Assembly: GCF_009733535.1 (NCBI RefSeq)
Contig: NZ_ML771899.1
Coordinates: forward strand, 372,001-436,000
Direction: 5' to 3'
DNA length: 64,000 nt
Origin: Sphingobacterium endophyticum
GTDB taxonomy: Bacteria; Bacteroidota; Bacteroidia; Sphingobacteriales; Sphingobacteriaceae
Made by a program: the position numbers and the translations under genes. Within the stretch, counting starts at the first letter, position 1. Every line of letters begins with the position of its first letter. Below the pieces are notes generated by a model that had not been told where the DNA came from, searched no databases, and worked only from the letters and a program-made list of their open reading frames with translations. Shown here piece after piece: positions 1 to 64,000 of this stretch.

Positions 1-2869
1 CATCGGCAAATAGATCTCCGAATTCATCGTCTTTCAATTCCTGAACTGCTTCATCGAGGATCTTGTTATACATTTCAAATCCTATTTCAGCGATAAAACC
101 CGACTGTTCAGCACCTAAAAGATTCCCGGAACCACGAATATCCAGGTCACGCATGGCAACATTAAACCCTGATCCTAATTCGGAGAATTCTTCAATTGCT
201 GACAACCTTTTGTAGGCCTCGCTAGTTAGGGTGGAAAGCGGCGGACTCAATAAATAGCAGAATGCTTTTTTATTGGATCTACCGACCCTTCCACGCATTT
301 GGTGTAGGTCGCTCAATCCGAACATATGGGCTTGGTTGATGATGATGGTATTGGCGTTTGGAATGTCCAATCCAGCTTCTATAATCGTTGTGGCAATCAG
401 AACGTCAAACTCATGGTTAATGAATTTCAACATCACATCTTCCAGTTCATCTCCTTCTAATTGTCCATGGGCAATTCCAACTTTAGCACCTGGAACAAGT
501 TTTCTAATCAACATGCCCAACTGTGGAAGGTCGGCAACGCGATTATGAATAAAGAATACCTGACCGCCTCGATCGATTTCAAAACTAACGGCATCCTTAA
601 TTAAAGTCTCATTGAAGACATGCAGTTCTGTTTGAACAGGCTGCCTATTTGGAGGTGGCGTCGAGATAATACTTAAATCTCTTGCACCCATAAGTGAGAA
701 GTGTAAAGTTCTTGGAATCGGGGTTGCTGTCAGCGTAAGGGAATCCACATTTGCGCGCATCACCTTTAGTTTTTCCTTAACGGATACTCCGAATTTCTGC
801 TCTTCATCTATTATCATAAGACCTAAATCCTTGAATTTAACGTCCTTGCTGACAAGGCGGTGTGTTCCAATGATGATGTCGACTTTACCTTCTTCTAATT
901 TCTTTAAAGTATCCTTAATCTGTTTACTACTTTTAAAGCGATTAATATAATCGATGTTTGCTGGGAGTCCTTTCAGTCGTTCAGAGAAAGTACGGAAATG
1001 CTGAAGTGCTAAAATGGTCGTAGGAACCAATACAGCGACCTGTTTGCTGTCCGCAACGGCTTTAAATGCTGCCCGAATAGCGACCTCCGTTTTTCCAAAA
1101 CCCACATCTCCACATACTAAACGATCCATTGGATGTGGAGATTCCATATCTTTCTTCACGTCTGCGGTAGCCTTTTCCTGATCGGGAGTGTCTTCATAGA
1201 TAAAAGAAGCCTCTAACTCTCTCTGCAGATACGTATCTTGACTAAATGCATTCCCTGTTTGAGCTTTCCGTTTAGCATAAAGTAGGATCAAGTCACGCGC
1301 AATGTCCTTGACCTTCTTCTTCGTTGTTCTTTTTAATTTCTCCCAGGCATCAGTTCCTAATTTATTCATTTTGGGAACCGTACCTTCTTTACCTGAATAT
1401 TTCGATATTCGATTTAAGGAGTTGATGTTTACATAAAGCAAGTCGTTGTCGGCATATACCAGCCTAATCATTTCCTGGCTTTTACCATTCACATCCACTT
1501 TTTCTAATCCGGCATATTTTCCTACACCATGATCTATATGGGTTATGTAATCGCCCGGCTTTAGCTCACTTAATTCTTTAAGGGTTATGGCCTGGGAACG
1601 CTCATATCCTTTTCTGCGTTTGTATTTATAATACCTGTCAAAGATTTGGTGATCCGTATAACAAGCGATTTTTAATCTATCGTCTCTGAATCCTTCTCTT
1701 AGGGCTTTATAAATTGGGGTAAATGTTACGGTTGTATCCAGATCCTCTAGGATGGCATAAATTCTTTCAATCTGTTTTGTAGAGTCTGAAAAAATGTAAT
1801 TATGAATAGCATGTTTTTCATTCTCTTTAAAATTGTGGATCAATAAATTAAAATCCTTATTGAAAGAAGGCTGGGGGTGGGTATCAAAGGTGACTACTTC
1901 ATCTGCCTTATAAAAATATTGTTTTCCAAATTCCACTATGGGATATTCGAACAACATAGCATTGAAATTTTTATCATCTGTAAATGTAAACCTAGGGTCT
2001 ACCCAATCTGGATTGTCCTTAATATCCTTTTCTGTTAATGCTTTCCAATATTGAGAAGCTTTTTTATATCCTTCTTTAAGGATGTCCAAGGTAAATTGAA
2101 CATCCTTGATCCAGATAATGGAATCTCTTTCGATATATTCTAGGAGTGAAATATGGTTATTGCTTAAAAACTTGGCTTGAACATTCGGAACGATAGTTAC
2201 AAAGTTGATTTTATTCACCGAAAGCTGTGACTCGATTTCAAATGTTCGGATGCTTTCGATTTCATCGCCAAATAACTCTATTCTATAGGGGAGGTCGTTT
2301 GAAAAAGAAAATATATCCACGATTCCACCTCGAATTGCAAATTGTCCAGGTTCATAGACAAAGTCTACCCTTTCAAAATCATATTCGTACAGGAATTCAT
2401 TGATAAAGTCAATACTGAGTTTTGTTCCAACTTTTATTTCAAGCGTGTTTTTTTCAAGATCTTGTTTATTGATGACCTTTTCAGAAATTGCTTCGGGATA
2501 AGTAACTATTATTTTTGGAAGCTCTGAATTTTTATTGATTGAGCTTAATGTTTCTGCTCTTTGTAGAACATTCGCACTGTCAAGAAGCGTAAATTCAAAA
2601 GCTTTCCTATAGGAAGCTGGGAAAAACAGGATTTGATTATCGAATAAGCTTTCTAAATCGCTCAAGAAGAAAGATGCATCTTCATGAGTTGGAAGGATAA
2701 AGACATTTAATTTCTTTTCAATCTGATAACATGCTGCAGCCAGCATTGCATCTGATGAACCGATCAACCCTTTTAAGTGGATCTTGGGTTTGCCATCTTG
2801 AATAATTTGTGCAATTTTCTTGACTGGTTCTGAAAGGCTGAATTTATCTATTAGTTCTTGAACGTTCAC
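1..2869 (-). CDS. mfd: Transcription-repair coupling factor Mfd (3' end cut off by window)
   Basis: Mfd is a DNA translocase that removes RNA polymerase stalled at lesions and recruits UvrA. The frame is open from GTG at 2869 to the window edge and encodes 956 residues; full-length family members are about 1,100, so the last 150 or so (end of the D7/UvrA-masking region) are missing. The N-terminus is the UvrB-like module, a CarD-like RNA polymerase interaction domain lies near residues 470-530 ([17 protein letters not shown]), Walker A is GDVGFGKT at 587-594, Walker B/DEEQ is at 688-691, and a TRG-like region with QMRGRVGRS follows. No ATG fits; GTG starts the conserved N-terminus [11 protein letters not shown] TAnnTTTG box lies 15 bases upstream. 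Family assignment is secure. Confidence 0.96.
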
Positions 2870-2884
2870 GCGGTATTATTTTTG

Positions 2885-2892
2885 CAAATTTA
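2885..2892 (-). promoter_or_regulatory. Bacteroidota -7 box (TAAATTTG) for mfd
   Basis: Read on the minus strand the bases are TAAATTTG, an exact match to the Bacteroidota TAnnTTTG element, 15 bases before the GTG start of mfd. I see no clear TTG at the -33 position. Confidence 0.5.
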
Positions 2893-2927
2893 CGAAAATT
2901 TAAGCGGGGATTATGAATGCTATCTTG

Positions 2928-3482
2928 CTATAACTCATTATCTAGTTTATGCTCACCTGCGAATTCAAGTACATATTCCATTTGATCTTTTAGGTCAAAT
3001 TGAAGATCTTCATGTAAGTTGTCGTAAATTTTAACGACGTTTTTTATTCTTCCGCTCACATATTTATGTAACTTGAATGCCGGCGAGAGTGCTGATGGGC
3101 CAAAAAGAGACGAGTATCTATCAAAAGCCTCCTGTAATATTAATAACCTACATTCTGTAACCGAAAACTTATCTTTCGTTATTTTTTCATGTTCATTTAC
3201 CAACCCACTTGCCTGCCTTAAGGTGCTGCTCAAATTTTTGTAGTTTGAATATACCGGTATGTTTTTAACCTTATTAGGGTTAGTCTCAAAGAGCGATTCC
3301 AAACGACTTTTTAAGTCAATTATCCGATCTTCAAGGTCTGTCTCATCTTCTAGAAGTTCATAGTGTAATTGCTTTAAAAGCATTTTATCCTTATTAATCA
3401 GTCTGACTAATAATTTATCTTTTTCTTTTGTTGGTAGATTGAGAACTGCCTCTTTTAACTCCTGATCCTTGTGTAATGACAT
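2928..3482 (-). CDS. Conserved hypothetical protein, helical
   Basis: A 184-residue protein that I do not recognise by function. It has no signal peptide or membrane segment, so it is probably cytoplasmic. The first 65 residues are rich in Lys, Glu and Leu and look alpha-helical, possibly coiled coil (KEKDKLLVRLINKDK, then EDETDLEDRIIDLKSRLESLF). It lies upstream of mfd in the same direction, with 58 bases between, but mfd has its own -7 box. A CAAAATTA (minus strand TAATTTTG) box lies 22 bases upstream of the ATG, which supports this start. Confidence 0.75.
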   Translation of the reverse strand: MSLHKDQELKEAVLNLPTKEKDKLLVRLINKDKMLLKQLHYELLEDETDLEDRIIDLKSRLESLFETNPNKVKNIPVYSNYKNLSSTLRQASGLVNEHEKITKDKFSVTECRLLILQEAFDRYSSLFGPSALSPAFKLHKYVSGRIKNVVKIYDNLHEDLQFDLKDQMEYVLEFAGEHKLDNEL

Positions 3483-3504
3483 GAAATAAAGATAAGTATA
3501 GATT

Positions 3505-3512
3505 CAAAATTA
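3505..3512 (-). promoter_or_regulatory. -7 box (TAATTTTG) for the 2928-3482 gene
   Basis: On the minus strand the sequence is TAATTTTG, matching TAnnTTTG, 22 bases before the ATG at 3482. It lies where a divergent GTG-initiated gene at 3519 would leave no room for promoters, which argues that the neighbouring AraC gene starts further downstream. Confidence 0.45.
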
Positions 3513-3613
3513 TACAATGTGAGAAAGATTGTGGATTTGAATGGTATTAATTCTATTAAAAATGCAGAATTTTGGTTTACAAAAGTAAATAATACCATTG
3601 ATAGTTGGTTTTA

Positions 3614-3647
3614 TACCACTTCTAGTGGTAGTTATTGTCTACCTTTG
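3614..3647 (+). promoter_or_regulatory. Candidate promoter and operator of the AraC regulator
   Basis: A dyad TACCACT-TCT-AGTGGTA (3614-3630, perfect 7-base arms) is followed by TACCTTTG (3640-3647), an exact TAnnTTTG box, and then the ATG at 3654. The dyad would be placed to overlap the -33 region, as expected for an autoregulatory site. No good TTG -33 element is seen, so the promoter may depend on an activator. This is inference from sequence only. Confidence 0.4.
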
Positions 3648-3653
3648 TGTTGT

Positions 3654-4514
3654 ATGGGCAAGATACCTGTTTTAGAGCAATGTACGGTTTCCTATAAGGA
3701 GGATAAGCATTTTTTGGCAGATCGCTTGGATGTGTATTTGGGCAAGAATAATAACCTTGTTTTCCCACATCGTCATAACTTCTACCAAATGGTATTATTC
3801 CTTTCAGGAGAAGGGATGCATGAGATAGATTTCAGGCGATATGCCATTCAGAGAGGGCAGGTATATTTTATGGGACCCGGCCAGGTACATTCCTGGATGT
3901 TTGAAGGCAAGATGACAGGGTATATTGTCAATTTTGATATCGATTATTTCAAGTCGCTTTTGATTCAGCCGGATTATATCGAGAATCTAAATTTATTCTC
4001 TTCCTTAAATGAGGGGGTATTTGTCTTGGAAGAACATCAATTAGCTGGGTTTTCTTTCTTATTTGATCAATTGAATGAGTTGAATACAAAGCCGGTTAAT
4101 ATTGATCTAAAGCGTTCTTTATTGCTTTATCTGCTATTAAAATTGGATCAAGCTTATGTTCCTAATTTTCCAACGAAGACGGTGGATTACCATCTAGTTC
4201 TAATTAAGAATTTTATATCCTTGGTTGATCTTAATTTTAAGGAACTGCATCTGCCGAAGGATTATGCGGAATTATTATTTGTAACACCAAATCATTTAAA
4301 TTCTGTTTGCAAGGAATATTTAGGAGCACAAGCGGGTGAAGTAATTAGGAATAGGATTATGTTGGAGGCGAAGAGATTGTTGATTTTGCCGGATTGGACA
4401 ATTTCGCAGGTTTCCTATTACCTGAACTTCAACGACAATTCCTATTTTACCAAGTTTTTTAAAAAAGTAGAAGGTAAAACCCCTGAAGAATTCAGAAAAT
4501 CACAATGGAAGTAA
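3654..4514 (+). CDS. AraC family transcriptional regulator (cupin plus AraC HTH)
   Basis: Predicted DNA-binding regulator of 286 residues. The N-terminal half is an AraC-type cupin with the typical HRHNFYQMVLFLSGEG and GQVYFMGPGQVHSW segments (a small-molecule-binding beta barrel in this family). The C-terminal 100 residues form the double HTH, ending with the hallmark second helix NFNDNSYFTKFFKKVEGKTPEEFR. An upstream in-frame GTG at 3519 would add 45 residues that do not resemble the family. I prefer the ATG at 3654 because a TAnnTTTG box ends 6 bases before it and a divergent promoter needs the space upstream. The stop overlaps the start of the next gene, so the two are probably co-transcribed. 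The ligand is unknown. Confidence 0.88.
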   Translation: MGKIPVLEQCTVSYKEDKHFLADRLDVYLGKNNNLVFPHRHNFYQMVLFLSGEGMHEIDFRRYAIQRGQVYFMGPGQVHSWMFEGKMTGYIVNFDIDYFKSLLIQPDYIENLNLFSSLNEGVFVLEEHQLAGFSFLFDQLNELNTKPVNIDLKRSLLLYLLLKLDQAYVPNFPTKTVDYHLVLIKNFISLVDLNFKELHLPKDYAELLFVTPNHLNSVCKEYLGAQAGEVIRNRIMLEAKRLLILPDWTISQVSYYLNFNDNSYFTKFFKKVEGKTPEEFRKSQWK

Positions 4515-4942
4515 ATATTAATATGGATACACAATATACTATCCCATCCGGATTAAAAAGTGCTATTGATGGGAAATGCCCAAGATGTAGAACTGGGAAT
4601 ATGTTTGCAGCACCACTTTTAAGTTTTAAGTCTCAAAAGATGTTGGAGAGGTGTCCGGCCTGCGATTTAAAATTTGAAAAGGAACCTGGTTATTTTTATG
4701 TAGCGATGTATGTGAGTTATGCTATGAGTGTTGCTGAATTGGTTACAGCATGCGTGGGAACCTATCTTCTATCGGGAAATCTTGAAAGCCCCTGGCTATA
4801 TGTTATTGTTGCTTTGGCGACCACTATTCTGTTGGCTCCTTTCAATAATAGATATTCTAGGATTATTCTACTTTACCTGATGACACCATCTTTCAAGTTT
4901 AATCCAAAGATCTTTCAAAGGGCAAAGGAGGAGGGTAAATAA
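4505..4942 (+). CDS. DUF983 family membrane protein
   Basis: A 145-residue DUF983 protein of unknown function. The N-terminal part carries two Cys pairs (GKCPRCRTGNMF and ERCPACDLKFEKEPGYFYVAMY) that look like a zinc ribbon, and the C-terminal half has two hydrophobic helices (about 70-90 and 98-115), so it should sit in the inner membrane. The first ATG overlaps the last codons of the AraC gene; a second ATG at 4523 is an equally good start. The overlap suggests translational coupling with the regulator. It ends before a bidirectional terminator shared with galE. Confidence 0.85.
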   Translation: MEVNINMDTQYTIPSGLKSAIDGKCPRCRTGNMFAAPLLSFKSQKMLERCPACDLKFEKEPGYFYVAMYVSYAMSVAELVTACVGTYLLSGNLESPWLYVIVALATTILLAPFNNRYSRIILLYLMTPSFKFNPKIFQRAKEEGK

Positions 4943-4977
4943 CTTCAGAAGATATAAATGCCTTAGATAAAAATGAA

Positions 4978-5008
4978 AAAGCGTCCGATTCTTAAAATTA
5001 GACGCTTT
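4978..5008. terminator. Bidirectional terminator between DUF983 gene and galE
   Basis: Arms AAAGCGTC and GACGCTTT flank a 15-base loop; there are A-runs on the left and T-runs on the right, so the hairpin can work in both directions for the two convergent genes. Confidence 0.7.
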
Positions 5009-5034
5009 CTTTATAAATCTATACTTTTATCTAA

Positions 5035-6063
5035 TTATCCTATTGGATTATCTTTTAAATATTTTTCCCAAGCCCAAGCGGAAGACATCATTTCATCGAT
5101 GCCTAATTCAGCTTTCCATCCTAGTTCTTTGGTAGATTTTGTCACATCTCCCCAAACCTTTATAATATCACCTTCGCGGCGAGGGCCTATTTCAAAGTTC
5201 AGCTTTTGGCCTGAAGCATTTTCAAATGCTTTGATGGCTTCCAATACGGAGTATCCATTTCCAGTTCCAATATTGAAAACATCATAATTACCGTTAGGAT
5301 TGCCTTTTTCCAGCAGCTTAATTGCTGCAACGTGTGCTTTCGCTAAATCAACGACATGGATATAATCACGAACTGCAGAACCGTCTGGAGTTTCATAGTC
5401 ATCACCAAATACGGTTAATTTCTCACGTTTGCCGATTGCGGTTTGGGTGATGAATGGTAGCAGGTTTTGTGGCACTCCGAGAGGTAATTCTCCAATTAAC
5501 GCTGATTCATGTGCTCCTACCGGGTTGAAATAACGCAATGCGATAAACTGATAGTTTTTATTTGCATTCGCAGTTTCTTCTAAGATCTCCTCAGCTATTT
5601 GTTTGGTGTTTCCATAAGGAGAAGTTGCCTTTTTCACCGGTGCAGATTCTGTAACAGGCAAGGTATCTGGTTCTCCATATACAGTACAGCTAGATGAGAA
5701 TACAAAATTAATAGGTTTCTCACGGTAAGCCTCTAGCAAGTTAATTAAAGAGAAGAAGTTATTATGGTAATATTTAAGGGGGTTTTGAACCGATTCTCCT
5801 ACAGCTTTTGAAGCTGCAAAATGTATAATACCTGAGATATCTGGATTTGCCGCTACAAATTCATTTACTTTTGCTGCATCACAAAGGTCAAATTGATGAA
5901 ACTCAGGCTTTTCACCAATGATTTTCTCGATTTGATCTAAAATCTTAATACTAGAATTTGAAAGGTTATCTACCAATACTGGTGTATATCCAGCATTGAA
6001 AAGCTCTACAACCGTATGTGATCCTATAAATCCGGTTCCTCCGGTAACTAAAATTTTGCTCAT
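5035..6063 (-). CDS. galE: UDP-glucose 4-epimerase
   Basis: Short-chain dehydrogenase-type epimerase that interconverts UDP-glucose and UDP-galactose using bound NAD, for galactose use and for envelope sugars. At 342 residues it has the normal family length. The NAD-binding motif TGGTGFIGS is at residues 7-15, the catalytic Ser lies in SSSCTVYG (123-130) and the YxxxK pair is Y150 and K154. ALRYFNPVGAH and the C-terminal GPRREGDI are typical of GalE. It lies 11 bases downstream of the UDP-glucuronate decarboxylase-like gene and is probably in its operon. Confidence 0.95.
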   Translation of the reverse strand: MSKILVTGGTGFIGSHTVVELFNAGYTPVLVDNLSNSSIKILDQIEKIIGEKPEFHQFDLCDAAKVNEFVAANPDISGIIHFAASKAVGESVQNPLKYYHNNFFSLINLLEAYREKPINFVFSSSCTVYGEPDTLPVTESAPVKKATSPYGNTKQIAEEILEETANANKNYQFIALRYFNPVGAHESALIGELPLGVPQNLLPFITQTAIGKREKLTVFGDDYETPDGSAVRDYIHVVDLAKAHVAAIKLLEKGNPNGNYDVFNIGTGNGYSVLEAIKAFENASGQKLNFEIGPRREGDIIKVWGDVTKSTKELGWKAELGIDEMMSSAWAWEKYLKDNPIG

Positions 6064-6074
6064 TTTATTCTATT

Positions 6075-7040
6075 TTATATAGTTGGATGTTCTTTAAATA
6101 ATGAATTATAATATGCTATTGTTTTTTCAAGCCCTTCTTTTCTTGATACTTTTGGTTCCCAATGAAGAATCTCTCTAGCCCTTTGAATGTCTGGTCGCCT
6201 TTGTTTAGGATCGTCGATCGGTAATGGCTCATAAATGATTTGAGACTTACTATTTGTCAATTCGATGATCTCTTTTGCCATATCAATCAGGGTCATTTCC
6301 TCGGGGTTACCGATATTGACAGGTAAATGGTAGTCGCTAAAAAGCAGTTTGCAGATTCCTTCTATTTGATCGGAGACATAGATAAATGATCGAGTTTGTT
6401 TTCCATCACCGAATACCGTGACGTCTTTATTTTGGAGAGCCTGGGAAATAAAAGTCGGCAATGCTCTTCCATCGTGCAGCCTCATTCTTGGGCCGAAAGT
6501 ATTAAAGATCCTTGCAATTCGTGTTTCTAAACCATGAAAGTTGTGGTAAGCCATGGTCATGGCTTCTTGAAAACGTTTTGCTTCGTCATAAACTCCGCGA
6601 GGTCCTACTGGATTAACATTTCCCCAATATTCCTCATTTTGCGGTGAAACCAAAGGATCACCATATACCTCGGAGGTTGATGCCACCAATATTCTTGCCT
6701 GTTTGCTTTTTGCCAATCCTAAAAGGTTATGAGTACCTAGCGATCCTACTTTTAAGGTTTGAATAGGGATTTTAAGGTAATCAATGGGACTAGCTGGGGA
6801 GGCGAAATGAAGGATATAATGTAATTCTCCCGGAATATGGACGAATTTAGAAACATCGTGGTTGTAGAATTCGAAATTAGAAAGCTTGAATAGATGTTCG
6901 ATATTTTGAATGTCGCCTGTCACCAGGTTATCCATTCCAATCACATGAAAACCTTCTGAAATGAAGCGGTCACAGAGGTGAGATCCCAAAAATCCTGCTG
7001 CTCCAGTTATAAGTATTCGTTTGCGCTTGTTTTCTTGCAC
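6075..7040 (-). CDS. UDP-glucuronate decarboxylase-like NAD-dependent epimerase/dehydratase
   Basis: An extended SDR protein of 321 residues. Features are the NAD motif [10 protein letters not shown] (12-21), catalytic STSEVYG (121-127) and Y151xxxK155 (YDEAKR), plus [11 protein letters not shown] and [10 protein letters not shown], which are characteristic of UDP-xylose synthase (UXS). The family converts UDP-glucuronate to UDP-xylose for envelope glycans. The start is GTG at 7040; no suitable ATG exists. It is first in a probable operon with galE, and is divergent from waaA with only 56 bases between. Substrate specificity is inferred from motif resemblance. Confidence 0.88.
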
Positions 7041-7065
7041 AATAGTGAATTTAAAAAGGTTTAAA

Positions 7066-7073
7066 TATCTTTG
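7066..7073 (+). promoter_or_regulatory. -7 box (TATCTTTG) for waaA
   Basis: Exact TAnnTTTG match, 23 bases before the waaA ATG. A TTG at 7035-7037 is rather far (28 bases) for a -33 element. Confidence 0.45.
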
Positions 7074-7096
7074 ACGAAGATAAGTAATATTTTAAC

Positions 7097-8344
7097 ATGA
7101 TGCGTTTTCTTTACGATTTAGGAATTTCTATTTATAGCTTACTGATCAAGATTCTGGCCCCTTTTAATGCGAAGGCCAGACTATTGGTCAATGGTCGTAA
7201 AGACATATTGAAACATATTGAGCAAACGGTTGAACAGGGGCAAAAATACATCTGGTTTCATTTTGCTTCCTTGGGAGAATTCGAGCAGGGGAGGTCAGTT
7301 ATGGAACAGATAAAACAGCGTTTTCCTCAAGAAAAAATTATTGTAACATTTTTTTCTCCATCAGGTTATGAGATAAGAAAAAATACGCCTTTAGCTGATT
7401 ATGTCTTTTATCTGCCGGCAGATACTGCAAAGAATGCTCGAAAATTCTTAGATATCATTGATCCTAAATTTGCCGTTTTTACAAAGTATGAATATTGGTA
7501 TCATTATTTTAATGAGCTAAATAAGCGAAAGATTAGGTTACTTATGATTTCGGCAATCTTTAGGGAGGATCAGGTCTTTTTTAAACAATATGGTGGTTTT
7601 TTTAGGTCAATTTTAAAGAAGGTCTCTTATTACTTCACTCAGAATACGGATAGTGTCAATATGTTGAAGTGGATTGGGATTTCGAATGCAGGATTAGCGG
7701 GAGATACCCGTTTTGATAGGGTAGTGGAGCTTCCAAAACAACATCAAGAGATTTCTGAAGCAGCTAGGTTTTCACTAAATCACGAAACAATAGTGGCGGG
7801 AAGTACTTGGCCGGCAGATGAGGAACTACTTAAGGCTCTCTTAGAAAAAAACAAGAGTTTGAAAGCTATTATTGCTCCCCATGAGATACATGAAGAACAT
7901 ATTGATTCCATTAAAAAGTTATTTCCTACTGCATTATTGTTCTCAAAATTCAGCAGCTATACCGATCAGCAAATAGCATCTTCACAGGTTTTAGTTATTG
8001 ACAATATCGGTATGCTTTCCTCACTGTATCATTATGGTAGAATGGCCTATATTGGCGGAGGTTTTGGCGCGGGAATTCATAATACTTTAGAAGCAGCAAC
8101 CTACGGGATGCCGGTTATCTTTGGCCCTAAATATGAAAAATTCCAAGAGGCTATTGACCTTTTGGAATTAGGTGCAGGATTTTCTGTTTCCTCCGAAAAA
8201 GACTTAAATGAAGTTTATATTGCCTTACAAAATAGCGAGAAGCTTTTAAAGGCTAGCACCGCTGCAAAAAATTATGTTCAGCAACGTTCTGGCGCGACAC
8301 AGATCATCATGAAATATCTGCAAACCGAACGCTTGTTAGATTAA
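7097..8344 (+). CDS. waaA: 3-deoxy-D-manno-octulosonic acid (Kdo) transferase
   Basis: Inner-membrane glycosyltransferase (GT30) that adds Kdo from CMP-Kdo to lipid A precursors. It has 415 residues, near the family norm. An N-terminal hydrophobic anchor (about 3-22) is followed by FHFASLGEFEQGRSV, containing the conserved catalytic Glu at about residue 61, then FTKYEYW and the donor-binding C-terminal region GGGFGAGIHNTLEAATYGMPVIFGP. The gene is monocistronic as far as I can see; its stop is only 7 bases from the stop of the convergent ThuA gene. Confidence 0.94.
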   Translation: MMRFLYDLGISIYSLLIKILAPFNAKARLLVNGRKDILKHIEQTVEQGQKYIWFHFASLGEFEQGRSVMEQIKQRFPQEKIIVTFFSPSGYEIRKNTPLADYVFYLPADTAKNARKFLDIIDPKFAVFTKYEYWYHYFNELNKRKIRLLMISAIFREDQVFFKQYGGFFRSILKKVSYYFTQNTDSVNMLKWIGISNAGLAGDTRFDRVVELPKQHQEISEAARFSLNHETIVAGSTWPADEELLKALLEKNKSLKAIIAPHEIHEEHIDSIKKLFPTALLFSKFSSYTDQQIASSQVLVIDNIGMLSSLYHYGRMAYIGGGFGAGIHNTLEAATYGMPVIFGPKYEKFQEAIDLLELGAGFSVSSEKDLNEVYIALQNSEKLLKASTAAKNYVQQRSGATQIIMKYLQTERLLD

Positions 8345-8351
8345 GTTTTTT

Positions 8352-9401
8352 CTATTTATAGTCTTTAGGATATTTTCCTTTAATATGTGTGCCGAAACCA
8401 AACATAATAGGTTTATAATTTCCAACTGGGTCTACATTTAAATCTGCTTTAATGTCATTTTCTAAGCCTACTGCCCAATAAGCGGCATTTACAATTAATC
8501 GGCGAAGGTTCTGATCTAATAAATCAATTGAAGCTCCCATAGTTGTTGTAAATGCTTTTCCTTTTTTGCCACCTGGCAACTGATAGTCTTTAGTCCATGC
8601 AATCGGCATAATGGTTTTCTTTTTATTCACAGGACTGTCAGCAGTCATTCCTAAGGTAGGCTGTCCAAAGACAAGGATATGGGCATTGCGAAGATTGTTG
8701 TTAATTCCATAAACATCGGAGGGTACCCAAATATCACCAACACCTAATAGGATTGGGTTTTTGGCATTTACTTCAAGGCCGTTGATCAATCCTAAAGCAC
8801 CTTCTTTTCCATGATCTCCATGGTGATTGATCCATGTTTCACCCAAAACTAATCCGCCAAATCCACCTTTCCATTCTCCTTCAGCGCTTCCATATCCATA
8901 GTGTTTATATGGACTTTTAGATTCCTTTGAAAAATTAAAGGCATGGGTTGCGGTTCTTAGTCCTATTACTGGTTTACCAGCTTTTAAGTAGTTGTCAACG
9001 AATTTCATCTGTGCATCAGGTAATTCGCGGAACCTAGTTGCAATAATCATTAAATCTGCATTTTCCAGGTTCTCTATTCCGGGAATGTTTTTTTGAAATT
9101 CAGGATCGATTTGATTATTGCTTGGATTTATTGAAAACAATACGACAGTTTCAAACCCATGCTTTTGAGTTAATATTTTCGCCAGCATGGGTAAGCTTTC
9201 CTCGGAACGGTATTCTTCATCGCCAGAAATAAGGACTATTTTCTTTCCTTTATCCTGTCCTTTTTCAGGTGTATAGTGTAACCAATTATTTTGTTGTGCA
9301 AAACAATTTTGTAAACTAAAGCTAAGTGCCAAGAACAGAATTAAAATTAATCTACTTGAACTGTTCTTAAAGGTTTTACCGGTTCTGAGGTTGTGTGTCA
9401 T
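8352..9401 (-). CDS. ThuA domain-containing secreted protein
   Basis: A 349-residue exported protein with an N-terminal signal segment (about residues 16-35, ending in FAQ). The rest is a ThuA-like domain of the class I glutamine amidotransferase-like fold: KIVLISGDEEYRSEESLPMLA, DLMIIATRFRELPDAQMKFVDNYLKAGKPVIGLRTATHAF, and WINHHGDHG. ThuA proteins are linked to catabolism of 3-keto sugars and trehalose in other bacteria, but the reaction here is not shown. It is the last gene of a four-gene operon, 24 bases after the MFS transporter, which fits a role in the same sugar pathway. Confidence 0.85.
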   Translation of the reverse strand: MTHNLRTGKTFKNSSSRLILILFLALSFSLQNCFAQQNNWLHYTPEKGQDKGKKIVLISGDEEYRSEESLPMLAKILTQKHGFETVVLFSINPSNNQIDPEFQKNIPGIENLENADLMIIATRFRELPDAQMKFVDNYLKAGKPVIGLRTATHAFNFSKESKSPYKHYGYGSAEGEWKGGFGGLVLGETWINHHGDHGKEGALGLINGLEVNAKNPILLGVGDIWVPSDVYGINNNLRNAHILVFGQPTLGMTADSPVNKKKTIMPIAWTKDYQLPGGKKGKAFTTTMGASIDLLDQNLRRLIVNAAYWAVGLENDIKADLNVDPVGNYKPIMFGFGTHIKGKYPKDYK

Positions 9402-9425
9402 TATAAATCTTAAAAATATGGTTGA

Positions 9426-10685
9426 TTAAGTTGTTTCTACTTGAGGATCTAATGGATCGGATTCTTCTTCATGTACCGGTTTATATGATCTTTTTTGCCA
9501 GAAATGGAAGAATATGAATAAAATGATTAGAACTCCAGGGAAGATTGCCAATTTTGCCAATGTGATTTGACCAACTGCAAGGTCCAGATTTTCAACTACA
9601 GCTCCTGATTGTTGTACAGCAGCTTTTGATTGGTCGATCCAACGTCCGATGATAGGTTGGAATATCGATGTTGAAAACATACCAACTCCTCCAATTACAG
9701 ACATGCCTATTGCGCCACTAAGAGGGACCCTTTGAGCAGTTGTGGCAATCATAGTCGGCCAGAAGTAACATACACCAACTGCAAATAGTAATGCCGCAAG
9801 ATAAACCATTCCTCCTGTTGCAACGGAGAATAAATAAACGCCAATGGTTGCAAAAATTGCCCCGCCCAGTAAAACCCCTGTTTGCCCAAGTGCCTTAACG
9901 ACTGGACCGGCAAAAAAGCGACCAACGGCCATAACACCTGTTACCAGTGCTAAAACTAACATTGGACTTGCTCCGCTATTTGCCATGATAATTCCAACCC
10001 ATTGTTGTGGTCCGAATTCTGAAATAGCCGTTAATGCCATACAGCAGAATAAGAAGATAAAGGTTGGTGAAAACATCGCTTTCAAATTGTTTGATAGAGA
10101 AGCTTGGCTTTCTTGTTTTGGTTTTGGGAATGCTTTACCATAGAAAATAACGGCATACAGAATTGTAGGGATCATAATAATCCACATTTGAGTCTGCCAA
10201 GATGCTCCCATTTTTGTCATTGCTAAGGAGATCAAACTACCCAATACAATTCCGCCTGGGAACCACATGTGGAATCTGTTTAGCATTTTGTCCATTTTTT
10301 TGCCTGAATATAGATCGGCAATCAATGGATTACAAGCTGCTTCAGTACAACCATTTCCTAATCCTATAAATAAGGTTGAAATCAATAAGGTAGAATATCC
10401 GTTCGCAAAGATTGTTAACAAAATACCTAATGTATGCGAGATAAATGCGAAACGCATAATGTTGCTGGGGCCAATTTTATAATAAAAAATACCACCGAGA
10501 ATCATTGAAATTGGAAATCCAAGGAACCACATGGAATTGATAAATCCAAGTTGTTCTGCAGAAAGATTAAAATTCTCGCCAAGCTGCGGTAAGATTCCTG
10601 CGCGGATGGAGAATGTAAGGCCTGTAGTGATTAGTGCTAGACAGCTTCCTAAAAACAAGGCACTAGGGTTAACTTGTTTACTCAT
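9426..10685 (-). CDS. MFS transporter
   Basis: A 419-residue inner-membrane transporter with about 12 hydrophobic helices and the two-bundle MFS layout. Cytoplasmic tail residues 400-419 are charged. The sequence GFINSMWFLGFPISMILGG and the GNGCTEAACNPLIADLY segment are typical of Bacteroidota MFS sugar or nucleoside permeases, but no motif fixes the substrate. Third gene in an operon with an epimerase and a ThuA protein; the context suggests it imports a sugar or an oxidised sugar. Gap to the upstream epimerase gene is 60 bases. Confidence 0.85.
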   Translation of the reverse strand: MSKQVNPSALFLGSCLALITTGLTFSIRAGILPQLGENFNLSAEQLGFINSMWFLGFPISMILGGIFYYKIGPSNIMRFAFISHTLGILLTIFANGYSTLLISTLFIGLGNGCTEAACNPLIADLYSGKKMDKMLNRFHMWFPGGIVLGSLISLAMTKMGASWQTQMWIIMIPTILYAVIFYGKAFPKPKQESQASLSNNLKAMFSPTFIFLFCCMALTAISEFGPQQWVGIIMANSGASPMLVLALVTGVMAVGRFFAGPVVKALGQTGVLLGGAIFATIGVYLFSVATGGMVYLAALLFAVGVCYFWPTMIATTAQRVPLSGAIGMSVIGGVGMFSTSIFQPIIGRWIDQSKAAVQQSGAVVENLDLAVGQITLAKLAIFPGVLIILFIFFHFWQKRSYKPVHEEESDPLDPQVETT

Positions 10686-10745
10686 AATAGGGTTTATTTG
10701 TGGTTAAATTTTTCTTGTTGATTTTTCAACAAGATACAAGATAAC

Positions 10746-11600
10746 TTATTTTTTTTCAAATTTTTCTAAGTTAGTATTGATAAAATTATACCCATATTCG
10801 GCAATTTCCCATGGGTCCGAATATTCTCGCCATACATTAATGGAATTCGCAAAATCAGGATCTGCTCTGGAGAATGCCTCAATCGTGTACCATCCCTTAT
10901 AATTAATGTCATGCAATGATTGAAAGACTTCATCCCAGTGTACCAACCCTTTCCCCGGAGTTCCACGGTCATTTTCACTGATATGCACGTGCGCTAAATT
11001 TGGGGCTATCTTTTGAATGGATGTTGTAACATTCTTTTCTTCAATATTTGCATGGTGAGTATCGTACATTCCCTTTACGTTCGGATGATTAGTCAGCTCT
11101 ATTAAATAGGACAGGTGATCTATGCAGCTGGCTAAATAATTCTCAAATCGATTAACTGCTTCGGGAGTTAGTGTTATACCTGCTTTCTGTGCGTGATCTC
11201 CGGCAATTCTTAAGGCCTCAGCCGCCCACTGATATTCCTGTTCATTAGGTGCAGCTCTTGTAAAGAATCCATGTGTGGAATGGAAAGGTCCGCATAATAT
11301 TTCCGCCCCCAAATCCTGTGCGCGGTCAATTGCCCATTTAATCCTTTCTATTCCCTTCTCACGTGTTTTTTTATCTGGAGATATCGGGTTTTCATCCAGC
11401 CCTAATACGGTAACTGCATTTACTTCTAAGCCTAAATTCTTTGCATGTTCTGCTAATGCTTTGTACTCTTCTTGGTCAGGGGAGCCTATAAAAACCTCAA
11501 CACCGTCATAACCTATTTTCTTTAATCGGTCAAGAATGGGAAAAGCCTTTGAAGAAACTCCAGCAGTCCATGGTAAGATATTAAAGCCAATTTTGTTCAT
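10746..11600 (-). CDS. Sugar phosphate isomerase/epimerase, D-tagatose (psicose) 3-epimerase family
   Basis: A TIM-barrel (xylose isomerase-like) enzyme of 284 residues. I can see the full metal and substrate set of the ketose 3-epimerases: E147 (TPEAVNRFE), D180 (MYDTHHANIEE), H206 (HVHISEND) and E241 (YTIEAF), plus E153 and R212 (ENDRGTPGKG). The spacing is the same as the metal ligands I remember for Agrobacterium D-psicose 3-epimerase (152/185/211/246) shifted by five. The family epimerises C3 of free ketohexoses with Mn2+. It is second in the operon, 25 bases after the PVC-type protein. The exact substrate is inferred. Confidence 0.87.
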   Translation of the reverse strand: MNKIGFNILPWTAGVSSKAFPILDRLKKIGYDGVEVFIGSPDQEEYKALAEHAKNLGLEVNAVTVLGLDENPISPDKKTREKGIERIKWAIDRAQDLGAEILCGPFHSTHGFFTRAAPNEQEYQWAAEALRIAGDHAQKAGITLTPEAVNRFENYLASCIDHLSYLIELTNHPNVKGMYDTHHANIEEKNVTTSIQKIAPNLAHVHISENDRGTPGKGLVHWDEVFQSLHDINYKGWYTIEAFSRADPDFANSINVWREYSDPWEIAEYGYNFINTNLEKFEKK

Positions 11601-11625
11601 ATATATCTTCTTTTTCTAAAAATAA

Positions 11626-14600
11626 TTATTCTTTTTCAAGAGGGTGTACCTTCAATAACTCATCCGGTGAGTAGAAACCTTTTTTATCTTTAATTGAATC
11701 ACGTATTTCTTTAACTTTTGCCGCTGAAATCGGTGATGCCTCATTTCCAAATGAATTCCGCACGAACGTTAATACATCCGCAATCTCCTGATCATTTAAC
11801 ATCATGCCAAATGGAGTCATCGGTACTTGGCCCGGATACTTTTTACCATTGACCTCAATTGGTCCTAATAAACCATTTAAGGTTAATTTAATCAATCGAT
11901 CTTCATTTCCTGTTACCCATCTACTTGCTTGTAATGGCGGGAAGCCTGAGGTATTTAAGCCTTTGCCGTTTGGCTGATGACAGGTTACGCAGAAGCCTTC
12001 TTTCGCGTAAATAACAGAGCCTCGTTTAAACTGGTCTAATGCTGGGCCTGTAAGCTTCGTAGCAGTCTTACTTGTTTCCTTGTTTTCTTTGACAGATTTA
12101 TTGTTTAAATGCGCCAATGAGGTCAGATAAGCCGGTTTGTTCCATTTATCCAGAGTCGTTGTATCTATGGTATTCATTAAATCAAGTCCTTCATTTGGTT
12201 TCATCCATGATGCTGCAGCGATTAATTCTAATTTTACTCGTCCACTTTCATCTTTTGTGGCTTTGGCCATCAATTCTTTGTAATTCTTGATTTTGTCAGT
12301 ATTGTACCTTAAAGCATGAATTGCAGCAGCGCGTGCATGATAATCATTGGATTCAAGGAGTTTCTGTACAAGATCGGCATTAATTTTATTTGCGCCCCAT
12401 GTTACCCACATAGCTTCGGTCAAATTATGGAGATATTTAGGATCTTTCTCGTCTAAATTTTTAGCCCATTCAACGGTTTTTTTAACCACCTCATCAGCAT
12501 CTCGCATCCTTAATTCTGTGCGGGTTCTATAGCGTGTTCTACTTTCATGAAGTTTTAAGTTTTCTAATAATTCATCAATGGAAGCACCATCAATTTTTGC
12601 CGGCTTCACAAGTGGTCTAGATGGATAGGTAATTCTATAGATTCTACCATGAACGTGGTCACGAAGCGGATCACGCGCATTGTGCTGCATGTGTCCAATC
12701 AGCATGTTGTGCCAATCTACGATATATAAAGAGCCATCGGGTGCTATCTCAGCATCTACTGGACGGAAATTCTTATCATCCGACCAGAATAAATCCTGCC
12801 TATGTTTCGATTTATATCCAGTTCCATCATCTTCAAAAGTATGCTGTTTTCCTCCAAGGAATCCAATGGTATTATTTAATAGGTAATCCCCTTGAACAGA
12901 ATCAGGGAAGTGACTGGATGATATAAATTCTAATCCAGAAGTTGGGCGAACGCGATGTGCTTCATCTACTAAGGTAAATGATTTGTCATTCGCCTCCCCA
13001 TATCTAGGTTTTATACTACCAGGCAGCATCCAACGAACGTCTGGTCCAGATGTTTCCAAATATAAAGTCTGTCCCCAATCATCGGTTGCAATTCCCCAAG
13101 GATTAGGAATGGATACCTGTGCTACTCTTTCTAATCGCTTGTTTTGTGGAGAATATCTATAAAACCCGCCATTAACACCTCTTACAGGTCCGTAGGAGGT
13201 TTCAACATTTGTGTGCAGGAACACGCCTTCTGCCATAAACATTGCCCCCGAAGGATCCATAGTATAAGCACTATGTGCATGATGGGTGTCATGATCATCA
13301 AATCCACTAAGAATAATTTCCTTCTTATCAGCTTTGCCATCGTTGTCTGTATCTTTCAACAATACCAGGTTCTTTCCTTGAGATAATAAAACCCCTTCAG
13401 GAATAAATTCAAATCCAATGGGTAAATGCAAGTGGTCTGCAAAAATTGATTGTTTATCTGCCTTTCCATCGCCATTAGTGTCCTCTAGGATAATAATTTT
13501 ATCATTTGGTTTCCCATCACCAGCTTTCCAATGTGGATAGCTAGGCATGGTCGCAACCCAAAGTCTTCCTTTAGAATCAAAGGAAATCTGGACAGGATTT
13601 GCTAGATCTGGAAATTCTTTTTCTGAGGCAAAAAGATCAATCTTATAGCCTGGGGCAGTATGGAACTTTGCTAGGGCCTCCTCGCCATATAAGTACTTTG
13701 CATCTTTACCTTGTCCAAAATCATAATTCGTTTTTACTTCCGGTAGTGAAGAGGTGTTCTTATCCATTGCGGCAAGATCATAGGATTCTCCTTTTGCGGC
13801 TTTCCATATCGCGGTATCTCTAATCTCACCTAATTGACGTAGTTTTTTGATTTCAAATGGATAGTTTTCTGGACCGAATGGATTATACCTTCGGCCATAG
13901 GCATGTACTCCATTCGGAATTTTAAAGTCTTGATTCCAAACCCAATCCTTTTCTAAAACGGCTTCTTTAATTTCCTTTTTATGAGCAGATGGTTTTCCAT
14001 CTCCTTTTCCAAAAATATTGCTGACAAGGTAGTCTGCAAATTTTGCATACGTAGCTTCTGAAAGTTGTGATCCATCAATGGTTACAGGATCTTTTTCTTG
14101 GTCATACCATTTTTGAGTAATATTATATACATCTAAAAATGGAACGTTCTTTTCCTTAGCCACCTGCTGCATCGCATCGGCATATAATTTTATATTCTTG
14201 TTGGTTTCTTTGCCATCAGGAAGGTCGTAGATGTTTGACAGGTCTTCAAACGCAATTGGCGAAACTAGAACCAACTGGGTTCCTTTTCCCCCATTATAAT
14301 CTTGTGCATTGGTATGGTCGATAAATGCAGCTATTTCACCTTTAAAATCTTCTATTCCTTCTTGTCCACGAAAGGATTCATTGTATCCAAAAAATCCAAT
14401 AATCAGATCTGGCTTTAAAGTGTTTAACCATTCGTCCTCTGTTGGGAAATGGCCTTCGCTACCTGTATTGATATCAAATTCAGGATTGAATTTTTCTGCC
14501 CCCGGAAATGCCCAAGGAGAATTTCTCGATGGATGTGGCCGGAATCCCGGTGTATTCCCGGGACTACAGATATTTCTAATGTATAGATTACTGTCAGGAA

Positions 14601-14781
14601 ATCGAGTGTGCAATTCCGTGTCAAAATCCCCATATTCCATCATTCTTGATCCTAAATTATTTCCTACTAAAACAACTCGTGAATCTTTATGGATTTTGAT
14701 GGGTTCCATGCTTGGTTTATGGCTACAGCCAAGTAAAAACAGGATAAATGAAAATGCTATTAAATGCCTCAATGAGTTCAT
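11626..14781 (-). CDS. PVC-type heme-binding dehydrogenase lipoprotein (SGNH-like, beta-propeller, HEAT, cytochrome c)
   Basis: A 1,051-residue multidomain lipoprotein (lipobox LLGC at 16-19). In order: an SGNH-hydrolase-like domain (about 30-260), a membrane-bound dehydrogenase beta-propeller (about 370-730, with DTNGDGKAD, DTDNDGKAD and HDTHHAHS), a HEAT-like helical part (about 750-880), and a C-terminal cytochrome c with CVTCH at C931/C934/H935 and a likely axial Met in PMTPFG. The architecture is that of PVC-type CxxCH proteins, thought to oxidise sugars in the periplasm. In the SGNH part, the expected Ser is Asn (VGNNLGS) and the expected His is Gln (DGSQLSE), so it is probably not an esterase. 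First gene of its operon. Confidence 0.88.
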   Translation of the reverse strand: MNSLRHLIAFSFILFLLGCSHKPSMEPIKIHKDSRVVLVGNNLGSRMMEYGDFDTELHTRFPDSNLYIRNICSPGNTPGFRPHPSRNSPWAFPGAEKFNPEFDINTGSEGHFPTEDEWLNTLKPDLIIGFFGYNESFRGQEGIEDFKGEIAAFIDHTNAQDYNGGKGTQLVLVSPIAFEDLSNIYDLPDGKETNKNIKLYADAMQQVAKEKNVPFLDVYNITQKWYDQEKDPVTIDGSQLSEATYAKFADYLVSNIFGKGDGKPSAHKKEIKEAVLEKDWVWNQDFKIPNGVHAYGRRYNPFGPENYPFEIKKLRQLGEIRDTAIWKAAKGESYDLAAMDKNTSSLPEVKTNYDFGQGKDAKYLYGEEALAKFHTAPGYKIDLFASEKEFPDLANPVQISFDSKGRLWVATMPSYPHWKAGDGKPNDKIIILEDTNGDGKADKQSIFADHLHLPIGFEFIPEGVLLSQGKNLVLLKDTDNDGKADKKEIILSGFDDHDTHHAHSAYTMDPSGAMFMAEGVFLHTNVETSYGPVRGVNGGFYRYSPQNKRLERVAQVSIPNPWGIATDDWGQTLYLETSGPDVRWMLPGSIKPRYGEANDKSFTLVDEAHRVRPTSGLEFISSSHFPDSVQGDYLLNNTIGFLGGKQHTFEDDGTGYKSKHRQDLFWSDDKNFRPVDAEIAPDGSLYIVDWHNMLIGHMQHNARDPLRDHVHGRIYRITYPSRPLVKPAKIDGASIDELLENLKLHESRTRYRTRTELRMRDADEVVKKTVEWAKNLDEKDPKYLHNLTEAMWVTWGANKINADLVQKLLESNDYHARAAAIHALRYNTDKIKNYKELMAKATKDESGRVKLELIAAASWMKPNEGLDLMNTIDTTTLDKWNKPAYLTSLAHLNNKSVKENKETSKTATKLTGPALDQFKRGSVIYAKEGFCVTCHQPNGKGLNTSGFPPLQASRWVTGNEDRLIKLTLNGLLGPIEVNGKKYPGQVPMTPFGMMLNDQEIADVLTFVRNSFGNEASPISAAKVKEIRDSIKDKKGFYSPDELLKVHPLEKE

Positions 14782-14854
14782 AATTTAAATTTGTAGAGGT
14801 TGATTATAGATCTATATGAAACGAAATTCTTAGGTACATCGATTCAGGTTAACT

Positions 14855-14862
14855 CAAATATA
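14855..14862 (-). promoter_or_regulatory. -7 box (TATATTTG) of the sugar-oxidation operon
   Basis: Exact TAnnTTTG match on the minus strand, giving a 5' leader of roughly 65-70 bases for the PVC-type gene. No clear TTG at -33, consistent with a regulated promoter. Confidence 0.4.
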
Positions 14863-14962
14863 GGTTTATAATTTGTTTAGGGTGTCCTGTACTATCCTGT
14901 TTAATAAAAATATTACAATTGATATGGAATTACTTTGTAAAGAATTCCTTACACAGTTTGCT

Positions 14963-14974
14963 TAAAACGTTTTA
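14963..14974. promoter_or_regulatory. LacI/GalR-type operator-like palindrome
   Basis: TAAAACGTTTTA is a perfect 12-base palindrome with the central CG flanked by A-tract and T-tract that is typical of LacI/GalR operators. It sits in the divergent promoter region of two carbohydrate genes. No LacI-family gene is present in the window, so the binding protein is unknown. Confidence 0.45.
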
Positions 14975-15114
14975 GTTGTTATATTTAGTTCTATCTAAAG
15001 AGATAATAAACCTATAGTCAATCATTATATTTATAAAGGTATATGAATCGTTGAACAATATAATATTTGTGAAACAATGTCTATACTTAAAAGAATAAGT
15101 TTTGAACTTTTTGC

Positions 15115-17580
15115 ATGATAAAGAAAACCTATGTACTAATCCTATTTTTGGCGCTGTGTGTGCAGGTCTTAGTTGCGCAACATACTAAGAATGACCTTCG
15201 AGCACCTGCTTTTCCATTAATCACGATCGACCCCAATAGCAGTGGCTGGTCCTATACAAATAATCTTTATGATTCAAGTCCAGTACATTGGTCCGATAAG
15301 AAAACTCCATTCTTGGGAGTTGTAAAAATTGATGGAGAATTGTATAGGTTCATGGGTACCGAAGAATTGGAAATGATTTCCTTAGTCCCTAATGGAGAAG
15401 ATAGATCATGGAATGGCCAATATACAACGAATCAGCCCACTGATCATTGGGCGTCAATGAACTTTGATGATTCTAAATGGAGCTCTGGCAAAGGGGCTTT
15501 TGGAACCATTGAAAATGAATCCCTCAGCAAAACAAACTGGACAACCGATAAAATTTGGGTTAGAAGGGAAATTGAGTTAAAAGAAGATCTTTCAAATCAA
15601 TCTGTTTACTTGGAATATTCCCATGATGACGATACCAAAATTTATATCAATGGTATTGAAGTCGTAAATACAGGGGGAACAGGGAAAAACAAAAGAGTTG
15701 AGCTTTCAGATCAGGTTTTAAAGAGCTTAAAGAAAGGTAAAAACTTAATTGCTGCCTATTGTTTTAATGGTGGTGCAAATGGTTTTCTAGACTTTGGATT
15801 ATTGGTTGAACGAACAGATGATTCCTATTTCGGGAAAACTGCAACACAGCTTTCATTCGATGTTCAGCCTATGCAAACCATCTATGTTTTTCAATGTGGA
15901 GATGTTGAATTGAAAGTCACTTTTACGGCTCCTGTATTTTTGGATAATCTTGAGTTGTTGTCCAGGCCAATCAATTATTTAAGTTATGAACTTAAATCTT
16001 CGAAACCAAAAGATGTGGAATTGTATTTTGAAGCATCTCCAAACTGGGCACTCAATCTTCCAACTCAAGAATCTGTATCCTCAACCTTTGAGAATAATGG
16101 AATTACTTATCTAAAAACAGGTTCAGTTTCCCAAAAGGTTTTAGAACGTAAAGGAGATCATGTCAAAAATGATTGGGGCTACTTTTATTTGGCTTCAGAG
16201 AGCCAAGGGTCAAAGGCAAAAGTAGGTAACAGTGCCTCTTTACGATCCTCGTTCGTAAAAGGAATTCCAGAATCAAAGAGTCAGAATAATGGAATAGATC
16301 AATTGGCGCTAACAAAAAAGCTTCAGGTAAATGGTACTGCTAAAGGTAAGATTGCTATAGGCTATGACGATGTGTTTGCTATTCAATATTTTGGCACGAA
16401 TCTGAGACCCTACTGGAATAGAAAAGAAAATAGCAGTATTGAAAAACAATTTGAGCTCGCATTCAAAGAGTATGATCAATTGATGCAGGCAGTAGAAAAA
16501 TTTGACAACCAATTTATGTTGGACTATCAGAAATACGGAAAGGAATATGCAGAGTTATGTGCCTTAGCCTATCGCCAATCTATTGCTGCTCATAAATTAG
16601 TGGAGGCTCCAAATGGAGACCTACTATGGCTGTCTAAGGAGAATGATAGTAATGGCTCTATCGGTACAGTCGATATAACCTATCCTTCTGCTCCTTTATT
16701 CCTTACTTATAACCCTGAATTAGCGAAGGCCTTAGGAAACTTCATCTTCTACTATTCGGAATCCGGAAAATGGCCGAAACCATTCCCTTCTCATGATATT
16801 GGTACATATCCTGTGGGAAATGGTCAAACTTATGGTGATGATATGCCGGTGGAGGAAAGTGGTAACATGTTGGTTTTAACCTATGCCATAGCCAGAGCTG
16901 AAGGCAATGCAAAATATGCGGACAAGCATTGGAAAACACTAACTATCTGGGCGGATTATTTGGTAGAAAATGGGTTGGATCCTGAAAATCAACTCTGCAC
17001 CGATGATTTTGCAGGTCATTTTGCTCACAATGCCAATCTTTCTGCAAAAGCGATTATGGGCATTGCATCTTTTGGGCATCTAGCAAAGATGCTAGGGAAG
17101 AATGAGGTTGCCGATAAATATATTTCAAAAGCTAAAGAGATGGCTAAAGAATGGGAGAAAATGGCTAATGACGGGGATCACTATAGGCTTACTTTCGATA
17201 AACCCGGCACTTGGAGCCAGAAGTATAATCTGGTTTGGGATAAGGTATTCGATATGGGGATTTTTGATCCAAATGTTATTAACAGGGAAATTAAATACTA
17301 TTTAACTAAACAGAATCAATTCGGCCTACCTCTGGATAGCCGCGAAGCCTATACAAAAACAGACTGGATATTTTGGACAGCAACAATGGCGGATAGTCAT
17401 GATGCCTTCCAGAAATTCATTAAACCGGTTTACAGTTTTATGAATGAATCGACGACTCGGGTTCCGATGTCCGATTGGACTTGGACAGATCGGCCGGAAA
17501 GACGGGGCTTTAAAGCTAGAGCGGTAGTGGGTGGATATTTTATAAAGAAATTTGAAGATCAAATTAAAGGAAGGAATTAA
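15115..17580 (+). CDS. Glutaminase-family protein (DUF4964/DUF5127/DUF4965/DUF1793) with inserted beta-sandwich domain
   Basis: An exported protein of 821 residues (signal 1-21, ending VAQ) with the order known for the GtaA-like glutaminase family: DUF4964 (about 28-85, LRAPAFPLITIDP), DUF5127 (about 240-400), DUF4965 (about 460-640, GTVDITYPSAPLF) and DUF1793 (about 640-815, DWTWTDRPERRGFKARAVVGG). Family members are called glutaminases from fungal relatives, while the helical part is a (alpha/alpha)6 barrel like glycosidases, so the true substrate is open. Residues 97-232 are a separate galactose-binding-like beta sandwich (YLEYSHDDDTKIYINGIEV) inserted between the first two domains. A terminator follows. 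Confidence 0.85.
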   Translation: MIKKTYVLILFLALCVQVLVAQHTKNDLRAPAFPLITIDPNSSGWSYTNNLYDSSPVHWSDKKTPFLGVVKIDGELYRFMGTEELEMISLVPNGEDRSWNGQYTTNQPTDHWASMNFDDSKWSSGKGAFGTIENESLSKTNWTTDKIWVRREIELKEDLSNQSVYLEYSHDDDTKIYINGIEVVNTGGTGKNKRVELSDQVLKSLKKGKNLIAAYCFNGGANGFLDFGLLVERTDDSYFGKTATQLSFDVQPMQTIYVFQCGDVELKVTFTAPVFLDNLELLSRPINYLSYELKSSKPKDVELYFEASPNWALNLPTQESVSSTFENNGITYLKTGSVSQKVLERKGDHVKNDWGYFYLASESQGSKAKVGNSASLRSSFVKGIPESKSQNNGIDQLALTKKLQVNGTAKGKIAIGYDDVFAIQYFGTNLRPYWNRKENSSIEKQFELAFKEYDQLMQAVEKFDNQFMLDYQKYGKEYAELCALAYRQSIAAHKLVEAPNGDLLWLSKENDSNGSIGTVDITYPSAPLFLTYNPELAKALGNFIFYYSESGKWPKPFPSHDIGTYPVGNGQTYGDDMPVEESGNMLVLTYAIARAEGNAKYADKHWKTLTIWADYLVENGLDPENQLCTDDFAGHFAHNANLSAKAIMGIASFGHLAKMLGKNEVADKYISKAKEMAKEWEKMANDGDHYRLTFDKPGTWSQKYNLVWDKVFDMGIFDPNVINREIKYYLTKQNQFGLPLDSREAYTKTDWIFWTATMADSHDAFQKFIKPVYSFMNESTTRVPMSDWTWTDRPERRGFKARAVVGGYFIKKFEDQIKGRN

Positions 17581-17612
17581 GATTCAGGTTATATATTAGG
17601 TTAATTAGAGAG

Positions 17613-17646
17613 GGGGGATGCGCTTGCATTCCCCTTCATTTTTTAA
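17613..17646 (+). terminator. Rho-independent terminator after the glutaminase-family gene
   Basis: Arms GGGGGATGC (17613-17621) and GCATTCCCC (17626-17634) with one G-T pair and a 4-base loop, followed by a T-rich tract. Confidence 0.75.
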
Positions 17647-18770
17647 TCAACGATAAATAATTCCGATGCAATTTGGTCCGCTATTAATTTACCCGATGGA
17701 TTTAAGATTATCTTCCCATCCTCCGATATCCCGACAAAACGATCATGAATGTATTCTTCAATGTTACTTTTGATACTATTTAAATAATCATCTCCAAATT
17801 CCTTCTTTACATACTCCTGGTCAATTCCCCATTTTGTTCTCAATGAGGTCATCACATATTCATTGAAGCGATCATTCTTACTCAATTGCTCGGTTTCCAA
17901 TGGGAGTTCTTTTGCTAGGATCCCTTTGATATAAAGTGCGTTGTTGGCAATATTCCAAGAGCGTGAAGTTCCGTTGAATGAATGAGCTGAAGGGCCGATT
18001 CCTAAATAGGGTTTGCCCTTCCAATAGTTGCTGTTATGTCGGGCATAACTGTCTGGTTTAGCAAAATTGGAAATCTCATAATGTTCATAGCCTGAGGAAA
18101 GCAAAGTTTCTATTAACATCAGCATCTGTTCAGCACTTTGTTCCTCATTTAAAGCTGGCGTGCTTCCCTTATTGATCATATGTGCTAATGCGGTCTTCTT
18201 TTCAACCGTCATCGAATAGGATGAAATATGCGGCACCTCTAATTCTATAAGCTGCTTCATATTTGATTTCCATTTGAGATTAGTCAATAGCGGAAATCCG
18301 TAAATAAGGTCGCAGGTAATATTTTCAAATCCAGCATCCTGAACTCGCATAATAGAAGATTTGGCCTCCTCCGCATTATGTGCACGGTTCATCCATATTA
18401 AGTCCTCTTCAAAGAAGGACTGAATCCCTATACTAAACCTATTGATTTCCGTATTTCGAAGGTCTTGAACTTTCTTTTTATCTAAATCATCGGGATTTGC
18501 CTCAAGTGTAATTTCTGCACCAGAGCTGATTTCGAAATACTTGGCAACATGTCCAATAAGACGATCGATTTCTTTCGCTTGAAGGATTGATGGCGTTCCA
18601 CCCCCAAAATAAATGGAGTCAACTTTCTTGTCTTCAAGGTAAGAGGCACGAAGCACTATTTCCTGCAGCATTGCCTCCAATAGCTCATCCTTATATTTTA
18701 TAGAGGTGCTAAAATGGAAGTCACAATAGTGACAGGCTTGCTTGCAAAATGGAATGTGAAAATAGAACAT
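17643..18770 (-). CDS. hemW: Radical SAM heme chaperone HemW
   Basis: A 375-residue radical SAM protein that inserts heme into target proteins; often misnamed coproporphyrinogen III oxidase. The 4Fe-4S motif is C9xxxC13xxC16 (CKQACHYC), with GGGTPS and the SAM-binding EANPDD following; the fourth Cys of true HemN is replaced by Phe (CDFHF), which is the HemW signature. The C-terminal HemN_C domain is present (NRFNEYVMTSLRTKWGI). The gene is at the edge of an AT-rich accessory patch that lies immediately upstream of it, 10 bases away. Confidence 0.93.
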   Translation of the reverse strand: MFYFHIPFCKQACHYCDFHFSTSIKYKDELLEAMLQEIVLRASYLEDKKVDSIYFGGGTPSILQAKEIDRLIGHVAKYFEISSGAEITLEANPDDLDKKKVQDLRNTEINRFSIGIQSFFEEDLIWMNRAHNAEEAKSSIMRVQDAGFENITCDLIYGFPLLTNLKWKSNMKQLIELEVPHISSYSMTVEKKTALAHMINKGSTPALNEEQSAEQMLMLIETLLSSGYEHYEISNFAKPDSYARHNSNYWKGKPYLGIGPSAHSFNGTSRSWNIANNALYIKGILAKELPLETEQLSKNDRFNEYVMTSLRTKWGIDQEYVKKEFGDDYLNSIKSNIEEYIHDRFVGISEDGKIILNPSGKLIADQIASELFIVD

Positions 18771-18780
18771 GGGTGCCCGC

Positions 18781-19317
18781 TCAGATAGTATGAGGCAAAG
18801 GTAAGGAATTAAGAATAAAAAGATATTTATATAGAATTATTAAAACCTTTAGTATATCTTTTAATGTGTTTACAACACTTTCAATAGTTGAATCATCATT
18901 TGATGGATTAACCATTAATCGTACAAATGCACTATTTTCTCCCCCTTGTATATGTTTGTCTAAAATATTATTAAGTCTTATTTCTAAATCCTCGTTGCTA
19001 TTTGCAATTTTTCTCATTTCTCTCCCTAATACAATAGGGCCAATGCTTTCGAAAACTATACCTTTTGTTTCATCAAATAAATCGTTATGTTGTTCATATA
19101 TCATTTCGTCATTTAATGTAAAAAAATGGACAACTAGATTCGAGATATCAGTAGCATCTTTTTGACGCTGTTCTGGTCTGTCATCGTAAGCAATGAGCTT
19201 GAGTAAGGCTATTGCAGGTAATGTTGCTACTTTGAATGAATGCCCAGTCTCAAAATTTACATCTTCTATCCCATTATTATATACCTCTATTAATCCATCT
19301 ACACGAATACTGGTCAT
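18781..19317 (-). pseudogene. AbiEii-like nucleotidyltransferase toxin, lacking the catalytic N-terminal half
   Basis: The frame encodes 178 residues that match only the C-terminal part of AbiEii/AbiGii-type nucleotidyltransferases: FKVATLPAIALLKLIAYDDRPEQRQKDATDIS is the conserved ALKL...DR...KDxxDI helix. The GS...DxD nucleotidyltransferase core that should precede it is absent, and only 33 bases separate this frame from the antitoxin stop. In that gap a second ATG just after the antitoxin stop opens MRYGELKHI and then terminates out of frame, as if the original start survived and the middle was deleted. An intact toxin function is therefore unlikely; the fragment could still be expressed. 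Confidence 0.6.
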
Positions 19318-19350
19318 GCCTATATATGTTTAAGCTCTCCGTATCTCATA

Positions 19351-20355
19351 TTAGTAAAAATCAGTTTTTAAATAGTTGTCAAAAATCAATTCTGCAACCT
19401 CTTTATTTCTTGGATCTTGACTAAGGATTAAATCAGCATAAATTAATATAGGCGGAGCACAGTCTTTCTCTAAATTATTCGCTTCTTGCCAAAAATGTTG
19501 TATGATTTCAATATCACCTTTAGAGTCCGGAACAAGCATCATTTTTGTCATAAGCTCCATCTTCAATAATTTGGTGTAAAGTGTTTTTATTTCGGGTTCA
19601 ATATAATTTGACATTATGTTCGCACCAGCTTCTCCTCCCCATACATCACCAGGCGCAAGTTGCTGCTCTTTACAATACGTATTATTTTTTAAAAACCGGC
19701 ACCGCCCTACCTTTAGTTTTGGTCTTAAGGTCTCACTATAGCCTGTGATCCAGCGCTCTAGTAGCTCACGTTTACGAGTTATTATATATTTATTTTTATT
19801 TTTGGCGATTAGATAACCGGCTTCTTGTAAGTTATTTATAACTAAAGGAACGTTGCCTAATGCTACATTTGCTCGATGAGCAATTTCCCTATAAGACATA
19901 TTTAAAGCGTTTTTTTCAGTAAGTAACAAAAACACTATTTTCAGTCCAGTAGGAGTAAATGCTCTGTTAGGTTTTTCTTTTTCCACTGCTGGTATTCTGT
20001 TTCCCTCAATAAAAATATAATAGTTCTCATTGCGGAAGTAAAAATTTCCAGCTATATCTAAATACGCTATGTTTTCTTTTCTCAGCATTCCCTTAGTTTT
20101 AGGGAAAATGTTTTGCGCTAAGAGTAAAAACGTGTCATTTACGTAAGCTAGAGTTCTAATTCGTTCTAAATGTGTATGCCGGATTTCTTTCTTAACGTCC
20201 GTTTTAAATTTAATTCGATTTTCGCCTAAAGCAATTGTCAATATTCCATCTATCTCTGAATTATCAGTAGGTTCCCATTCTCCATGTAAACCCGCTACAT
20301 TTTCGAGATTGTTCAATGCTTTATTTACCGTCTTGATTTCCTGTTGAGTTATCAT
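19351..20355 (-). CDS. Type IV toxin-antitoxin AbiEi-family antitoxin / autorepressor
   Basis: A 334-residue protein with a winged-helix domain at about 131-195 (FTPTGLKIVFLLLTEKNA, SYREIAHRANVALGNVPLVINNLQEAGYLI) followed by the family-typical RELLERWITGYSETLRPKL. AbiEi proteins repress their own promoter through inverted repeats and neutralise the AbiEii nucleotidyltransferase in phage-defence TA pairs. The gene directly precedes the truncated toxin remnant. A perfect GTTCACG-TTA-CGTGAAC dyad lies 20 bases upstream of its start and fits an autoregulatory operator. Composition is AT-rich compared with the flanking housekeeping genes. Confidence 0.82.
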   Translation of the reverse strand: MITQQEIKTVNKALNNLENVAGLHGEWEPTDNSEIDGILTIALGENRIKFKTDVKKEIRHTHLERIRTLAYVNDTFLLLAQNIFPKTKGMLRKENIAYLDIAGNFYFRNENYYIFIEGNRIPAVEKEKPNRAFTPTGLKIVFLLLTEKNALNMSYREIAHRANVALGNVPLVINNLQEAGYLIAKNKNKYIITRKRELLERWITGYSETLRPKLKVGRCRFLKNNTYCKEQQLAPGDVWGGEAGANIMSNYIEPEIKTLYTKLLKMELMTKMMLVPDSKGDIEIIQHFWQEANNLEKDCAPPILIYADLILSQDPRNKEVAELIFDNYLKTDFY

Positions 20356-20374
20356 TCGTTCATTTTTCTACTAT

Positions 20375-20408
20375 GTTCACGTTACGTGAACAAACGAATT
20401 CAGTGAAC
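20375..20408. promoter_or_regulatory. Operator-like inverted repeats upstream of the AbiEi gene
   Basis: GTTCACG-TTA-CGTGAAC (20375-20391) is a perfect dyad with 7-base arms. A further half-site GTGAAC follows at 20403-20408 and a partial GTTCA at 20358-20362. Position and symmetry match the autoregulatory sites known for AbiE systems. Confidence 0.6.
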
Positions 20409-20782
20409 ATTATTTATTAATCAAAGAAATATTATATGTGTAATCAAACCTTGAATTAAATATATAGCAATGTAATTCGTGGATTGTAAAACAGATAATG
20501 GTTCTATTCTCCGGATATTGTCTGGATTTATAATCCGAATGTCAAAAAAGAAACTAAAAATCTATGTTTTCTATTTGTTACTTTTAAAACTCAAGCAATT
20601 GATTTTTAATGCAATTACACATACTGGGTACTCGCTCAGTTTTTTATTAGGCAAAGATAGTTAATTGTAAGGTGTCACATTCGAGAATATTGCTTTGTGC
20701 TTATTTCATTAATTTTTGAGGACTATTATTAGGCCGTTAGATATTAATTTCTTTATATTTAAGAATACTATCTCAATTTATA
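20409..20782. other. AT-rich intergenic stretch, no gene supported
   Basis: About 370 bases between the AbiEi operator and the S41 peptidase gene. A 61-codon frame (20479-20664) is present but has no ribosome-binding context, no family resemblance and AT-driven composition. A TATATTTA sequence at about 20753-20760, one base off the -7 consensus, could serve the S41 gene. Confidence 0.5.
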
Positions 20783-23017
20783 ATGCTATATCTAATTCGT
20801 TGTATTCAACTTATTATATTTTTGTTTTTAAGCATTTCTTGTGCACACGAATCTAAATTACCTGATACGGAGGATTATAATTTGAGTTTTGATAAACTTA
20901 ATGCTAATCAGCCACTTTATTGGCATACCCTAGGAAATAATCAATACTTAAATTATCTAGATTCGGAGGAGAAAAGACATGGAAAATATTCGGCAGTTTT
21001 GGAATCGATAGAAAATTCAGATCCTAAATTTAAAGCATGGATATTTATGTTACCAAGGCACTTAGAAGGAAAAGAAATAACTCTTTCTGGCTACATAAAA
21101 ACTAAAAATATTAATAATGGATTTGCAGGTCTAATGATACGTATTGATCCTGCAGTATCTTATACTTTTATGGAGGACCAAGGTATTAAAGGGACAACTG
21201 ATTGGAAAGAATATAAGGTTAGTTTACCGCTACAGCCGGATAGAACAAAAAGTATTGCTATAGGTGGTGTTTTAATTGGAAGTGGTAAAGTATGGTTTGA
21301 TGATTTTAAAGTCTTTGTGGATGGAAAAGATATTACTCTTTTAGTAGAAAAAGTTTATCCTGCTTCGACCGATAGGGAGTTTGACAAGGGTAGTAAAATC
21401 AAAACTTTCGATTTAAGCAGTAATAAAACTGAAGATCTCCTATTATTAACGAAAATTTGGGGATTTTTAAAATACCATCACCCAAAAATAGCCAAAGGTG
21501 AACTAAATTGGGATTATGAGTTATTTAGGTTTTTGCCTAAATACTTGTCTGTAAATACATCTGAAGAAAGAGATATCGGACTTGTAAAGTGGATAGAAAA
21601 TTTAGGACAATTAGACACACTTGTCCAACCAAAGCAAGTTGATCCTAAAATATTCTTAAAAAATAATTTGAATTGGATTAAAAATGGTGAATTTTCTTTG
21701 GATTTAAAAGAGAAGCTTATAAATGTATATGAGAATAGATGGAATGAAACTAATAACCATTATTACATTGGAATTGGACAAGAAGCAGATAAACCTATTT
21801 TAAAAAATGAGGCTGCTTATGAAAACATGCCCTACCCAGATGACGGGTTTCGTTTATTATCATTAATGCGCTATTGGAATATTATCCAATACTTTTATCC
21901 TTATAGAAATTTATTAGAAAAAGACTGGGATAAAGTTTTTGAGGAATATTTACCCCAACTTATTCATTCCAAAAATGAGCTAGAATACGAAATAGCGACT
22001 TTAAAATTAATTGGTGAAATCGGAGATTCTCATGCTAATATATGGTCAGGAGCGGACAAAATAGACCACTTAAAGGGGCATTTTTATTCTCCTTCAAAAG
22101 TTGAATTTGTAGAGGACAAATTGGTTGTTACAGATCACTTTGTAGTTACTCCAAAAATATATATCCCTTTTGAATTAGGAGATGTTATTACACATATTAA
22201 TTATAAAACAGTTGAATATCTTATAGATAGTTTAAAAGTGTTTTATCCTGGATCTAACGAGCGAACGATAAAAAGAGATTTAGCAAATGAAATTTTAAGA
22301 TCAGCAAATAATAAGCTGAAAATTAAATTCTTGCGTGATGGACTTTCTATTACAAAAGAGATTACATTATATCCAAGAAATGAGTTAAATATGAATGACT
22401 TTTATAACAAAAAAAAGAAAGAGAATTTTTTTAAAGTTTTTGAGTCAGATATAGGATATATTAACACAAGTTCTTTTTTACCAAAGAATATTTCTGAATT
22501 AAGGGAAAAATTGAGATCAACTAATGCAGTAATAATTGATTTAAGGCATGCAACAGCAGAAGCCGATATTTATCAGCAATTAGGATCATTGTTTGTTGAT
22601 AGTTCGGTTCCATTTGTTAGTACAGCTGTTATGAATATGAATAAGCCAGGTGAATTTATTTTACGTTCACCAAATAAAATCCAACCATTTGGGGACACGT
22701 ATAAAGGGAAAGTAATTGTACTTGTAAATGAAAATACACAAAGTTCCCAAGAATATACAGCAATGGCATTGAAAGCAGGTTTAAACACTAAAATATTGGG
22801 TAATGCTACCGCTGGAGCAGACGGAAATATGACTAGTTTTCTCTTACCAGGAGGAATATCCACTTCTATTTCTGGAATTGGGATTTTATATCCAGATGGA
22901 AGACAAACACAAAAGATTGGGATTATTCCAGATATTTTTGTAGAACCGACGATTAATGGAATAAGGAATAGAAAAGATGATGAATTAAATAAGGCTATTG
23001 AAGTAATCAAAAATTAA
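20783..23017 (+). CDS. S41 family peptidase lipoprotein
   Basis: A 744-residue exported serine peptidase of the tail-specific protease/tricorn-like family. The N-terminus is a lipoprotein-type signal (FLFLSISC, Cys at 20). Residues 30-185 form a jelly-roll, carbohydrate-binding-like domain (LSGYIKTKNINNGFAGLMIRI ... GKVWFDDFKVFVDG). Then come a helical part, the conserved GDSHANIW with H417, a PDZ-like region (about 445-530) and the S41 core with the nucleophile in TQSSQEYTA (S654 or S655) and a GNATAGADGN loop. Base composition is clearly AT-rich. It probably trims proteins or peptides in the periplasm; the target is unknown. Confidence 0.83.
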   Translation: MLYLIRCIQLIIFLFLSISCAHESKLPDTEDYNLSFDKLNANQPLYWHTLGNNQYLNYLDSEEKRHGKYSAVLESIENSDPKFKAWIFMLPRHLEGKEITLSGYIKTKNINNGFAGLMIRIDPAVSYTFMEDQGIKGTTDWKEYKVSLPLQPDRTKSIAIGGVLIGSGKVWFDDFKVFVDGKDITLLVEKVYPASTDREFDKGSKIKTFDLSSNKTEDLLLLTKIWGFLKYHHPKIAKGELNWDYELFRFLPKYLSVNTSEERDIGLVKWIENLGQLDTLVQPKQVDPKIFLKNNLNWIKNGEFSLDLKEKLINVYENRWNETNNHYYIGIGQEADKPILKNEAAYENMPYPDDGFRLLSLMRYWNIIQYFYPYRNLLEKDWDKVFEEYLPQLIHSKNELEYEIATLKLIGEIGDSHANIWSGADKIDHLKGHFYSPSKVEFVEDKLVVTDHFVVTPKIYIPFELGDVITHINYKTVEYLIDSLKVFYPGSNERTIKRDLANEILRSANNKLKIKFLRDGLSITKEITLYPRNELNMNDFYNKKKKENFFKVFESDIGYINTSSFLPKNISELREKLRSTNAVIIDLRHATAEADIYQQLGSLFVDSSVPFVSTAVMNMNKPGEFILRSPNKIQPFGDTYKGKVIVLVNENTQSSQEYTAMALKAGLNTKILGNATAGADGNMTSFLLPGGISTSISGIGILYPDGRQTQKIGIIPDIFVEPTINGIRNRKDDELNKAIEVIKN

Positions 23018-23078
23018 AGTTGATATTAAAAATAAGAACAGGACCTATTTATTCATAATATGAATTAATAATGAGTCT

Positions 23079-23462
23079 TCATTTCTCTTTCTCCATAATC
23101 TGCTTAACATACCCAATGAAATTTTTATATCCATTATTTTCTGGATGTTCTAGATCAAGAAAATCGTCAAGTCCAGAATCGTAAATTTGTAGATTATGTT
23201 TTCTTGCAAGCTGAATCAATTCGAATAATCCTTTCTCACCATATAAATTAACCATTGTATGAGTACATTTTTGGTTATCGGGATAATAATTTATTGAATA
23301 TCCATCGCCAATTATTTCCCAAAAATCTACAGATTTTTCAATTTCTCTAAAGTGCATTTCAATAGCGCTATTGAAATCAAACAATTGTAAATAGTTTTCA
23401 ATTTGAGGGTCCTGAAGATCAACTTTCCTATCTGCTTTAAACAATACAATATCCCAACTCAT
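23079..23462 (-). CDS. Conserved hypothetical protein (cytoplasmic)
   Basis: 127 residues with no signal peptide or membrane segment; I do not recognise a named family. It begins MSWDIVLFKADRKV and has aromatic-rich segments (GDGYSINYYPD, FWEIIGDG) and many acidic residues, a look shared by small immunity-type proteins of Bacteroidota, but that is only a resemblance. It lies 9 bases downstream of a lipoprotein gene in the same direction and is probably co-transcribed with it. Confidence 0.7.
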   Translation of the reverse strand: MSWDIVLFKADRKVDLQDPQIENYLQLFDFNSAIEMHFREIEKSVDFWEIIGDGYSINYYPDNQKCTHTMVNLYGEKGLFELIQLARKHNLQIYDSGLDDFLDLEHPENNGYKNFIGYVKQIMEKEK

Positions 23463-23471
23463 AACAATTCT

Positions 23472-24017
23472 TTATGCTAATCCATTAACGGACAAATTTT
23501 GTAAAATTTGTTTAGTTAAATTTATTTCTATTTCCCAATGATAGCTGCAGCCATCATGCACTATAAGTCTTCCTTCTTTCCAGCTTGTATCCTCATTAGG
23601 GGATGGATATCCTTTCATCTTATCAGAAATCGTATATTTAGCCCAACTGAAATTCACATATAAAACTTTATTGCCTTCTGGGTCTATAAACCCAAAATAT
23701 TGTCTTCTGTAATTTTTTAGGTTTTTATGTATAATTGGACAGCCATCCCCTTGATTATTCATAGGAACGTTTGCTTCTTTTATATTTTTTTTGAGAATTT
23801 CTTCAGCTTCATTAATTTCTTGAAGAGTTGGAGTAAATCTAATTACACCTAGATTGCATAGAGAACATTCGGCATCTTTTGAGAAAATGACACTTTCAAT
23901 TTTTCCTTTTTTTGTAATCGTTGCGGTTGGCCCAATTTTATGATCTTCCTGGAAAGTTGTTTTGCATGATGAAATAATTAAAATAAACATCATCAGTAAA
24001 GTGAATAAATGCCTCAT
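23472..24017 (-). CDS. Hypothetical lipoprotein
   Basis: A 181-residue protein with a lipoprotein signal (MFILIISSC, Cys at 18). The mature part has two Cys in AECSLCNLGV, which could be a disulfide or metal pair, and the segment FGFIDPEGNKVLYVNFSWAKY. No known family is evident. Upstream gene of a two-gene unit with the 127-residue hypothetical protein; divergent from lspA. Confidence 0.7.
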   Translation of the reverse strand: MRHLFTLLMMFILIISSCKTTFQEDHKIGPTATITKKGKIESVIFSKDAECSLCNLGVIRFTPTLQEINEAEEILKKNIKEANVPMNNQGDGCPIIHKNLKNYRRQYFGFIDPEGNKVLYVNFSWAKYTISDKMKGYPSPNEDTSWKEGRLIVHDGCSYHWEIEINLTKQILQNLSVNGLA

Positions 24018-24148
24018 AATCTAATTGGTTCGATGACTTTGGGTCTTACGATTTCAAAGTTATACTTCTCCTCATTTATAATAAAATCTATTTATTATAT
24101 TTATTTATTGATAAGGCCAAAATTATTAAGGCAATAAACTGTATTGTA

Positions 24149-24652
24149 ATGAATAGATGGATTAAAGTATTGCTTGGGGTAAGTGTGATATCAATGAATA
24201 TTAGCTGTGATCAGATTACGAAATCCATTGTGAGATCCCAGGTTAATCCTGGGGAAATGATTCCGGTGATCAAGAATTATTTGACGCTCACGAATATTGA
24301 AAACACCGGTGCATTTTTAAGTCTTGGTGAATCTTGGCTAGCACCAGTAAAAATGTTTTTCCTCATGCTTCTGCCTGTTGTCTTTATCTTATTCGGATTA
24401 TATTATATGGTAAGATTTTCCAATAGAAGCATCGTTCTAATCATTTCAATAGCTTTTGTTATTGGTGGTGGGATAGGTAATATGATCGACCGCTTTAAGT
24501 TTAAATCGGTAACTGACTTTCTTCATCTTGATTTTGGAATTGTTCAAACTGGCATTTTCAATATGGCGGATGTTTCCATTGTAATTGGAATCATATCTTT
24601 ATTCTACTGCCATTCTCAAAACTATTTTCATACCGAAGAAAGCTCCTCCTAA
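24149..24652 (+). CDS. lspA: Lipoprotein signal peptidase (signal peptidase II)
   Basis: Inner-membrane aspartic peptidase that cleaves prolipoprotein signal peptides after lipid attachment. It has 167 residues and four hydrophobic segments. Conserved motifs are D21 in CDQITK, NTGAFLSLG (52-60), the catalytic D114 in GGGIGNMIDR and D141 in FNMADVSI, and VTDFLHLDF between them. It stands alone between an AT-rich accessory patch and a beta-barrel gene, and differs in context from a typical ileS-lspA arrangement, so it may be an extra copy. Confidence 0.93.
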   Translation: MNRWIKVLLGVSVISMNISCDQITKSIVRSQVNPGEMIPVIKNYLTLTNIENTGAFLSLGESWLAPVKMFFLMLLPVVFILFGLYYMVRFSNRSIVLIISIAFVIGGGIGNMIDRFKFKSVTDFLHLDFGIVQTGIFNMADVSIVIGIISLFYCHSQNYFHTEESSS

Positions 24653-24874
24653 TTATTATTTAACCATTCCATGAGATTGAATAATTAATCAGTTCTTCTC
24701 TTTAAGGACTGTTCTCTACGAAGTGATGTCCAATGTGTTAAACTAAAGCTAAATTTTGGGCCGAATTTTGAAGATTAAATATTGTAACATATTAATGTAC
24801 AATTATTTGAAATAAATAGGATGGAACGGTTTTTGAAGGTAGGTTTTGAAATCGATCATCTAAAACTAATAAAA

Positions 24875-25357
24875 ATGAAAAGATTATTTATTGCAGCAGC
24901 CGTCTTATTGATGGGATTGGGAGCTCAGGCTCAAAGTGGACAATTTAAAATTGGGGTTAATGTAGGTCTTCCTGTTGGAGATGCTGCTGACATTTCTTCA
25001 TTTACAGCTGGCGCTGATGCGGCTTATTTGTGGAATGTCGCTCCTAGCTTTCAAGTAGGTCCAACAGTGGGTTTCCAAAATTACTTTATTAAAAGTGAGT
25101 TTAAGGACGCAGGTGGTGAAAACTTTAACTACATTCCTTTAGCAGCATCTGCTCAATACTCAATCGTTCCTGAATTCTTTATTGGTGCTGATTTAGGATA
25201 CGGTGTTGTGACTAGTACTGGTGGTGGAGGAGGTTTCTACTACATGCCTAAAATTGGTTATCAACAGTCTTCTTGGGAAGCTTATGCAGGTTATCGAGGC
25301 CTTTCTGATGAAGGTAGCGTATCTGCTATTAACCTTGGTGTTAATTTTAAATTCTAA
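24875..25357 (+). CDS. Outer-membrane beta-barrel protein (small porin-like)
   Basis: 160 residues with a clear signal peptide (MKRLFIAAAVLLMGLGAQAQ). The mature part alternates polar and hydrophobic residues with Gly-rich turns (VNVGLPVGDAADISSF, GPTVGFQNYF, GADLGYGVVTSTGGGGGFYYMPKIGYQ) and ends in NLGVNFKF, with the terminal Phe used for barrel assembly. It is an eight-stranded-type barrel of unknown function. An upstream ATG at 24821 would add 18 residues before the signal and is less likely. A strong terminator follows. Confidence 0.82.
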   Translation: MKRLFIAAAVLLMGLGAQAQSGQFKIGVNVGLPVGDAADISSFTAGADAAYLWNVAPSFQVGPTVGFQNYFIKSEFKDAGGENFNYIPLAASAQYSIVPEFFIGADLGYGVVTSTGGGGGFYYMPKIGYQQSSWEAYAGYRGLSDEGSVSAINLGVNFKF

Positions 25358-25396
25358 TAAAAAATTAAGTCATCGCATGGTGACTTACTTCTTTTT

Positions 25397-25430
25397 GAAA
25401 TCCAATTGTCTCAATTGGATTTCTTTTTTT
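25397..25430 (+). terminator. Rho-independent terminator after the beta-barrel gene
   Basis: Perfect 12-base arms GAAATCCAATTG and CAATTGGATTTC with a 3-base loop, followed by TTTTTTT. Confidence 0.88.
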
Positions 25431-25549
25431 ATAATGAATCTAAAGATCCTTTATAAAAATCTAGTTATATTATTGTTAACATATTGGTATTCATAAAAAT
25501 ATTAATATTTTTAGTCTAAATTTTATCCAAACTTATTAACACTAAGAAT

Positions 25550-25969
25550 ATGACCAATATTAAAGAAAGAGTACATCTAATCGCTGAATACAAAGGAATC
25601 CATAAAGTTGAGTTTTTTAAAGGTTTAGGGTTGTCCTATGCAAACTTTAAAGGAGTCCAAAAGAACTCCGCACTTGGTTCGGACGCAATAGCTACTATTT
25701 TATCTACGTATAAAGATGTGTCCCCTGAATGGTTGATTTCTGGAGTAGGTGAGTTGTTGAGAGCTGATAATCATCACAGCGAAGAGGTTGCAATTACTTT
25801 GCCCTCTAAAATAGATAGGCCCGTAGATAATGGATCTCTTGCTGCTGCATTGGAAAAGGTAATTAATGCACAACAAGCAACCATTCAATCTCAAGAAATT
25901 ACAATTGCCGCACTTTCTGCAAGAATTGATCAGCTGGAAAAGAAAAAGAAAACTAAAAAGAAGCGCTAA
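25550..25969 (+). CDS. Phage-repressor-like HTH protein with C-terminal coiled coil
   Basis: 139 residues. The first 65 form an XRE/phage-repressor-like helix-turn-helix (IKERVHLIAEYKGIHKVEFFKGLGLSYANFKGVQKNSALGSDAIATILSTYKDVSPEWLISGVGELL), a type common as single-gene regulators in Bacteroidota. Residues 95-130 are a coiled coil (ATIQSQEITIAALSARIDQLEKK) that probably mediates oligomerisation, ending in a Lys-rich tail. It likely binds DNA in the cytoplasm; targets are not evident. It stands alone behind a terminator. Confidence 0.75.
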   Translation: MTNIKERVHLIAEYKGIHKVEFFKGLGLSYANFKGVQKNSALGSDAIATILSTYKDVSPEWLISGVGELLRADNHHSEEVAITLPSKIDRPVDNGSLAAALEKVINAQQATIQSQEITIAALSARIDQLEKKKKTKKKR

Positions 25970-26007
25970 TATCGGTTCTTTGCGTTATACTATAAATGGA
26001 TGATTCG

Positions 26008-27078
26008 ATGAGGATTCATTTAATATATCTTTGCTGTTTACTAACTTATAACGCTTTCTCCCAAGAAAAGGATTGGCTTTTTGCATTTTATAATGCTGAT
26101 AGTACATTGGTGGGCTATAAAAACCAAAAGAATGAGGTGGTAATTCCAGCAAATCTGAATGCGTTTTTTGGACTTCCTGATAAATTTCAAAATATTATTT
26201 CCGTTATAGAGAATACGGATGGTCAGGGTATAAAGCAATATTTTTTAACCAAAAATGGTCTAAAAGTGGGTTTTGATAGCCTGCATTATTTTGATAATAC
26301 CCCGGATTGTGAAAATGAGGGATTTATTAGGTTCCATAACCGTAAAACAGATAAAGTCGGCGTTTTAAATGCTGATGGAGTAATTCAAATTCCTGCTGAA
26401 TATAGCGCTATGGATATCGTGAAAAACGGCTTAATCACTGTTCTGAAAGGTGCTCAAAGAAAAAGCGATGGTGAACATAGTTATTGGGTGGGTGGAAAAA
26501 GTTCGCTTATCGATACAAACAACAATGTAATCATTGAGGATTTTCCAATTACAACTGATCTTGATTTCTATAATATTCTTATCGATGAATCTATTCAAGA
26601 TCAATCTTATTGGGAAAAATTTAAAGGGGTTGATGGCAAAATTTATTCCTTTATCAATTTTGAAAAAGAATTTAAACAACATCTAGAAGATCAGTTTTCA
26701 TTAGAAGTTAGAGATGAGTTGTTAACTGAGATGTGTTTCGATACGGTAACATATTGGAATGAAGATACAGGCTGGTTGAAACAAAATAGCCTGGACTTTG
26801 TCGCAGATCATTTGGATAAAATAAAACCTATTTTAATGTCGGTTATGGATGGTTCGGCTGATTTCTTTATCAGTACATCATATCTGAATCCTTTTCTATT
26901 TGAAGGTCCAGCATTTCTAAAATTTTATAATCATTGTGCGGATCCCATGTATTGGAAATATCCAGTCATGGATTTAGTTGTAAATCATGATGTCAGTGGA
27001 AATAGAAGTCAAAGCCATTTTGAATTTCTTAGAACAGAAGATGGGTATAAACTCATCTTATTCAGTCTTAGAATATAA
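26008..27078 (+). CDS. WG-repeat-containing exported protein
   Basis: About 356 residues with an N-terminal signal (MRIHLIYLCCLLTYNAFSQ). The middle carries WG-type repeats such as KVGVLNADGVIQIPAEYSAMDIVKNGLITVLKG, with related repeats around it. The C-terminal 150 residues are not recognised. WG repeats are common in Bacteroidota surface and periplasmic proteins, with no agreed function. An earlier ATG at 25996 would add four residues; the second ATG puts the signal peptide at the start and is preferred. Confidence 0.78.
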   Translation: MRIHLIYLCCLLTYNAFSQEKDWLFAFYNADSTLVGYKNQKNEVVIPANLNAFFGLPDKFQNIISVIENTDGQGIKQYFLTKNGLKVGFDSLHYFDNTPDCENEGFIRFHNRKTDKVGVLNADGVIQIPAEYSAMDIVKNGLITVLKGAQRKSDGEHSYWVGGKSSLIDTNNNVIIEDFPITTDLDFYNILIDESIQDQSYWEKFKGVDGKIYSFINFEKEFKQHLEDQFSLEVRDELLTEMCFDTVTYWNEDTGWLKQNSLDFVADHLDKIKPILMSVMDGSADFFISTSYLNPFLFEGPAFLKFYNHCADPMYWKYPVMDLVVNHDVSGNRSQSHFEFLRTEDGYKLILFSLRI

Positions 27079-27114
27079 TTATTAGTACCTTATAAGATAT
27101 CATTTAATAGAATC

Positions 27115-27672
27115 ATGTTAATTAGAAAGGGAACTGTGGAAGATGCAGAGCCAATTGCAAATTATTTGCTATTGGCAATGGAAGAAATTGCATATCGTTT
27201 TATTGGACAGCGTGACCATGAACTCGCTTTAAATTTTTTACTAGAATTAGTAAAAAGTCCAGGTAATCAATACTCCTTCGACAACAATTGGGTTATGGAA
27301 GATGAAGGGCTTGTTGTTGCTACAGCCTTAGTCTACGATGGAGGAAAGTTAGCTGAACTTAGAGCGCCTGTTGCAAGATTTGTGCGGGTAAATTATGGAA
27401 AAGATTTTAATCCCGAGGACGAAACTCAAGCCGGCGAATACTATATCGATTGTATAGGAGTAAATCCCAATCAGCAAGGGAGAGGCCTTGGTTCCAAAAT
27501 TATTCAATATTTGATCGAAGAATATGTGGTCCGTAGGAATTCCGTATTGGGTCTTTTGGTCGATGATGATAATCCTAAAGCAAAAAAGCTCTATGAAAGA
27601 TTGGGTTTTGAAGTTGTGGGCGAAAAATGGTTAATGGGAAAACATCTAGAACATATGCAACTCAAAAAATAA
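27115..27672 (+). CDS. GNAT family N-acetyltransferase
   Basis: 185 residues with the acetyl-CoA-binding motif QQGRGLGS (about 120-127) preceded by the beta strand YYIDCIGVNP, and the C-terminal AKKLYERLGFEVVGEKW that closes the GNAT fold. It transfers an acetyl group to an amine; the acceptor cannot be told from sequence. Cytoplasmic. It is followed by a clear terminator and lies 36 bases after the WG-repeat gene, so the two could share a transcript. Confidence 0.88.
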   Translation: MLIRKGTVEDAEPIANYLLLAMEEIAYRFIGQRDHELALNFLLELVKSPGNQYSFDNNWVMEDEGLVVATALVYDGGKLAELRAPVARFVRVNYGKDFNPEDETQAGEYYIDCIGVNPNQQGRGLGSKIIQYLIEEYVVRRNSVLGLLVDDDNPKAKKLYERLGFEVVGEKWLMGKHLEHMQLKK

Positions 27673-27692
27673 AATAGTAAGATTTTCATTTT

Positions 27693-27716
27693 AGCCCTTA
27701 AATGGGCTTTTTTTTG
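27693..27716 (+). terminator. Rho-independent terminator after the GNAT gene
   Basis: AGCCC, a 6-base loop, GGGCT, then eight T residues. Confidence 0.8.
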
Positions 27717-27763
27717 CTTAATAATATATGTCAAAACATTAGCTAAAACCTTTTTATGACAAA

Positions 27764-27796
27764 TTGGCTTTTGTGTTGTATTTTTTGTTAAATTTG
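27764..27796 (+). promoter_or_regulatory. Promoter of the GH92-family gene
   Basis: TTG (27764-27766), 22 bases, then TAAATTTG (27789-27796), a full match to the Bacteroidota TTG/TAnnTTTG layout. The predicted transcript would have a leader of about 80 bases before the ATG at 27887. Confidence 0.6.
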
Positions 27797-27886
27797 GTAT
27801 TAGGCCTGTTTTTGATCCTTTGAATTCCATTTTTTATCGAGCATTTTAACAGTCGTCCAATTTTAAATTACTAAATACACCGTTGT

Positions 27887-30139
27887 ATGTTTACAGAGAG
27901 ATTTTCTCATTGGAGAGGAGTATGGAACAAAGGTAAGCTGTTATTTACAGTTGCTTTAATTTGTGTTTCCGGTTTTCAGGCTATGGCTCAGAAAACTGAA
28001 GTTGATTATGTCAACCCCTATATGGGAAATATATCCCATTTATTGGTTCCTACTTATCCAACGGTACATTTACCGAATTCCATACTGCGTGTTTACCCTG
28101 AAAGAGGGGATTTTACCTCTGACCGTATTAAGGGCCTACCCTTAGTTGTAACCAGTCATCGCGGTAGTTCTGCTTTTAATTTAAGCCCATTATCTGCCGG
28201 TGGCCGTGATCTAGCACCCGTGTTGAACTATAGCTATGATCAGGAAACCATCAATCCATACAGCTATTCAGTATATCTTGACCAAGATCAAATTGATGTT
28301 CATTTTGCAGTTGCTCACCAGGCCGCAATGTATGAGCTCAATTTTGAAAAGGATGGAAATCCACAGTTGATATTCAATACGCGAAAAGGTGAAGTGAAAT
28401 GGGACGGAAAAGGCCTGTCTGGTAGCCAAGATATCGGCAACAATACAAAAGTGTATTTATACGCTGAATTTGATCAACAGCCATCTGATATTGCTAGTTT
28501 AAAAAATGGACAGGTTTCTAAATCTTCAGAAGCAACTGGTGAACAAGCAAACCTAGTCTTAACATTTTCGGGTTCAAATAAAAAAATAAAAATCCGCTAT
28601 GGTATTTCATTTATTGATGCGGTTCAAGCTAAGGCCAATATGAACCGGGAAATCAAAAATTATGATTTAGCCAAAGTAAGAGAATATGGAAAATCGGTTT
28701 GGAATAAAGCTCTTGGAAAATTAAAGGTTGAAGGTGACAGTGAAAATGATAAGAATATTTTCTATACGTCCTTATACAGAACATTTGAAAGACCGGTAAA
28801 TATTTCTGAGGATGGTCGTTATTTTAGTGCGTTTGATGGTAAGGTTCACAATGATGATGGGGTCCCTTTTTTTACGGATGACTGGATTTGGGATTCCTAT
28901 CGTGCCCATCACCCTTTAAATGTTTTGATAGATACAAAAAAGGAGGGAAATATCCTGCAATCTTTTGTTCGTATGTCTGAACAGATGGATAATTTTTGGT
29001 TGCCTACTTTTCCAGAAATCAATGGTGACAGCAGAAGGATGAATTCAAATCATGGAGTAGCCTCTATATTGGATGCCTATGAGAAAGGTGTTCGTTCATT
29101 TAATGTTGAAGAGGCGTATCGTGCAGCAAAAGGTGCAATAACCGAAAAAACTTTAGCCCCTTGGTCCGGTAAACCTGCTGGGAAAATGGATAAATTCTTT
29201 GTTGAGAAGGGGTATATCCCTGCGCTTCACCCTGGTGAAAAAGAAATCTATGCTGAAGTTGACGGCTTTGAACGACGTCAACCTGTGGCTGTCACCTTAG
29301 GTACTTCTTATGACTTATGGTGTCTTGCACAATTGGCTAAACATTTAGGAAAAACTGAGGATTATGATCGTTTTATGAAACAATCCCTTAATTATAGAAA
29401 TATATTCAATCAAGAAACCAATTTCTTCCATCCTAAGGATGAAAAAGGAAATTTTATAGAACCGTTTGACTACGTGTTTTCTGGTGGGCAAGGTGCTCGA
29501 GAGTATTATGGGGAAAACAATGCCTGGATCTATAGATGGGATGTTCAACATAATATTCCGGATTTGATCAATCTCATGGGAGGCAACCAGCAATTTGTAA
29601 AGTATTTGGATGATATGTTCGTACAGCCATTAGGAAGGTCTAAATTCGATTTCTATCAACAGCTTCCTGATCACACGGGAAATGTAGGACAGTTCTCAAT
29701 GGCAAATGAACCTTCTTTACATATACCTTACCTATATAATTATGCGGGACAGCCCTGGAAGACACAAAAAAGAATTAAAACGCTGATTAAGCAATGGTTC
29801 AGAAATGATTTGATGGGAGTGCCAGGAGATGAAGATGGGGGCGGACTTTCTTCTTTTGTGGTTTTTTCTCAACTTGGATTTTATCCGGTTACTCCAGGCT
29901 CTGGCGTCTATAGTATTGGTTCTCCATTCTTCGAAAAAGCCAGCATATCATTAGAAAACGGTAAGACGTTTACCGTTCTTGCAAAGGGAGCTTCAGATAA
30001 GGTAAAATATATTCAATCTGCTAAGTTAAACGGTAAGCCATTGAATAAACCTGAAATTTCTCACCAGGAGATTTTAATTGGAGGGGTTCTGGAATTTGTG
30101 ATGGGTGATAAAGCAAATCAAAATTGGGGTAGCAAATAG
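27887..30139 (+). CDS. Divergent glycoside hydrolase family 92 (alpha-mannosidase-like) protein
   Basis: 750 residues with a signal peptide ending AMAQ (35). Two-domain layout of GH92: N-terminal beta-sandwich (about 36-255) and (alpha/alpha)6 barrel (about 270-735). GENNAWIYRWDVQHN contains E543, the position of the family catalytic acid; NEPSLHIPYLYNYAGQPWKTQ and LGFYPVTPGSGVY are hallmark GH92 segments. The catalytic-base region reads GDEDGGG (648-650 D-E-D), whereas typical members as I recall have GNDD with a following MSAW, so this is a divergent member. The family acts on alpha-mannosides with Ca2+. It probably works in the periplasm or at the cell surface. Confidence 0.85.
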   Translation: MFTERFSHWRGVWNKGKLLFTVALICVSGFQAMAQKTEVDYVNPYMGNISHLLVPTYPTVHLPNSILRVYPERGDFTSDRIKGLPLVVTSHRGSSAFNLSPLSAGGRDLAPVLNYSYDQETINPYSYSVYLDQDQIDVHFAVAHQAAMYELNFEKDGNPQLIFNTRKGEVKWDGKGLSGSQDIGNNTKVYLYAEFDQQPSDIASLKNGQVSKSSEATGEQANLVLTFSGSNKKIKIRYGISFIDAVQAKANMNREIKNYDLAKVREYGKSVWNKALGKLKVEGDSENDKNIFYTSLYRTFERPVNISEDGRYFSAFDGKVHNDDGVPFFTDDWIWDSYRAHHPLNVLIDTKKEGNILQSFVRMSEQMDNFWLPTFPEINGDSRRMNSNHGVASILDAYEKGVRSFNVEEAYRAAKGAITEKTLAPWSGKPAGKMDKFFVEKGYIPALHPGEKEIYAEVDGFERRQPVAVTLGTSYDLWCLAQLAKHLGKTEDYDRFMKQSLNYRNIFNQETNFFHPKDEKGNFIEPFDYVFSGGQGAREYYGENNAWIYRWDVQHNIPDLINLMGGNQQFVKYLDDMFVQPLGRSKFDFYQQLPDHTGNVGQFSMANEPSLHIPYLYNYAGQPWKTQKRIKTLIKQWFRNDLMGVPGDEDGGGLSSFVVFSQLGFYPVTPGSGVYSIGSPFFEKASISLENGKTFTVLAKGASDKVKYIQSAKLNGKPLNKPEISHQEILIGGVLEFVMGDKANQNWGSK

Positions 30140-30151
30140 ATTGCTGTACCT

Positions 30152-30196
30152 AACAACATAAACGCCCAAGTGATTCTCTTGGACTTTTATGTTGTT
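30152..30196 (+). terminator. Rho-independent terminator-like hairpin after the GH92 gene
   Basis: Outer arms AACAACATAAA and TTTATGTTGTT pair over 11 bases, then a small internal loop, then CCAAG with CTTGG. There is no long T-tract, so it may act as a processing or stability structure instead. Confidence 0.55.
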
Positions 30197-30259
30197 TAGC
30201 GATTTTAAAACTTGTTTAAAATCTGTATATTCGACCTATTCTAAACCCAATTGAATTTT

Positions 30260-31777
30260 ATGATACTTGAATCCATTAGACTTAAAAATACTTTATTGTT
30301 ATTATTCCTTTTCCCCCTTTTTGTATTTGCACAGGATAAACCAAATGTCGTCATGATTTATGTGGACGATTTAGGCTATGGAGATTTGAGTTCTTATGGA
30401 GCTACTAAAATCCAGACCCCTCACATCGACCAATTAGCGAAGGACGGAATTCGGTTTACGAATGGACATTCCTCTGCAGCTACCTGTACACCATCTCGAT
30501 ACTCTTTGATGACAGGAAAGTACCCTTTCCGCAAATCAGGGACCGGTGTGCTACCAGGCGACGCAGCCTTGATTATAGATCAAAATCAGATTACCTTACC
30601 TGAACTATTTAAACAACAAGGTTATGAAACGGCAATCGTTGGGAAATGGCATCTTGGACTTGGCAATCAAGTTGAAAAGAATTGGAATGAAGAAATTAAG
30701 CCCGGGCCATTGGAAGTCGGCTATAATTATTCCTATATCTTTCCTGCAACAGCCGACCGCGTCCCTACTGTTTTCCTCGAAGGACACATTGTCCAAGGAA
30801 TTGACCCTAAAGATCCGATTCATGTTTCCTACAAAGCGAAAGTTGGAAATGAACCTACAGGATTGGAAAATCCAGAACTCCTAAAAATGAAAGCTAGTCT
30901 CAATCATGGGCATAACCAAACGATTATTAATGGCATTGGTAGAATAGGCTGGATGACTGGAGGTGTTCAATCTAGATGGGTAGACGAAGAAGTAACTCCA
31001 ACATTTACTGACAAAGCTGTTAACTATATCCGTCAACATAAAGACAACCCCTTTTTTTTAAGCTACCATGCAACGGAGCCACATGTTCCAAGAATGCCTT
31101 CAACGCAATTTAAAGGGAAAAGTGGATTAGGTTTTCGTGGAGATGCTATATTGCAATTGGACCATACAGTAGGTGAAATTTCTAAAGCACTAAAGGATAA
31201 TGGTCTTTACGAAAACACTATTATAATTTTCACAAGTGATAATGGAGCTGTACTTGATGATGGATATGAAGATGGAGCAGTTACCCAACTGAATGGACAT
31301 AATCCTTTTGGACCATTCAGGGGCGGTAAATATTCTTCTTTTGAAGGTGGAACTCGGGTTCCATTTATAATAAGCTGGCCGAAAGGAATTAAAAAATCTC
31401 AAGAATCGGATGCGCTAATCTGTCAAATGGACCTATTGTCAAGTTTTGCAAACTACTTCAAGAAACCTTTGGCCAATCAAAGTGAATTGGATAGTGAAAA
31501 CATATGGAACACTTTTATTGGAAAAGATAAGAAAGGCAGGGAATACCTGGTTAAATCAGCAGGCTCCCAATCCATTACCAAAGGGAATATGAAGTATATT
31601 CTTCCCAGTAAAGGTCCTGCAATAAGCAAATTGACCAATACTGAATTAGGCAATAATCCAGAGGATCAATTATACAACCTTGCTCAAGATCCAGGTGAAA
31701 AGAGTAATATTGCTAAAGAAAATCCTAAAATTGTTGCCGAATTAAAGAGTCTTTTAGAAAGGATTAAAAACAAATAA
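30260..31777 (+). CDS. Sulfatase (arylsulfatase-like)
   Basis: About 505 residues with a signal peptide ending FAQ. Formylglycine-type sulfatase: metal-binding DD (about 36-37), the active-site CTPSR (Cys at about 76, oxidised to formylglycine by a separate maturase) in TCTPSRYSLMTGKYPFR, IVGKWHLG, and TSDNGAVL (second metal pair). C-terminal LYNLAQDPGEKSN is typical. It removes sulfate from glycan or aryl substrates in the periplasm. The start ATG is at 30260; a TTG nine bases earlier is less likely. No maturase gene is in the window. It is followed by two small hairpins and a terminator. Confidence 0.9.
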   Translation: MILESIRLKNTLLLLFLFPLFVFAQDKPNVVMIYVDDLGYGDLSSYGATKIQTPHIDQLAKDGIRFTNGHSSAATCTPSRYSLMTGKYPFRKSGTGVLPGDAALIIDQNQITLPELFKQQGYETAIVGKWHLGLGNQVEKNWNEEIKPGPLEVGYNYSYIFPATADRVPTVFLEGHIVQGIDPKDPIHVSYKAKVGNEPTGLENPELLKMKASLNHGHNQTIINGIGRIGWMTGGVQSRWVDEEVTPTFTDKAVNYIRQHKDNPFFLSYHATEPHVPRMPSTQFKGKSGLGFRGDAILQLDHTVGEISKALKDNGLYENTIIIFTSDNGAVLDDGYEDGAVTQLNGHNPFGPFRGGKYSSFEGGTRVPFIISWPKGIKKSQESDALICQMDLLSSFANYFKKPLANQSELDSENIWNTFIGKDKKGREYLVKSAGSQSITKGNMKYILPSKGPAISKLTNTELGNNPEDQLYNLAQDPGEKSNIAKENPKIVAELKSLLERIKNK

Positions 31778-31890
31778 TCAATTTATATTTTACATAAATC
31801 CCATTGTTGATAGGCCTGTATCAATCTGATATTTTTCAGATGTTACTATGTCCTATTTCTGTAGTTAATGGTCCGCACCTTGACATGATT

Positions 31891-31929
31891 AAAAAAAGGC
31901 GATCTAATTAGAATCAGATCACCTTTTTT
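31891..31929. terminator. Bidirectional terminator between sulfatase and M1 peptidase genes
   Basis: AAAAAAGG and GATCT on the left pair with AGATC and CCTTTTTT on the right around a 10-base loop, with one C-A mismatch. Two small hairpins, TGATA/TATCA (31808-31823) and ATCTGA/TCAGAT (31824-31841), lie just upstream. Confidence 0.75.
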
Positions 31930-31956
31930 AAATCATGTTAGATTTTTATTTAATTT

Positions 31957-33828
31957 CTATTGTGCTGAATATGCATTGTCTTCATAGTTGATATCCGCTA
32001 ACCTTTCTGTTGGGTCAATCCAAGCTTTTTTCACTTTCTTTGATACAGGAACGGAATAATTAGGTTTTGTCCAAAACCAATCTGTTAGGATAGTACGTTT
32101 TACGCCGCTGTATATTTCATAGTTTTCAGCTGGTTTATCTCCTCTCATTTCACGAAGCGGGATGTAGAACAATTCTCTGCTTCCATCTTCATATTCAACC
32201 AATAAATCGATTGGCATCGCGAAGTTAGATTTGTTTTTCAATTCAATGCTTTGAGCAGTCACATTTTCTATAGCATAGTCAATGGTCCTAGTCGTATTAA
32301 TAAATAGGTTAAAATACCATTTCAAATTCATTCCTGATGTTTCTTCAGCAACACGTTTGAAATCATTAGGCGTTGGATGTTTTAGCTTCCAGAAATCATA
32401 GAAATTAAGGAAGGTTTTATTTAAGTTCTGTTTTCCAATAATGTATCCTAATTGCTCTGCCAATACACCACCTTTGCTGTATGCTTCAGTGCTGTACGCA
32501 TAGTTTGTGTTGTAATAATCGGCTAGAAGGCTCATTGGTTCTTCCTTGCCGGACTTTGCTAATTTGTAATAAGAAAGATAAGTGGCGCCAATTGGATTCA
32601 ATGCCCGGGCTTTAGGTCTTTCGAACAACTCTTGGTAAGCTAGTTCTTCGATGTAGCTAGTGAAGCCTTCATCCATCCATTCATCGACAGTTTCATTGAT
32701 ACCAAAGAGATGTTGATACCAGGAATGCGCAGCTTCATGGAAAATAACGCCAACCAGACCCTTTAGGTTTCTGCCACCGGTAATTAGTGTCGCTGTTCCG
32801 TATTCCATACCTCCGTCACCACCTTGAATGATGGTATAGGTATTCCATGGATATGCACCAAAATGCTGACCTACAAAATCAAAAAAATCAGTGGACAAGC
32901 CTAAAGCGGTTTTCCAGTTTTCTGATACTTCCTTGTCTGATGGTAAGTATACGATGTATATGGTTACATTACCCTTCGTTTTAGCGGAATCCACAACGAA
33001 TTTTGGATCTGCCGCCCAAGCGAAATCATGGATATTTTCTGCTTTATAGTGCCAGGTAGCTTTATTGTTTTTAGATTTTATTTTAGCGTTTTCAACATAA
33101 CCTTTAACGTGTGCTGGGTTTTGAAGCTTGCCGGATGATCCAATTACATAATCTTTATTAATATGTATCGTTACATCAAAGTTTCCAAAAGGAGCAATAA
33201 ACTCACGAGCTACGTACTCGTCAAGGTGCCATCCGAATTCATCGAATTGAGCCATTTTCGGGTACCACTGTGTCATGGAAAATGCGACTCCTTCTTTTGA
33301 ATTACGGCCGCTACGGCGGATTTGTTCTGGAACTTGAGCTTGCCAGGTCAGGTCGAATTCAACGGTAGTTCCATCTTTAATGGGATTTGGAAGAGTCACC
33401 TCGAGAATAGTTCCATCCTCTTTAAAGCTAACGTCTGAACCATTGTATTTAACCGTTTTAATTTTTTGAAATCCGATTAGGTCAGGTGTTAAGGCTTCAA
33501 TTCGACTTTTTCTTTCAGGGTTTTCTTTAGTGCCGATATTTCTGACCATTCGAGGGTCAGGATCTGAAATACTTTTTAGGCGTTCATCCATCATGCTTCC
33601 GGGTTGAAAGGCATTGAAATAAAGATGAAAATAAACCTTGTTTAATTCTTGTCCAGAGTTATTACTGTATTTAAGTTTCATTTTACCATCATATTGGAAT
33701 GTCTTTTCATTGACATCAATATCCATGGTATAATCAACTTTTTGGTCCCAATAACCTTTGCGTTGAGCAAAGATAGATACACTGCAAAGGACCAATAAAA
33801 GTAGGGTAAAAGACTTTTTTAGATTCAT
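31957..33828 (-). CDS. M1 family metallopeptidase
   Basis: 623-residue exported zinc aminopeptidase-type enzyme (signal 1-22, IFAQ). Zinc ligands are H364-E365-xx-H368 (HEAAH) and E387, spaced 18 residues apart as in the gluzincins. The substrate-anchor motif is GGMEYG (about 344-349), a variant of GAMEN. The N-terminal beta domain and C-terminal helical part are those of Bacteroidota M1 proteins. It probably trims peptides in the periplasm. The gene is preceded by a TATATTTG box only 5 bases before the ATG. Confidence 0.92.
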   Translation of the reverse strand: MNLKKSFTLLLLVLCSVSIFAQRKGYWDQKVDYTMDIDVNEKTFQYDGKMKLKYSNNSGQELNKVYFHLYFNAFQPGSMMDERLKSISDPDPRMVRNIGTKENPERKSRIEALTPDLIGFQKIKTVKYNGSDVSFKEDGTILEVTLPNPIKDGTTVEFDLTWQAQVPEQIRRSGRNSKEGVAFSMTQWYPKMAQFDEFGWHLDEYVAREFIAPFGNFDVTIHINKDYVIGSSGKLQNPAHVKGYVENAKIKSKNNKATWHYKAENIHDFAWAADPKFVVDSAKTKGNVTIYIVYLPSDKEVSENWKTALGLSTDFFDFVGQHFGAYPWNTYTIIQGGDGGMEYGTATLITGGRNLKGLVGVIFHEAAHSWYQHLFGINETVDEWMDEGFTSYIEELAYQELFERPKARALNPIGATYLSYYKLAKSGKEEPMSLLADYYNTNYAYSTEAYSKGGVLAEQLGYIIGKQNLNKTFLNFYDFWKLKHPTPNDFKRVAEETSGMNLKWYFNLFINTTRTIDYAIENVTAQSIELKNKSNFAMPIDLLVEYEDGSRELFYIPLREMRGDKPAENYEIYSGVKRTILTDWFWTKPNYSVPVSKKVKKAWIDPTERLADINYEDNAYSAQ

Positions 33829-33833
33829 AATGC

Positions 33834-33841
33834 CAAATATA
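33834..33841 (-). promoter_or_regulatory. -7 box (TATATTTG) of the M1 peptidase gene, probable leaderless start
   Basis: Exact TAnnTTTG on the minus strand, with 5 bases between the box and the ATG at 33828. Transcription would start at or next to the start codon. Confidence 0.5.
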
Positions 33842-33869
33842 TAAAATTTAGCATTTCAAAGGTTGGTCA

Positions 33870-34298
33870 CTATCCGATTAGGATTTCGATTTCAAGAACT
33901 TTTAGGGCAGCAATTAATTCATCAAATTGGTCATTGCTTGCGAAAATTTTGTTTCTCCAGATTCTAGTTGGGGACGATTTCCCCTTTTTGTGGAATACTA
34001 CGAGGTTTCCTCCAGATCTGATATGGTTTTTGATATAGCTAATATCATCCACAGCAAAGGATAATTCCTTATTGAAGATGGTAATGTTAATGTTACGGTT
34101 TTGTATGCTCCACGTGGAATTATCTTTACTAAACCTCACTGCTGCCCACATGATGGCAGGAATACAAAATAGCAAGATAATTATTTTATATATTTCCTGA
34201 AGCTGAGTGAGCGACAACAAATAACCCACAACAAATAATGATCCTAGTAATATCCAAATAAATCTACCGCGATGTAGTGTGTTAATTTCAAAGGTCAT
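33870..34298 (-). CDS. Hypothetical membrane protein, PH-like C-terminal domain
   Basis: 142 residues with two hydrophobic segments (about 15-32 and 38-56) and a beta-rich C-terminal region (NITIFNKELSFAVDDISYIKNHIRSGGNLVVFHKKGK), the layout of small bacterial-PH-domain membrane proteins. Function unknown. It starts two bases after the stop of the upstream WG-repeat/GLPGLI-like gene, so the two are co-transcribed and probably translationally coupled. Confidence 0.7.
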   Translation of the reverse strand: MTFEINTLHRGRFIWILLGSLFVVGYLLSLTQLQEIYKIIILLFCIPAIMWAAVRFSKDNSTWSIQNRNINITIFNKELSFAVDDISYIKNHIRSGGNLVVFHKKGKSSPTRIWRNKIFASNDQFDELIAALKVLEIEILIG

Positions 34299-34300
34299 CC

Positions 34301-35710
34301 TTAGTTCGTTATTTTTTCTCCTTTACTATTGATGATAATTTCTTCATCAGAATTATTTTTCATTGCGGATGCAGTTCCATTCTGAAAGTCTGTAATATAG
34401 CCATATTCCATTGGAAGGATGATTTCCCCCTTTGTATTGACTAAGCCAAAGTTCTCACCATCTTCAGAAACCTTGAAAAGGTTTTCAACATTGGTTACAA
34501 ATAGATATGCATATCCAGAAATGATCAATTTATTGTTTTTAATATCATAGGCTTTATATGTTCCCTCTTCGTCGGTAATGTAATAGTAGTTGTCGTTAAC
34601 TAGAATCGATCGATCAGTAAATGGAACTATTATATCTCCTTTACGGTCAATAATACCAGATTTACTGTCAAAATTTGCCACACTGAAATTCTGAGTAAAT
34701 GGAGAGAAATAATCATAATGATTTTTCCAGATTGCTGTACCATTGACATCCATCATGCTCATTTTACCATCAATTGAATATTGATAAGCATTTAATTCAG
34801 GATCAAAGTAAATGTATTCATAGATGAAATCGGTTTTATTATTTCCTTTATTATCAATGATAGCCGATAAACTAGCTTCATTGGAAGCGATGGCATAGCC
34901 GTTATTAAAAGGTCCTATAGAGCTGAATTTTGGTTCGGTTAGGACAGTTCCTTCCGTCGTACTAAGTCCATATTGATAGGATGTAGAGTCAAAGTATGCA
35001 ACAAGATCTTCACCCAGACCTACATCTTCAAAAGTTTCAGATTCAAGATTTTCAAGGTCATCAACTTCAGTATAGTTGTCAGGAATTTGGAAAAAATTAT
35101 TTGGGGTTTTAATTTTTTTAATATCTATAGCAAAGAAGGATGCACCTGAGGTAGATATTTTTAGGGCAGCGCCAGGGACATCTCTCAGGTATTGGTATTC
35201 ACCCCATATAATTTGAGGTATTTTTTCAGTATACCAAATTTCGACTATTGCCGGTTCAGTATCCCCTTCGTCCGATTCAATTTCCATGGTTGCAAGTTTA
35301 CACGGGAATCCCGCAATAATTGCTGTCTCTTTATTTTCCAGGTTGATTGGTCCAGCGAAAAAATTAGTTGATTCGAAATCCAATTTTGTGAATCTAGCAT
35401 TTGCAGAATCCACTCTGACCACGGTATGGGTCTTATTATCTGTAATCTGCATCCATGTATCCAGGAAACTTGATTGTATTTTGTACTGATCTTTTCCTAC
35501 CCATGCCTGCATAACTGTTTGATTCTTTAATTCTTCCATGATGTCGAAGAATAATCCGTCCATGGAATTTTCAACGGAGTCTGACCCTGCGATCTGTGCC
35601 TTTAAAGATTCGTCAATAGAAACTGTATAATCAATTTTGAATACATCTTGTTGGGCAAAGGAAACTTGAAAGAAAGTCACAAAAACAAGGAGAGTAAAAA
35701 ATTTTTTCAT
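34301..35710 (-). CDS. Exported protein with GLPGLI-like N-terminal domain fused to WG repeats
   Basis: 469 residues with a signal peptide (ending SFAQ). Residues 22-215 resemble the GLPGLI family (FKIDYTVSIDESL, ...KFPCKLATMEIE, IVEIWYTEKIPQIIWGEYQYLRDVPGAALKIS), here with the GLPG block replaced by RDVPG. Residues 225-469 are WG-type repeats (LVAYFDSTSYQYGLSTTEGTVLTEPKFSSIG, and similar). The combination is uncommon in my experience. Function unknown; probably periplasmic or surface. Coupled to the small membrane protein downstream. Confidence 0.72.
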   Translation of the reverse strand: MKKFFTLLVFVTFFQVSFAQQDVFKIDYTVSIDESLKAQIAGSDSVENSMDGLFFDIMEELKNQTVMQAWVGKDQYKIQSSFLDTWMQITDNKTHTVVRVDSANARFTKLDFESTNFFAGPINLENKETAIIAGFPCKLATMEIESDEGDTEPAIVEIWYTEKIPQIIWGEYQYLRDVPGAALKISTSGASFFAIDIKKIKTPNNFFQIPDNYTEVDDLENLESETFEDVGLGEDLVAYFDSTSYQYGLSTTEGTVLTEPKFSSIGPFNNGYAIASNEASLSAIIDNKGNNKTDFIYEYIYFDPELNAYQYSIDGKMSMMDVNGTAIWKNHYDYFSPFTQNFSVANFDSKSGIIDRKGDIIVPFTDRSILVNDNYYYITDEEGTYKAYDIKNNKLIISGYAYLFVTNVENLFKVSEDGENFGLVNTKGEIILPMEYGYITDFQNGTASAMKNNSDEEIIINSKGEKITN

Positions 35711-35828
35711 TTAAAGAGGGAATTATTTGGCAAAAGTCATCTTTTTTATTGATTCTTCAAATTAGAATTGAGATAATTTTATTCAGGAATTGTCATGTTT
35801 TTAAGGTCTATATTAAATATTGAAATCG

Positions 35829-35836
35829 TATATTTA
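35829..35836 (+). promoter_or_regulatory. Near-consensus -7 box (TATATTTA) before the tandem sulfatases
   Basis: One base off TAnnTTTG, with 5 bases between it and the ATG at 35842. Confidence 0.3.
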
Positions 35837-35841
35837 ATTAT

Positions 35842-37365
35842 ATGAACAAAGCATTCACTTTTATTTTATTCTGTGCCCTATCCATCAGTATGCTGTATGG
35901 TCAGAAGAGGCCAAATATTGTAATTATTATTTCTGACGATCATTCCTATCAGACAATATCAGCATATGGTTCCAAAATTGGTTCTACACCAAATATTGAT
36001 CGAATTGCAAAGGATGGACTTCTTTTCAACAGAGCCTATGTCAATAATTCATTATGTGGACCAAGCAGAGCAAGTCTATTGACAGGGAAGTACAGTCATA
36101 AGAATGGATATAAAGAGAATGAGAAATCACACTTTGAACATAGTCAGAATTCATTCGTGAAAGAATTGAGGAAGGCAGGCTACCGTACATCATGGATTGG
36201 TAAACAACATTTGGGAGATACGCTAGAAGGATTTGACTATTTTGATGTACTGATCAATCAGGGTCATTATTTTAATCCGAATTTTAAGAATCAGAAAGGT
36301 GAGATGAAAAGGGAGAAGGGTTATGTGTCTGATATTGTGACGGAAAAGGCGATAGGATGGATGGAGAGTTTGGATCGTGAAAAGCCCTTTTGCATGATTT
36401 TAGGGCATAAAGCGACGCATCGTGAATGGAATCCAGATCCTCAAGACTTTGGTAAGAATGACGGAAAGAAGTTTCCTTTGCCTGATAATTTCTATGATAA
36501 TTATGAAGGGCGGGAAGCTGCAAAGATTCAGGAAATGCAAGTAAGCAAGGATATGAAATTGGATTACGATCTAAAATTATTTAAATCGGAAGCCGACTGG
36601 ATGAAAGAATCGAATTTCTTTAGGATGGACGAGTCAGATCGGGAAAAATATAGGTCCTATTATGCTAAGGTGAAGGCAGACTTCGAGAGCCGTGATTTTT
36701 CAGATCCAAAGAAATTAGCGGAATGGAAATATCAGCGATATATGACAGATTACCTAAACACCGCTGAATCCATGGACAGAAATATTGGGAAGGTTTTAGA
36801 TTATCTAGATGAGAAAGGATTAGCGGAGAATACGCTTGTAATTTATATGTCAGACCAAGGTTTTTATATGGGAGAGCATGGATGGTTTGACAAGCGGTTT
36901 ATGTACGAGGAATCCTTTCGTACGCCGATGATGCTGCGATATCCAAAGCACATCAAGAAATCTAAAAAAGTTAATGATCTCCTTATGACTATTGATATTG
37001 CCCCTACGATGTTGGAACTGGCGGGTGTTGCTGTTCCATCGGATATGCAAGGAGAGTCATTTGAAAAAATTATTGAAGGAAAAGAAGGTGCGAGAAAACA
37101 ATTGTACTATCATTATTATGAGGATGGAATCCATAATGTTTCCCCACATTTTGGTGTGAGTGACGGGCAATATAAATTGATTCGATTTTATAATAAAGTT
37201 GATTCATGGGAGCTATATGACTTGAAGAAGGATTCAAAGGAAATGAACAACCTGTACAATAATGCTAAATATGCTGAAAAACAGGCTGAAATGATGCGAA
37301 AATTAAAAGAAGAAATCAAAAAACAAGATGATGCCGAAGCAATGCTTATATTTGAAGCTTCCTAA
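35842..37365 (+). CDS. Sulfatase, first of tandem pair
   Basis: 507 residues, signal ending MLYGQ. Formylglycine-type sulfatase with the metal-binding SDD (31-33), the active-site CGPSR (C72-R76) in LCGPSRASLLTGKYS, GKQHLGDT, and YMSDQGFYMGEHGWFDKRFMYEESFRTPM. It is a close paralogue of the next gene, 14 bases downstream: many segments are the same, e.g. DDHSYQTI, MVDYLNTAESMDRNIG and ALSPHFGVSDGQYKLIRFY-type motifs. The proteins lack the same N-terminal region as the first sulfatase at 30260, so this pair is a separate subfamily. Both proteins should act in the periplasm on sulfated glycans; the substrate is unknown. Confidence 0.9.
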   Translation: MNKAFTFILFCALSISMLYGQKRPNIVIIISDDHSYQTISAYGSKIGSTPNIDRIAKDGLLFNRAYVNNSLCGPSRASLLTGKYSHKNGYKENEKSHFEHSQNSFVKELRKAGYRTSWIGKQHLGDTLEGFDYFDVLINQGHYFNPNFKNQKGEMKREKGYVSDIVTEKAIGWMESLDREKPFCMILGHKATHREWNPDPQDFGKNDGKKFPLPDNFYDNYEGREAAKIQEMQVSKDMKLDYDLKLFKSEADWMKESNFFRMDESDREKYRSYYAKVKADFESRDFSDPKKLAEWKYQRYMTDYLNTAESMDRNIGKVLDYLDEKGLAENTLVIYMSDQGFYMGEHGWFDKRFMYEESFRTPMMLRYPKHIKKSKKVNDLLMTIDIAPTMLELAGVAVPSDMQGESFEKIIEGKEGARKQLYYHYYEDGIHNVSPHFGVSDGQYKLIRFYNKVDSWELYDLKKDSKEMNNLYNNAKYAEKQAEMMRKLKEEIKKQDDAEAMLIFEAS

Positions 37366-37379
37366 ACAAATAAGATAAC

Positions 37380-38909
37380 ATGCGTTTACTATCTATTCTA
37401 TGCTTTAGCATGATCAGTTTTGCTGTTTATGCCCAAAAAAAACCTAATATCGTAGTCATCATTTCTGATGACCATTCCTATCAAACTATTGGTGCCTATG
37501 GTTCTAAAATTGCCCATACACCGAATTTAGATCGAATTGCCAATGAAGGAGCCCTCTTCACGAAAGGTTATGTTACGAATTCTATCTGTGGTCCTAGCCG
37601 TGCAACATTATTGACAGGTAAGTACAGCAATAAAAATGGGTTCAAGGATAATGAGACCTCAAATTTCAATCATGGACAAAATTCATTTATCAAGGAATTA
37701 CATCAAAATGGGTATCAAACAGCATGGATAGGTAAAATCCATTTGGGAAGAAACCTTGAGGGGTTTGATTATTACAGCATCCTTCCCGGGCAAGGTCATT
37801 ATTTCAATCCGGATTTTATCAGTAGTGTAAATGGAGAGAAGGAAGTTATGGAAAGGGAAGAAGGCTATGTTGCGGATTTGGTTACGGATCGTGCGCTGAA
37901 TTGGCTGGATTCGAAAGGTAAGGACGAACCATTCTGTATTGTGATAGGTCATAAAAATACACATAGAACATGGATGCCAGCATTAGAGGATTTTGGGAAA
38001 AATGACAACAAGAACATACCCTTACCGGAAACATTTTTTGATGATTATTCGACCAGAAAAGCTGCTTCTGTCCAAGAGATGAGTATTGACAAGGACATGC
38101 AAATGGGGTATGATTTGAAGATGTTCGAAAATATAGAGAAGATGCGTGCAGACGGGAATTTTAAAAGAATGAACGATGCACAATTCCAAGCCTATGTGGA
38201 TTATTATAAACCAATCTATGATGAATTAAAGAAATCGAACCTTAGTGGTCAGGATCTTGCCAAGTGGAAATACCACCGATATATGGTTGACTACTTAAAT
38301 ACTGCTGAATCCATGGACCGAAATATCGGACGTGTTTTAGATTATCTGAGGGATAATAATTTGGAGGAGAATACATTAGTATTGTACTTATCTGATCAAG
38401 GTTTTTACATGGGAGAGCATGGGTGGTTCGATAAAAGATTTATGTATGAGGAATCATTCAGAACGCCAATGTTAATGAAGATGCCTGGCTTGATCAAACC
38501 GAAAACGAAGATTGAAAGTATGGTGTCGGTGGTAGATATAGCCCCAACATTTTTAGAGTTAAGTGGTACGGAAGTACCTGCTGACATGCAGGGGAGATCC
38601 TTTTTGAGTGTACTTGAAGGGAAAAAGAAAAGTATTCAAGACCAGCTGTTCTATCATTATTATGAGAATGGGGAGCATGCTGTATCGCCGCATTTTGGAG
38701 TTTCTGATGGACAGTATAAATTAATTCGATTCTATAAGCGAGTAAATGGATGGGAGCTATTTGATTTGAACAAAGATCCGAAGGAAATGAAGAACGTTTA
38801 TGGAAATCCGAAATATAAAAAGGTTCAGGAACGAATGGAAAAGTTGTTGCGATCTGAAATAGATCGATTAGAAGATACCGAAGCTAGAGATGTTTTAGCT
38901 CAGAAATAG
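37380..38909 (+). CDS. Sulfatase, second of tandem pair
   Basis: 509 residues, signal ending VYAQ. Active-site CGPSR (C70-R74) in ICGPSRATLLTGKYSNKNG, metal-binding SDDHS at 29-33, GKIHLG, and YLSDQGFYMGEHGWFDKRFMYEESFRTPM. Long stretches are shared with the previous gene, so the pair comes from a tandem duplication, but the two have diverged enough to suggest different substrates. Co-transcribed with the first copy (14-base gap). Downstream is a set of inverted repeats and then a porin gene. Confidence 0.9.
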   Translation: MRLLSILCFSMISFAVYAQKKPNIVVIISDDHSYQTIGAYGSKIAHTPNLDRIANEGALFTKGYVTNSICGPSRATLLTGKYSNKNGFKDNETSNFNHGQNSFIKELHQNGYQTAWIGKIHLGRNLEGFDYYSILPGQGHYFNPDFISSVNGEKEVMEREEGYVADLVTDRALNWLDSKGKDEPFCIVIGHKNTHRTWMPALEDFGKNDNKNIPLPETFFDDYSTRKAASVQEMSIDKDMQMGYDLKMFENIEKMRADGNFKRMNDAQFQAYVDYYKPIYDELKKSNLSGQDLAKWKYHRYMVDYLNTAESMDRNIGRVLDYLRDNNLEENTLVLYLSDQGFYMGEHGWFDKRFMYEESFRTPMLMKMPGLIKPKTKIESMVSVVDIAPTFLELSGTEVPADMQGRSFLSVLEGKKKSIQDQLFYHYYENGEHAVSPHFGVSDGQYKLIRFYKRVNGWELFDLNKDPKEMKNVYGNPKYKKVQERMEKLLRSEIDRLEDTEARDVLAQK

Positions 38910-38942
38910 AATAGGCATTCTTTAAAAGGCTCATGCCAGGAA

Positions 38943-38998
38943 TATAAATTACTTTATTGATAAAAAATAAGACCTTAATCATAAGGGAGTAATTTATA
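38943..38998. repeat. Nested inverted repeat between sulfatase and porin genes
   Basis: Outer arms TATAAATTACT (38943-38953) and AGTAATTTATA (38988-38998) are perfect over 11 bases. A small hairpin CCTTA-ATCA-TAAGG (38973-38986) lies inside. Could be an RNA element at the 3' end of the sulfatase transcript or an operator for the porin. Confidence 0.5.
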
Positions 38999-39019
38999 AT
39001 GTTTTTGAATTGTTATTTG

Positions 39020-39052
39020 TTGAGAATAGATATTTCAAGTGAATTATATTTG
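39020..39052 (+). promoter_or_regulatory. Promoter of the porin/hydrolase pair
   Basis: TTG (39020-39022), 22 bases, TATATTTG (39045-39052), matching the Bacteroidota layout, 21 bases before the porin ATG. Confidence 0.55.
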
Positions 39053-39072
39053 TTCTCAACGAATATCATTCC

Positions 39073-40263
39073 ATGAAAAGACAATTACTATTAACCTTAT
39101 TTTTCAGCCTTATTTTAAAATTAGCAGCTGCTCAAGACAGTACATTAATTACTATTGATTCTGACAGTGTACAAGTTAAGGAGCCTAAAGCTTCGAAATT
39201 GGTTAACCTTGATATCTTATTCAGGGCTGCTTTAAATGCCAATAATTTTGGTCAAGATGATTCAAAATTAAATGCGAATCTAGATGATGCCCGCATTATG
39301 GTTTCAGGAGACTATAATGATCAGTTTTCCTACCGGGTAAGATTCCGGTTAAATAGGTCATTTACCCCAACATCTTTAGACAATGCTTCAGCTGCATTAG
39401 ATTTTGCTTTCTTGAAATACAAATTCGGGAAGGAAAATAAATGGGCAGTAACTCTAGGTAAACAGAGCGCAATGGTCGGAAGCTTTGAATTTCAAAACAA
39501 CCCAATCTATGAACTTCGATTTAGTGATTACGTAGGTAATATATTAAATTTGTTTGTGGTGGGGGGAATGTTATCCTATGATATTAATCAAAATCATTCT
39601 ATTAATGTTCAGCTTTATAATACCATCAATCATAGTTTTGATCGATTGTTATCAGATAATGGGTATACAGCGGGCGAATTAGAGGCTTCCAAAACTCCTA
39701 TGGGAGGTTATTTTACCTGGATGGGTTCATTTTTAGATAAAAGAATTGATACAAAATGGTCCTACAACATTTCTCAATTTGCAAAAGACCGTACTAACCA
39801 TGCCGTTTCATTGGCTAATAAATTTAAGACTGCCCGTCAAATGATTTATCTGGATCTTCAATATTCTTACTATGCAGTCGATCATATCATGCTGGGGTCA
39901 TCAGTGATCAATGATTTTTATGGGAGAACCGGTGCTGAAAGAACATTATCTAAAGATATAACGTATAAATCGGCCATATTGAGATATGATCAATTTATAA
40001 CAGATAAATGGGAAATAGCTTTGAAGGGAGCTTTTGAAACGGTTGGATCCAAGGCCGCTGCAGATGGAGGATTAGGGGCTGATTTTAGAAAGAATTATAC
40101 TTATTTTGCAGCATTACAGAATAAGCCATTGAAAAATAGAGATCTAAGATTCTATTTAGGCTATATGGGTAATACAGTTACATATAACAAGAATGTTGAG
40201 TTAGACAGTAAACAATTTAATAGGATTGCATTAGGAGCTTACTTTACTATTCCTGTTTTGTAA
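39073..40263 (+). CDS. Phosphate-selective porin O/P-like outer-membrane porin
   Basis: 396 residues with a signal peptide (ending AAAQ). The mature part is beta-strand rich (SGDYNDQFSYRVRFRLNRSF, FLKYKFGKENKWAVTLGKQ, DLQYSYYAVDHIMLGSS) and ends with GAYFTIPVL, giving a hydrophobic C-terminal strand. The conserved look is that of OprO/P-type 16-stranded porins of Bacteroidota. It presumably lets small solutes cross the outer membrane. Linked with an alpha/beta hydrolase 10 bases downstream and with sulfatases upstream, which suggests a sulfated-substrate or anion role, by inference. Confidence 0.82.
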   Translation: MKRQLLLTLFFSLILKLAAAQDSTLITIDSDSVQVKEPKASKLVNLDILFRAALNANNFGQDDSKLNANLDDARIMVSGDYNDQFSYRVRFRLNRSFTPTSLDNASAALDFAFLKYKFGKENKWAVTLGKQSAMVGSFEFQNNPIYELRFSDYVGNILNLFVVGGMLSYDINQNHSINVQLYNTINHSFDRLLSDNGYTAGELEASKTPMGGYFTWMGSFLDKRIDTKWSYNISQFAKDRTNHAVSLANKFKTARQMIYLDLQYSYYAVDHIMLGSSVINDFYGRTGAERTLSKDITYKSAILRYDQFITDKWEIALKGAFETVGSKAAADGGLGADFRKNYTYFAALQNKPLKNRDLRFYLGYMGNTVTYNKNVELDSKQFNRIALGAYFTIPVL

Positions 40264-40272
40264 ATTAACAAC

Positions 40273-41319
40273 ATGTTTCGATCCATCATTTTAAGTTTTG
40301 CTTTTTTGCTTTTTGTATTTTCAGTGAAATCCCAAGATTTTCAAGATAGAACTGAAAATTTATATAATTTTCATAAAGGGAAATTTGATGATTTTGAGAA
40401 GGAGCATAGAAGGAAGATAAAATTTAAAAGACATGAAGTAACCTATTTACAATGGGGGAGTCAAGTAGAAAAAGTGTTTATATGGTTACCCGGTAGCTTA
40501 CTTTCAGCATACGATTTTTATCCATTTGCTGATTCGCTTTTGCAAGATGGATATACGGTACTTTCTATAGACCATTATGGTCATGGGTTAACGGAGATAC
40601 CACAGGAGGATTTGGATTTTTGGGATTTTGCGGATGATCTTAATTCACTGCTGGAGCAGAAGGGGATAAAAAAAGCGGTTATCGCGGGATTTTCTCGAGG
40701 TGGTTACCTTGCCTCTGCATTTTATGAAAAATACCCAGAAAAGGTAAGTGCAATTATTCTAGAAGATGGAGGGTCTGTTTCCTTTGACACGATGTTCCAG
40801 AAATTAACTCATGAAGATTATACAAATTTCTTAAAAAATCTTAAAGTTCCTAAAGAAGTGGAAGAGCTTTTATTTCAGCGATATAATTCAGAGCTTGAAA
40901 TTTTCAATAATTTTTCAACTATAGACGATTCTGAAAGTCGCTGGCAGAATTTAGGTTTTGTCAGAAAGAATGGAAATCAATATATCATGTACTGTGGGTT
41001 AAATGAGTACATGCATATGCAGGATAGTTTGCATTATACGGAGGTTTTGAATCAGAGCGATCAAGTAAGTCGGTATGCTTCTTCTATCGTTAGGATAAAT
41101 CCATTGCATATTTATAAGACATTGGATGTTCCTATGTTAATAATGGAAGCAATAGGGGAACCCGATTTATTTAAAACGACTGAAGAGAATCAGAAACTTA
41201 GAGATTTACATCCAACTAAAATTAGTTTGATACAATTCGATTGTGACAACCACAACATTCATTTTGGATGCCCTGACAAGTTTATTTCAGAAGTGAGAAA
41301 ATTCCTAAAGAACTTATAA
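40273..41319 (+). CDS. Exported alpha/beta hydrolase
   Basis: 348 residues with a signal segment (about 1-22, VKSQ). Alpha/beta-hydrolase fold with the nucleophile elbow GFSRGG (Ser at about 142), oxyanion segment WLPGSLLSAYDF, and a likely catalytic His in DCDNHNIHFG near residue 327. The lid region is variable. Could be an esterase or lipase-like hydrolase; the substrate is not clear. Probably co-transcribed with the porin. A bidirectional terminator follows. Confidence 0.85.
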   Translation: MFRSIILSFAFLLFVFSVKSQDFQDRTENLYNFHKGKFDDFEKEHRRKIKFKRHEVTYLQWGSQVEKVFIWLPGSLLSAYDFYPFADSLLQDGYTVLSIDHYGHGLTEIPQEDLDFWDFADDLNSLLEQKGIKKAVIAGFSRGGYLASAFYEKYPEKVSAIILEDGGSVSFDTMFQKLTHEDYTNFLKNLKVPKEVEELLFQRYNSELEIFNNFSTIDDSESRWQNLGFVRKNGNQYIMYCGLNEYMHMQDSLHYTEVLNQSDQVSRYASSIVRINPLHIYKTLDVPMLIMEAIGEPDLFKTTEENQKLRDLHPTKISLIQFDCDNHNIHFGCPDKFISEVRKFLKNL

Positions 41320-41358
41320 AAAAAATAGCTGTCTTAATAAAAGGACAGCTATTTTTTT
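41319..41358. terminator. Bidirectional terminator between hydrolase and M23 peptidase genes
   Basis: Arms AAAAAAATAGCTGTC and GACAGCTATTTTTTT are perfect over 15 bases with a 10-base loop and serve both convergent genes. Confidence 0.9.
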
Positions 41359-41370
41359 ATGTTCATGATC

Positions 41371-42231
41371 TTAGTTAAAGATCAATGTTTTTTCAGGATT
41401 GATTTTTCTACCGAAAGAAAGTAATTCGTAATGTAGATGAGGTCCAGTCGATCTGCCTGTGCTACCAAGTTTACCCACCTGTTGTCCAGCTTCAATTTTT
41501 TGTCCTTTTTTCACCAATGTTCTAGAAAGGTGAGCGTAACGAGTTTCCCATCCATTGGTATGTTCAATGATCACTACATTACCATATTGTCCTTTATATC
41601 CAGAGAAAACCACCTTTCCGGCAGCGGTAGCATTGATTGCTTCTCCGGTACGGCCACTAATGTCAATTCCGGAATGCATTTCAATTCCACGGTTTGTAAA
41701 AGGGTTTCTTCTGTATCCGAATCTAGAAGTAATGTTTCCATTATGGGGTTTTCCTAAAGGAACACCTTCTAGTTTTTTGTCCAATTTTTTAACAGTTGCT
41801 TCGTAAAACTTAATCATTTCATTAAGGTTTACTTCATTTTCCACGGGTCCACCAGCATTTTTGATTTTAGGGGCAAATTCTTTTAACCCTCTTTTGCGCA
41901 TTTTGGCATTAATTTGGTTTACAGCACTATCAATAGCATCGAAGGATTTTTGAATTTGTACAGTACTCAATTGATTTGTAGCTTCTTCAAGAGCAAGGTT
42001 TTGTCTAGCTTCTTCCAGCGCTTCAATTTGTTTACTTAGTTGTTCTTCGTAGTGATTGCTTGTAGATTTAGTGGCAACATAAACAATTGTTGCACATATC
42101 AAGCAAATAGTGAAGATTCCTCCAGCCAGGATATATTTCCAGTTTTTCAATAAAATAGTTGGAATCTGAATCTTCAAATTTGAATCGCCATTGGAATCAA
42201 TAATTTCAATAGCAGTCTTCTTTTTTGTCAT
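41371..42231 (-). CDS. M23 family metallopeptidase (LytM-type), inner-membrane anchored
   Basis: 286 residues. A single transmembrane helix (about 33-53) is followed by a coiled coil (60-115) and the LytM/M23 peptidase domain (about 165-280). Zinc ligands H186, D190 (HSGID) and H267 with H234 and H265 (HLH) are all present, so it can be an active murein endopeptidase or an activator. It probably works on peptidoglycan during growth or division. No motif ties it to a divisome partner. Single gene, divergent from mutY. Confidence 0.9.
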   Translation of the reverse strand: MTKKKTAIEIIDSNGDSNLKIQIPTILLKNWKYILAGGIFTICLICATIVYVATKSTSNHYEEQLSKQIEALEEARQNLALEEATNQLSTVQIQKSFDAIDSAVNQINAKMRKRGLKEFAPKIKNAGGPVENEVNLNEMIKFYEATVKKLDKKLEGVPLGKPHNGNITSRFGYRRNPFTNRGIEMHSGIDISGRTGEAINATAAGKVVFSGYKGQYGNVVIIEHTNGWETRYAHLSRTLVKKGQKIEAGQQVGKLGSTGRSTGPHLHYELLSFGRKINPEKTLIFN

Positions 42232-42346
42232 ATATTTTACTCTCCCACTTTATATTAGCCGGGCATAAAAATAGAAGATGTTAAAATAATAGCAAGAAAA
42301 TTTAACATTTAATAACTTTTTTAGGCTTAGGTCGGGGATAAATTAT

Positions 42347-42354
42347 CATCTTTG
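42347..42354 (+). promoter_or_regulatory. Near-consensus -7 box (CATCTTTG) of mutY-ssb, 4 bases before the ATG
   Basis: One mismatch to TAnnTTTG; spacing to the start codon predicts a leaderless or nearly leaderless message. Confidence 0.3.
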
Positions 42355-42358
42355 CAAT

Positions 42359-43402
42359 ATGTCATTTTCGCAACGAATCCTAGGGTGGTATGCTACACAC
42401 AAAAGGGCATTACCATGGCGGGAAACAAAGAATCCATACATTATTTGGCTATCAGAAATTATTCTTCAACAGACCCGTATTGAACAAGGTACACCTTATT
42501 TTCATCGGTTTTTGGAAAGTTATCCGAATGTAACAAAGTTTGCTGAAGCAGAAGAGTCGGAGATTCTGAGGTTATGGCAAGGTTTAGGTTATTATTCGCG
42601 TGCACGTAATATGCATAAGGCGAGTAAGCAGGTTGTTAATTTGCATTCTGGGGAATTTCCCACGACATATACTGATTTATTGAGACTGCCCGGAGTTGGA
42701 GAATATACAGCAGCGGCTATTTCTTCCTTTTCAAGTAATCATCCACACGCTGTATTGGATGGGAATGTTTTTCGGGTACTATCACGTTATTTTGGGATTG
42801 ATGAGCCTATCAATAGTACTCAAGGGAAAAAGATATTTACTCAATTAGCGGATGAAATGCTAGATCGTGATCATCCATCCGAATACAATCAGGCGATTAT
42901 GGATTTTGGTTCCTTGCAATGTAAACCTAAGAATCCCAGGTGTGAGGAATGCGTATTGAGATTGGACTGCCGAGCCTATGGGGATGGCTTGGTAGAAAAG
43001 CTTCCTAGGAAAATAAAGGCGAAGAAAAGTAAGGATCGTTATTTTCATTATTTCGTATTAGAAGCTGGGGGTGAAGTATTGATGTCGCAGCGGTCAGAAG
43101 GGGATGTTTGGGCGAATTTGTATGAATTTCCGATGTTAGAAACGGCAAAAGAAATAAATGTAGCGGAATTGGTACAGTTGCCTGAATATCGAGAATTATT
43201 TGGTGAAAATGAGCCAAAAATGATTCAAGGACAAGTGAAGCATATCCTTAGTCACCAGAATATTTACGCGAAGTTTTACAAGATAGATGTTGATAACTCG
43301 GAATTGGTCAAAAAAAGAAATTGGAATTATTGTTTATTAGAAAATTTAGATAAATTAGCTAAACATAAACTGATTAGTTCCTTTGTGGAACATTATTTTT
43401 AG
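42359..43402 (+). CDS. mutY: A/G-specific adenine DNA glycosylase
   Basis: 347 residues. Removes A opposite 8-oxoG, the last line of oxidative DNA repair. Catalytic E33 (SEIILQQT), helix-hairpin-helix LPGVGEYTAAAI (110-121), the catalytic Asp D134 (VLDGNV), and the 4Fe-4S cluster C188-x6-C195-x2-C198-x5-C204. A C-terminal NUDT1-like domain recognises 8-oxoG. Likely co-transcribed with ssb (25-base gap). Confidence 0.95.
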   Translation: MSFSQRILGWYATHKRALPWRETKNPYIIWLSEIILQQTRIEQGTPYFHRFLESYPNVTKFAEAEESEILRLWQGLGYYSRARNMHKASKQVVNLHSGEFPTTYTDLLRLPGVGEYTAAAISSFSSNHPHAVLDGNVFRVLSRYFGIDEPINSTQGKKIFTQLADEMLDRDHPSEYNQAIMDFGSLQCKPKNPRCEECVLRLDCRAYGDGLVEKLPRKIKAKKSKDRYFHYFVLEAGGEVLMSQRSEGDVWANLYEFPMLETAKEINVAELVQLPEYRELFGENEPKMIQGQVKHILSHQNIYAKFYKIDVDNSELVKKRNWNYCLLENLDKLAKHKLISSFVEHYF

Positions 43403-43427
43403 TGCTCACTAAATCCTAAATTATTGT

Positions 43428-43877
43428 ATGTCGGGAGTAAATAAAGTTATTTTAGTAGGTCATCTTGGAAAGGACCCGGAAATCCGCTATTTAGAAGGAA
43501 ATGTAAGTGTTGCGAGTTTTCCCTTAGCGACCTCAGAGACTTTCAACAAGGACGGCCGTCGAGTGGAACAGACGGAATGGCATAACATTGTGTTGTGGCG
43601 AGGCTTGGCTGATGTTGCGGTAAAGTACCTCAGCAAAGGGAAGCTTGTTTATATTGAAGGAAAACTAAGGACACGTTCTTATGAAGATAAGGAGGGAATC
43701 CGTCGGTACACGACCGAGATTGTAGCAGAGAGTTTTAATTTATTAGGTCGCAGGTCTGATTTCGAGCCGCAGAGCCCTCAAGGAGGAGCAGGCAGTGTGC
43801 CAGGCAATGCCGAACCAAAAGAACAACCTGTCGACTTCACGGAGAATGATGACGATAATGATGGTCTACCATTTTAA
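43428..43877 (+). CDS. ssb: Single-stranded DNA-binding protein
   Basis: 149 residues with the OB fold (about 1-108: NKVILVGHLGKDPEIRY, SFPLATSETF, EWHNIVLW, GKLVYIEGKLRTRSYED) and an acidic C-terminal tail ending DDDNDGLPF, the conserved tip that binds repair and replication partners. It follows mutY and probably shares its promoter. Confidence 0.95.
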   Translation: MSGVNKVILVGHLGKDPEIRYLEGNVSVASFPLATSETFNKDGRRVEQTEWHNIVLWRGLADVAVKYLSKGKLVYIEGKLRTRSYEDKEGIRRYTTEIVAESFNLLGRRSDFEPQSPQGGAGSVPGNAEPKEQPVDFTENDDDNDGLPF

Positions 43878-43926
43878 TCTACCTAATTAAATACAGTACC
43901 ATTTCATTTATTTTTTAAAATTGCTG

Positions 43927-43934
43927 TATCTTTG
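43927..43934 (+). promoter_or_regulatory. -7 box (TATCTTTG) of pheS, 4 bases before the ATG
   Basis: Exact TAnnTTTG match with only 4 bases to the start codon at 43939; transcription would start at or just next to the ATG. Confidence 0.5.
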
Positions 43935-43938
43935 ACAC

Positions 43939-44979
43939 ATGTTGCAAGATAAGATTACGCAGTATACAGAAGAGATACAGGCATTTTCGCCAAACTCTGC
44001 TCAAGATGTTGAAGCATTCAGATTAAAGTTCTTAGTGTCCAAGGGCATTGTAAAGAACTTATTTGAAGAATTCAAAACGGTATCTTCTGAGGAAAAGAGG
44101 GTATTAGGAAAGGTGTTAAATGAATTTAAGCAATTGGCTGAAGTAACTTTTAAAGAAGCTTCGGAACAATTTGCTGGTCAATCCGATAGTCAGTCAGCGA
44201 AAAAGGAAGGTGATTTGACCTTGCCTGGTCAAGGATTCACTTTGGGATCTAGGCATCCATTATCCTTAGTACGGAAGGAAATCGTTGAGATTTTCAAGAA
44301 ATTGGGATTTGTGGTTGCTGAAGGAAATGAGATTGAAGATGATTGGCATAATTTCTCTGCGTTAAACTTTGCTCCTGAACATCCAGCACGTGATATGCAG
44401 GATACCTTCTTTATCAAGAAGCAGGATGGGAATGATGTGGTGCTTCGTACACATACATCATCAGTTCAGGTTCGGTTAATGGAAGCTGGGCAACCACCAT
44501 TCCGTGCGATTATGCCGGGAAGAGTTTATCGTAACGAGGCGATATCAGCACGTGCTCACTGTTTCTTTCATCAGATTGAAGGATTATATATCGATGAGGA
44601 TGTTTCGTTTGCCGATTTAAAACAAACCTTATATCACTTTGTGAAGGAATTATACGGGGAGGATACCAAAGTAAGGTTCCGTCCATCCTACTTTCCTTTT
44701 ACAGAGCCATCAGCAGAGATGGATATTTCTTGTACAATCTGTAAGGGTGCGGGCTGCCAGATGTGTAAATATTCAGGATGGGTTGAGATTTTAGGCTGTG
44801 GTATGGTAGATCCTAATGTATTGGAAAATTGCGGGATCGACAGTAAGAAATACTCAGGTTACGCATTCGGTATGGGTATTGAACGTATTACAAATTTGAA
44901 ATACGAAATACGCGACTTGCGTCTATTCTCAGAAAACGATGTTCGTTTCTTATCACAATTTGAAACTGAGATTATTTAG
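43939..44979 (+). CDS. pheS: Phenylalanyl-tRNA synthetase alpha subunit
   Basis: 346 residues. Class II synthetase subunit that charges tRNA-Phe together with PheT (not in the window). Seen: the N-terminal coiled-coil, motif 1 region HPLSLVRKEIVEIFKKLGF, motif 2 HTSSVQVRLM...PGRVYRNEAISARAH, and motif 3 GYAFGMGIERITNLKY. Length is normal. Transcribed alone from a probable leaderless promoter. A large palindrome lies just downstream. Confidence 0.97.
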   Translation: MLQDKITQYTEEIQAFSPNSAQDVEAFRLKFLVSKGIVKNLFEEFKTVSSEEKRVLGKVLNEFKQLAEVTFKEASEQFAGQSDSQSAKKEGDLTLPGQGFTLGSRHPLSLVRKEIVEIFKKLGFVVAEGNEIEDDWHNFSALNFAPEHPARDMQDTFFIKKQDGNDVVLRTHTSSVQVRLMEAGQPPFRAIMPGRVYRNEAISARAHCFFHQIEGLYIDEDVSFADLKQTLYHFVKELYGEDTKVRFRPSYFPFTEPSAEMDISCTICKGAGCQMCKYSGWVEILGCGMVDPNVLENCGIDSKKYSGYAFGMGIERITNLKYEIRDLRLFSENDVRFLSQFETEII

Positions 44980-44992
44980 AACCAAAAATATT

Positions 44993-45028
44993 ATGTTTTA
45001 TATCGGCATTCATGTCGATATAAAACAT
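44993..45028. promoter_or_regulatory. 36-base palindrome between pheS and the TetR gene
   Basis: Arms ATGTTTTATATCG and CGATATAAAACAT are perfect over 13 bases around a 10-base center (GCATTCATGT, itself nearly symmetric). It lies 40 bases before the TetR start codon. It could be a TetR operator or a pheS terminator; there is no good T-tract. Confidence 0.5.
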
Positions 45029-45068
45029 TAAAAAATAGACTGAATCCCAAATTCAAAAAAACACCTTA

Positions 45069-45647
45069 ATGGAAGATAAAGTAGTTATAGCAATAAAAAA
45101 ATCTGCCCGAGATTTATTTAGAAAATATGGCTATAATAAAACTAGCGTAAATGAGCTAGCCAAAAATGCTTCCATTGCGAAAGCCACCTTCTATAAGCAT
45201 TTTGCGAGTAAAGAGTTGATTCTACATGCCGTCCTGATGGATTATATCCAAGACAATGTGTACGATATCTTAAATAAGAATGTTAACGAAAAGGATTTGG
45301 CGTTATTTTTAGCAAATACCATATTGCGTGTCAGCCGAGTAACATACACGGTTTGTAATGAATTCGTTGGTTGGGAGTTTATCCGTGAATCCGTTAATGC
45401 GCAGGAGTACCTAAAGCTCTTGTCCGACGACTTGGAGTTTCTTTTACTGCGTTCTTTTATGCAGAATGATATCATTGCCAATATGATTCCGGAAGAAAGA
45501 TTAACCTTCTTAATTAAGACCAGCAAGAATATTGTATTTTCCTTTGCCTTTACTGCTGTATCCGAAGCAGATGTACGCAAGAACTTTATTTCTTTCCAAA
45601 AAGAAATTCTTCCGTATTTAGTGCAGGCAACGTTGATGGAGGCGTAG
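45069..45647 (+). CDS. TetR family transcriptional regulator
   Basis: 192 residues. N-terminal TetR HTH (about 5-50, IKKSARDLFRKYGYNKTSVNELAKNASIAKATFYKHFASKELIL) and a variable ligand-binding C-terminal domain. TetR proteins repress their targets until a ligand is bound. The large palindrome 40 bases upstream is a candidate autoregulatory site. Adjacent genes are a convergent large outer-membrane protein and pheS; no obvious regulated transporter is next to it. Confidence 0.88.
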   Translation: MEDKVVIAIKKSARDLFRKYGYNKTSVNELAKNASIAKATFYKHFASKELILHAVLMDYIQDNVYDILNKNVNEKDLALFLANTILRVSRVTYTVCNEFVGWEFIRESVNAQEYLKLLSDDLEFLLLRSFMQNDIIANMIPEERLTFLIKTSKNIVFSFAFTAVSEADVRKNFISFQKEILPYLVQATLMEA

Positions 45648-45676
45648 ACAAAAGACAAAAGGCATAAGACAAAAGT
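45647..45676. repeat. Short direct repeats AGACAAAAG
   Basis: Three copies of AGACAAAAG (45647-45655, 45654-45662 and 45668-45676) in the 41 bases between the convergent TetR and outer-membrane genes; the first overlaps the TetR stop codon. No function is evident. Confidence 0.4.
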
Positions 45677-45688
45677 CTAGATAGTTAG

Positions 45689-48373
45689 CTATTTTCCAGT
45701 TTTTAAGAATTTATATACCATCCCTAACATAAAATATTGTCTTAAGGTTAATGTCTGGGAGTAATTCGTAGAGTTTCCATAGCTGCTGAAATTATTGGAA
45801 ACATTTTGATTAAGGATATCAAAAGCTGATAACTTTAATTCACCTTTTCCTAAAATTGGATAATATACTGATGCATTTAAAATGTTTAGATTTCTTCTGT
45901 CACCGTTAATCCCAACAACTTGATTTTTTACGGTAAATGAACTTTCTATTCTAAATTTCTTGATGTTATTTAATAGTAATGTCGCACCTAAGCTTGTATT
46001 CGTGTTGTTTATGTTTTTAAAATTTTCGGAGTCGTACTTAAAATTAGTATTATTAATTCCCATTGCGAACGATGGGGTAAATGTGAAAGCACTTTTATAG
46101 CTGAAGGTTACTGTATTATTCCAATTTCCATAAAATTGAGTGGCAAGATTTTCTTCATTATTAGACATGCTGTAATTTTGGTTAGCGTATACGTATGAAT
46201 AAGTAGAAAAACTTAAGTTCCAATTTTTATTTTGAAGGAATGTTTTTGAAAATGAAATATTTGTGCCGTACGAATCAGTTGGTCCAGCTTGATAAGATTG
46301 GGAAGTTCCAGTGCTGTTTTCAGTATTGTAGGTGTTTGCATATCCAACGCTATTGTCTTTAGTTGAATAATTTGCAGAAATAAAGAAATTGATTTTAGAT
46401 TTGTTGAAAAACTTATTATACCTAATACTATATCTTTCCTCAATAGTGTTATCAAAAAAGGGACTTGCTAATTGTATTCGAGTGGGGTATAAATCTGAAT
46501 TAACAGAAACTATACTGTAGAAATTAGGAGCTGAAAAAGACTTATAATAATTTAGATTTAGGTTTTTATAGGTAATACTTAAATCGGGTAGCCAATAAGA
46601 ATTTTCATTTTTCAGGTTCTCACGTTTTTGATAATAATCAAAGTTATTAGATTGACTTGCATACTTAATTCCTATTGAAATAGGAAGGTCTTTAATTAAA
46701 CTAATATTCCATTTTGTTCCAGCATAGAATAGATTGTTTTTTAATCCTTTATTATTAGCAACATCATTCCTATTGGAGAATTCATCAGCATTAATCTTGT
46801 TAAGTATATCTTCTGTTTCCCATTGATTACCATTTATTTGTTGTGCATAGAGATCGAAATTTATTTTTTTATTAATAGGGACTTGTAAGTTAATTTTATG
46901 TTCAAGTACCTGTGATAGATTATTAGAATTTTCTATTTGATGCTGAAGGATTGTACTATCATTAAAAAGAAAATAACGGCTATTAGAATTGTTATTACTT
47001 ATTCCTGATCCATTATTATTTCTTAAATTATGGTTAAAAGATAATAGCCATTTATTTTTAAACTTCTTTTCGATATAAAATGAATGGTAATAATTGAATC
47101 TTTTGTTGTTATTTGAACTATTACTTTCAGAACGTAAAACATAATCTGCTTCATTTCTCCAGCTTTCGGAATTGCCCATATAGTCAGAAGTATGTTTTGA
47201 TTGTGTTAAATTTGTTGAAAATGTAAATTGTGATGTAGTATCAATATTATATCTAATAAATGCTTTCAATTCGTGATTAAAATTCGAATTTTCATTTATG
47301 CTATTTCCCTTGGATTGCTCTAAAATTTCATTATAAAAGCTATTGCCTGTCCGACTGTTATCACTATAGAAATCGTGCTGGCCATAATTATACATTAAAT
47401 TAGTTTTTAATTTTTTTGCAATATCATAGTTTACATTTACTCCAGCAGAAATCTGATTCATAAGTCCATTAGAACTCCAATAGGAATAACTATTGTTTTC
47501 CATTCTATTCATACCTCCATGTTCATTAAGTTCTGAATAGTCAAATCCTTGCCTATTTATATTATTTGCAAAACCGATAAAACTAACTTGTAAAGTGTCA
47601 CGGAAGGTATTTATTAATGCTCCTGATTCATAGCGGTCTCTTGTAGCCGCACCTCCATAAAATTTTCCAAAATTGGCCTTTAGAAATTCTTTCTTCATTT
47701 TCAAGTTTATTACAATGGGCAATTCTGAATCATCTAAAATTTCTCTTTTAGATTCACCTTTATCCTTAATGACCTGCACAATATCTATTAATGATGCATC
47801 TAAATTACGAGTTGCTATTTTAAGATCCTGAGCGAAGAAATCCTTGTTATTAACTCTGACGCCACTCACTTCTCGTCCTTGATAATATATGGATCCATCT
47901 GCATTCACTTGTAGACCGGGTAAAATCCTAATTAATTCCTCAACAGTAGCGTTTGGCCTAGTTTTGAAATAATCTGCTTTATATTCTAAAGTATCACCAA
48001 TTAAACGGATAGGAGGAACAGCTGTAATAGATATTTCTTCAATTGTATTACCTTTCAAAATGATGCTGTCCATCTTATATTTTTCGCCTGGTTTTAAATT
48101 TAATTTTCTTTGGAAGGGTGAACTATTTACATGGGAAACAAAAAATAAAATTTCTTTATTTGCTGGTATTTTTACCAAATCAAATTCACCTTTTTCGTTT
48201 GTAAGGGCGTAAGTTATCACAATTGAGTCTTTTTCTGAAACAACTGAAACTGTCGCTTTTTCCAACGGTTTCAATTCAGAATCAAATACATGTCCTAGGA
48301 TAGAAGAATTGTTTTGAGCGAAACTTAAATTCACTATTAAAATAAAGATTGATAGAAGATAAAATCTTATCAT
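45689..48373 (-). CDS. Outer-membrane beta-barrel protein with CarboxypepD_reg-like and plug domains
   Basis: 894 residues with a signal peptide (ending FAQ). Order: carboxypeptidase-regulatory-like domain (about 22-110), a plug-like domain (about 130-230, LPGLQVNADGSIYYQGREVSGVRVN), and a large Asn/Ser-rich beta barrel to the C-terminus (MLGMVYKFLKTGK). This is the layout of the Bacteroidota outer membrane beta-barrel family related to TonB-dependent receptors. I see no TonB box. It may import or secrete an unknown substrate; no SusD partner is adjacent. Composition is AT-rich and Asn-rich compared with the housekeeping genes. Confidence 0.82.
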   Translation of the reverse strand: MIRFYLLSIFILIVNLSFAQNNSSILGHVFDSELKPLEKATVSVVSEKDSIVITYALTNEKGEFDLVKIPANKEILFFVSHVNSSPFQRKLNLKPGEKYKMDSIILKGNTIEEISITAVPPIRLIGDTLEYKADYFKTRPNATVEELIRILPGLQVNADGSIYYQGREVSGVRVNNKDFFAQDLKIATRNLDASLIDIVQVIKDKGESKREILDDSELPIVINLKMKKEFLKANFGKFYGGAATRDRYESGALINTFRDTLQVSFIGFANNINRQGFDYSELNEHGGMNRMENNSYSYWSSNGLMNQISAGVNVNYDIAKKLKTNLMYNYGQHDFYSDNSRTGNSFYNEILEQSKGNSINENSNFNHELKAFIRYNIDTTSQFTFSTNLTQSKHTSDYMGNSESWRNEADYVLRSESNSSNNNKRFNYYHSFYIEKKFKNKWLLSFNHNLRNNNGSGISNNNSNSRYFLFNDSTILQHQIENSNNLSQVLEHKINLQVPINKKINFDLYAQQINGNQWETEDILNKINADEFSNRNDVANNKGLKNNLFYAGTKWNISLIKDLPISIGIKYASQSNNFDYYQKRENLKNENSYWLPDLSITYKNLNLNYYKSFSAPNFYSIVSVNSDLYPTRIQLASPFFDNTIEERYSIRYNKFFNKSKINFFISANYSTKDNSVGYANTYNTENSTGTSQSYQAGPTDSYGTNISFSKTFLQNKNWNLSFSTYSYVYANQNYSMSNNEENLATQFYGNWNNTVTFSYKSAFTFTPSFAMGINNTNFKYDSENFKNINNTNTSLGATLLLNNIKKFRIESSFTVKNQVVGINGDRRNLNILNASVYYPILGKGELKLSAFDILNQNVSNNFSSYGNSTNYSQTLTLRQYFMLGMVYKFLKTGK

Positions 48374-48605
48374 TTAGGAATTGGTGTTTGGTTATTCTAA
48401 AATAATATAATTTTTTGGCAATAATTACCCCGAAAATTGATTTAACATAATTTAGCATTAACCATGTTTTTTTAAATTTTTCTTTTCTATTAAAGGTCAG
48501 GGGGGAGGTTTTCCCTCAGAATAAGGAAGATTATGAATGAAAAAATAAATGCAGAATTCAACGAAGTAGGTGTGGCATATTTTCAAATTCCGGGGTTAAC
48601 ATGTC
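48374..48605. other. Intergenic stretch upstream of the outer-membrane protein and hairpin array
   Basis: AT-rich bases upstream of the 45689-48373 gene (read from the minus strand). A 93-codon frame begins at 48533 and runs through the hairpin array; I do not accept it as a gene (see rejected list). I see no RNA gene. Confidence 0.5.
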
Positions 48606-48753
48606 ACTCCTACGGAGTTGTTTTTGGAATATATACTTATTCCAGACCCTTCGGGTCTGGCTATAGATATTTCATCCCGATGGGATTTCAAGTTCATCCC
48701 GATGGGATTTCAAGTTCATCCAAAAAGGAATATCATGTTCATCCTGATAGGAT
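48606..48753. repeat. Array of short hairpins (REP-like interspersed repeat)
   Basis: Within about 150 bases I can see: ACTCC-TAC-GGAGT (48606-48618), GGAATA-TATACT-TATTCC (48626-48643), CCAGACCC-TTC-GGGTCTGG (48642-48660), then two exact tandem copies of a 22-base unit (48671-48692 and 48693-48714), each holding ATCCC-GAT-GGGAT, a broken third start at 48715, and a degenerate copy ATCCT-GAT-AGGAT (48741-48753). In the last copy both sides of the stem have changed (C to T and G to A), so pairing is kept. The 22-base unit is not a multiple of three, so the array is not protein-coding. Confidence 0.72.
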
Positions 48754-48823
48754 TTTTACTTTAAGACAATATATTTCCAGATTACGGAGGAATATGATCT
48801 TTAAAAGGGGGTGATGTGATATA

Positions 48824-48863
48824 TTGTTATTGAGGGGAAATTCTTTAAAAAAACGTATTTTTG
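48824..48863 (+). promoter_or_regulatory. Promoter of rlmD, probable leaderless start
   Basis: TTG at 48824-48826 or 48830-48832 and TATTTTTG (48856-48863), an exact -7 match, 7 bases before the ATG at 48871. Confidence 0.5.
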
Positions 48864-48870
48864 CGGAATT

Positions 48871-50280
48871 ATGGGAAGAAGAATACCTCAGGATAAGAAA
48901 TTTATTTCAGACGTTGAAATAGTTGATATTGCCGAAGAAGGCAAGGGCGTTGCCAAGCACGATAATTTAGTTTTGTTTATTGAGCGAGCGGTGCCTGGAG
49001 ATGTGTTGGACGTGGAGTTGGTTCGAAAGAAAAAGAATTTTGCTGAGGGGAAGATTGCTGCGGTAAAAAAGGGTTCGGAGTATAGAATTGATCCATTTTG
49101 TTCTCATTTCGGGGTGTGTGGTGGTTGTAAATGGCAGCACATGACCTATGACTCTCAATTGAAGTTCAAAGAGCAATATGTTGGGAATGCATTATCAAGA
49201 ATTGGTAAAGTTGATGTTTCTGGGATGGAACCAATATTGGGTTCCGTTCAGACCGAATATTATAGAAATAAATTAGAATATACATTTTCCAATAAGCGTT
49301 GGTTAACGAGCCTTGATGAGGTGGAGCCCACAGATTCGATGGACGCTCTCGGTTTCCATGTTCCTGGAAGGTTTGATAAGATCTTAACGATAGATCATTG
49401 TTTCCTTCAGCAAGATCCTTCAAACGATTTGCGGAATAGCATTTTTGAATTTGCAAAAGAAAATTTCATGTCATTTTATGACTTGAGAGAACATGAAGGT
49501 TGTTTGCGAAACTTGATTATCAGAACTTCTTCCACCGGAGAGCTGATGGTCATTGTGGTGTTTGCCTACCCAGAAGAAGGACAAGTGGACATGTTGATGT
49601 CATTTATCAAAGAAAAATTTCCTGAAATAACTTCTTTATTATATATCATAAATCAGAAACGTAATGATACCATTTTTGATCAAGACATACATGTTTATGC
49701 TGGTCGAGATTTTATTTATGAGGAGATGGAAGGGTTGAAGTTTAAGGTTGGTCCAAAATCATTTTATCAAACCAACTCAAGACAGGCTTATGAATTATAT
49801 AAAATTACAAGGGAATTTGCGGATTTAAAGGGAGATGAGTTAGTTTATGACCTGTATACCGGTGCTGGAACAATTGCAAATTTTGTTGCGAGATCAGCTA
49901 AGGAGGTTATTGGCGTTGAATATGTTCCAACAGCAATAGAGGATGCGAAAATTAATTCAGCAACAAATGGTATTGACAATACGAAGTTTTATGCAGGCGA
50001 TATGAAAGATGTACTTACATCTGATTTCATAAACGAACATGGCAAACCAGATGTTGTGATTACAGATCCACCGAGAGCCGGCATGCATCCAGATGTTGTT
50101 GATCGCATTTTAGAGATGGAGAGTGAAAAAGTGGTTTATGTCAGTTGTAATGCTGCAACTCAGGCACGTGATTTGGAGAGTTTAACAAGTAAGTATGAGG
50201 TTGTTCGAATAAAGCCAGTTGATATGTTTCCACATACACAACATGTTGAGAATGTAGTATTATTAAAATTAAAGAAATAA
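48871..50280 (+). CDS. rlmD: 23S rRNA (uracil(1939)-C5)-methyltransferase
   Basis: 469 residues. Methylates a conserved uracil in 23S rRNA with SAM. N-terminal TRAM domain (about 1-70), the 4Fe-4S motif CSHFGVCGGCKW (about 78-89) with a fourth Cys in DHCFLQQ, the SAM-binding YDLYTGAGTIANF, and the catalytic Cys in DPPRAGMHPD...VYVSCNAATQARDL. It has normal family length. The next gene starts with no gap after its stop codon, which indicates translational coupling. Confidence 0.92.
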   Translation: MGRRIPQDKKFISDVEIVDIAEEGKGVAKHDNLVLFIERAVPGDVLDVELVRKKKNFAEGKIAAVKKGSEYRIDPFCSHFGVCGGCKWQHMTYDSQLKFKEQYVGNALSRIGKVDVSGMEPILGSVQTEYYRNKLEYTFSNKRWLTSLDEVEPTDSMDALGFHVPGRFDKILTIDHCFLQQDPSNDLRNSIFEFAKENFMSFYDLREHEGCLRNLIIRTSSTGELMVIVVFAYPEEGQVDMLMSFIKEKFPEITSLLYIINQKRNDTIFDQDIHVYAGRDFIYEEMEGLKFKVGPKSFYQTNSRQAYELYKITREFADLKGDELVYDLYTGAGTIANFVARSAKEVIGVEYVPTAIEDAKINSATNGIDNTKFYAGDMKDVLTSDFINEHGKPDVVITDPPRAGMHPDVVDRILEMESEKVVYVSCNAATQARDLESLTSKYEVVRIKPVDMFPHTQHVENVVLLKLKK

Positions 50281-50682
50281 ATGGATTTACAAGATCTACT
50301 AAATAAAGGGCCTGAGGAAGAAGGGAAGCCAAGTAAAGGGAAAAGTCCTTTGGTAAGTTTAAAGTCGGACTTAGATTTTTACAAGGATTCAATTCAAGAG
50401 GTTTCTTCAGAGATGATGGCAGAAGGGTATACTTTGTATCCAATATTTGTTGCACACCAATTAAAGGTTGATTTAGGGGAATTGATATTAGATAAAGATG
50501 AACTGAATACGCAATGGAGTATTCAGGCGAGTTCATTGGAAGAGTTTGTGGATAGAGGGATTATAAAAGAAGATAAGAAGGAGTTCTTTATTAAGAATTT
50601 TAAATCTGCGAATGAATTTATGTGTCTTTTTGTGATCGTACCGGAGGGGGCTAATTTTGTTTTCTATCCTTATAATACCTAG
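50281..50682 (+). CDS. Conserved hypothetical protein coupled to rlmD
   Basis: 133 residues with no signal peptide, so cytoplasmic. Function not recognised. The first 35 residues are Lys/Gly-rich and probably flexible (NKGPEEEGKPSKGKSPLVSL); the rest has helical and strand segments (EMMAEGYTLYPIFVAHQLKVDLGELIL, FMCLFVIVPEGANFVFYPY). The ATG begins on the base right after the rlmD stop, so it is translated from the same message. It may help rlmD or ribosome maturation, but that is only a guess from position. Confidence 0.8.
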   Translation: MDLQDLLNKGPEEEGKPSKGKSPLVSLKSDLDFYKDSIQEVSSEMMAEGYTLYPIFVAHQLKVDLGELILDKDELNTQWSIQASSLEEFVDRGIIKEDKKEFFIKNFKSANEFMCLFVIVPEGANFVFYPYNT

Positions 50683-50703
50683 TGATTTAAAACTTTTTAA
50701 CAT

Positions 50704-50731
50704 TTGCTAGTCAAAAGTATTATTACCTTTA
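50704..50731 (+). promoter_or_regulatory. Candidate promoter before the carboxypeptidase-regulatory-like gene
   Basis: TTG (50704-50706), 17 bases, TACCTTTA (50724-50731; one mismatch to TAnnTTTG), 7 bases before the ATG. Confidence 0.35.
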
Positions 50732-50738
50732 AAATTGG

Positions 50739-51494
50739 ATGTATAATAAAGTAAAATATATTGCCCTATTATGTGCTTTCTTTTTCTTGGGTATTGCTGC
50801 ACAAGCTCAAGAATTAGATAACATGGTCTCTGGCTTGGTGCTAGAGCGTGGGACAGACACTAGAATTAGTGATGCGAATGTGGTCAATTTAAGGACCAAA
50901 CAAACAGTTAGGACGAATTCTTATGGCGTATTTACTGTTGAAGTGAATGTGGGGGATACCTTGTCGATTAGTAAAGTTGGTTATGGACCGGTAAAGACAA
51001 GGATCAATACGTTGGAGGACATTTTGGTTGATATACAGGCAGGAAACCAGATCGAGACGGTTGTTATAACCCGTAGTACCAAGGAGGGTCAAATGCGAGA
51101 GATGATGGAAGATTATGGTAGTAAAGGTGTATATAATGGGGGTCACAATAAATTTGGGACCTATTTAGCTAGTCCGGCGACGGCTTTGTATAATCTGTTC
51201 GGAAAAGAGGCGAAGAATGCGAAGCGTTTTGAGAGCTATATGAATCAAGAATTGGAAGAAACGAAAGTAGATCGCATCTTCAATAAAACGATTGTATCGA
51301 ATTTGACGAAATTGGAGGGAGATGAATTACAATCGTTCATGGATATTTATAGACCATCGTATTCAACAGCTCAGCGCTGGGGACAATATGATTTAATGAA
51401 TTATATCAACAGTTCATTTAAGACATGGAATTCGCAAGGACGTCCAAAATCTCAAAGATTGCCTAAGTTAGATATTCCCACTTTGGAAAAATAA
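50739..51494 (+). CDS. Exported protein with carboxypeptidase-regulatory-like domain
   Basis: 251 residues, signal peptide ending AQAQ (about 24). Residues 27-105 form the beta-sandwich CarboxypepD_reg-like domain (SGLVLERGTDTRISDANVVNLRTKQTVRTNSYGVFTVEVNVGDTLSISKVGYGPVKTRI). The remainder is helical and basic (EGQMREMMEDYGSKGVYNGGHNKFGTYLASPATALYNLFGKEAKNAKRFESYMNQELEETKVDRIFN), resembling the C-terminal part of Bacteroidota periplasmic proteins of unknown function. Single gene followed by a 16-base dyad and a sigma-54 promoter. Confidence 0.8.
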   Translation: MYNKVKYIALLCAFFFLGIAAQAQELDNMVSGLVLERGTDTRISDANVVNLRTKQTVRTNSYGVFTVEVNVGDTLSISKVGYGPVKTRINTLEDILVDIQAGNQIETVVITRSTKEGQMREMMEDYGSKGVYNGGHNKFGTYLASPATALYNLFGKEAKNAKRFESYMNQELEETKVDRIFNKTIVSNLTKLEGDELQSFMDIYRPSYSTAQRWGQYDLMNYINSSFKTWNSQGRPKSQRLPKLDIPTLEK

Positions 51495-51508
51495 GGTGCT
51501 GTTAATTA

Positions 51509-51524
51509 ATAAGTTGTAACTTAT
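51509..51524. promoter_or_regulatory. 16-base dyad upstream of the sigma-54 promoter
   Basis: ATAAGTT-GT-AACTTAT (51509-51524) has perfect 7-base arms and ends about 20 bases before the -24 element of the OmpA-like gene. It may be an activator site or the end of the previous transcript. Confidence 0.35.
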
Positions 51525-51544
51525 AAAATGGATAAAAATGTAGT

Positions 51545-51561
51545 TTGGCATTGGCTTTGCA
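51545..51561 (+). promoter_or_regulatory. Sigma-54 (RpoN) promoter of the OmpA-like lipoprotein gene
   Basis: TTGGCATTGGCTTTGCA has GG at 51547-51548 and GC at 51559-51560 separated by exactly 10 bases, fitting the -24/-12 consensus TGGCAC-N5-TTGC. The start of transcription would be about 51572, leaving a 50-base leader before the ATG at 51622. This is the only good -24/-12 match I found in the intergenic regions. Confidence 0.7.
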
Positions 51562-51621
51562 AATAAGCATTCTATTAGTGGGACAATAAATTAATTAGTA
51601 CAAAAGATAAATTATTTGATT

Positions 51622-52311
51622 ATGAAAATGAATAAAAGACTAGCGGTATATGGATTGACAGTTGCTACATCAGCAATGTTATTTGCTAGCTGTTCAACCA
51701 TTCAAAATAGTAGTAACACAACAAAAGGAGCTGTAGTAGGTACAGCAGCTGGTGGTGCAATTGGCGCCTTAATAGGAGGTAAAGCGGGTAATACTGCAGT
51801 AGGTGCAATTGCTGGAGCTGTTATTGGTGGAGCTGCGGGGACATTGATCGGTAAGAAAATGGACAAGCAGGCAAAAGAAATTGAAAATACAGTAGCTGGA
51901 GCTGAAGTAGAACAAGTAGGTGAAGGTATCTTAGTTAAGTTTGATTCAGGTATTTTATTTGATTTTAATAGTACAGCTTTGAAACCTACAGCAAAAGAAA
52001 ACATTGCTAAATTGGTTGAGACATTAAATAAAGAACCTAATACTGATATCTTGGTTTTAGGACATACAGATAACGTAGGTACTTTGGCTGCAAACCAAAA
52101 AGTATCTGATGGCCGTGCCTCATCAGTTAAGGCATTCGCAGTTTCACAAGGATTAGCAGGCAGCCGTATAAAAACAGAAGGTAAGAACTTTGCCGAGCCA
52201 ATTGCTTCCAACGATACAGAGGCAGGTAGAGCAGAAAATCGTCGTGTTGAGATTGTAATTGTTGCAAACAAGAAAATGCAAGAGCAAGCTAAACAAGAGG
52301 CAGCTCAATAA
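51622..52311 (+). CDS. OmpA-family lipoprotein with glycine zipper
   Basis: 229 residues. Lipoprotein signal with LFASC (Cys at about 24), a glycine-zipper segment (about 36-80, GAVVGTAAGGAIGALIGGKAG ... GAVIGGAAGTLIGKK) like those of outer-membrane stress lipoproteins, and a C-terminal OmpA peptidoglycan-binding domain (about 105-215) with GHTDNVGTLAANQKVSDGRASSV and AGRAENRRVEIVI. It should tie the outer membrane to the cell wall. I chose ATG at 51622 over an upstream TTG at 51616. The gene has a sigma-54 promoter and a clean terminator. Confidence 0.88.
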   Translation: MKMNKRLAVYGLTVATSAMLFASCSTIQNSSNTTKGAVVGTAAGGAIGALIGGKAGNTAVGAIAGAVIGGAAGTLIGKKMDKQAKEIENTVAGAEVEQVGEGILVKFDSGILFDFNSTALKPTAKENIAKLVETLNKEPNTDILVLGHTDNVGTLAANQKVSDGRASSVKAFAVSQGLAGSRIKTEGKNFAEPIASNDTEAGRAENRRVEIVIVANKKMQEQAKQEAAQ

Positions 52312-52332
52312 GACTTTTTAAAATATAAATGG

Positions 52333-52365
52333 AAGGCGCTAATTCAAATTGGCGCCTTTTCTATT
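52333..52365 (+). terminator. Rho-independent terminator after the OmpA-like gene
   Basis: AAGGCGC-T-AATT-CA-AATT-G-GCGCCTT followed by a T-rich tract. Confidence 0.75.
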
Positions 52366-52441
52366 TTGGTTGAATGTTGATGAGTTTAGGAAGAATATGC
52401 TGGAGTGATGAAATAAAGTTTTGTTAAATTTCACTAAGTGC

Positions 52442-52482
52442 TGACAAACTGTCATTTGTTTAATAGATAATTACTAACTTTG
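52442..52482 (+). promoter_or_regulatory. Promoter and TGACA/TGTCA dyad of miaB
   Basis: A perfect dyad TGACA-AAC-TGTCA (52442-52454) abuts the -33 TTTG (52455-52458). TAACTTTG (52475-52482), an exact -7 box, is 16 bases further on, 19 bases before the miaB ATG. The dyad is positioned to act as an operator; the same pentamers occur before groES. Confidence 0.5.
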
Positions 52483-52501
52483 TAGTCTTTGAAAATTGAC
52501 T

Positions 52502-53935
52502 ATGTTAGAGTTAACGCATACAACAAAAACACATGATGAATCTCGCCAAGGTGAGGCTTTAGATATGGTTCCTACTGGGCAATCCACAGGTCGTAAGCTT
52601 TATATTGAAAGCTACGGATGCCAAATGAATTTTTCAGATAGTGAAATTGTAGCTTCCATCTTGATAGAGAAAGGATTTGAGACAACGAAGGATTATAAAG
52701 AGGCTGATGTTGTATTTATCAATACCTGTTCGATTCGTGAGAATGCAGAACAGCGAGTTCGAAATAGATTAAAGGAATTCGAATCTGCGAAGGCAAAGAA
52801 TCCAGGCATGGTGGTAGGTGTATTAGGCTGTATGGCAGAGCGATTGAAGGCAAAATTCTTGGAAGAGGAGAAATTGGTTGATGTTGTTGTGGGACCTGAT
52901 GCATATCGCGATTTGCCAAATTTGATTGATCAAGCAGATGAGGGTGGACGTGCGGTAAATGTGTTGCTTTCTCGAGAGGAGACCTATGCAGATATCAGTC
53001 CTGTGCGATTGAACAGTAATGGTATTTCAGCATTTATTTCGATAATGCGAGGATGTGACAATATGTGTTCATTCTGCGTTGTTCCATTCACTAGAGGGAG
53101 AGAGCGAAGTCGTGATGTTGAATCCATTGTAAAAGAGGCTCAAGATCTATACAATGCCGGATATAAAGAGGTTACTTTACTAGGACAAAACGTCGACTCG
53201 TACAAGTATACCCCTAAATCGGAAGAGGGAGAGGCAGAGAAGTCGACCATCAACTTTGCTCAATTGTTAGCTTTGGTAGCCGAAGTAAGTCCGGATTTAA
53301 GAATCAGGTTTTCTACGTCACATCCAAAGGATATAACTGACGAGGTATTATATACGATGGCCCGTTATGAGAATATCTGTAATTATATTCACTTACCGGT
53401 TCAGTCAGGGAACTCAAGAGTTCTAGAATTGATGAATAGGACTTATGATAGGGAGTGGTATATCAATAGGATAGAAGCTATTCGCCGTATTATTCCGGAG
53501 TGTGGAATCTCAACTGATGTCATTACAGGATTCTGTACAGAGACTGAGGAGGAGCATCAGGAAACGTTATCAATGATGGAATATGTAAAATATGATTACG
53601 CCTATATGTTTGCCTATTCAGAACGACCTGGAACCTTGGCAGCGAAGCGTTATGAGGATGATATACCGGAAGAGGTTAAGAAGCGCAGGTTGACAGAAGT
53701 TGTGGATTTGCAAAGAGCACATAGTTTATATAGAATTGAGAATTTTGTTGGAAAAGTTCAGAAAGTATTAATTGAAGGAACTTCTAAACGTTCGGATAAG
53801 GATTTCTGTGGTCGAAACGATCAAAATACGATGGTTGTTTTCCCAGTGGATGAACGTTTTAAGATTGGAGATTATGTAAATGTATTAGGCGAGAGCTGTA
53901 CATCTGCGACCCTGATCGGAAGAATAATTGATTAA
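52502..53935 (+). CDS. miaB: tRNA-2-methylthio-N6-dimethylallyladenosine synthase
   Basis: 477 residues (ATG at 52502; an upstream TTG is not needed). Radical SAM methylthiotransferase that adds the 2-methylthio group to i6A37 of tRNA. N-terminal UPF0004 domain with C in [22 protein letters not shown] and LGCMAERLK (three cluster ligands), radical SAM C-x3-C-x2-C in [22 protein letters not shown], and a C-terminal TRAM domain (about 400-470). It begins a block of conserved order in Sphingobacteriales: miaB, sigma-54 activator, lptE, TPR, secG, groES, groEL. Confidence 0.95.
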
Positions 53936-53959
53936 TAATCTAAACACTAAATATTAATA

Positions 53960-55231
53960 ATGGATCATCAAGATATTAAGAGCAGGTTTGGGATAATTGG
54001 GAATTCTCCATTACTAAATCGTGCAATCGATATTGCACGTCAGGTAGCACCTACCGATATATCGGTTTTGATTCAAGGGGAGAGTGGTTCGGGGAAAGAA
54101 GTTTTTTCGCACATCATCCATCAATTAAGTGGTAGGAAACACGGGCCTTTTATTGCGGTTAACTGTGGAGCGATTCCAGAAGGAACGATAGATTCGGAGT
54201 TATTTGGACATGAGAAAGGTTCATTTACTGGCGCTCACGAAGCAAGGAAAGGATATTTTGAAGTTGTTGATGGTGGGACTATATTTCTTGATGAGGTTGG
54301 GGAGTTGCCACTCGGTACGCAAGCCAGGTTATTGAGAGTCTTGGAATCTGGAGAGTATATCCGTGTTGGATCTTCTAAAGTACAAAAAACAAATGTCCGT
54401 GTAGTTGCTGCGACCAATGTCGATGTTTACGAGGCGGTAAAAAAGGGAAAATTTAGGGAAGATCTTTATTATAGATTAAATACGGTTCCATTGCGCATTC
54501 CGTCATTGCGGGAGCGTAAGGAGGATATCGTACTTTTGTTCAGAAAGTTCGTGGTTGATTTTTCTGATAAATACCGTTCGCCAGGTATTCAGTTGACTGA
54601 AGACGCTCAAGAATTGCTTCGCAACTATTCTTGGCCGGGAAATGTTCGTCAATTGAAAAATATTGCCGAGCAGATTGCCGTTTTAGAAAAGGAGAGGTTG
54701 GTAAATGCTCAAATTCTAAGTCATTATTTACCTGCAGAAACGCAGAGCACTACGCTGCCCATGGCCTTGAAGGATCAATCGAAGGAAAATTTTTCTGAAA
54801 GAGATCTTTTATACAAAGTTCTTTTTGATATGAAGAAAGATATGGTTGATTTGAAGAAGTTGGTTGTAGAGTTGATGCAGAATGGCTTAAATCAAGGCAC
54901 GATGGATCAAAATTCACCCTATATCAATCAATTGTATCAGGATGTGAGGCCAAGTGCAGGAGTTTTAGGATCGGAGGAATTTCCGGTGAATTCAAACCCA
55001 ACAATTACGATTCATAATCCAAATGTATCAAACGGAAGCAATAATGATTACCTGTATGATACGCAGGATGTTGAGGAGGTTGAAGAATCCCTGTCTTTAT
55101 TAGATAAGGAATCGGATTTGATCAAGAAGGCTTTGAAGAAGCATAAAGGAAAACGTAAGGCAGCTGCGCAGGAGCTAGGGATTTCGGAGCGTACGCTGTA
55201 CAGGAAGATAAAGGATTTGAATTTAGATTGA
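53960..55231 (+). CDS. Sigma-54-dependent transcriptional activator without sensor domain
   Basis: 423 residues. Bacterial enhancer-binding protein. Walker A GESGSGKE (40-47), GSFTGA loop (87-92; GAFTGA with Ser for Ala) that contacts sigma-54, Walker B FLDE (about 109-112) and the sensor-like RLNTVPLRIPSLRER segment. Residues 246-385 are a linker rich in Asn/Ser. The C-terminal Fis-type HTH ends KRKAAAQELGISERTLYRKIKDL. There is no N-terminal receiver or GAF domain, so control must come from expression, oligomerisation or partner proteins. The nearest sigma-54 promoter in the window drives the OmpA-like gene. Confidence 0.92.
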   Translation: MDHQDIKSRFGIIGNSPLLNRAIDIARQVAPTDISVLIQGESGSGKEVFSHIIHQLSGRKHGPFIAVNCGAIPEGTIDSELFGHEKGSFTGAHEARKGYFEVVDGGTIFLDEVGELPLGTQARLLRVLESGEYIRVGSSKVQKTNVRVVAATNVDVYEAVKKGKFREDLYYRLNTVPLRIPSLRERKEDIVLLFRKFVVDFSDKYRSPGIQLTEDAQELLRNYSWPGNVRQLKNIAEQIAVLEKERLVNAQILSHYLPAETQSTTLPMALKDQSKENFSERDLLYKVLFDMKKDMVDLKKLVVELMQNGLNQGTMDQNSPYINQLYQDVRPSAGVLGSEEFPVNSNPTITIHNPNVSNGSNNDYLYDTQDVEEVEESLSLLDKESDLIKKALKKHKGKRKAAAQELGISERTLYRKIKDLNLD

Positions 55232-55232
55232 T

Positions 55233-55763
55233 ATGTTCAGAAATAAGATGAAAGGCAATTTTATAGCCTATATATTTGCAGCACTTCTTATATTTACTAT
55301 ACAGGGTTGTGGAGTAAAATATAGTTTGGGAGGTGGGACCATTCCTGAGGATATGAAAACCTATTCTGTTGAGATATTTGAAAATATTTCTCCATTTGTT
55401 TCTGCAACCTTAAGTCAAACTTTCACAGAGGGATTAAAGGAGCGGATCAGGACACAATCTAAATTAAGTCAGGTTAATCAGGATGGGGATGCTATGTTTT
55501 CAGGAGTTATTACGAATTATGCGATCACTCCTGCAGCAGTTGAAGCAGGGACCGATCGTGCAGCATTAAATCGTCTTTCGATAACGGTGAAGGTTAAGTA
55601 TGTGAACAGGAAGGATGAGACAGGGGAGAGTGATTTTGAGGAATCGTTTACTCAATTTAAGGAGTTCCGCGGAGAGGTAAGCACACAGGAAATGACCTTG
55701 AACCAGGATATCGTTAAGATGCTTACAGAGGATGTTTTTAATCGAGCATTTAATAATTGGTAA
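55233..55763 (+). CDS. lptE: LptE family LPS-assembly lipoprotein
   Basis: 176 residues with a lipoprotein signal (Cys at 26 in IQGC) and the Bacteroidota-type LptE sequence (KYSLGGGTIPEDMKTYSVEIFENISPFVSATLSQTFTEGLKERI). LptE plugs the LptD barrel and helps insert LPS into the outer membrane. It starts 1 base after the stop of the activator gene, so it is probably in the same operon. A second in-frame ATG at 55248 is possible. Confidence 0.87.
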   Translation: MFRNKMKGNFIAYIFAALLIFTIQGCGVKYSLGGGTIPEDMKTYSVEIFENISPFVSATLSQTFTEGLKERIRTQSKLSQVNQDGDAMFSGVITNYAITPAAVEAGTDRAALNRLSITVKVKYVNRKDETGESDFEESFTQFKEFRGEVSTQEMTLNQDIVKMLTEDVFNRAFNNW

Positions 55764-55784
55764 GAAAAAGAGCCCTTGAATTAC

Positions 55785-56909
55785 ATGGATCAAATTACTG
55801 TTTTTAGAAAAGCCTTAGAGAACCCATTGGAGGTAAGTACTGCTGAGTTTGAGCAGCTTTTATCTAAATACCCGTATTCACAACCAATCATTTTTGCTTT
55901 TGAACGCAAGAAATTTTTGGAAGGACATTCCATAGATAAGCAGAGAACATTGATCTATGCTAATAATCCATTTTGGTTAAGAGACTATCTACAAAAACCC
56001 ATTGAGGAAATCCCCGAAATAGAAGTCGACTCGGATGACTATATTTCTTATGAGGAAGTTGCGGAAGAACAGGGGTTTGGGGAAGATACAGAAGTTTATG
56101 CGGGTGATTTAGGATCAGAACCTGAAGTTGTTGAAACCAAATTAGAGCATCAGTCTACCATTGAAGAAGTACAGCAGGAATTTGTGCATCAGGAATCTAC
56201 CCCAAAAGATGAAGAGCCTATATTTGATATACCATCGGGTTATAATATAGAGAAGGAATTTGCGGAAGATGAGGAAACTGAAGTAGAAGAAGCTGGAGTT
56301 ATAGATGAAATAGAGGAAGATTCAACAAATGAAGTTGATTCAATTGTTGAGCAGGAAGGTGAGAAGAGGAGTTCTGAAGAAGACATCAGTTTATATAATG
56401 ATGAGTTGATGCCATATAGTTTCAGATGGTGGCTTTACAAAACTCGATTGGAGCATGCAGATACCTACCAGCCATTTTCAAATCCTGTTATCCCAAAACA
56501 GCAAAAGGGTCAGTTTGATCCTAAGAAACTGGATGCAGCGATTTTGGATCAACAGATTAGGGAGAATATTTTTCATCTTCAGGATCCGGAGGATAAATTG
56601 AGCGATAAGCACAAGAAGGAAACTGTAGAGTTTAATTCTGCGGAGAAGGTCGATGAGGTAATAGAGAAGTTTATTCGTGAGGAGCCACAGATCCAAGCGC
56701 CGAAGGCGGAATCGATTAATACGGAGAATAAGGCGAGGAGCAGTTCAGAAGATCAATTGCAGGTAGTTACGGAGACGTTGGCAAACATCTACGAGTCACA
56801 GGGAATGTATGAAAAAGCAATCTTGGTGTTTCGAAAATTAATTTCGGATAATCCAGAAAAAAAATCGTACTTTGCGACCCGAATTAAAGAGATTGAACAA
56901 AAGTTATAA
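55785..56909 (+). CDS. TPR-like protein of unknown function in the lptE-secG block
   Basis: About 374 residues (ATG at 55785; an upstream TTG would add three). N-terminal helical domain (about 1-80, LENPLEVSTAEFEQLLSKYPYSQPIIFAFERKKFLEG), a long acidic central region (about 85-200, strongly Glu-rich), a conserved short block (PYSFRWWLYKTRLEH), and a C-terminal TPR-like repeat (ETLANIYESQGMYEKAILVFRKLISDNPEKKSYF). No signal peptide, so cytoplasmic. Sphingobacteriales proteins in this position are usually called TPR proteins; the role is unknown. Starts 21 bases after lptE. Confidence 0.78.
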   Translation: MDQITVFRKALENPLEVSTAEFEQLLSKYPYSQPIIFAFERKKFLEGHSIDKQRTLIYANNPFWLRDYLQKPIEEIPEIEVDSDDYISYEEVAEEQGFGEDTEVYAGDLGSEPEVVETKLEHQSTIEEVQQEFVHQESTPKDEEPIFDIPSGYNIEKEFAEDEETEVEEAGVIDEIEEDSTNEVDSIVEQEGEKRSSEEDISLYNDELMPYSFRWWLYKTRLEHADTYQPFSNPVIPKQQKGQFDPKKLDAAILDQQIRENIFHLQDPEDKLSDKHKKETVEFNSAEKVDEVIEKFIREEPQIQAPKAESINTENKARSSSEDQLQVVTETLANIYESQGMYEKAILVFRKLISDNPEKKSYFATRIKEIEQKL

Positions 56910-56922
56910 TTGAAATATAGAA

Positions 56923-57288
56923 ATGGACATTTTATTTATTATCCTAATTATTCTAGCTAGTTTATTATTAGCGTTTTTTGTATTGATTCAAAACCCAAAA
57001 GGAGGAGGTTTATCTTCTGGATTTTCGGGTGGCGCTAATTTAATTGGGGTACAACGTACGGGTGATATCTTAGAAAAAGGGACATGGATTTTTGCAATTG
57101 CATTAATGGTATTTTGTATTGCCATTAATATCATTGGTCCATCGACATCGAATAAAGGAGGTTTAGGGGATCAAATCGAAGCACCAGTAACGGCTCCAAA
57201 TTTGAATTTAAATCCAACAGCTACACCTGCGACTGGAACTCAAACTCCAGCGACGCAAGCACCTGTTCCTACAGATACGACAAAATAA
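56923..57288 (+). CDS. secG: Preprotein translocase subunit SecG
   Basis: 121 residues. Small inner-membrane subunit of the SecYEG channel. Two transmembrane helices (about 1-18 and 52-74) and the conserved loop QNPKGGGLSSGFSGGANLIG are seen. The C-terminal tail is Thr/Ala/Pro-rich. Starts 13 bases after the TPR-like gene and ends before a strong terminator. Confidence 0.93.
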   Translation: MDILFIILIILASLLLAFFVLIQNPKGGGLSSGFSGGANLIGVQRTGDILEKGTWIFAIALMVFCIAINIIGPSTSNKGGLGDQIEAPVTAPNLNLNPTATPATGTQTPATQAPVPTDTTK

Positions 57289-57311
57289 CAAGCTTTAGTC
57301 TTACACGATAT

Positions 57312-57343
57312 AACCCTGTCTATAATTAGGCAGGGTTTTTTGT
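57312..57343 (+). terminator. Rho-independent terminator after secG
   Basis: AACCCTG (57312-57318), a 12-base loop, CAGGGTT (57331-57337), then a T-run. Confidence 0.85.
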
Positions 57344-57358
57344 TTTTGGGCGCACTGG

Positions 57359-57406
57359 TGTCATGATGACATTAAGATGATGGTTTACTGACATGAAAAA
57401 TGACAG
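57359..57406. promoter_or_regulatory. Four TGACA/TGTCA half-sites upstream of groES
   Basis: TGTCAT-G-ATGACA (57359-57371) is a perfect 13-base palindrome; CTGACAT-GAAAA-ATGACAG (57388-57406) is a second dyad with one mismatch. They lie 103-150 bases before groES. I see no CIRCE element. Confidence 0.45.
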
Positions 57407-57508
57407 TTAATGCTAAAATGGCAAAATATTTTGATTAATTTCAATTGGCATAGTTAGTGATGCTTTTGAAATACATAACACTAAAAAAATAAAAATTGAT
57501 ATACAATT

Positions 57509-57784
57509 ATGGCATTAAGTATTAAACCTATCGGAGACAGAGTAGTAGTTGAACCTGCTCCAGCAGAAGAAAAGACAGCATCAGGTATCTATATTCCTGA
57601 TACGGCAAAAGAAAAACCATCCCAAGGAACAATTGTAGCTGTAGGATCAGGGAAGCCTGAAGAACCATTGACTGTAAAAGTAGGTGATAAAGTATTGTAC
57701 GGTAAGTACGCTGGAACAGAAATTACCTACGAAGGTAAAGAGTATTTAATTATGCGTGAGGCTGATATCTACGCTGTTCTGTAA
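57509..57784 (+). CDS. groES: Co-chaperonin GroES
   Basis: 91 residues. Forms the lid of the GroEL chamber. Seen: [12 protein letters not shown], the mobile loop [45 protein letters not shown] and the C-terminal EADIYAVL. Bicistronic with groEL (89-base gap). Confidence 0.98.
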
Positions 57785-57873
57785 TCAAAATCCAAAAACA
57801 AAATTTTAATAAGATTAGACTTTGAAATTGTCCTATTTGATGAATTCAAGTCGAAGATTCAATACATATAACA

Positions 57874-59508
57874 ATGGCAAAACAAGTAAAATATAATGTA
57901 GAAGCACGTGACGCCCTGAAAAAAGGTGTTGACACACTAGCAAACGCAGTAAAAGTTACATTAGGCCCCAAAGGGCGTAATGTAATTATTGAGAAGAAAT
58001 TTGGTTCTCCAGCAATTACAAAAGATGGTGTATCGGTAGCTAAAGAGATCGATTTAAAAGATGCTTTAGAGAACATGGGTGCTCAAATGGTAAAAGAAGT
58101 AGCATCTAAAACTGCGGATCAAGCGGGTGACGGTACTACAACGGCTACTGTTTTAGCACAAGCAATCGTTGCTCCGGGTATTAAATCTGTAGCAGCAGGT
58201 GCAAATCCAATGGATTTAAAACGTGGTATTGACAAGGCAGTTGCTGCAGTAGTTGAGAATTTAAAGTCTCAATCTCAAGTAGTAGGTGCTGACAACAATA
58301 AAATTAAACAAGTTGCATCAATTTCAGCAAACAATGACGAGGTTATCGGTTCATTAATTGCAGAGGCGATGGAAAAAGTTGGTAACGACGGAGTTATCAC
58401 AGTTGAAGAAGCAAAAGGTACTGAAACTGAAGTTAAAACAGTTGAAGGTATGCAATTTGACCGTGGTTATTTATCACCATACTTTGTTACGAACTCAGAC
58501 AAAATGGAAGCTGATTTAGAAAGCCCATACATTTTGATCTATGACAAGAAGATCAGCAATATGAAAGAGTTATTGCCAATCTTGGAAAAACAAGTTCAAA
58601 CAGGAAAACCTTTATTAATTATTGCAGAAGATTTAGATGGAGAAGCATTAGCTACACTAGTAGTTAACAAAATCCGTGGTTCTCTGAAAGTTGCAGCTGT
58701 TAAGGCTCCAGGTTTCGGTGACCGCCGTAAAGCAATGTTAGAAGATATCGCTATTCTTACAGGCGGTACCGTAATTTCTGAAGAGAGAGGATTTAAATTA
58801 GAGAATGCTGAATTATCATATTTAGGACAAGCAGAGAAAGTTGTTGTAGATAAAGATAATACAACTGTAATTAATGGTGCAGGTAATGTTGAAGACATTA
58901 AAGCACGTGTTGCGCAGATTCGTTCTCAAATTGAAACTACAACTTCAGATTATGATCGTGAGAAATTGCAAGAGCGCTTAGCGAAATTATCAGGTGGTGT
59001 TGCGGTTCTTTATGTAGGTGCTGCTTCAGAGGTTGAGATGAAAGAGAAAAAAGACCGCGTAGACGATGCATTACATGCTACTCGTGCAGCAGTAGAAGAA
59101 GGTATTGTTGCTGGTGGTGGTGTTGCATTCATTCGTTCAACTGAGGCTTTAGTTAACTTAAAAGGAGAAAACGAAGACGAGCAGATTGGTATCGATATCA
59201 TCAAACGTGCGATTGAAGAGCCTTTGCGTCAAATCTGTGCTAACGCAGGTATTGAAGGAGCTGTAATTGTTCAAAAGGTTAAAGAAGGAACAGCAGATTA
59301 TGGATACAATGCACGTACTGATAAGTTTGAGAACTTAATTTCAGCTGGTGTTATCGATCCTACGAAAGTTTCACGTGTAGCATTAGAAAACGCGGCTTCA
59401 GTTGCTTCTATGTTATTGACTACAGAGTGTGTATTAGCTGACGAACCGGAAGAGAATCCAGTAGGTGCTGGTGCTCCAATGGGAGGCGGTATGGGTGGAA
59501 TGATGTAG
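57874..59508 (+). CDS. groEL: Chaperonin GroEL
   Basis: 544 residues. ATP-dependent folding chamber. ATP-binding [10 protein letters not shown] and [11 protein letters not shown], typical apical-domain sequence ([24 protein letters not shown]) and the C-terminal flexible GGM tail ([14 protein letters not shown]) are present. Length is that of the family. It is followed by a strong terminator. Confidence 0.99.
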
Positions 59509-59528
59509 TATTCCACTTGAATATAATT

Positions 59529-59562
59529 AAAAGAGCTATCTAAAATCAGGTAGCTCTTTTTT
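59529..59562 (+). terminator. Rho-independent terminator after groEL
   Basis: AAAAGAGCTA (59529-59538) and TAGCTCTTTT (59551-59560) with a 12-base loop, continued by a T-rich tract. Confidence 0.85.
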
Positions 59563-59602
59563 GTTTTTTGTATATTAGAAATATCGTTTTTCTGATTGTT
59601 AT

Positions 59603-60403
59603 ATGGAGACTTATAGTATTGTTGTTTTATTTATTATTTTCTTATTTGGGATCATATTAGTGTATTTTGTTTGGAAGAATGTTGGGAATAAGAAAATAGT
59701 GAATCAGGAAATACCGAGCGAAGATTACATTAAGGAAGTCTTACATGGCAAAGTTGATTTTTTCAATCAGCTCAACGAGGAACAGCAAGCCACATTTATA
59801 AGCCGGGTTTCTTATTTTTTACATACTACACGGATTTCACCAGAAAAAGGTGCCAGCATCACGGATGAGCAATGCATACTAATTGCTGCAAGTGCAACCA
59901 TTCCCCTCTTCCATTTTCAGAACTGGTCGTATGAGAATTTAGATGAAGTATTGGTATATCCTGGTACTTTCAATGAGAAATATAATACTGAGGAGGAAAG
60001 GAGAAATATCTTAGGAATGGTTGGAGACGGAGCTATGCATCGGAAAATGATTCTCTCACTACCAGCATTAATGGCTGGGTTTGAGCAACATTCAGATGGA
60101 AACACGGCAATACATGAATTTGTTCATTTAATAGATAAGGCAGACGGGGAGGTTGATGGAGTTCCTGAATATCTGATTCCAAAGAACTTAATTCAACCAT
60201 GGATTGAGGAGATGCATCAGACCATTAAAGAAATTAGGAGAGATGAATCAAATATTAGGGATTATGCAGCTACAAATCCTGCGGAATTCTTTGCAGTAGT
60301 TTCAGAATATTTTTTTCAGAAACCTAGGCTACTGCAAAAAGATCATCCAGAACTATATACAATGTTAAATGAAATTTATAATGGTGAGAAAGTTGAAAAA
60401 TAA
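59603..60403 (+). CDS. Zinc-dependent peptidase, MtfA family (M90)
   Basis: 266 residues. N-terminal transmembrane helix (about 5-25) then an MtfA-like (M90) domain. Zinc-binding H171-E172-xx-H175 (HEFVH) is followed by a second region NPAEFFAVVSEYFFQKP (about 225-242) whose Glu completes the metal site. E. coli MtfA binds the Mlc repressor and trims peptides; a role here is unknown. It lacks gene partners and stands alone after the groEL terminator. Confidence 0.88.
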   Translation: METYSIVVLFIIFLFGIILVYFVWKNVGNKKIVNQEIPSEDYIKEVLHGKVDFFNQLNEEQQATFISRVSYFLHTTRISPEKGASITDEQCILIAASATIPLFHFQNWSYENLDEVLVYPGTFNEKYNTEEERRNILGMVGDGAMHRKMILSLPALMAGFEQHSDGNTAIHEFVHLIDKADGEVDGVPEYLIPKNLIQPWIEEMHQTIKEIRRDESNIRDYAATNPAEFFAVVSEYFFQKPRLLQKDHPELYTMLNEIYNGEKVEK

Positions 60404-60478
60404 TAAACAATTTTCGGTAAGTGTCTGTTATTAAGGTTGATATAATCGAATGTTCAATACTAAAAAATAAATATTATT

Positions 60479-61462
60479 ATGGAATACAGATATATTGGTG
60501 ACAGTGAAATTAATGCATCGGTAATAACCTTTGGAGCTTGGGCTGCTGGTGGATGGATGTGGGGTTCAACTGACCGAAAAGATGCTATTGAAGCAATAGT
60601 TGCGGCGTATGATTTGGGAGTTACGACCATCGATACTGCTCCTATCTACGGTCAAGGAACAAGTGAGGAGATTGTAGGGGAAGCACTAAAAGACATACCT
60701 CGAGATAAAACACAGATTCTTACCAAGTTTGGGATGCGATGGGACCTTGCAAAAGGTGATTTCGCATTTCATAGTAAGATGAATAATGGAGATGATATTG
60801 AAATTTATAAATATGCAGGCAAAGAAAGTATTATTTATGAATGTGAGCAGAGCCTAAAGAGATTAGGAACTGATTATATTGATTTATATCAAATACACTG
60901 GCCAGATTCGACCACAGCAGTAGAGGAAACTTTTGAGGCAGTTTCTCAGTTAATAGAGCAAGGGAAGGTGAGGTATGCTGGTGTATGTAACTACAGTGCT
61001 CAATTAATGGCAGAAGCGAAGCGTACATTACCAATAGTATCCAATCAAATTCCATATAGTATGGTAAATAGGGGAATTGAAGAAGAAACTGTCCCGTATT
61101 GTATTAAGCATGATAAGGCAATATTAGCCTACAGCCCGTTAGAAAGAGGATTGCTTACTGGGAAAATCCATTCTGGGTATGAATTTCAGGAAGGTGATCA
61201 CCGTGCAAAGCATCCGCATTTTCAGCCAGATTTTATAGATCGAGCGAATATTCTTTTGGAAAGAATTAAACCATTAGCTGACGATAAGGGTGTTACTTTG
61301 GCTCAGTTAGTTTTACGTTGGACCATTGAACGTCCAGGGATTACAATCGCATTAGCAGGTGCGAGAAATGCCCATCAATCTGTTCAGAATGCTAAGTCGA
61401 TGGATATAAATCTTACTCATGAGGAGATAGATTTTATAAATGCTGTGGTTGATGCATTTTAA
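60479..61462 (+). CDS. Aldo/keto reductase
   Basis: 327 residues. NADPH-dependent (alpha/beta)8 enzyme with the catalytic tetrad D52 and Y57 (TIDTAPIYG), K83 (LTKFG) and H140 (DLYQIHWPD). The NADP-binding segment is in the C-terminal ALAGARN. The family reduces aldehydes and ketones of sugars or other carbonyls; substrate not known. The stop codon is inside the left arm of a terminator. Confidence 0.92.
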   Translation: MEYRYIGDSEINASVITFGAWAAGGWMWGSTDRKDAIEAIVAAYDLGVTTIDTAPIYGQGTSEEIVGEALKDIPRDKTQILTKFGMRWDLAKGDFAFHSKMNNGDDIEIYKYAGKESIIYECEQSLKRLGTDYIDLYQIHWPDSTTAVEETFEAVSQLIEQGKVRYAGVCNYSAQLMAEAKRTLPIVSNQIPYSMVNRGIEEETVPYCIKHDKAILAYSPLERGLLTGKIHSGYEFQEGDHRAKHPHFQPDFIDRANILLERIKPLADDKGVTLAQLVLRWTIERPGITIALAGARNAHQSVQNAKSMDINLTHEEIDFINAVVDAF

Positions 61463-61495
61463 TTTAAGGGCTGCTGTTAAGTGGCCCTTAAATTA
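61460..61495. terminator. Bidirectional terminator overlapping two stop codons
   Basis: TAATTTAAGGGC (61460-61471) and GCCCTTAAATTA (61484-61495) are perfect 12-base arms around a 12-base loop. The left arm contains the aldo/keto reductase stop and the right arm the stop of the convergent NTF2-like gene. Confidence 0.85.
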
Positions 61496-61873
61496 GCTTA
61501 TATCCTTAATCAAGGCTATTTTTCCTTCGGAATTAAATTCGAAAATGGATTTTCCTCTCAGCTTAATTTTATCTCCGAATTTTAAACTATCAGAGATATC
61601 CATTGCCATGATTGCCTCGTAATCGATAAAAACCTCAGAGAATGTATCATGATGATTCATGGCAGTAATGGTTTGCGTTCTTTGTGAAAAAAACTCTTTT
61701 GCCTGTTCTGCTTGATGCATGAAATCCTCTTTGCCAGAAAGTGAGTCTGTTACCATTCCATTGCTAATGTTTTCAAACAACAGCTCGTTATCCATGTCTC
61801 GAACCATCTTTTCTACATCAAAGTTGTTATAACCATCAATGTAATTTTTTATTATCTCTTCTCTTTTGTTCAT
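61493..61873 (-). CDS. NTF2-like (SnoaL-type) protein
   Basis: 126 residues with the NTF2/SnoaL cone fold: N-terminal helices (EIIKNYIDGYNNFDVEKMVRDMDNELLFENISNG) and a curved beta sheet (VFIDYEAIMAMDISDSLKFGDKIKLRGKSIFEFNSEGKIALIKDIS). Such proteins are small ligand-binding or isomerase-like proteins; no catalytic residues can be named. Cytoplasmic. Convergent with the aldo/keto reductase. Confidence 0.85.
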   Translation of the reverse strand: MNKREEIIKNYIDGYNNFDVEKMVRDMDNELLFENISNGMVTDSLSGKEDFMHQAEQAKEFFSQRTQTITAMNHHDTFSEVFIDYEAIMAMDISDSLKFGDKIKLRGKSIFEFNSEGKIALIKDIS

Positions 61874-62062
61874 TGAATGTATTAAAAAACTTATTTAAAG
61901 ATAAGTGAATTCTATATCATTCAGTAACAGTTGAGTATTAATAATTGCTGTATTAAGAAAGTGTTAACATTCAAAATCCCTGAAAATCCCTATTATTAAT
62001 GCGCATTAACTTTTGTATTTTGCTTTTGGAATTAATAATGATGATTGAAATAAAATAGGAAA

Positions 62063-64000
62063 ATGAATTACGAAGAATTGGAGCAATTATTTTACGCAGG
62101 TGAATTAGATCTATGTATCAGAGAAGGGGAAGAATATCTATTAGACCATCCACAGGATACCGACGTTCTATTCCTAATGGCCATAGCGCATCATGACCGT
62201 GCATTTGAGGAGGGGCATGAGGAAGCTTATGCTGCCATACAGCAGCATGTTATACCTTATTTAAAACGTGTATTGAGTTATGAACCAAACAATGCTCGAG
62301 TTTTATATAATATTTTAAACTACCCATTAAGCAATCAATTTACTTTAAATCAGATCGGAAAGGACAAAAAGCACCTGACAGAAAGCAATAAAGAGGAATA
62401 CCTGGAATATGCTGAAAGGTTGAAGGAAAATCCATTAAATAGAGTTTATGGGCACGATTTTCAGATCAAGATTTATGAAGTTTTTCAAGATGAGGAATTC
62501 CTTTTAAAGAGTCTAGAGGAGGCGATTGAATTTTTTGATGTAGAATTCAAAGATAACCGGGACCTGAGAGATCGGAATATATCAATATGTTGGATAAAAA
62601 AGCTTTATTTATTAGACAGAACAGGATTTATAAGTAAAGAGGCTCAGATCGAATTGATTGACAAGGGGATCTATACTTTTGTGAGTCCGCATGATAATGA
62701 ATACCTAGATCTTGCCGAGATTGCGTTTGAAGGAAATTCTTTGGATGTTTCCCTAAAAGTTTTGTTAAAATTACTTAAAGGAGATAACCACAGTCAGGAG
62801 GTTGTGGATGCCTATGTTAAATGGCATAATAGATTTAAGGAACAGATTGATTTAGGCTATCAAAATCCGAATGTTTTTTATTTTCAATTGATTATTGAGC
62901 GTAATTATTCAGAAGCTTTGGGTATACCGGAAGATTTTTATTACCATCATAGTTTGGAGATAAAGAATAAGTTTCCGAACAATTATGCTGCCTATCATTT
63001 TGCCGGGACATATCTTTATGAGATGGGAGAATTTGATGAAGCCTATCCAATATTAAGAACTGGGGTTTCTATACAAGCGGATGTAACTACGTGGAGGCGT
63101 ATGGTTGAATCCCAATTTTTGTCGAACGGACTCGTTGAACAAGAATTGCCACAATTTTCCAGTCTACCTAGGGATATCTACAATGAGGGAGTCAATCTTG
63201 ATGATTTTCTTAAAAACATGGCTGATGATGCAATCAAAGAAGCATTAAGGATTTTAGATTCTAAATTGTATCAACAGTCTTATGATGCATTTAGAAAGTA
63301 TTTTGAAGAATTTAAGTATGAGAGTGATTTTTATGGGGATGAGCACTGTTGGGCTATGTGCTGTAATAACCTTTCGATAGTCTATACGGCATTGGGAAAT
63401 TATGAATTGGCGGTTGAAATGGCAAGAGAAGGGCTAAATCATTCTGAATTTTCCGAATTGCAACATAGCCTAGTAGATTCCCTTTTAAAGAATAAAGATT
63501 ATGAAGGAGCTCAGCTAGCTTTAGAGAACTATTTCAGCTTGTATGATGAGCAGACGGTTTCATTTTATAAGCATCTTCAGCATCGGGCAGATTGGGTTTC
63601 TGTAAATCATAAGTTAGGTAATTCCGAAGATATCGTTCAGGAAGCTCAGAGCTTATTATTTGAGATTTACGAACATTATCAAGACAACCCAGATATTTCG
63701 GATTATGATTTTAGAGACTTTGAGGCAGCAAAGAATACAGTAGAGGAGGTTTTGTATCACGAACATGAAGGTAAACCTGCTTCACAACGCAGAGATTATT
63801 ATCAAGGTATATCGGAAACCTATCCAGACGAGGCTAATCCTCAATATAATTTAATGCAAGTATTTAATGAGTTGGAGGATTTTGAACAGGTTAACCGAGC
63901 GGCAAGATTATATTTGGAAAATAAACAATCATTCCTGCTAAATGACTTTGATAAAGCCAAGACGGTGTACATGATTGTGAAAAGTCATTATCAAATAGGT
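62063..64000 (+). CDS. Large TPR-type protein (3' end beyond window)
   Basis: The frame is open for 646 codons from ATG 62063 to the window edge; no stop is reached. The sequence is helical with TPR-like repeats: LFYAGELDLCIREGEEYLLDHPQDTDVLFLMAIAHHDRA, FAGTYLYEMGEFDEAYPILRTGVSIQ, NNLSIVYTALGNYELAVEMAREGLNHSEF. Many acidic and aromatic residues. No signal peptide, so probably cytoplasmic, with a scaffold or protein-binding role that cannot be named. Promoter region 61874-62062 is divergent from the NTF2-like gene. Confidence 0.85.
   Translation, partial: MNYEELEQLFYAGELDLCIREGEEYLLDHPQDTDVLFLMAIAHHDRAFEEGHEEAYAAIQQHVIPYLKRVLSYEPNNARVLYNILNYPLSNQFTLNQIGKDKKHLTESNKEEYLEYAERLKENPLNRVYGHDFQIKIYEVFQDEEFLLKSLEEAIEFFDVEFKDNRDLRDRNISICWIKKLYLLDRTGFISKEAQIELIDKGIYTFVSPHDNEYLDLAEIAFEGNSLDVSLKVLLKLLKGDNHSQEVVDAYVKWHNRFKEQIDLGYQNPNVFYFQLIIERNYSEALGIPEDFYYHHSLEIKNKFPNNYAAYHFAGTYLYEMGEFDEAYPILRTGVSIQADVTTWRRMVESQFLSNGLVEQELPQFSSLPRDIYNEGVNLDDFLKNMADDAIKEALRILDSKLYQQSYDAFRKYFEEFKYESDFYGDEHCWAMCCNNLSIVYTALGNYELAVEMAREGLNHSEFSELQHSLVDSLLKNKDYEGAQLALENYFSLYDEQTVSFYKHLQHRADWVSVNHKLGNSEDIVQEAQSLLFEIYEHYQDNPDISDYDFRDFEAAKNTVEEVLYHEHEGKPASQRRDYYQGISETYPDEANPQYNLMQVFNELEDFEQVNRAARLYLENKQSFLLNDFDKAKTVYMIVKSHYQIG

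Follow-up and report, generated by a model that had tools for sequence, protein, structure and literature searches.

The small hairpin array examined here lies in a 64,000-nucleotide stretch of the Sphingobacterium endophyticum genome, hereafter called the window, and is likely to be a small non-autonomous REPIN-like element in a partly decayed state, made of units that belong to a transposase of the subclass 1.2 type. Comparison of related sequences indicates that it belongs to a small, dispersed and probably mobile DNA element, and orphaned REPIN-like elements of the unit-linked transposase clade are the most likely description of the array. The linkage of such units to subclass 1.2-type genes in other genomes suggests what this poorly understood branch of transposases acts on.

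The sequence-only reading of this DNA had described small hairpins with TAC, TTC and GAT loops within about 150 bases, all of which are present, and an exact tandem of a 22-base unit, of which two copies were confirmed. Sequence inspection and alignment within the host genome reveal a larger array, spanning about 48552-48753; the hairpins had been placed correctly and the left arm had been missed, as 48552-48688 aligns at 84% with a doublet element elsewhere in the same genome. Because of this match, the copy in the window is regarded as two arms joined head to head, the second of them truncated. In order, the array comprises a truncated arm in reverse orientation, the head and accessory hairpins, the core GCTATAGATATTTC-ATCCC-GAT-GGGAT and, lastly, short tandem copies (Table 1). 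In the core unit, [T/G]CTAY stands exactly 14 nt before a 5-bp stem with a 3-nt loop, a spacing identical to that found at transposase genes in other genomes, and a scan for [T/G]CTAY-N9-hairpin returned it as the sole unit of its kind in the window. The local 22-nt tandem is probably a secondary amplification. With up to two mismatches, ATCCCGATGGGAT occurs six times in the window (shuffle mean 1.53; six reached in 0 of 100 shuffles), while the 19-nt hairpin pattern, with up to three mismatches, has one match, which is exact (shuffle mean 0.06; at least one match in 6 of 100 shuffles). The compensatory change previously reported for the degenerate unit is real, its innermost C-G pair having become T-A, and represents a single event; the neighboring copy, ATCCAAAAAGGAAT, which had gone unmentioned, has lost most of its pairing and retains, by eye, 3 bp around a 5-nt loop.

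Table 1. Parts of the hairpin array, with positions in the window
Feature	Positions	Strand	Basis or remark
Truncated head of the second (B) arm, degenerate hairpin	48552..48580	-	Own-genome doublet alignment; four-doublet alignment
A-arm head hairpin ACTCC-TAC-GGAGT	48606..48618	+	Read in the sequence
Accessory hairpin CCAGACCC-TTC-GGGTCTGG	48642..48660	+	Present in A arms, absent from B arms
Core unit GCTAT-N9-ATCCC-GAT-GGGAT	48660..48686	+	Motif exactly 14 nt before the 5-bp stem
First ATCCC-GAT-GGGAT hairpin, inside the core unit	48674..48686	+	Read in the sequence
Second ATCCC-GAT-GGGAT hairpin	48696..48708	+	From the exact 22-nt tandem
Degenerate copy ATCCAAAAAGGAAT, pairing mostly lost	48718..48731	+	Read in the sequence
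Degenerate copy ATCCT-GAT-AGGAT	48741..48753	+	Both arms changed, pairing kept

The array sits between two divergent frames (48373-48871), one of 894 aa on the minus strand, which we take to be an outer-membrane receptor, and one of 469 aa on the plus strand, presumably an RlmD/TrmA RNA methyltransferase. A frame of 93 codons (48533-48814) crosses the repeat and is, we infer, an artefact. A position in a divergent intergenic region upstream of the 469-aa gene, together with paired changes in the stems, might point to a transcribed RNA element, such as a regulatory leader, terminator or set of stabilizing hairpins, for example the leader of that downstream gene. However, this explanation is very improbable: a search of Rfam with 48300-49000 returned no family at gathering score (the sole match listed had an E-value of 0.99 and 14.9 bits versus 60), copies of the repeat adjoin a wide variety of genes without a constant orientation, and related units that point outward are found on either side of transposase genes. 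The array is better explained as a substrate in single-stranded DNA than by an RNA function.

The sequence-only reading depended on the existence of further copies in the genome, and a genome search found them. ATCCCGATGGGAT occurs 10 times genome-wide, compared with 0 occurrences of its reversed control. A covariance model built from 24 copies (17 from the host genome and 7 from G265, a genome of the same genus) detected 22 full units in the host genome at E<1e-3, a number that rises to 25 at E<=1, where the E-values are rough and 17 of the matches are the model's own building copies, found by construction. All 20 copies inspected lie clear of ORFs of at least 100 aa, showing that they are extragenic, and the REP-like dispersed family that had been suspected is supported by these three observations. 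Two arm types can be distinguished by the CCAGACCC hairpin, which A arms have and B arms lack; the two types are arranged back to back in three inverted doublets of the host genome (on contigs C6, C14 and C17), in addition to the truncated doublet in the window. Among 250 genomes of the host's order, the exact core was detected in the host genome only (1/250), and a blastn search with the doublet across the genus matched 2 of 93 genomes, the host and G265. A phage search gave no match, and nine stretches of viral contigs matched a pattern, none of which encodes a relative. Other repeats were also observed around the copies. At four loci (L013, L016, L018 and L021) the A arm adjoins a second dispersed sequence, in which AAGAAGAGACAAGGAGAT precedes AGACATAAGA-like tracts, and CTGAGCCTGTCGAAG-type repeats, another dispersed family, lie near the copies at L017, L022, L025 and L275.

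Alignment of the copies for covariation, as proposed earlier, yielded a positive result. In the 24 aligned copies 93.3% of cells are paired, four pairs have changed on both sides (equalled in 3 of 500 shuffles), and none of the 500 shuffles reached the covariation score. The double changes are concentrated mostly in one pair (CG in 14 copies, GC in 8, UA in 1 and unpaired in 1), and since G265 contributes six of the eight GC copies, covariation within the copies reflects few events; one pair of hp1 is unpaired in 15 of the 24 copies. A comparison between genomes adds 46 TTCTAY sites, each with a perfect stem at one common offset, among which 15 different stems occur. The earlier view that the hairpin is under selection is supported by paired changes between copies, and more strongly by the variation of stems between genomes.

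The same core was identified in other lineages. It occurs exactly in 11 GTDB contigs of eight genomes from several phyla, including two Carboxylicivirga genomes and MAGs of Prolixibacteraceae, Draconibacterium, Cyclobacteriaceae, Ignavibacteria, Verrucomicrobia and Acidobacteria, whose contigs are possibly misbinned. Y1_Tnp was present in seven of the eight, the exception being the Prolixibacteraceae MAG, and the Verrucomicrobia MAG holds only a fragment with two stops. Units directly adjoin the transposase gene at L091, L092, L095 and L111, and in related genomes the host's own core lies beside a transposase of this kind at L095 and L280. A total of 60 Y1 loci were fetched, 46 of which encode Y---Q--HH, the other 14 comprising 3 IS200-like, 2 class 2 and 9 unassigned loci. 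In the set L050-L079, 30 of the best PF01797 matches of the order chosen independently of hairpins, a unit was found at 21 of 25 loci with Y---Q--HH; in the set L091-L120, drawn from genomes chosen for holding the core, the corresponding figure was 9 of 21. Altogether, 30 of the 46 Y---Q--HH loci contain 61 units, compared with 0.25 in shuffles, and 16 of these motif-defined loci lack a unit by the same criterion. The null for this count was a mononucleotide shuffle, and a real background of 1.6 Mb was used as well, giving 15 unit-like matches (10 in G161, eight of them in four pairs, 0 in G175, 3 in G158 and 2 in G256).

Within 500 bp of Y---Q--HH genes the mean number of N3 hairpins is 3.07, with two or more at 35 of 46 loci, versus a mean of 1.07 and two or more at 4 of 14 for the fetched loci without Y---Q--HH; 400-kb background samples of four genomes contain 0.21-0.44 N3 hairpins per kb, with at least two in 3-9% of 1-kb windows. 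Distances between neighboring hairpins peak at 47-54 nt (45 of 60 pairs no more than 80 nt apart, against 4 of 21 in the background), and TCTA is found at -14 for 53 of 398 hairpin-strands, where 2.0 would be expected. When TTCTAY sites were taken as the starting point, 46 of 245 had a perfect stem at offset 15, compared with at most three at any other offset from 5 to 30, 1 of 75 at offset 15 for other Y1 loci and 6 of 1485 for the background; two control motifs gave no more than three perfect stems at any offset. The nearest units point outward in 28 of 30 cases within 300 bp of the gene and in 29 of 37 cases without that limit. The loops of the 61 units are TAC (27), GAT (8), GCT (7), TAT (6), TCT (5) and others (8), and this loop bias distinguishes the two strands.

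With regard to the enzymes, the unit-linked proteins read DH[I/L/V]H ... WQ ... Y---Q--HH, and in NCBIfam four of four score above the NF033573 cut-off and four of four below that of NF047646. The portion of PMC6006769 cited here gives DH-u-H, WQ and Y---Q--HH as the signature of TnpA subclass 1.2, to which the unit-linked enzymes were assigned by motifs and not by the profiles of that survey. In searches of open PMC papers, no report of REP-like units for subclass 1.2 was found. A FastTree phylogeny of 87 Y1 proteins, with unit calls made under a laxer G+C limit (2 of 5), contains a 36-member group with units at 31 members, compared with 2 among the remaining 51; the Fisher value of 4.6e-16 overstates the case, because the group has a local support of just 0.47 and was delimited with the labels already in view. 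Among Y---Q--HH proteins outside the group, 1 of 11 has a unit.

Considering that dispersed extragenic palindromes and inverted doublets are REP-like features, the array might instead belong to a canonical REP/BIME family for which a RAYT of class 2 is responsible, either of the GTAG type or of the Bacteroidetes subclass 2.6 (PMC6006769, in the part cited). In addition, G265 holds the repeat family together with one Y1 gene, which is class 2 by motif, and the class-2-like locus L117 has a unit. Nevertheless, we rate this origin as improbable. No GT[AG]G was seen within 0-2 nt 5' of the window hairpins on either strand, as read rather than systematically scanned. The class-2-like loci of the order (30, of which 26 had an ORF found) have a mean of only 0.58 N3 hairpins, two or more at 4 of 26, and 1 of 195 in the TTCTAY test, and several of those printed carry a different repeat. 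A class-2 protein query found nothing in the host genome, although the same query matches 128 of 250 genomes. Subclass 2.6 REPs were the first idea considered, and were dropped after the class-2 control. The array's membership in the canonical GTAG REPs is unsupported because its hairpins have no foot tetranucleotide and the enzymes linked to such units are not class-2 RAYTs but IS200-like proteins with Y---Q--HH. As a separate observation, the repeat in the class-2 gene flanks of L220, L221, L222 and L224, GACTTGTGC / GCGCAAGTC, is perhaps the 'atypical' REP of subclass 2.6.

A REP-associated tyrosine transposase, for which a search had been suggested, was not found in the host genome, but in other genomes Y1 transposases lie beside units of this kind. 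A profile search with Y1_Tnp (PF01797) detected none in the host genome, while the same search matches 141 of 250 genomes of the order; a translated search with a clade protein found none at E<=10, an empty answer that shows little without a positive control. The closest case comes from the same genus: in G180 a doublet whose arms carry GCTATAGATAT and GCTATAGACAT (also given as CTATAGATAT and CTATAGACAT) lies downstream of the transposase gene; its core CTATAGA[T/C]AT equals the core sequences of the host's A and B arms, and its stems are of the GACC type. Of the seven matches of this doublet in G180, three lie elsewhere and span nearly the full length (query 10-180 of 186); it has no blastn match at E<=0.001 in the host genome, G265 or G070. 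No matching gene was found within 1.5 kb of four dispersed G180 loci (L287-L290). Among eight same-genus loci with Y1 matches that were picked and fetched (L277-L284), only three carry convincing units, with four at L277 on both sides of the gene, two at L280 and one at L278; the single match at L279 looks like chance, and L281-L284 have none. At L279 and L281, a second kind of Y---Q--HH protein (MSQSLSK type) was observed, followed downstream by another tandem repeat with TATGCATCGCATTGGGGT. Three plasmid records were also found, and only the Bernardetia sp. Wsw4-3y2 plasmid (NZ_CP147018.1) carries units, its tnpA (WP_338815653.1) having a four-hairpin doublet upstream; the Persicobacter and Streptomyces plasmids are without them.

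Since both the host genome and G265 hold many copies with no cognate gene found, the units might be passive repeats that merely share repeat-rich intergenic niches with the genes and owe their spread to some other element or to host processes. The G265 copy L202, bracketed by inverted GGCAATGTCATTAAGTTAAGG-like sequences that are perhaps the ends of another element, would also be compatible with such a scenario. However, passive spread is unlikely to account for the data, as the fixed 14-nt spacing, the outward orientation and the concentration in one enzyme group would not be expected from it.

The preferred reading, a REPIN-like element of a subclass 1.2-type transposase, can be formulated as a model. 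An intact element has two outward-pointing arms, each with [T/G]CTAY-N9-hairpin. A small HUH Y1 transposase of the IS200-like 'subclass 1.2' kind would recognize the hairpins strand-specifically in single-stranded DNA, such as the lagging-strand template. By cutting and rejoining the nearby DNA it would spread the doublets in trans, with TCTAY possibly serving to guide it or to mark the cleavage site. From the analogy to IS200/IS605 and TnpA_REP, as described in the cited parts of PMC6006769 and PMC8266576, we infer that the enzyme could bind, cut and mobilize the units. The host genome may have lost this enzyme or acquired the repeats without it. On balance, we lean towards the broader view that an IS200-like HUH clade has its own REP-like system in several phyla, in which stems diverge with pairing kept, presumably along with the enzyme, and repeats can outlive the enzyme. 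Such a model offers a proposed substrate for a transposase subclass without one described, with a fixed-distance motif in place of the GTAG foot, and would explain hairpin arrays, and the spurious frames across them, in genomes of this kind. The natural variation, 15 stems with one spacing, provides material for tests of co-evolution between Y1 enzymes and hairpins.

Among known systems, REP, REPIN and BIME sequences with TnpA_REP (RAYT), known mostly from Proteobacteria, are likewise dispersed extragenic palindromes with inverted doublets, and in some genomes a Y1 gene is likewise flanked by palindromes (PMC6006769 and PMC8266576, in the parts cited). In contrast, the array unit has TCTAY 14 nt before a 5-bp stem with a 3-nt loop and no GT[AG]G foot, and its linked enzyme is IS200-like with Y---Q--HH; a canonical REP or REPIN system would also be expected to have a cognate class-2 RAYT in the genome, whereas no Y1 gene was found in the host. 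IS200/IS605 elements have non-autonomous derivatives. These elements resemble the present case in having a single Y1 transposase with hairpins at both flanks, according to the same portions of PMC6006769 and PMC8266576. Unlike IS200/IS605 and their derivatives, the array units are inverted and outward-pointing in dispersed doublets, and no sign of whole-gene transposition was seen.

The GTAG- and CGTC-tagged palindromes (PMC3733652, as excerpted) are also small, occur in many phyla and in some cases lie beside RAYT genes, but their terminal tag is not seen at the ends of the array hairpins. Subclass 2.6 of Bacteroidetes shares the host group and has repeats, with 'atypical secondary structures', beside the Y1 gene and elsewhere in the genome, but its enzyme motifs differ (NH-u-H, Y-H-NP; all from the cited part of PMC6006769) and the sampled class-2 flanks are without the array unit. 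The enzyme itself finds its counterpart in TnpA Y1 subclass 1.2, with the same motifs, about 150 aa and occurrence in Bacteroidota; in the parts of this 2018 survey cited here (PMC6006769), the table lists no REP for subclass 1.2 and the text describes it as generally without the typical IS200 terminal structures, whereas in the present analysis units accompany 30 of 46 loci.
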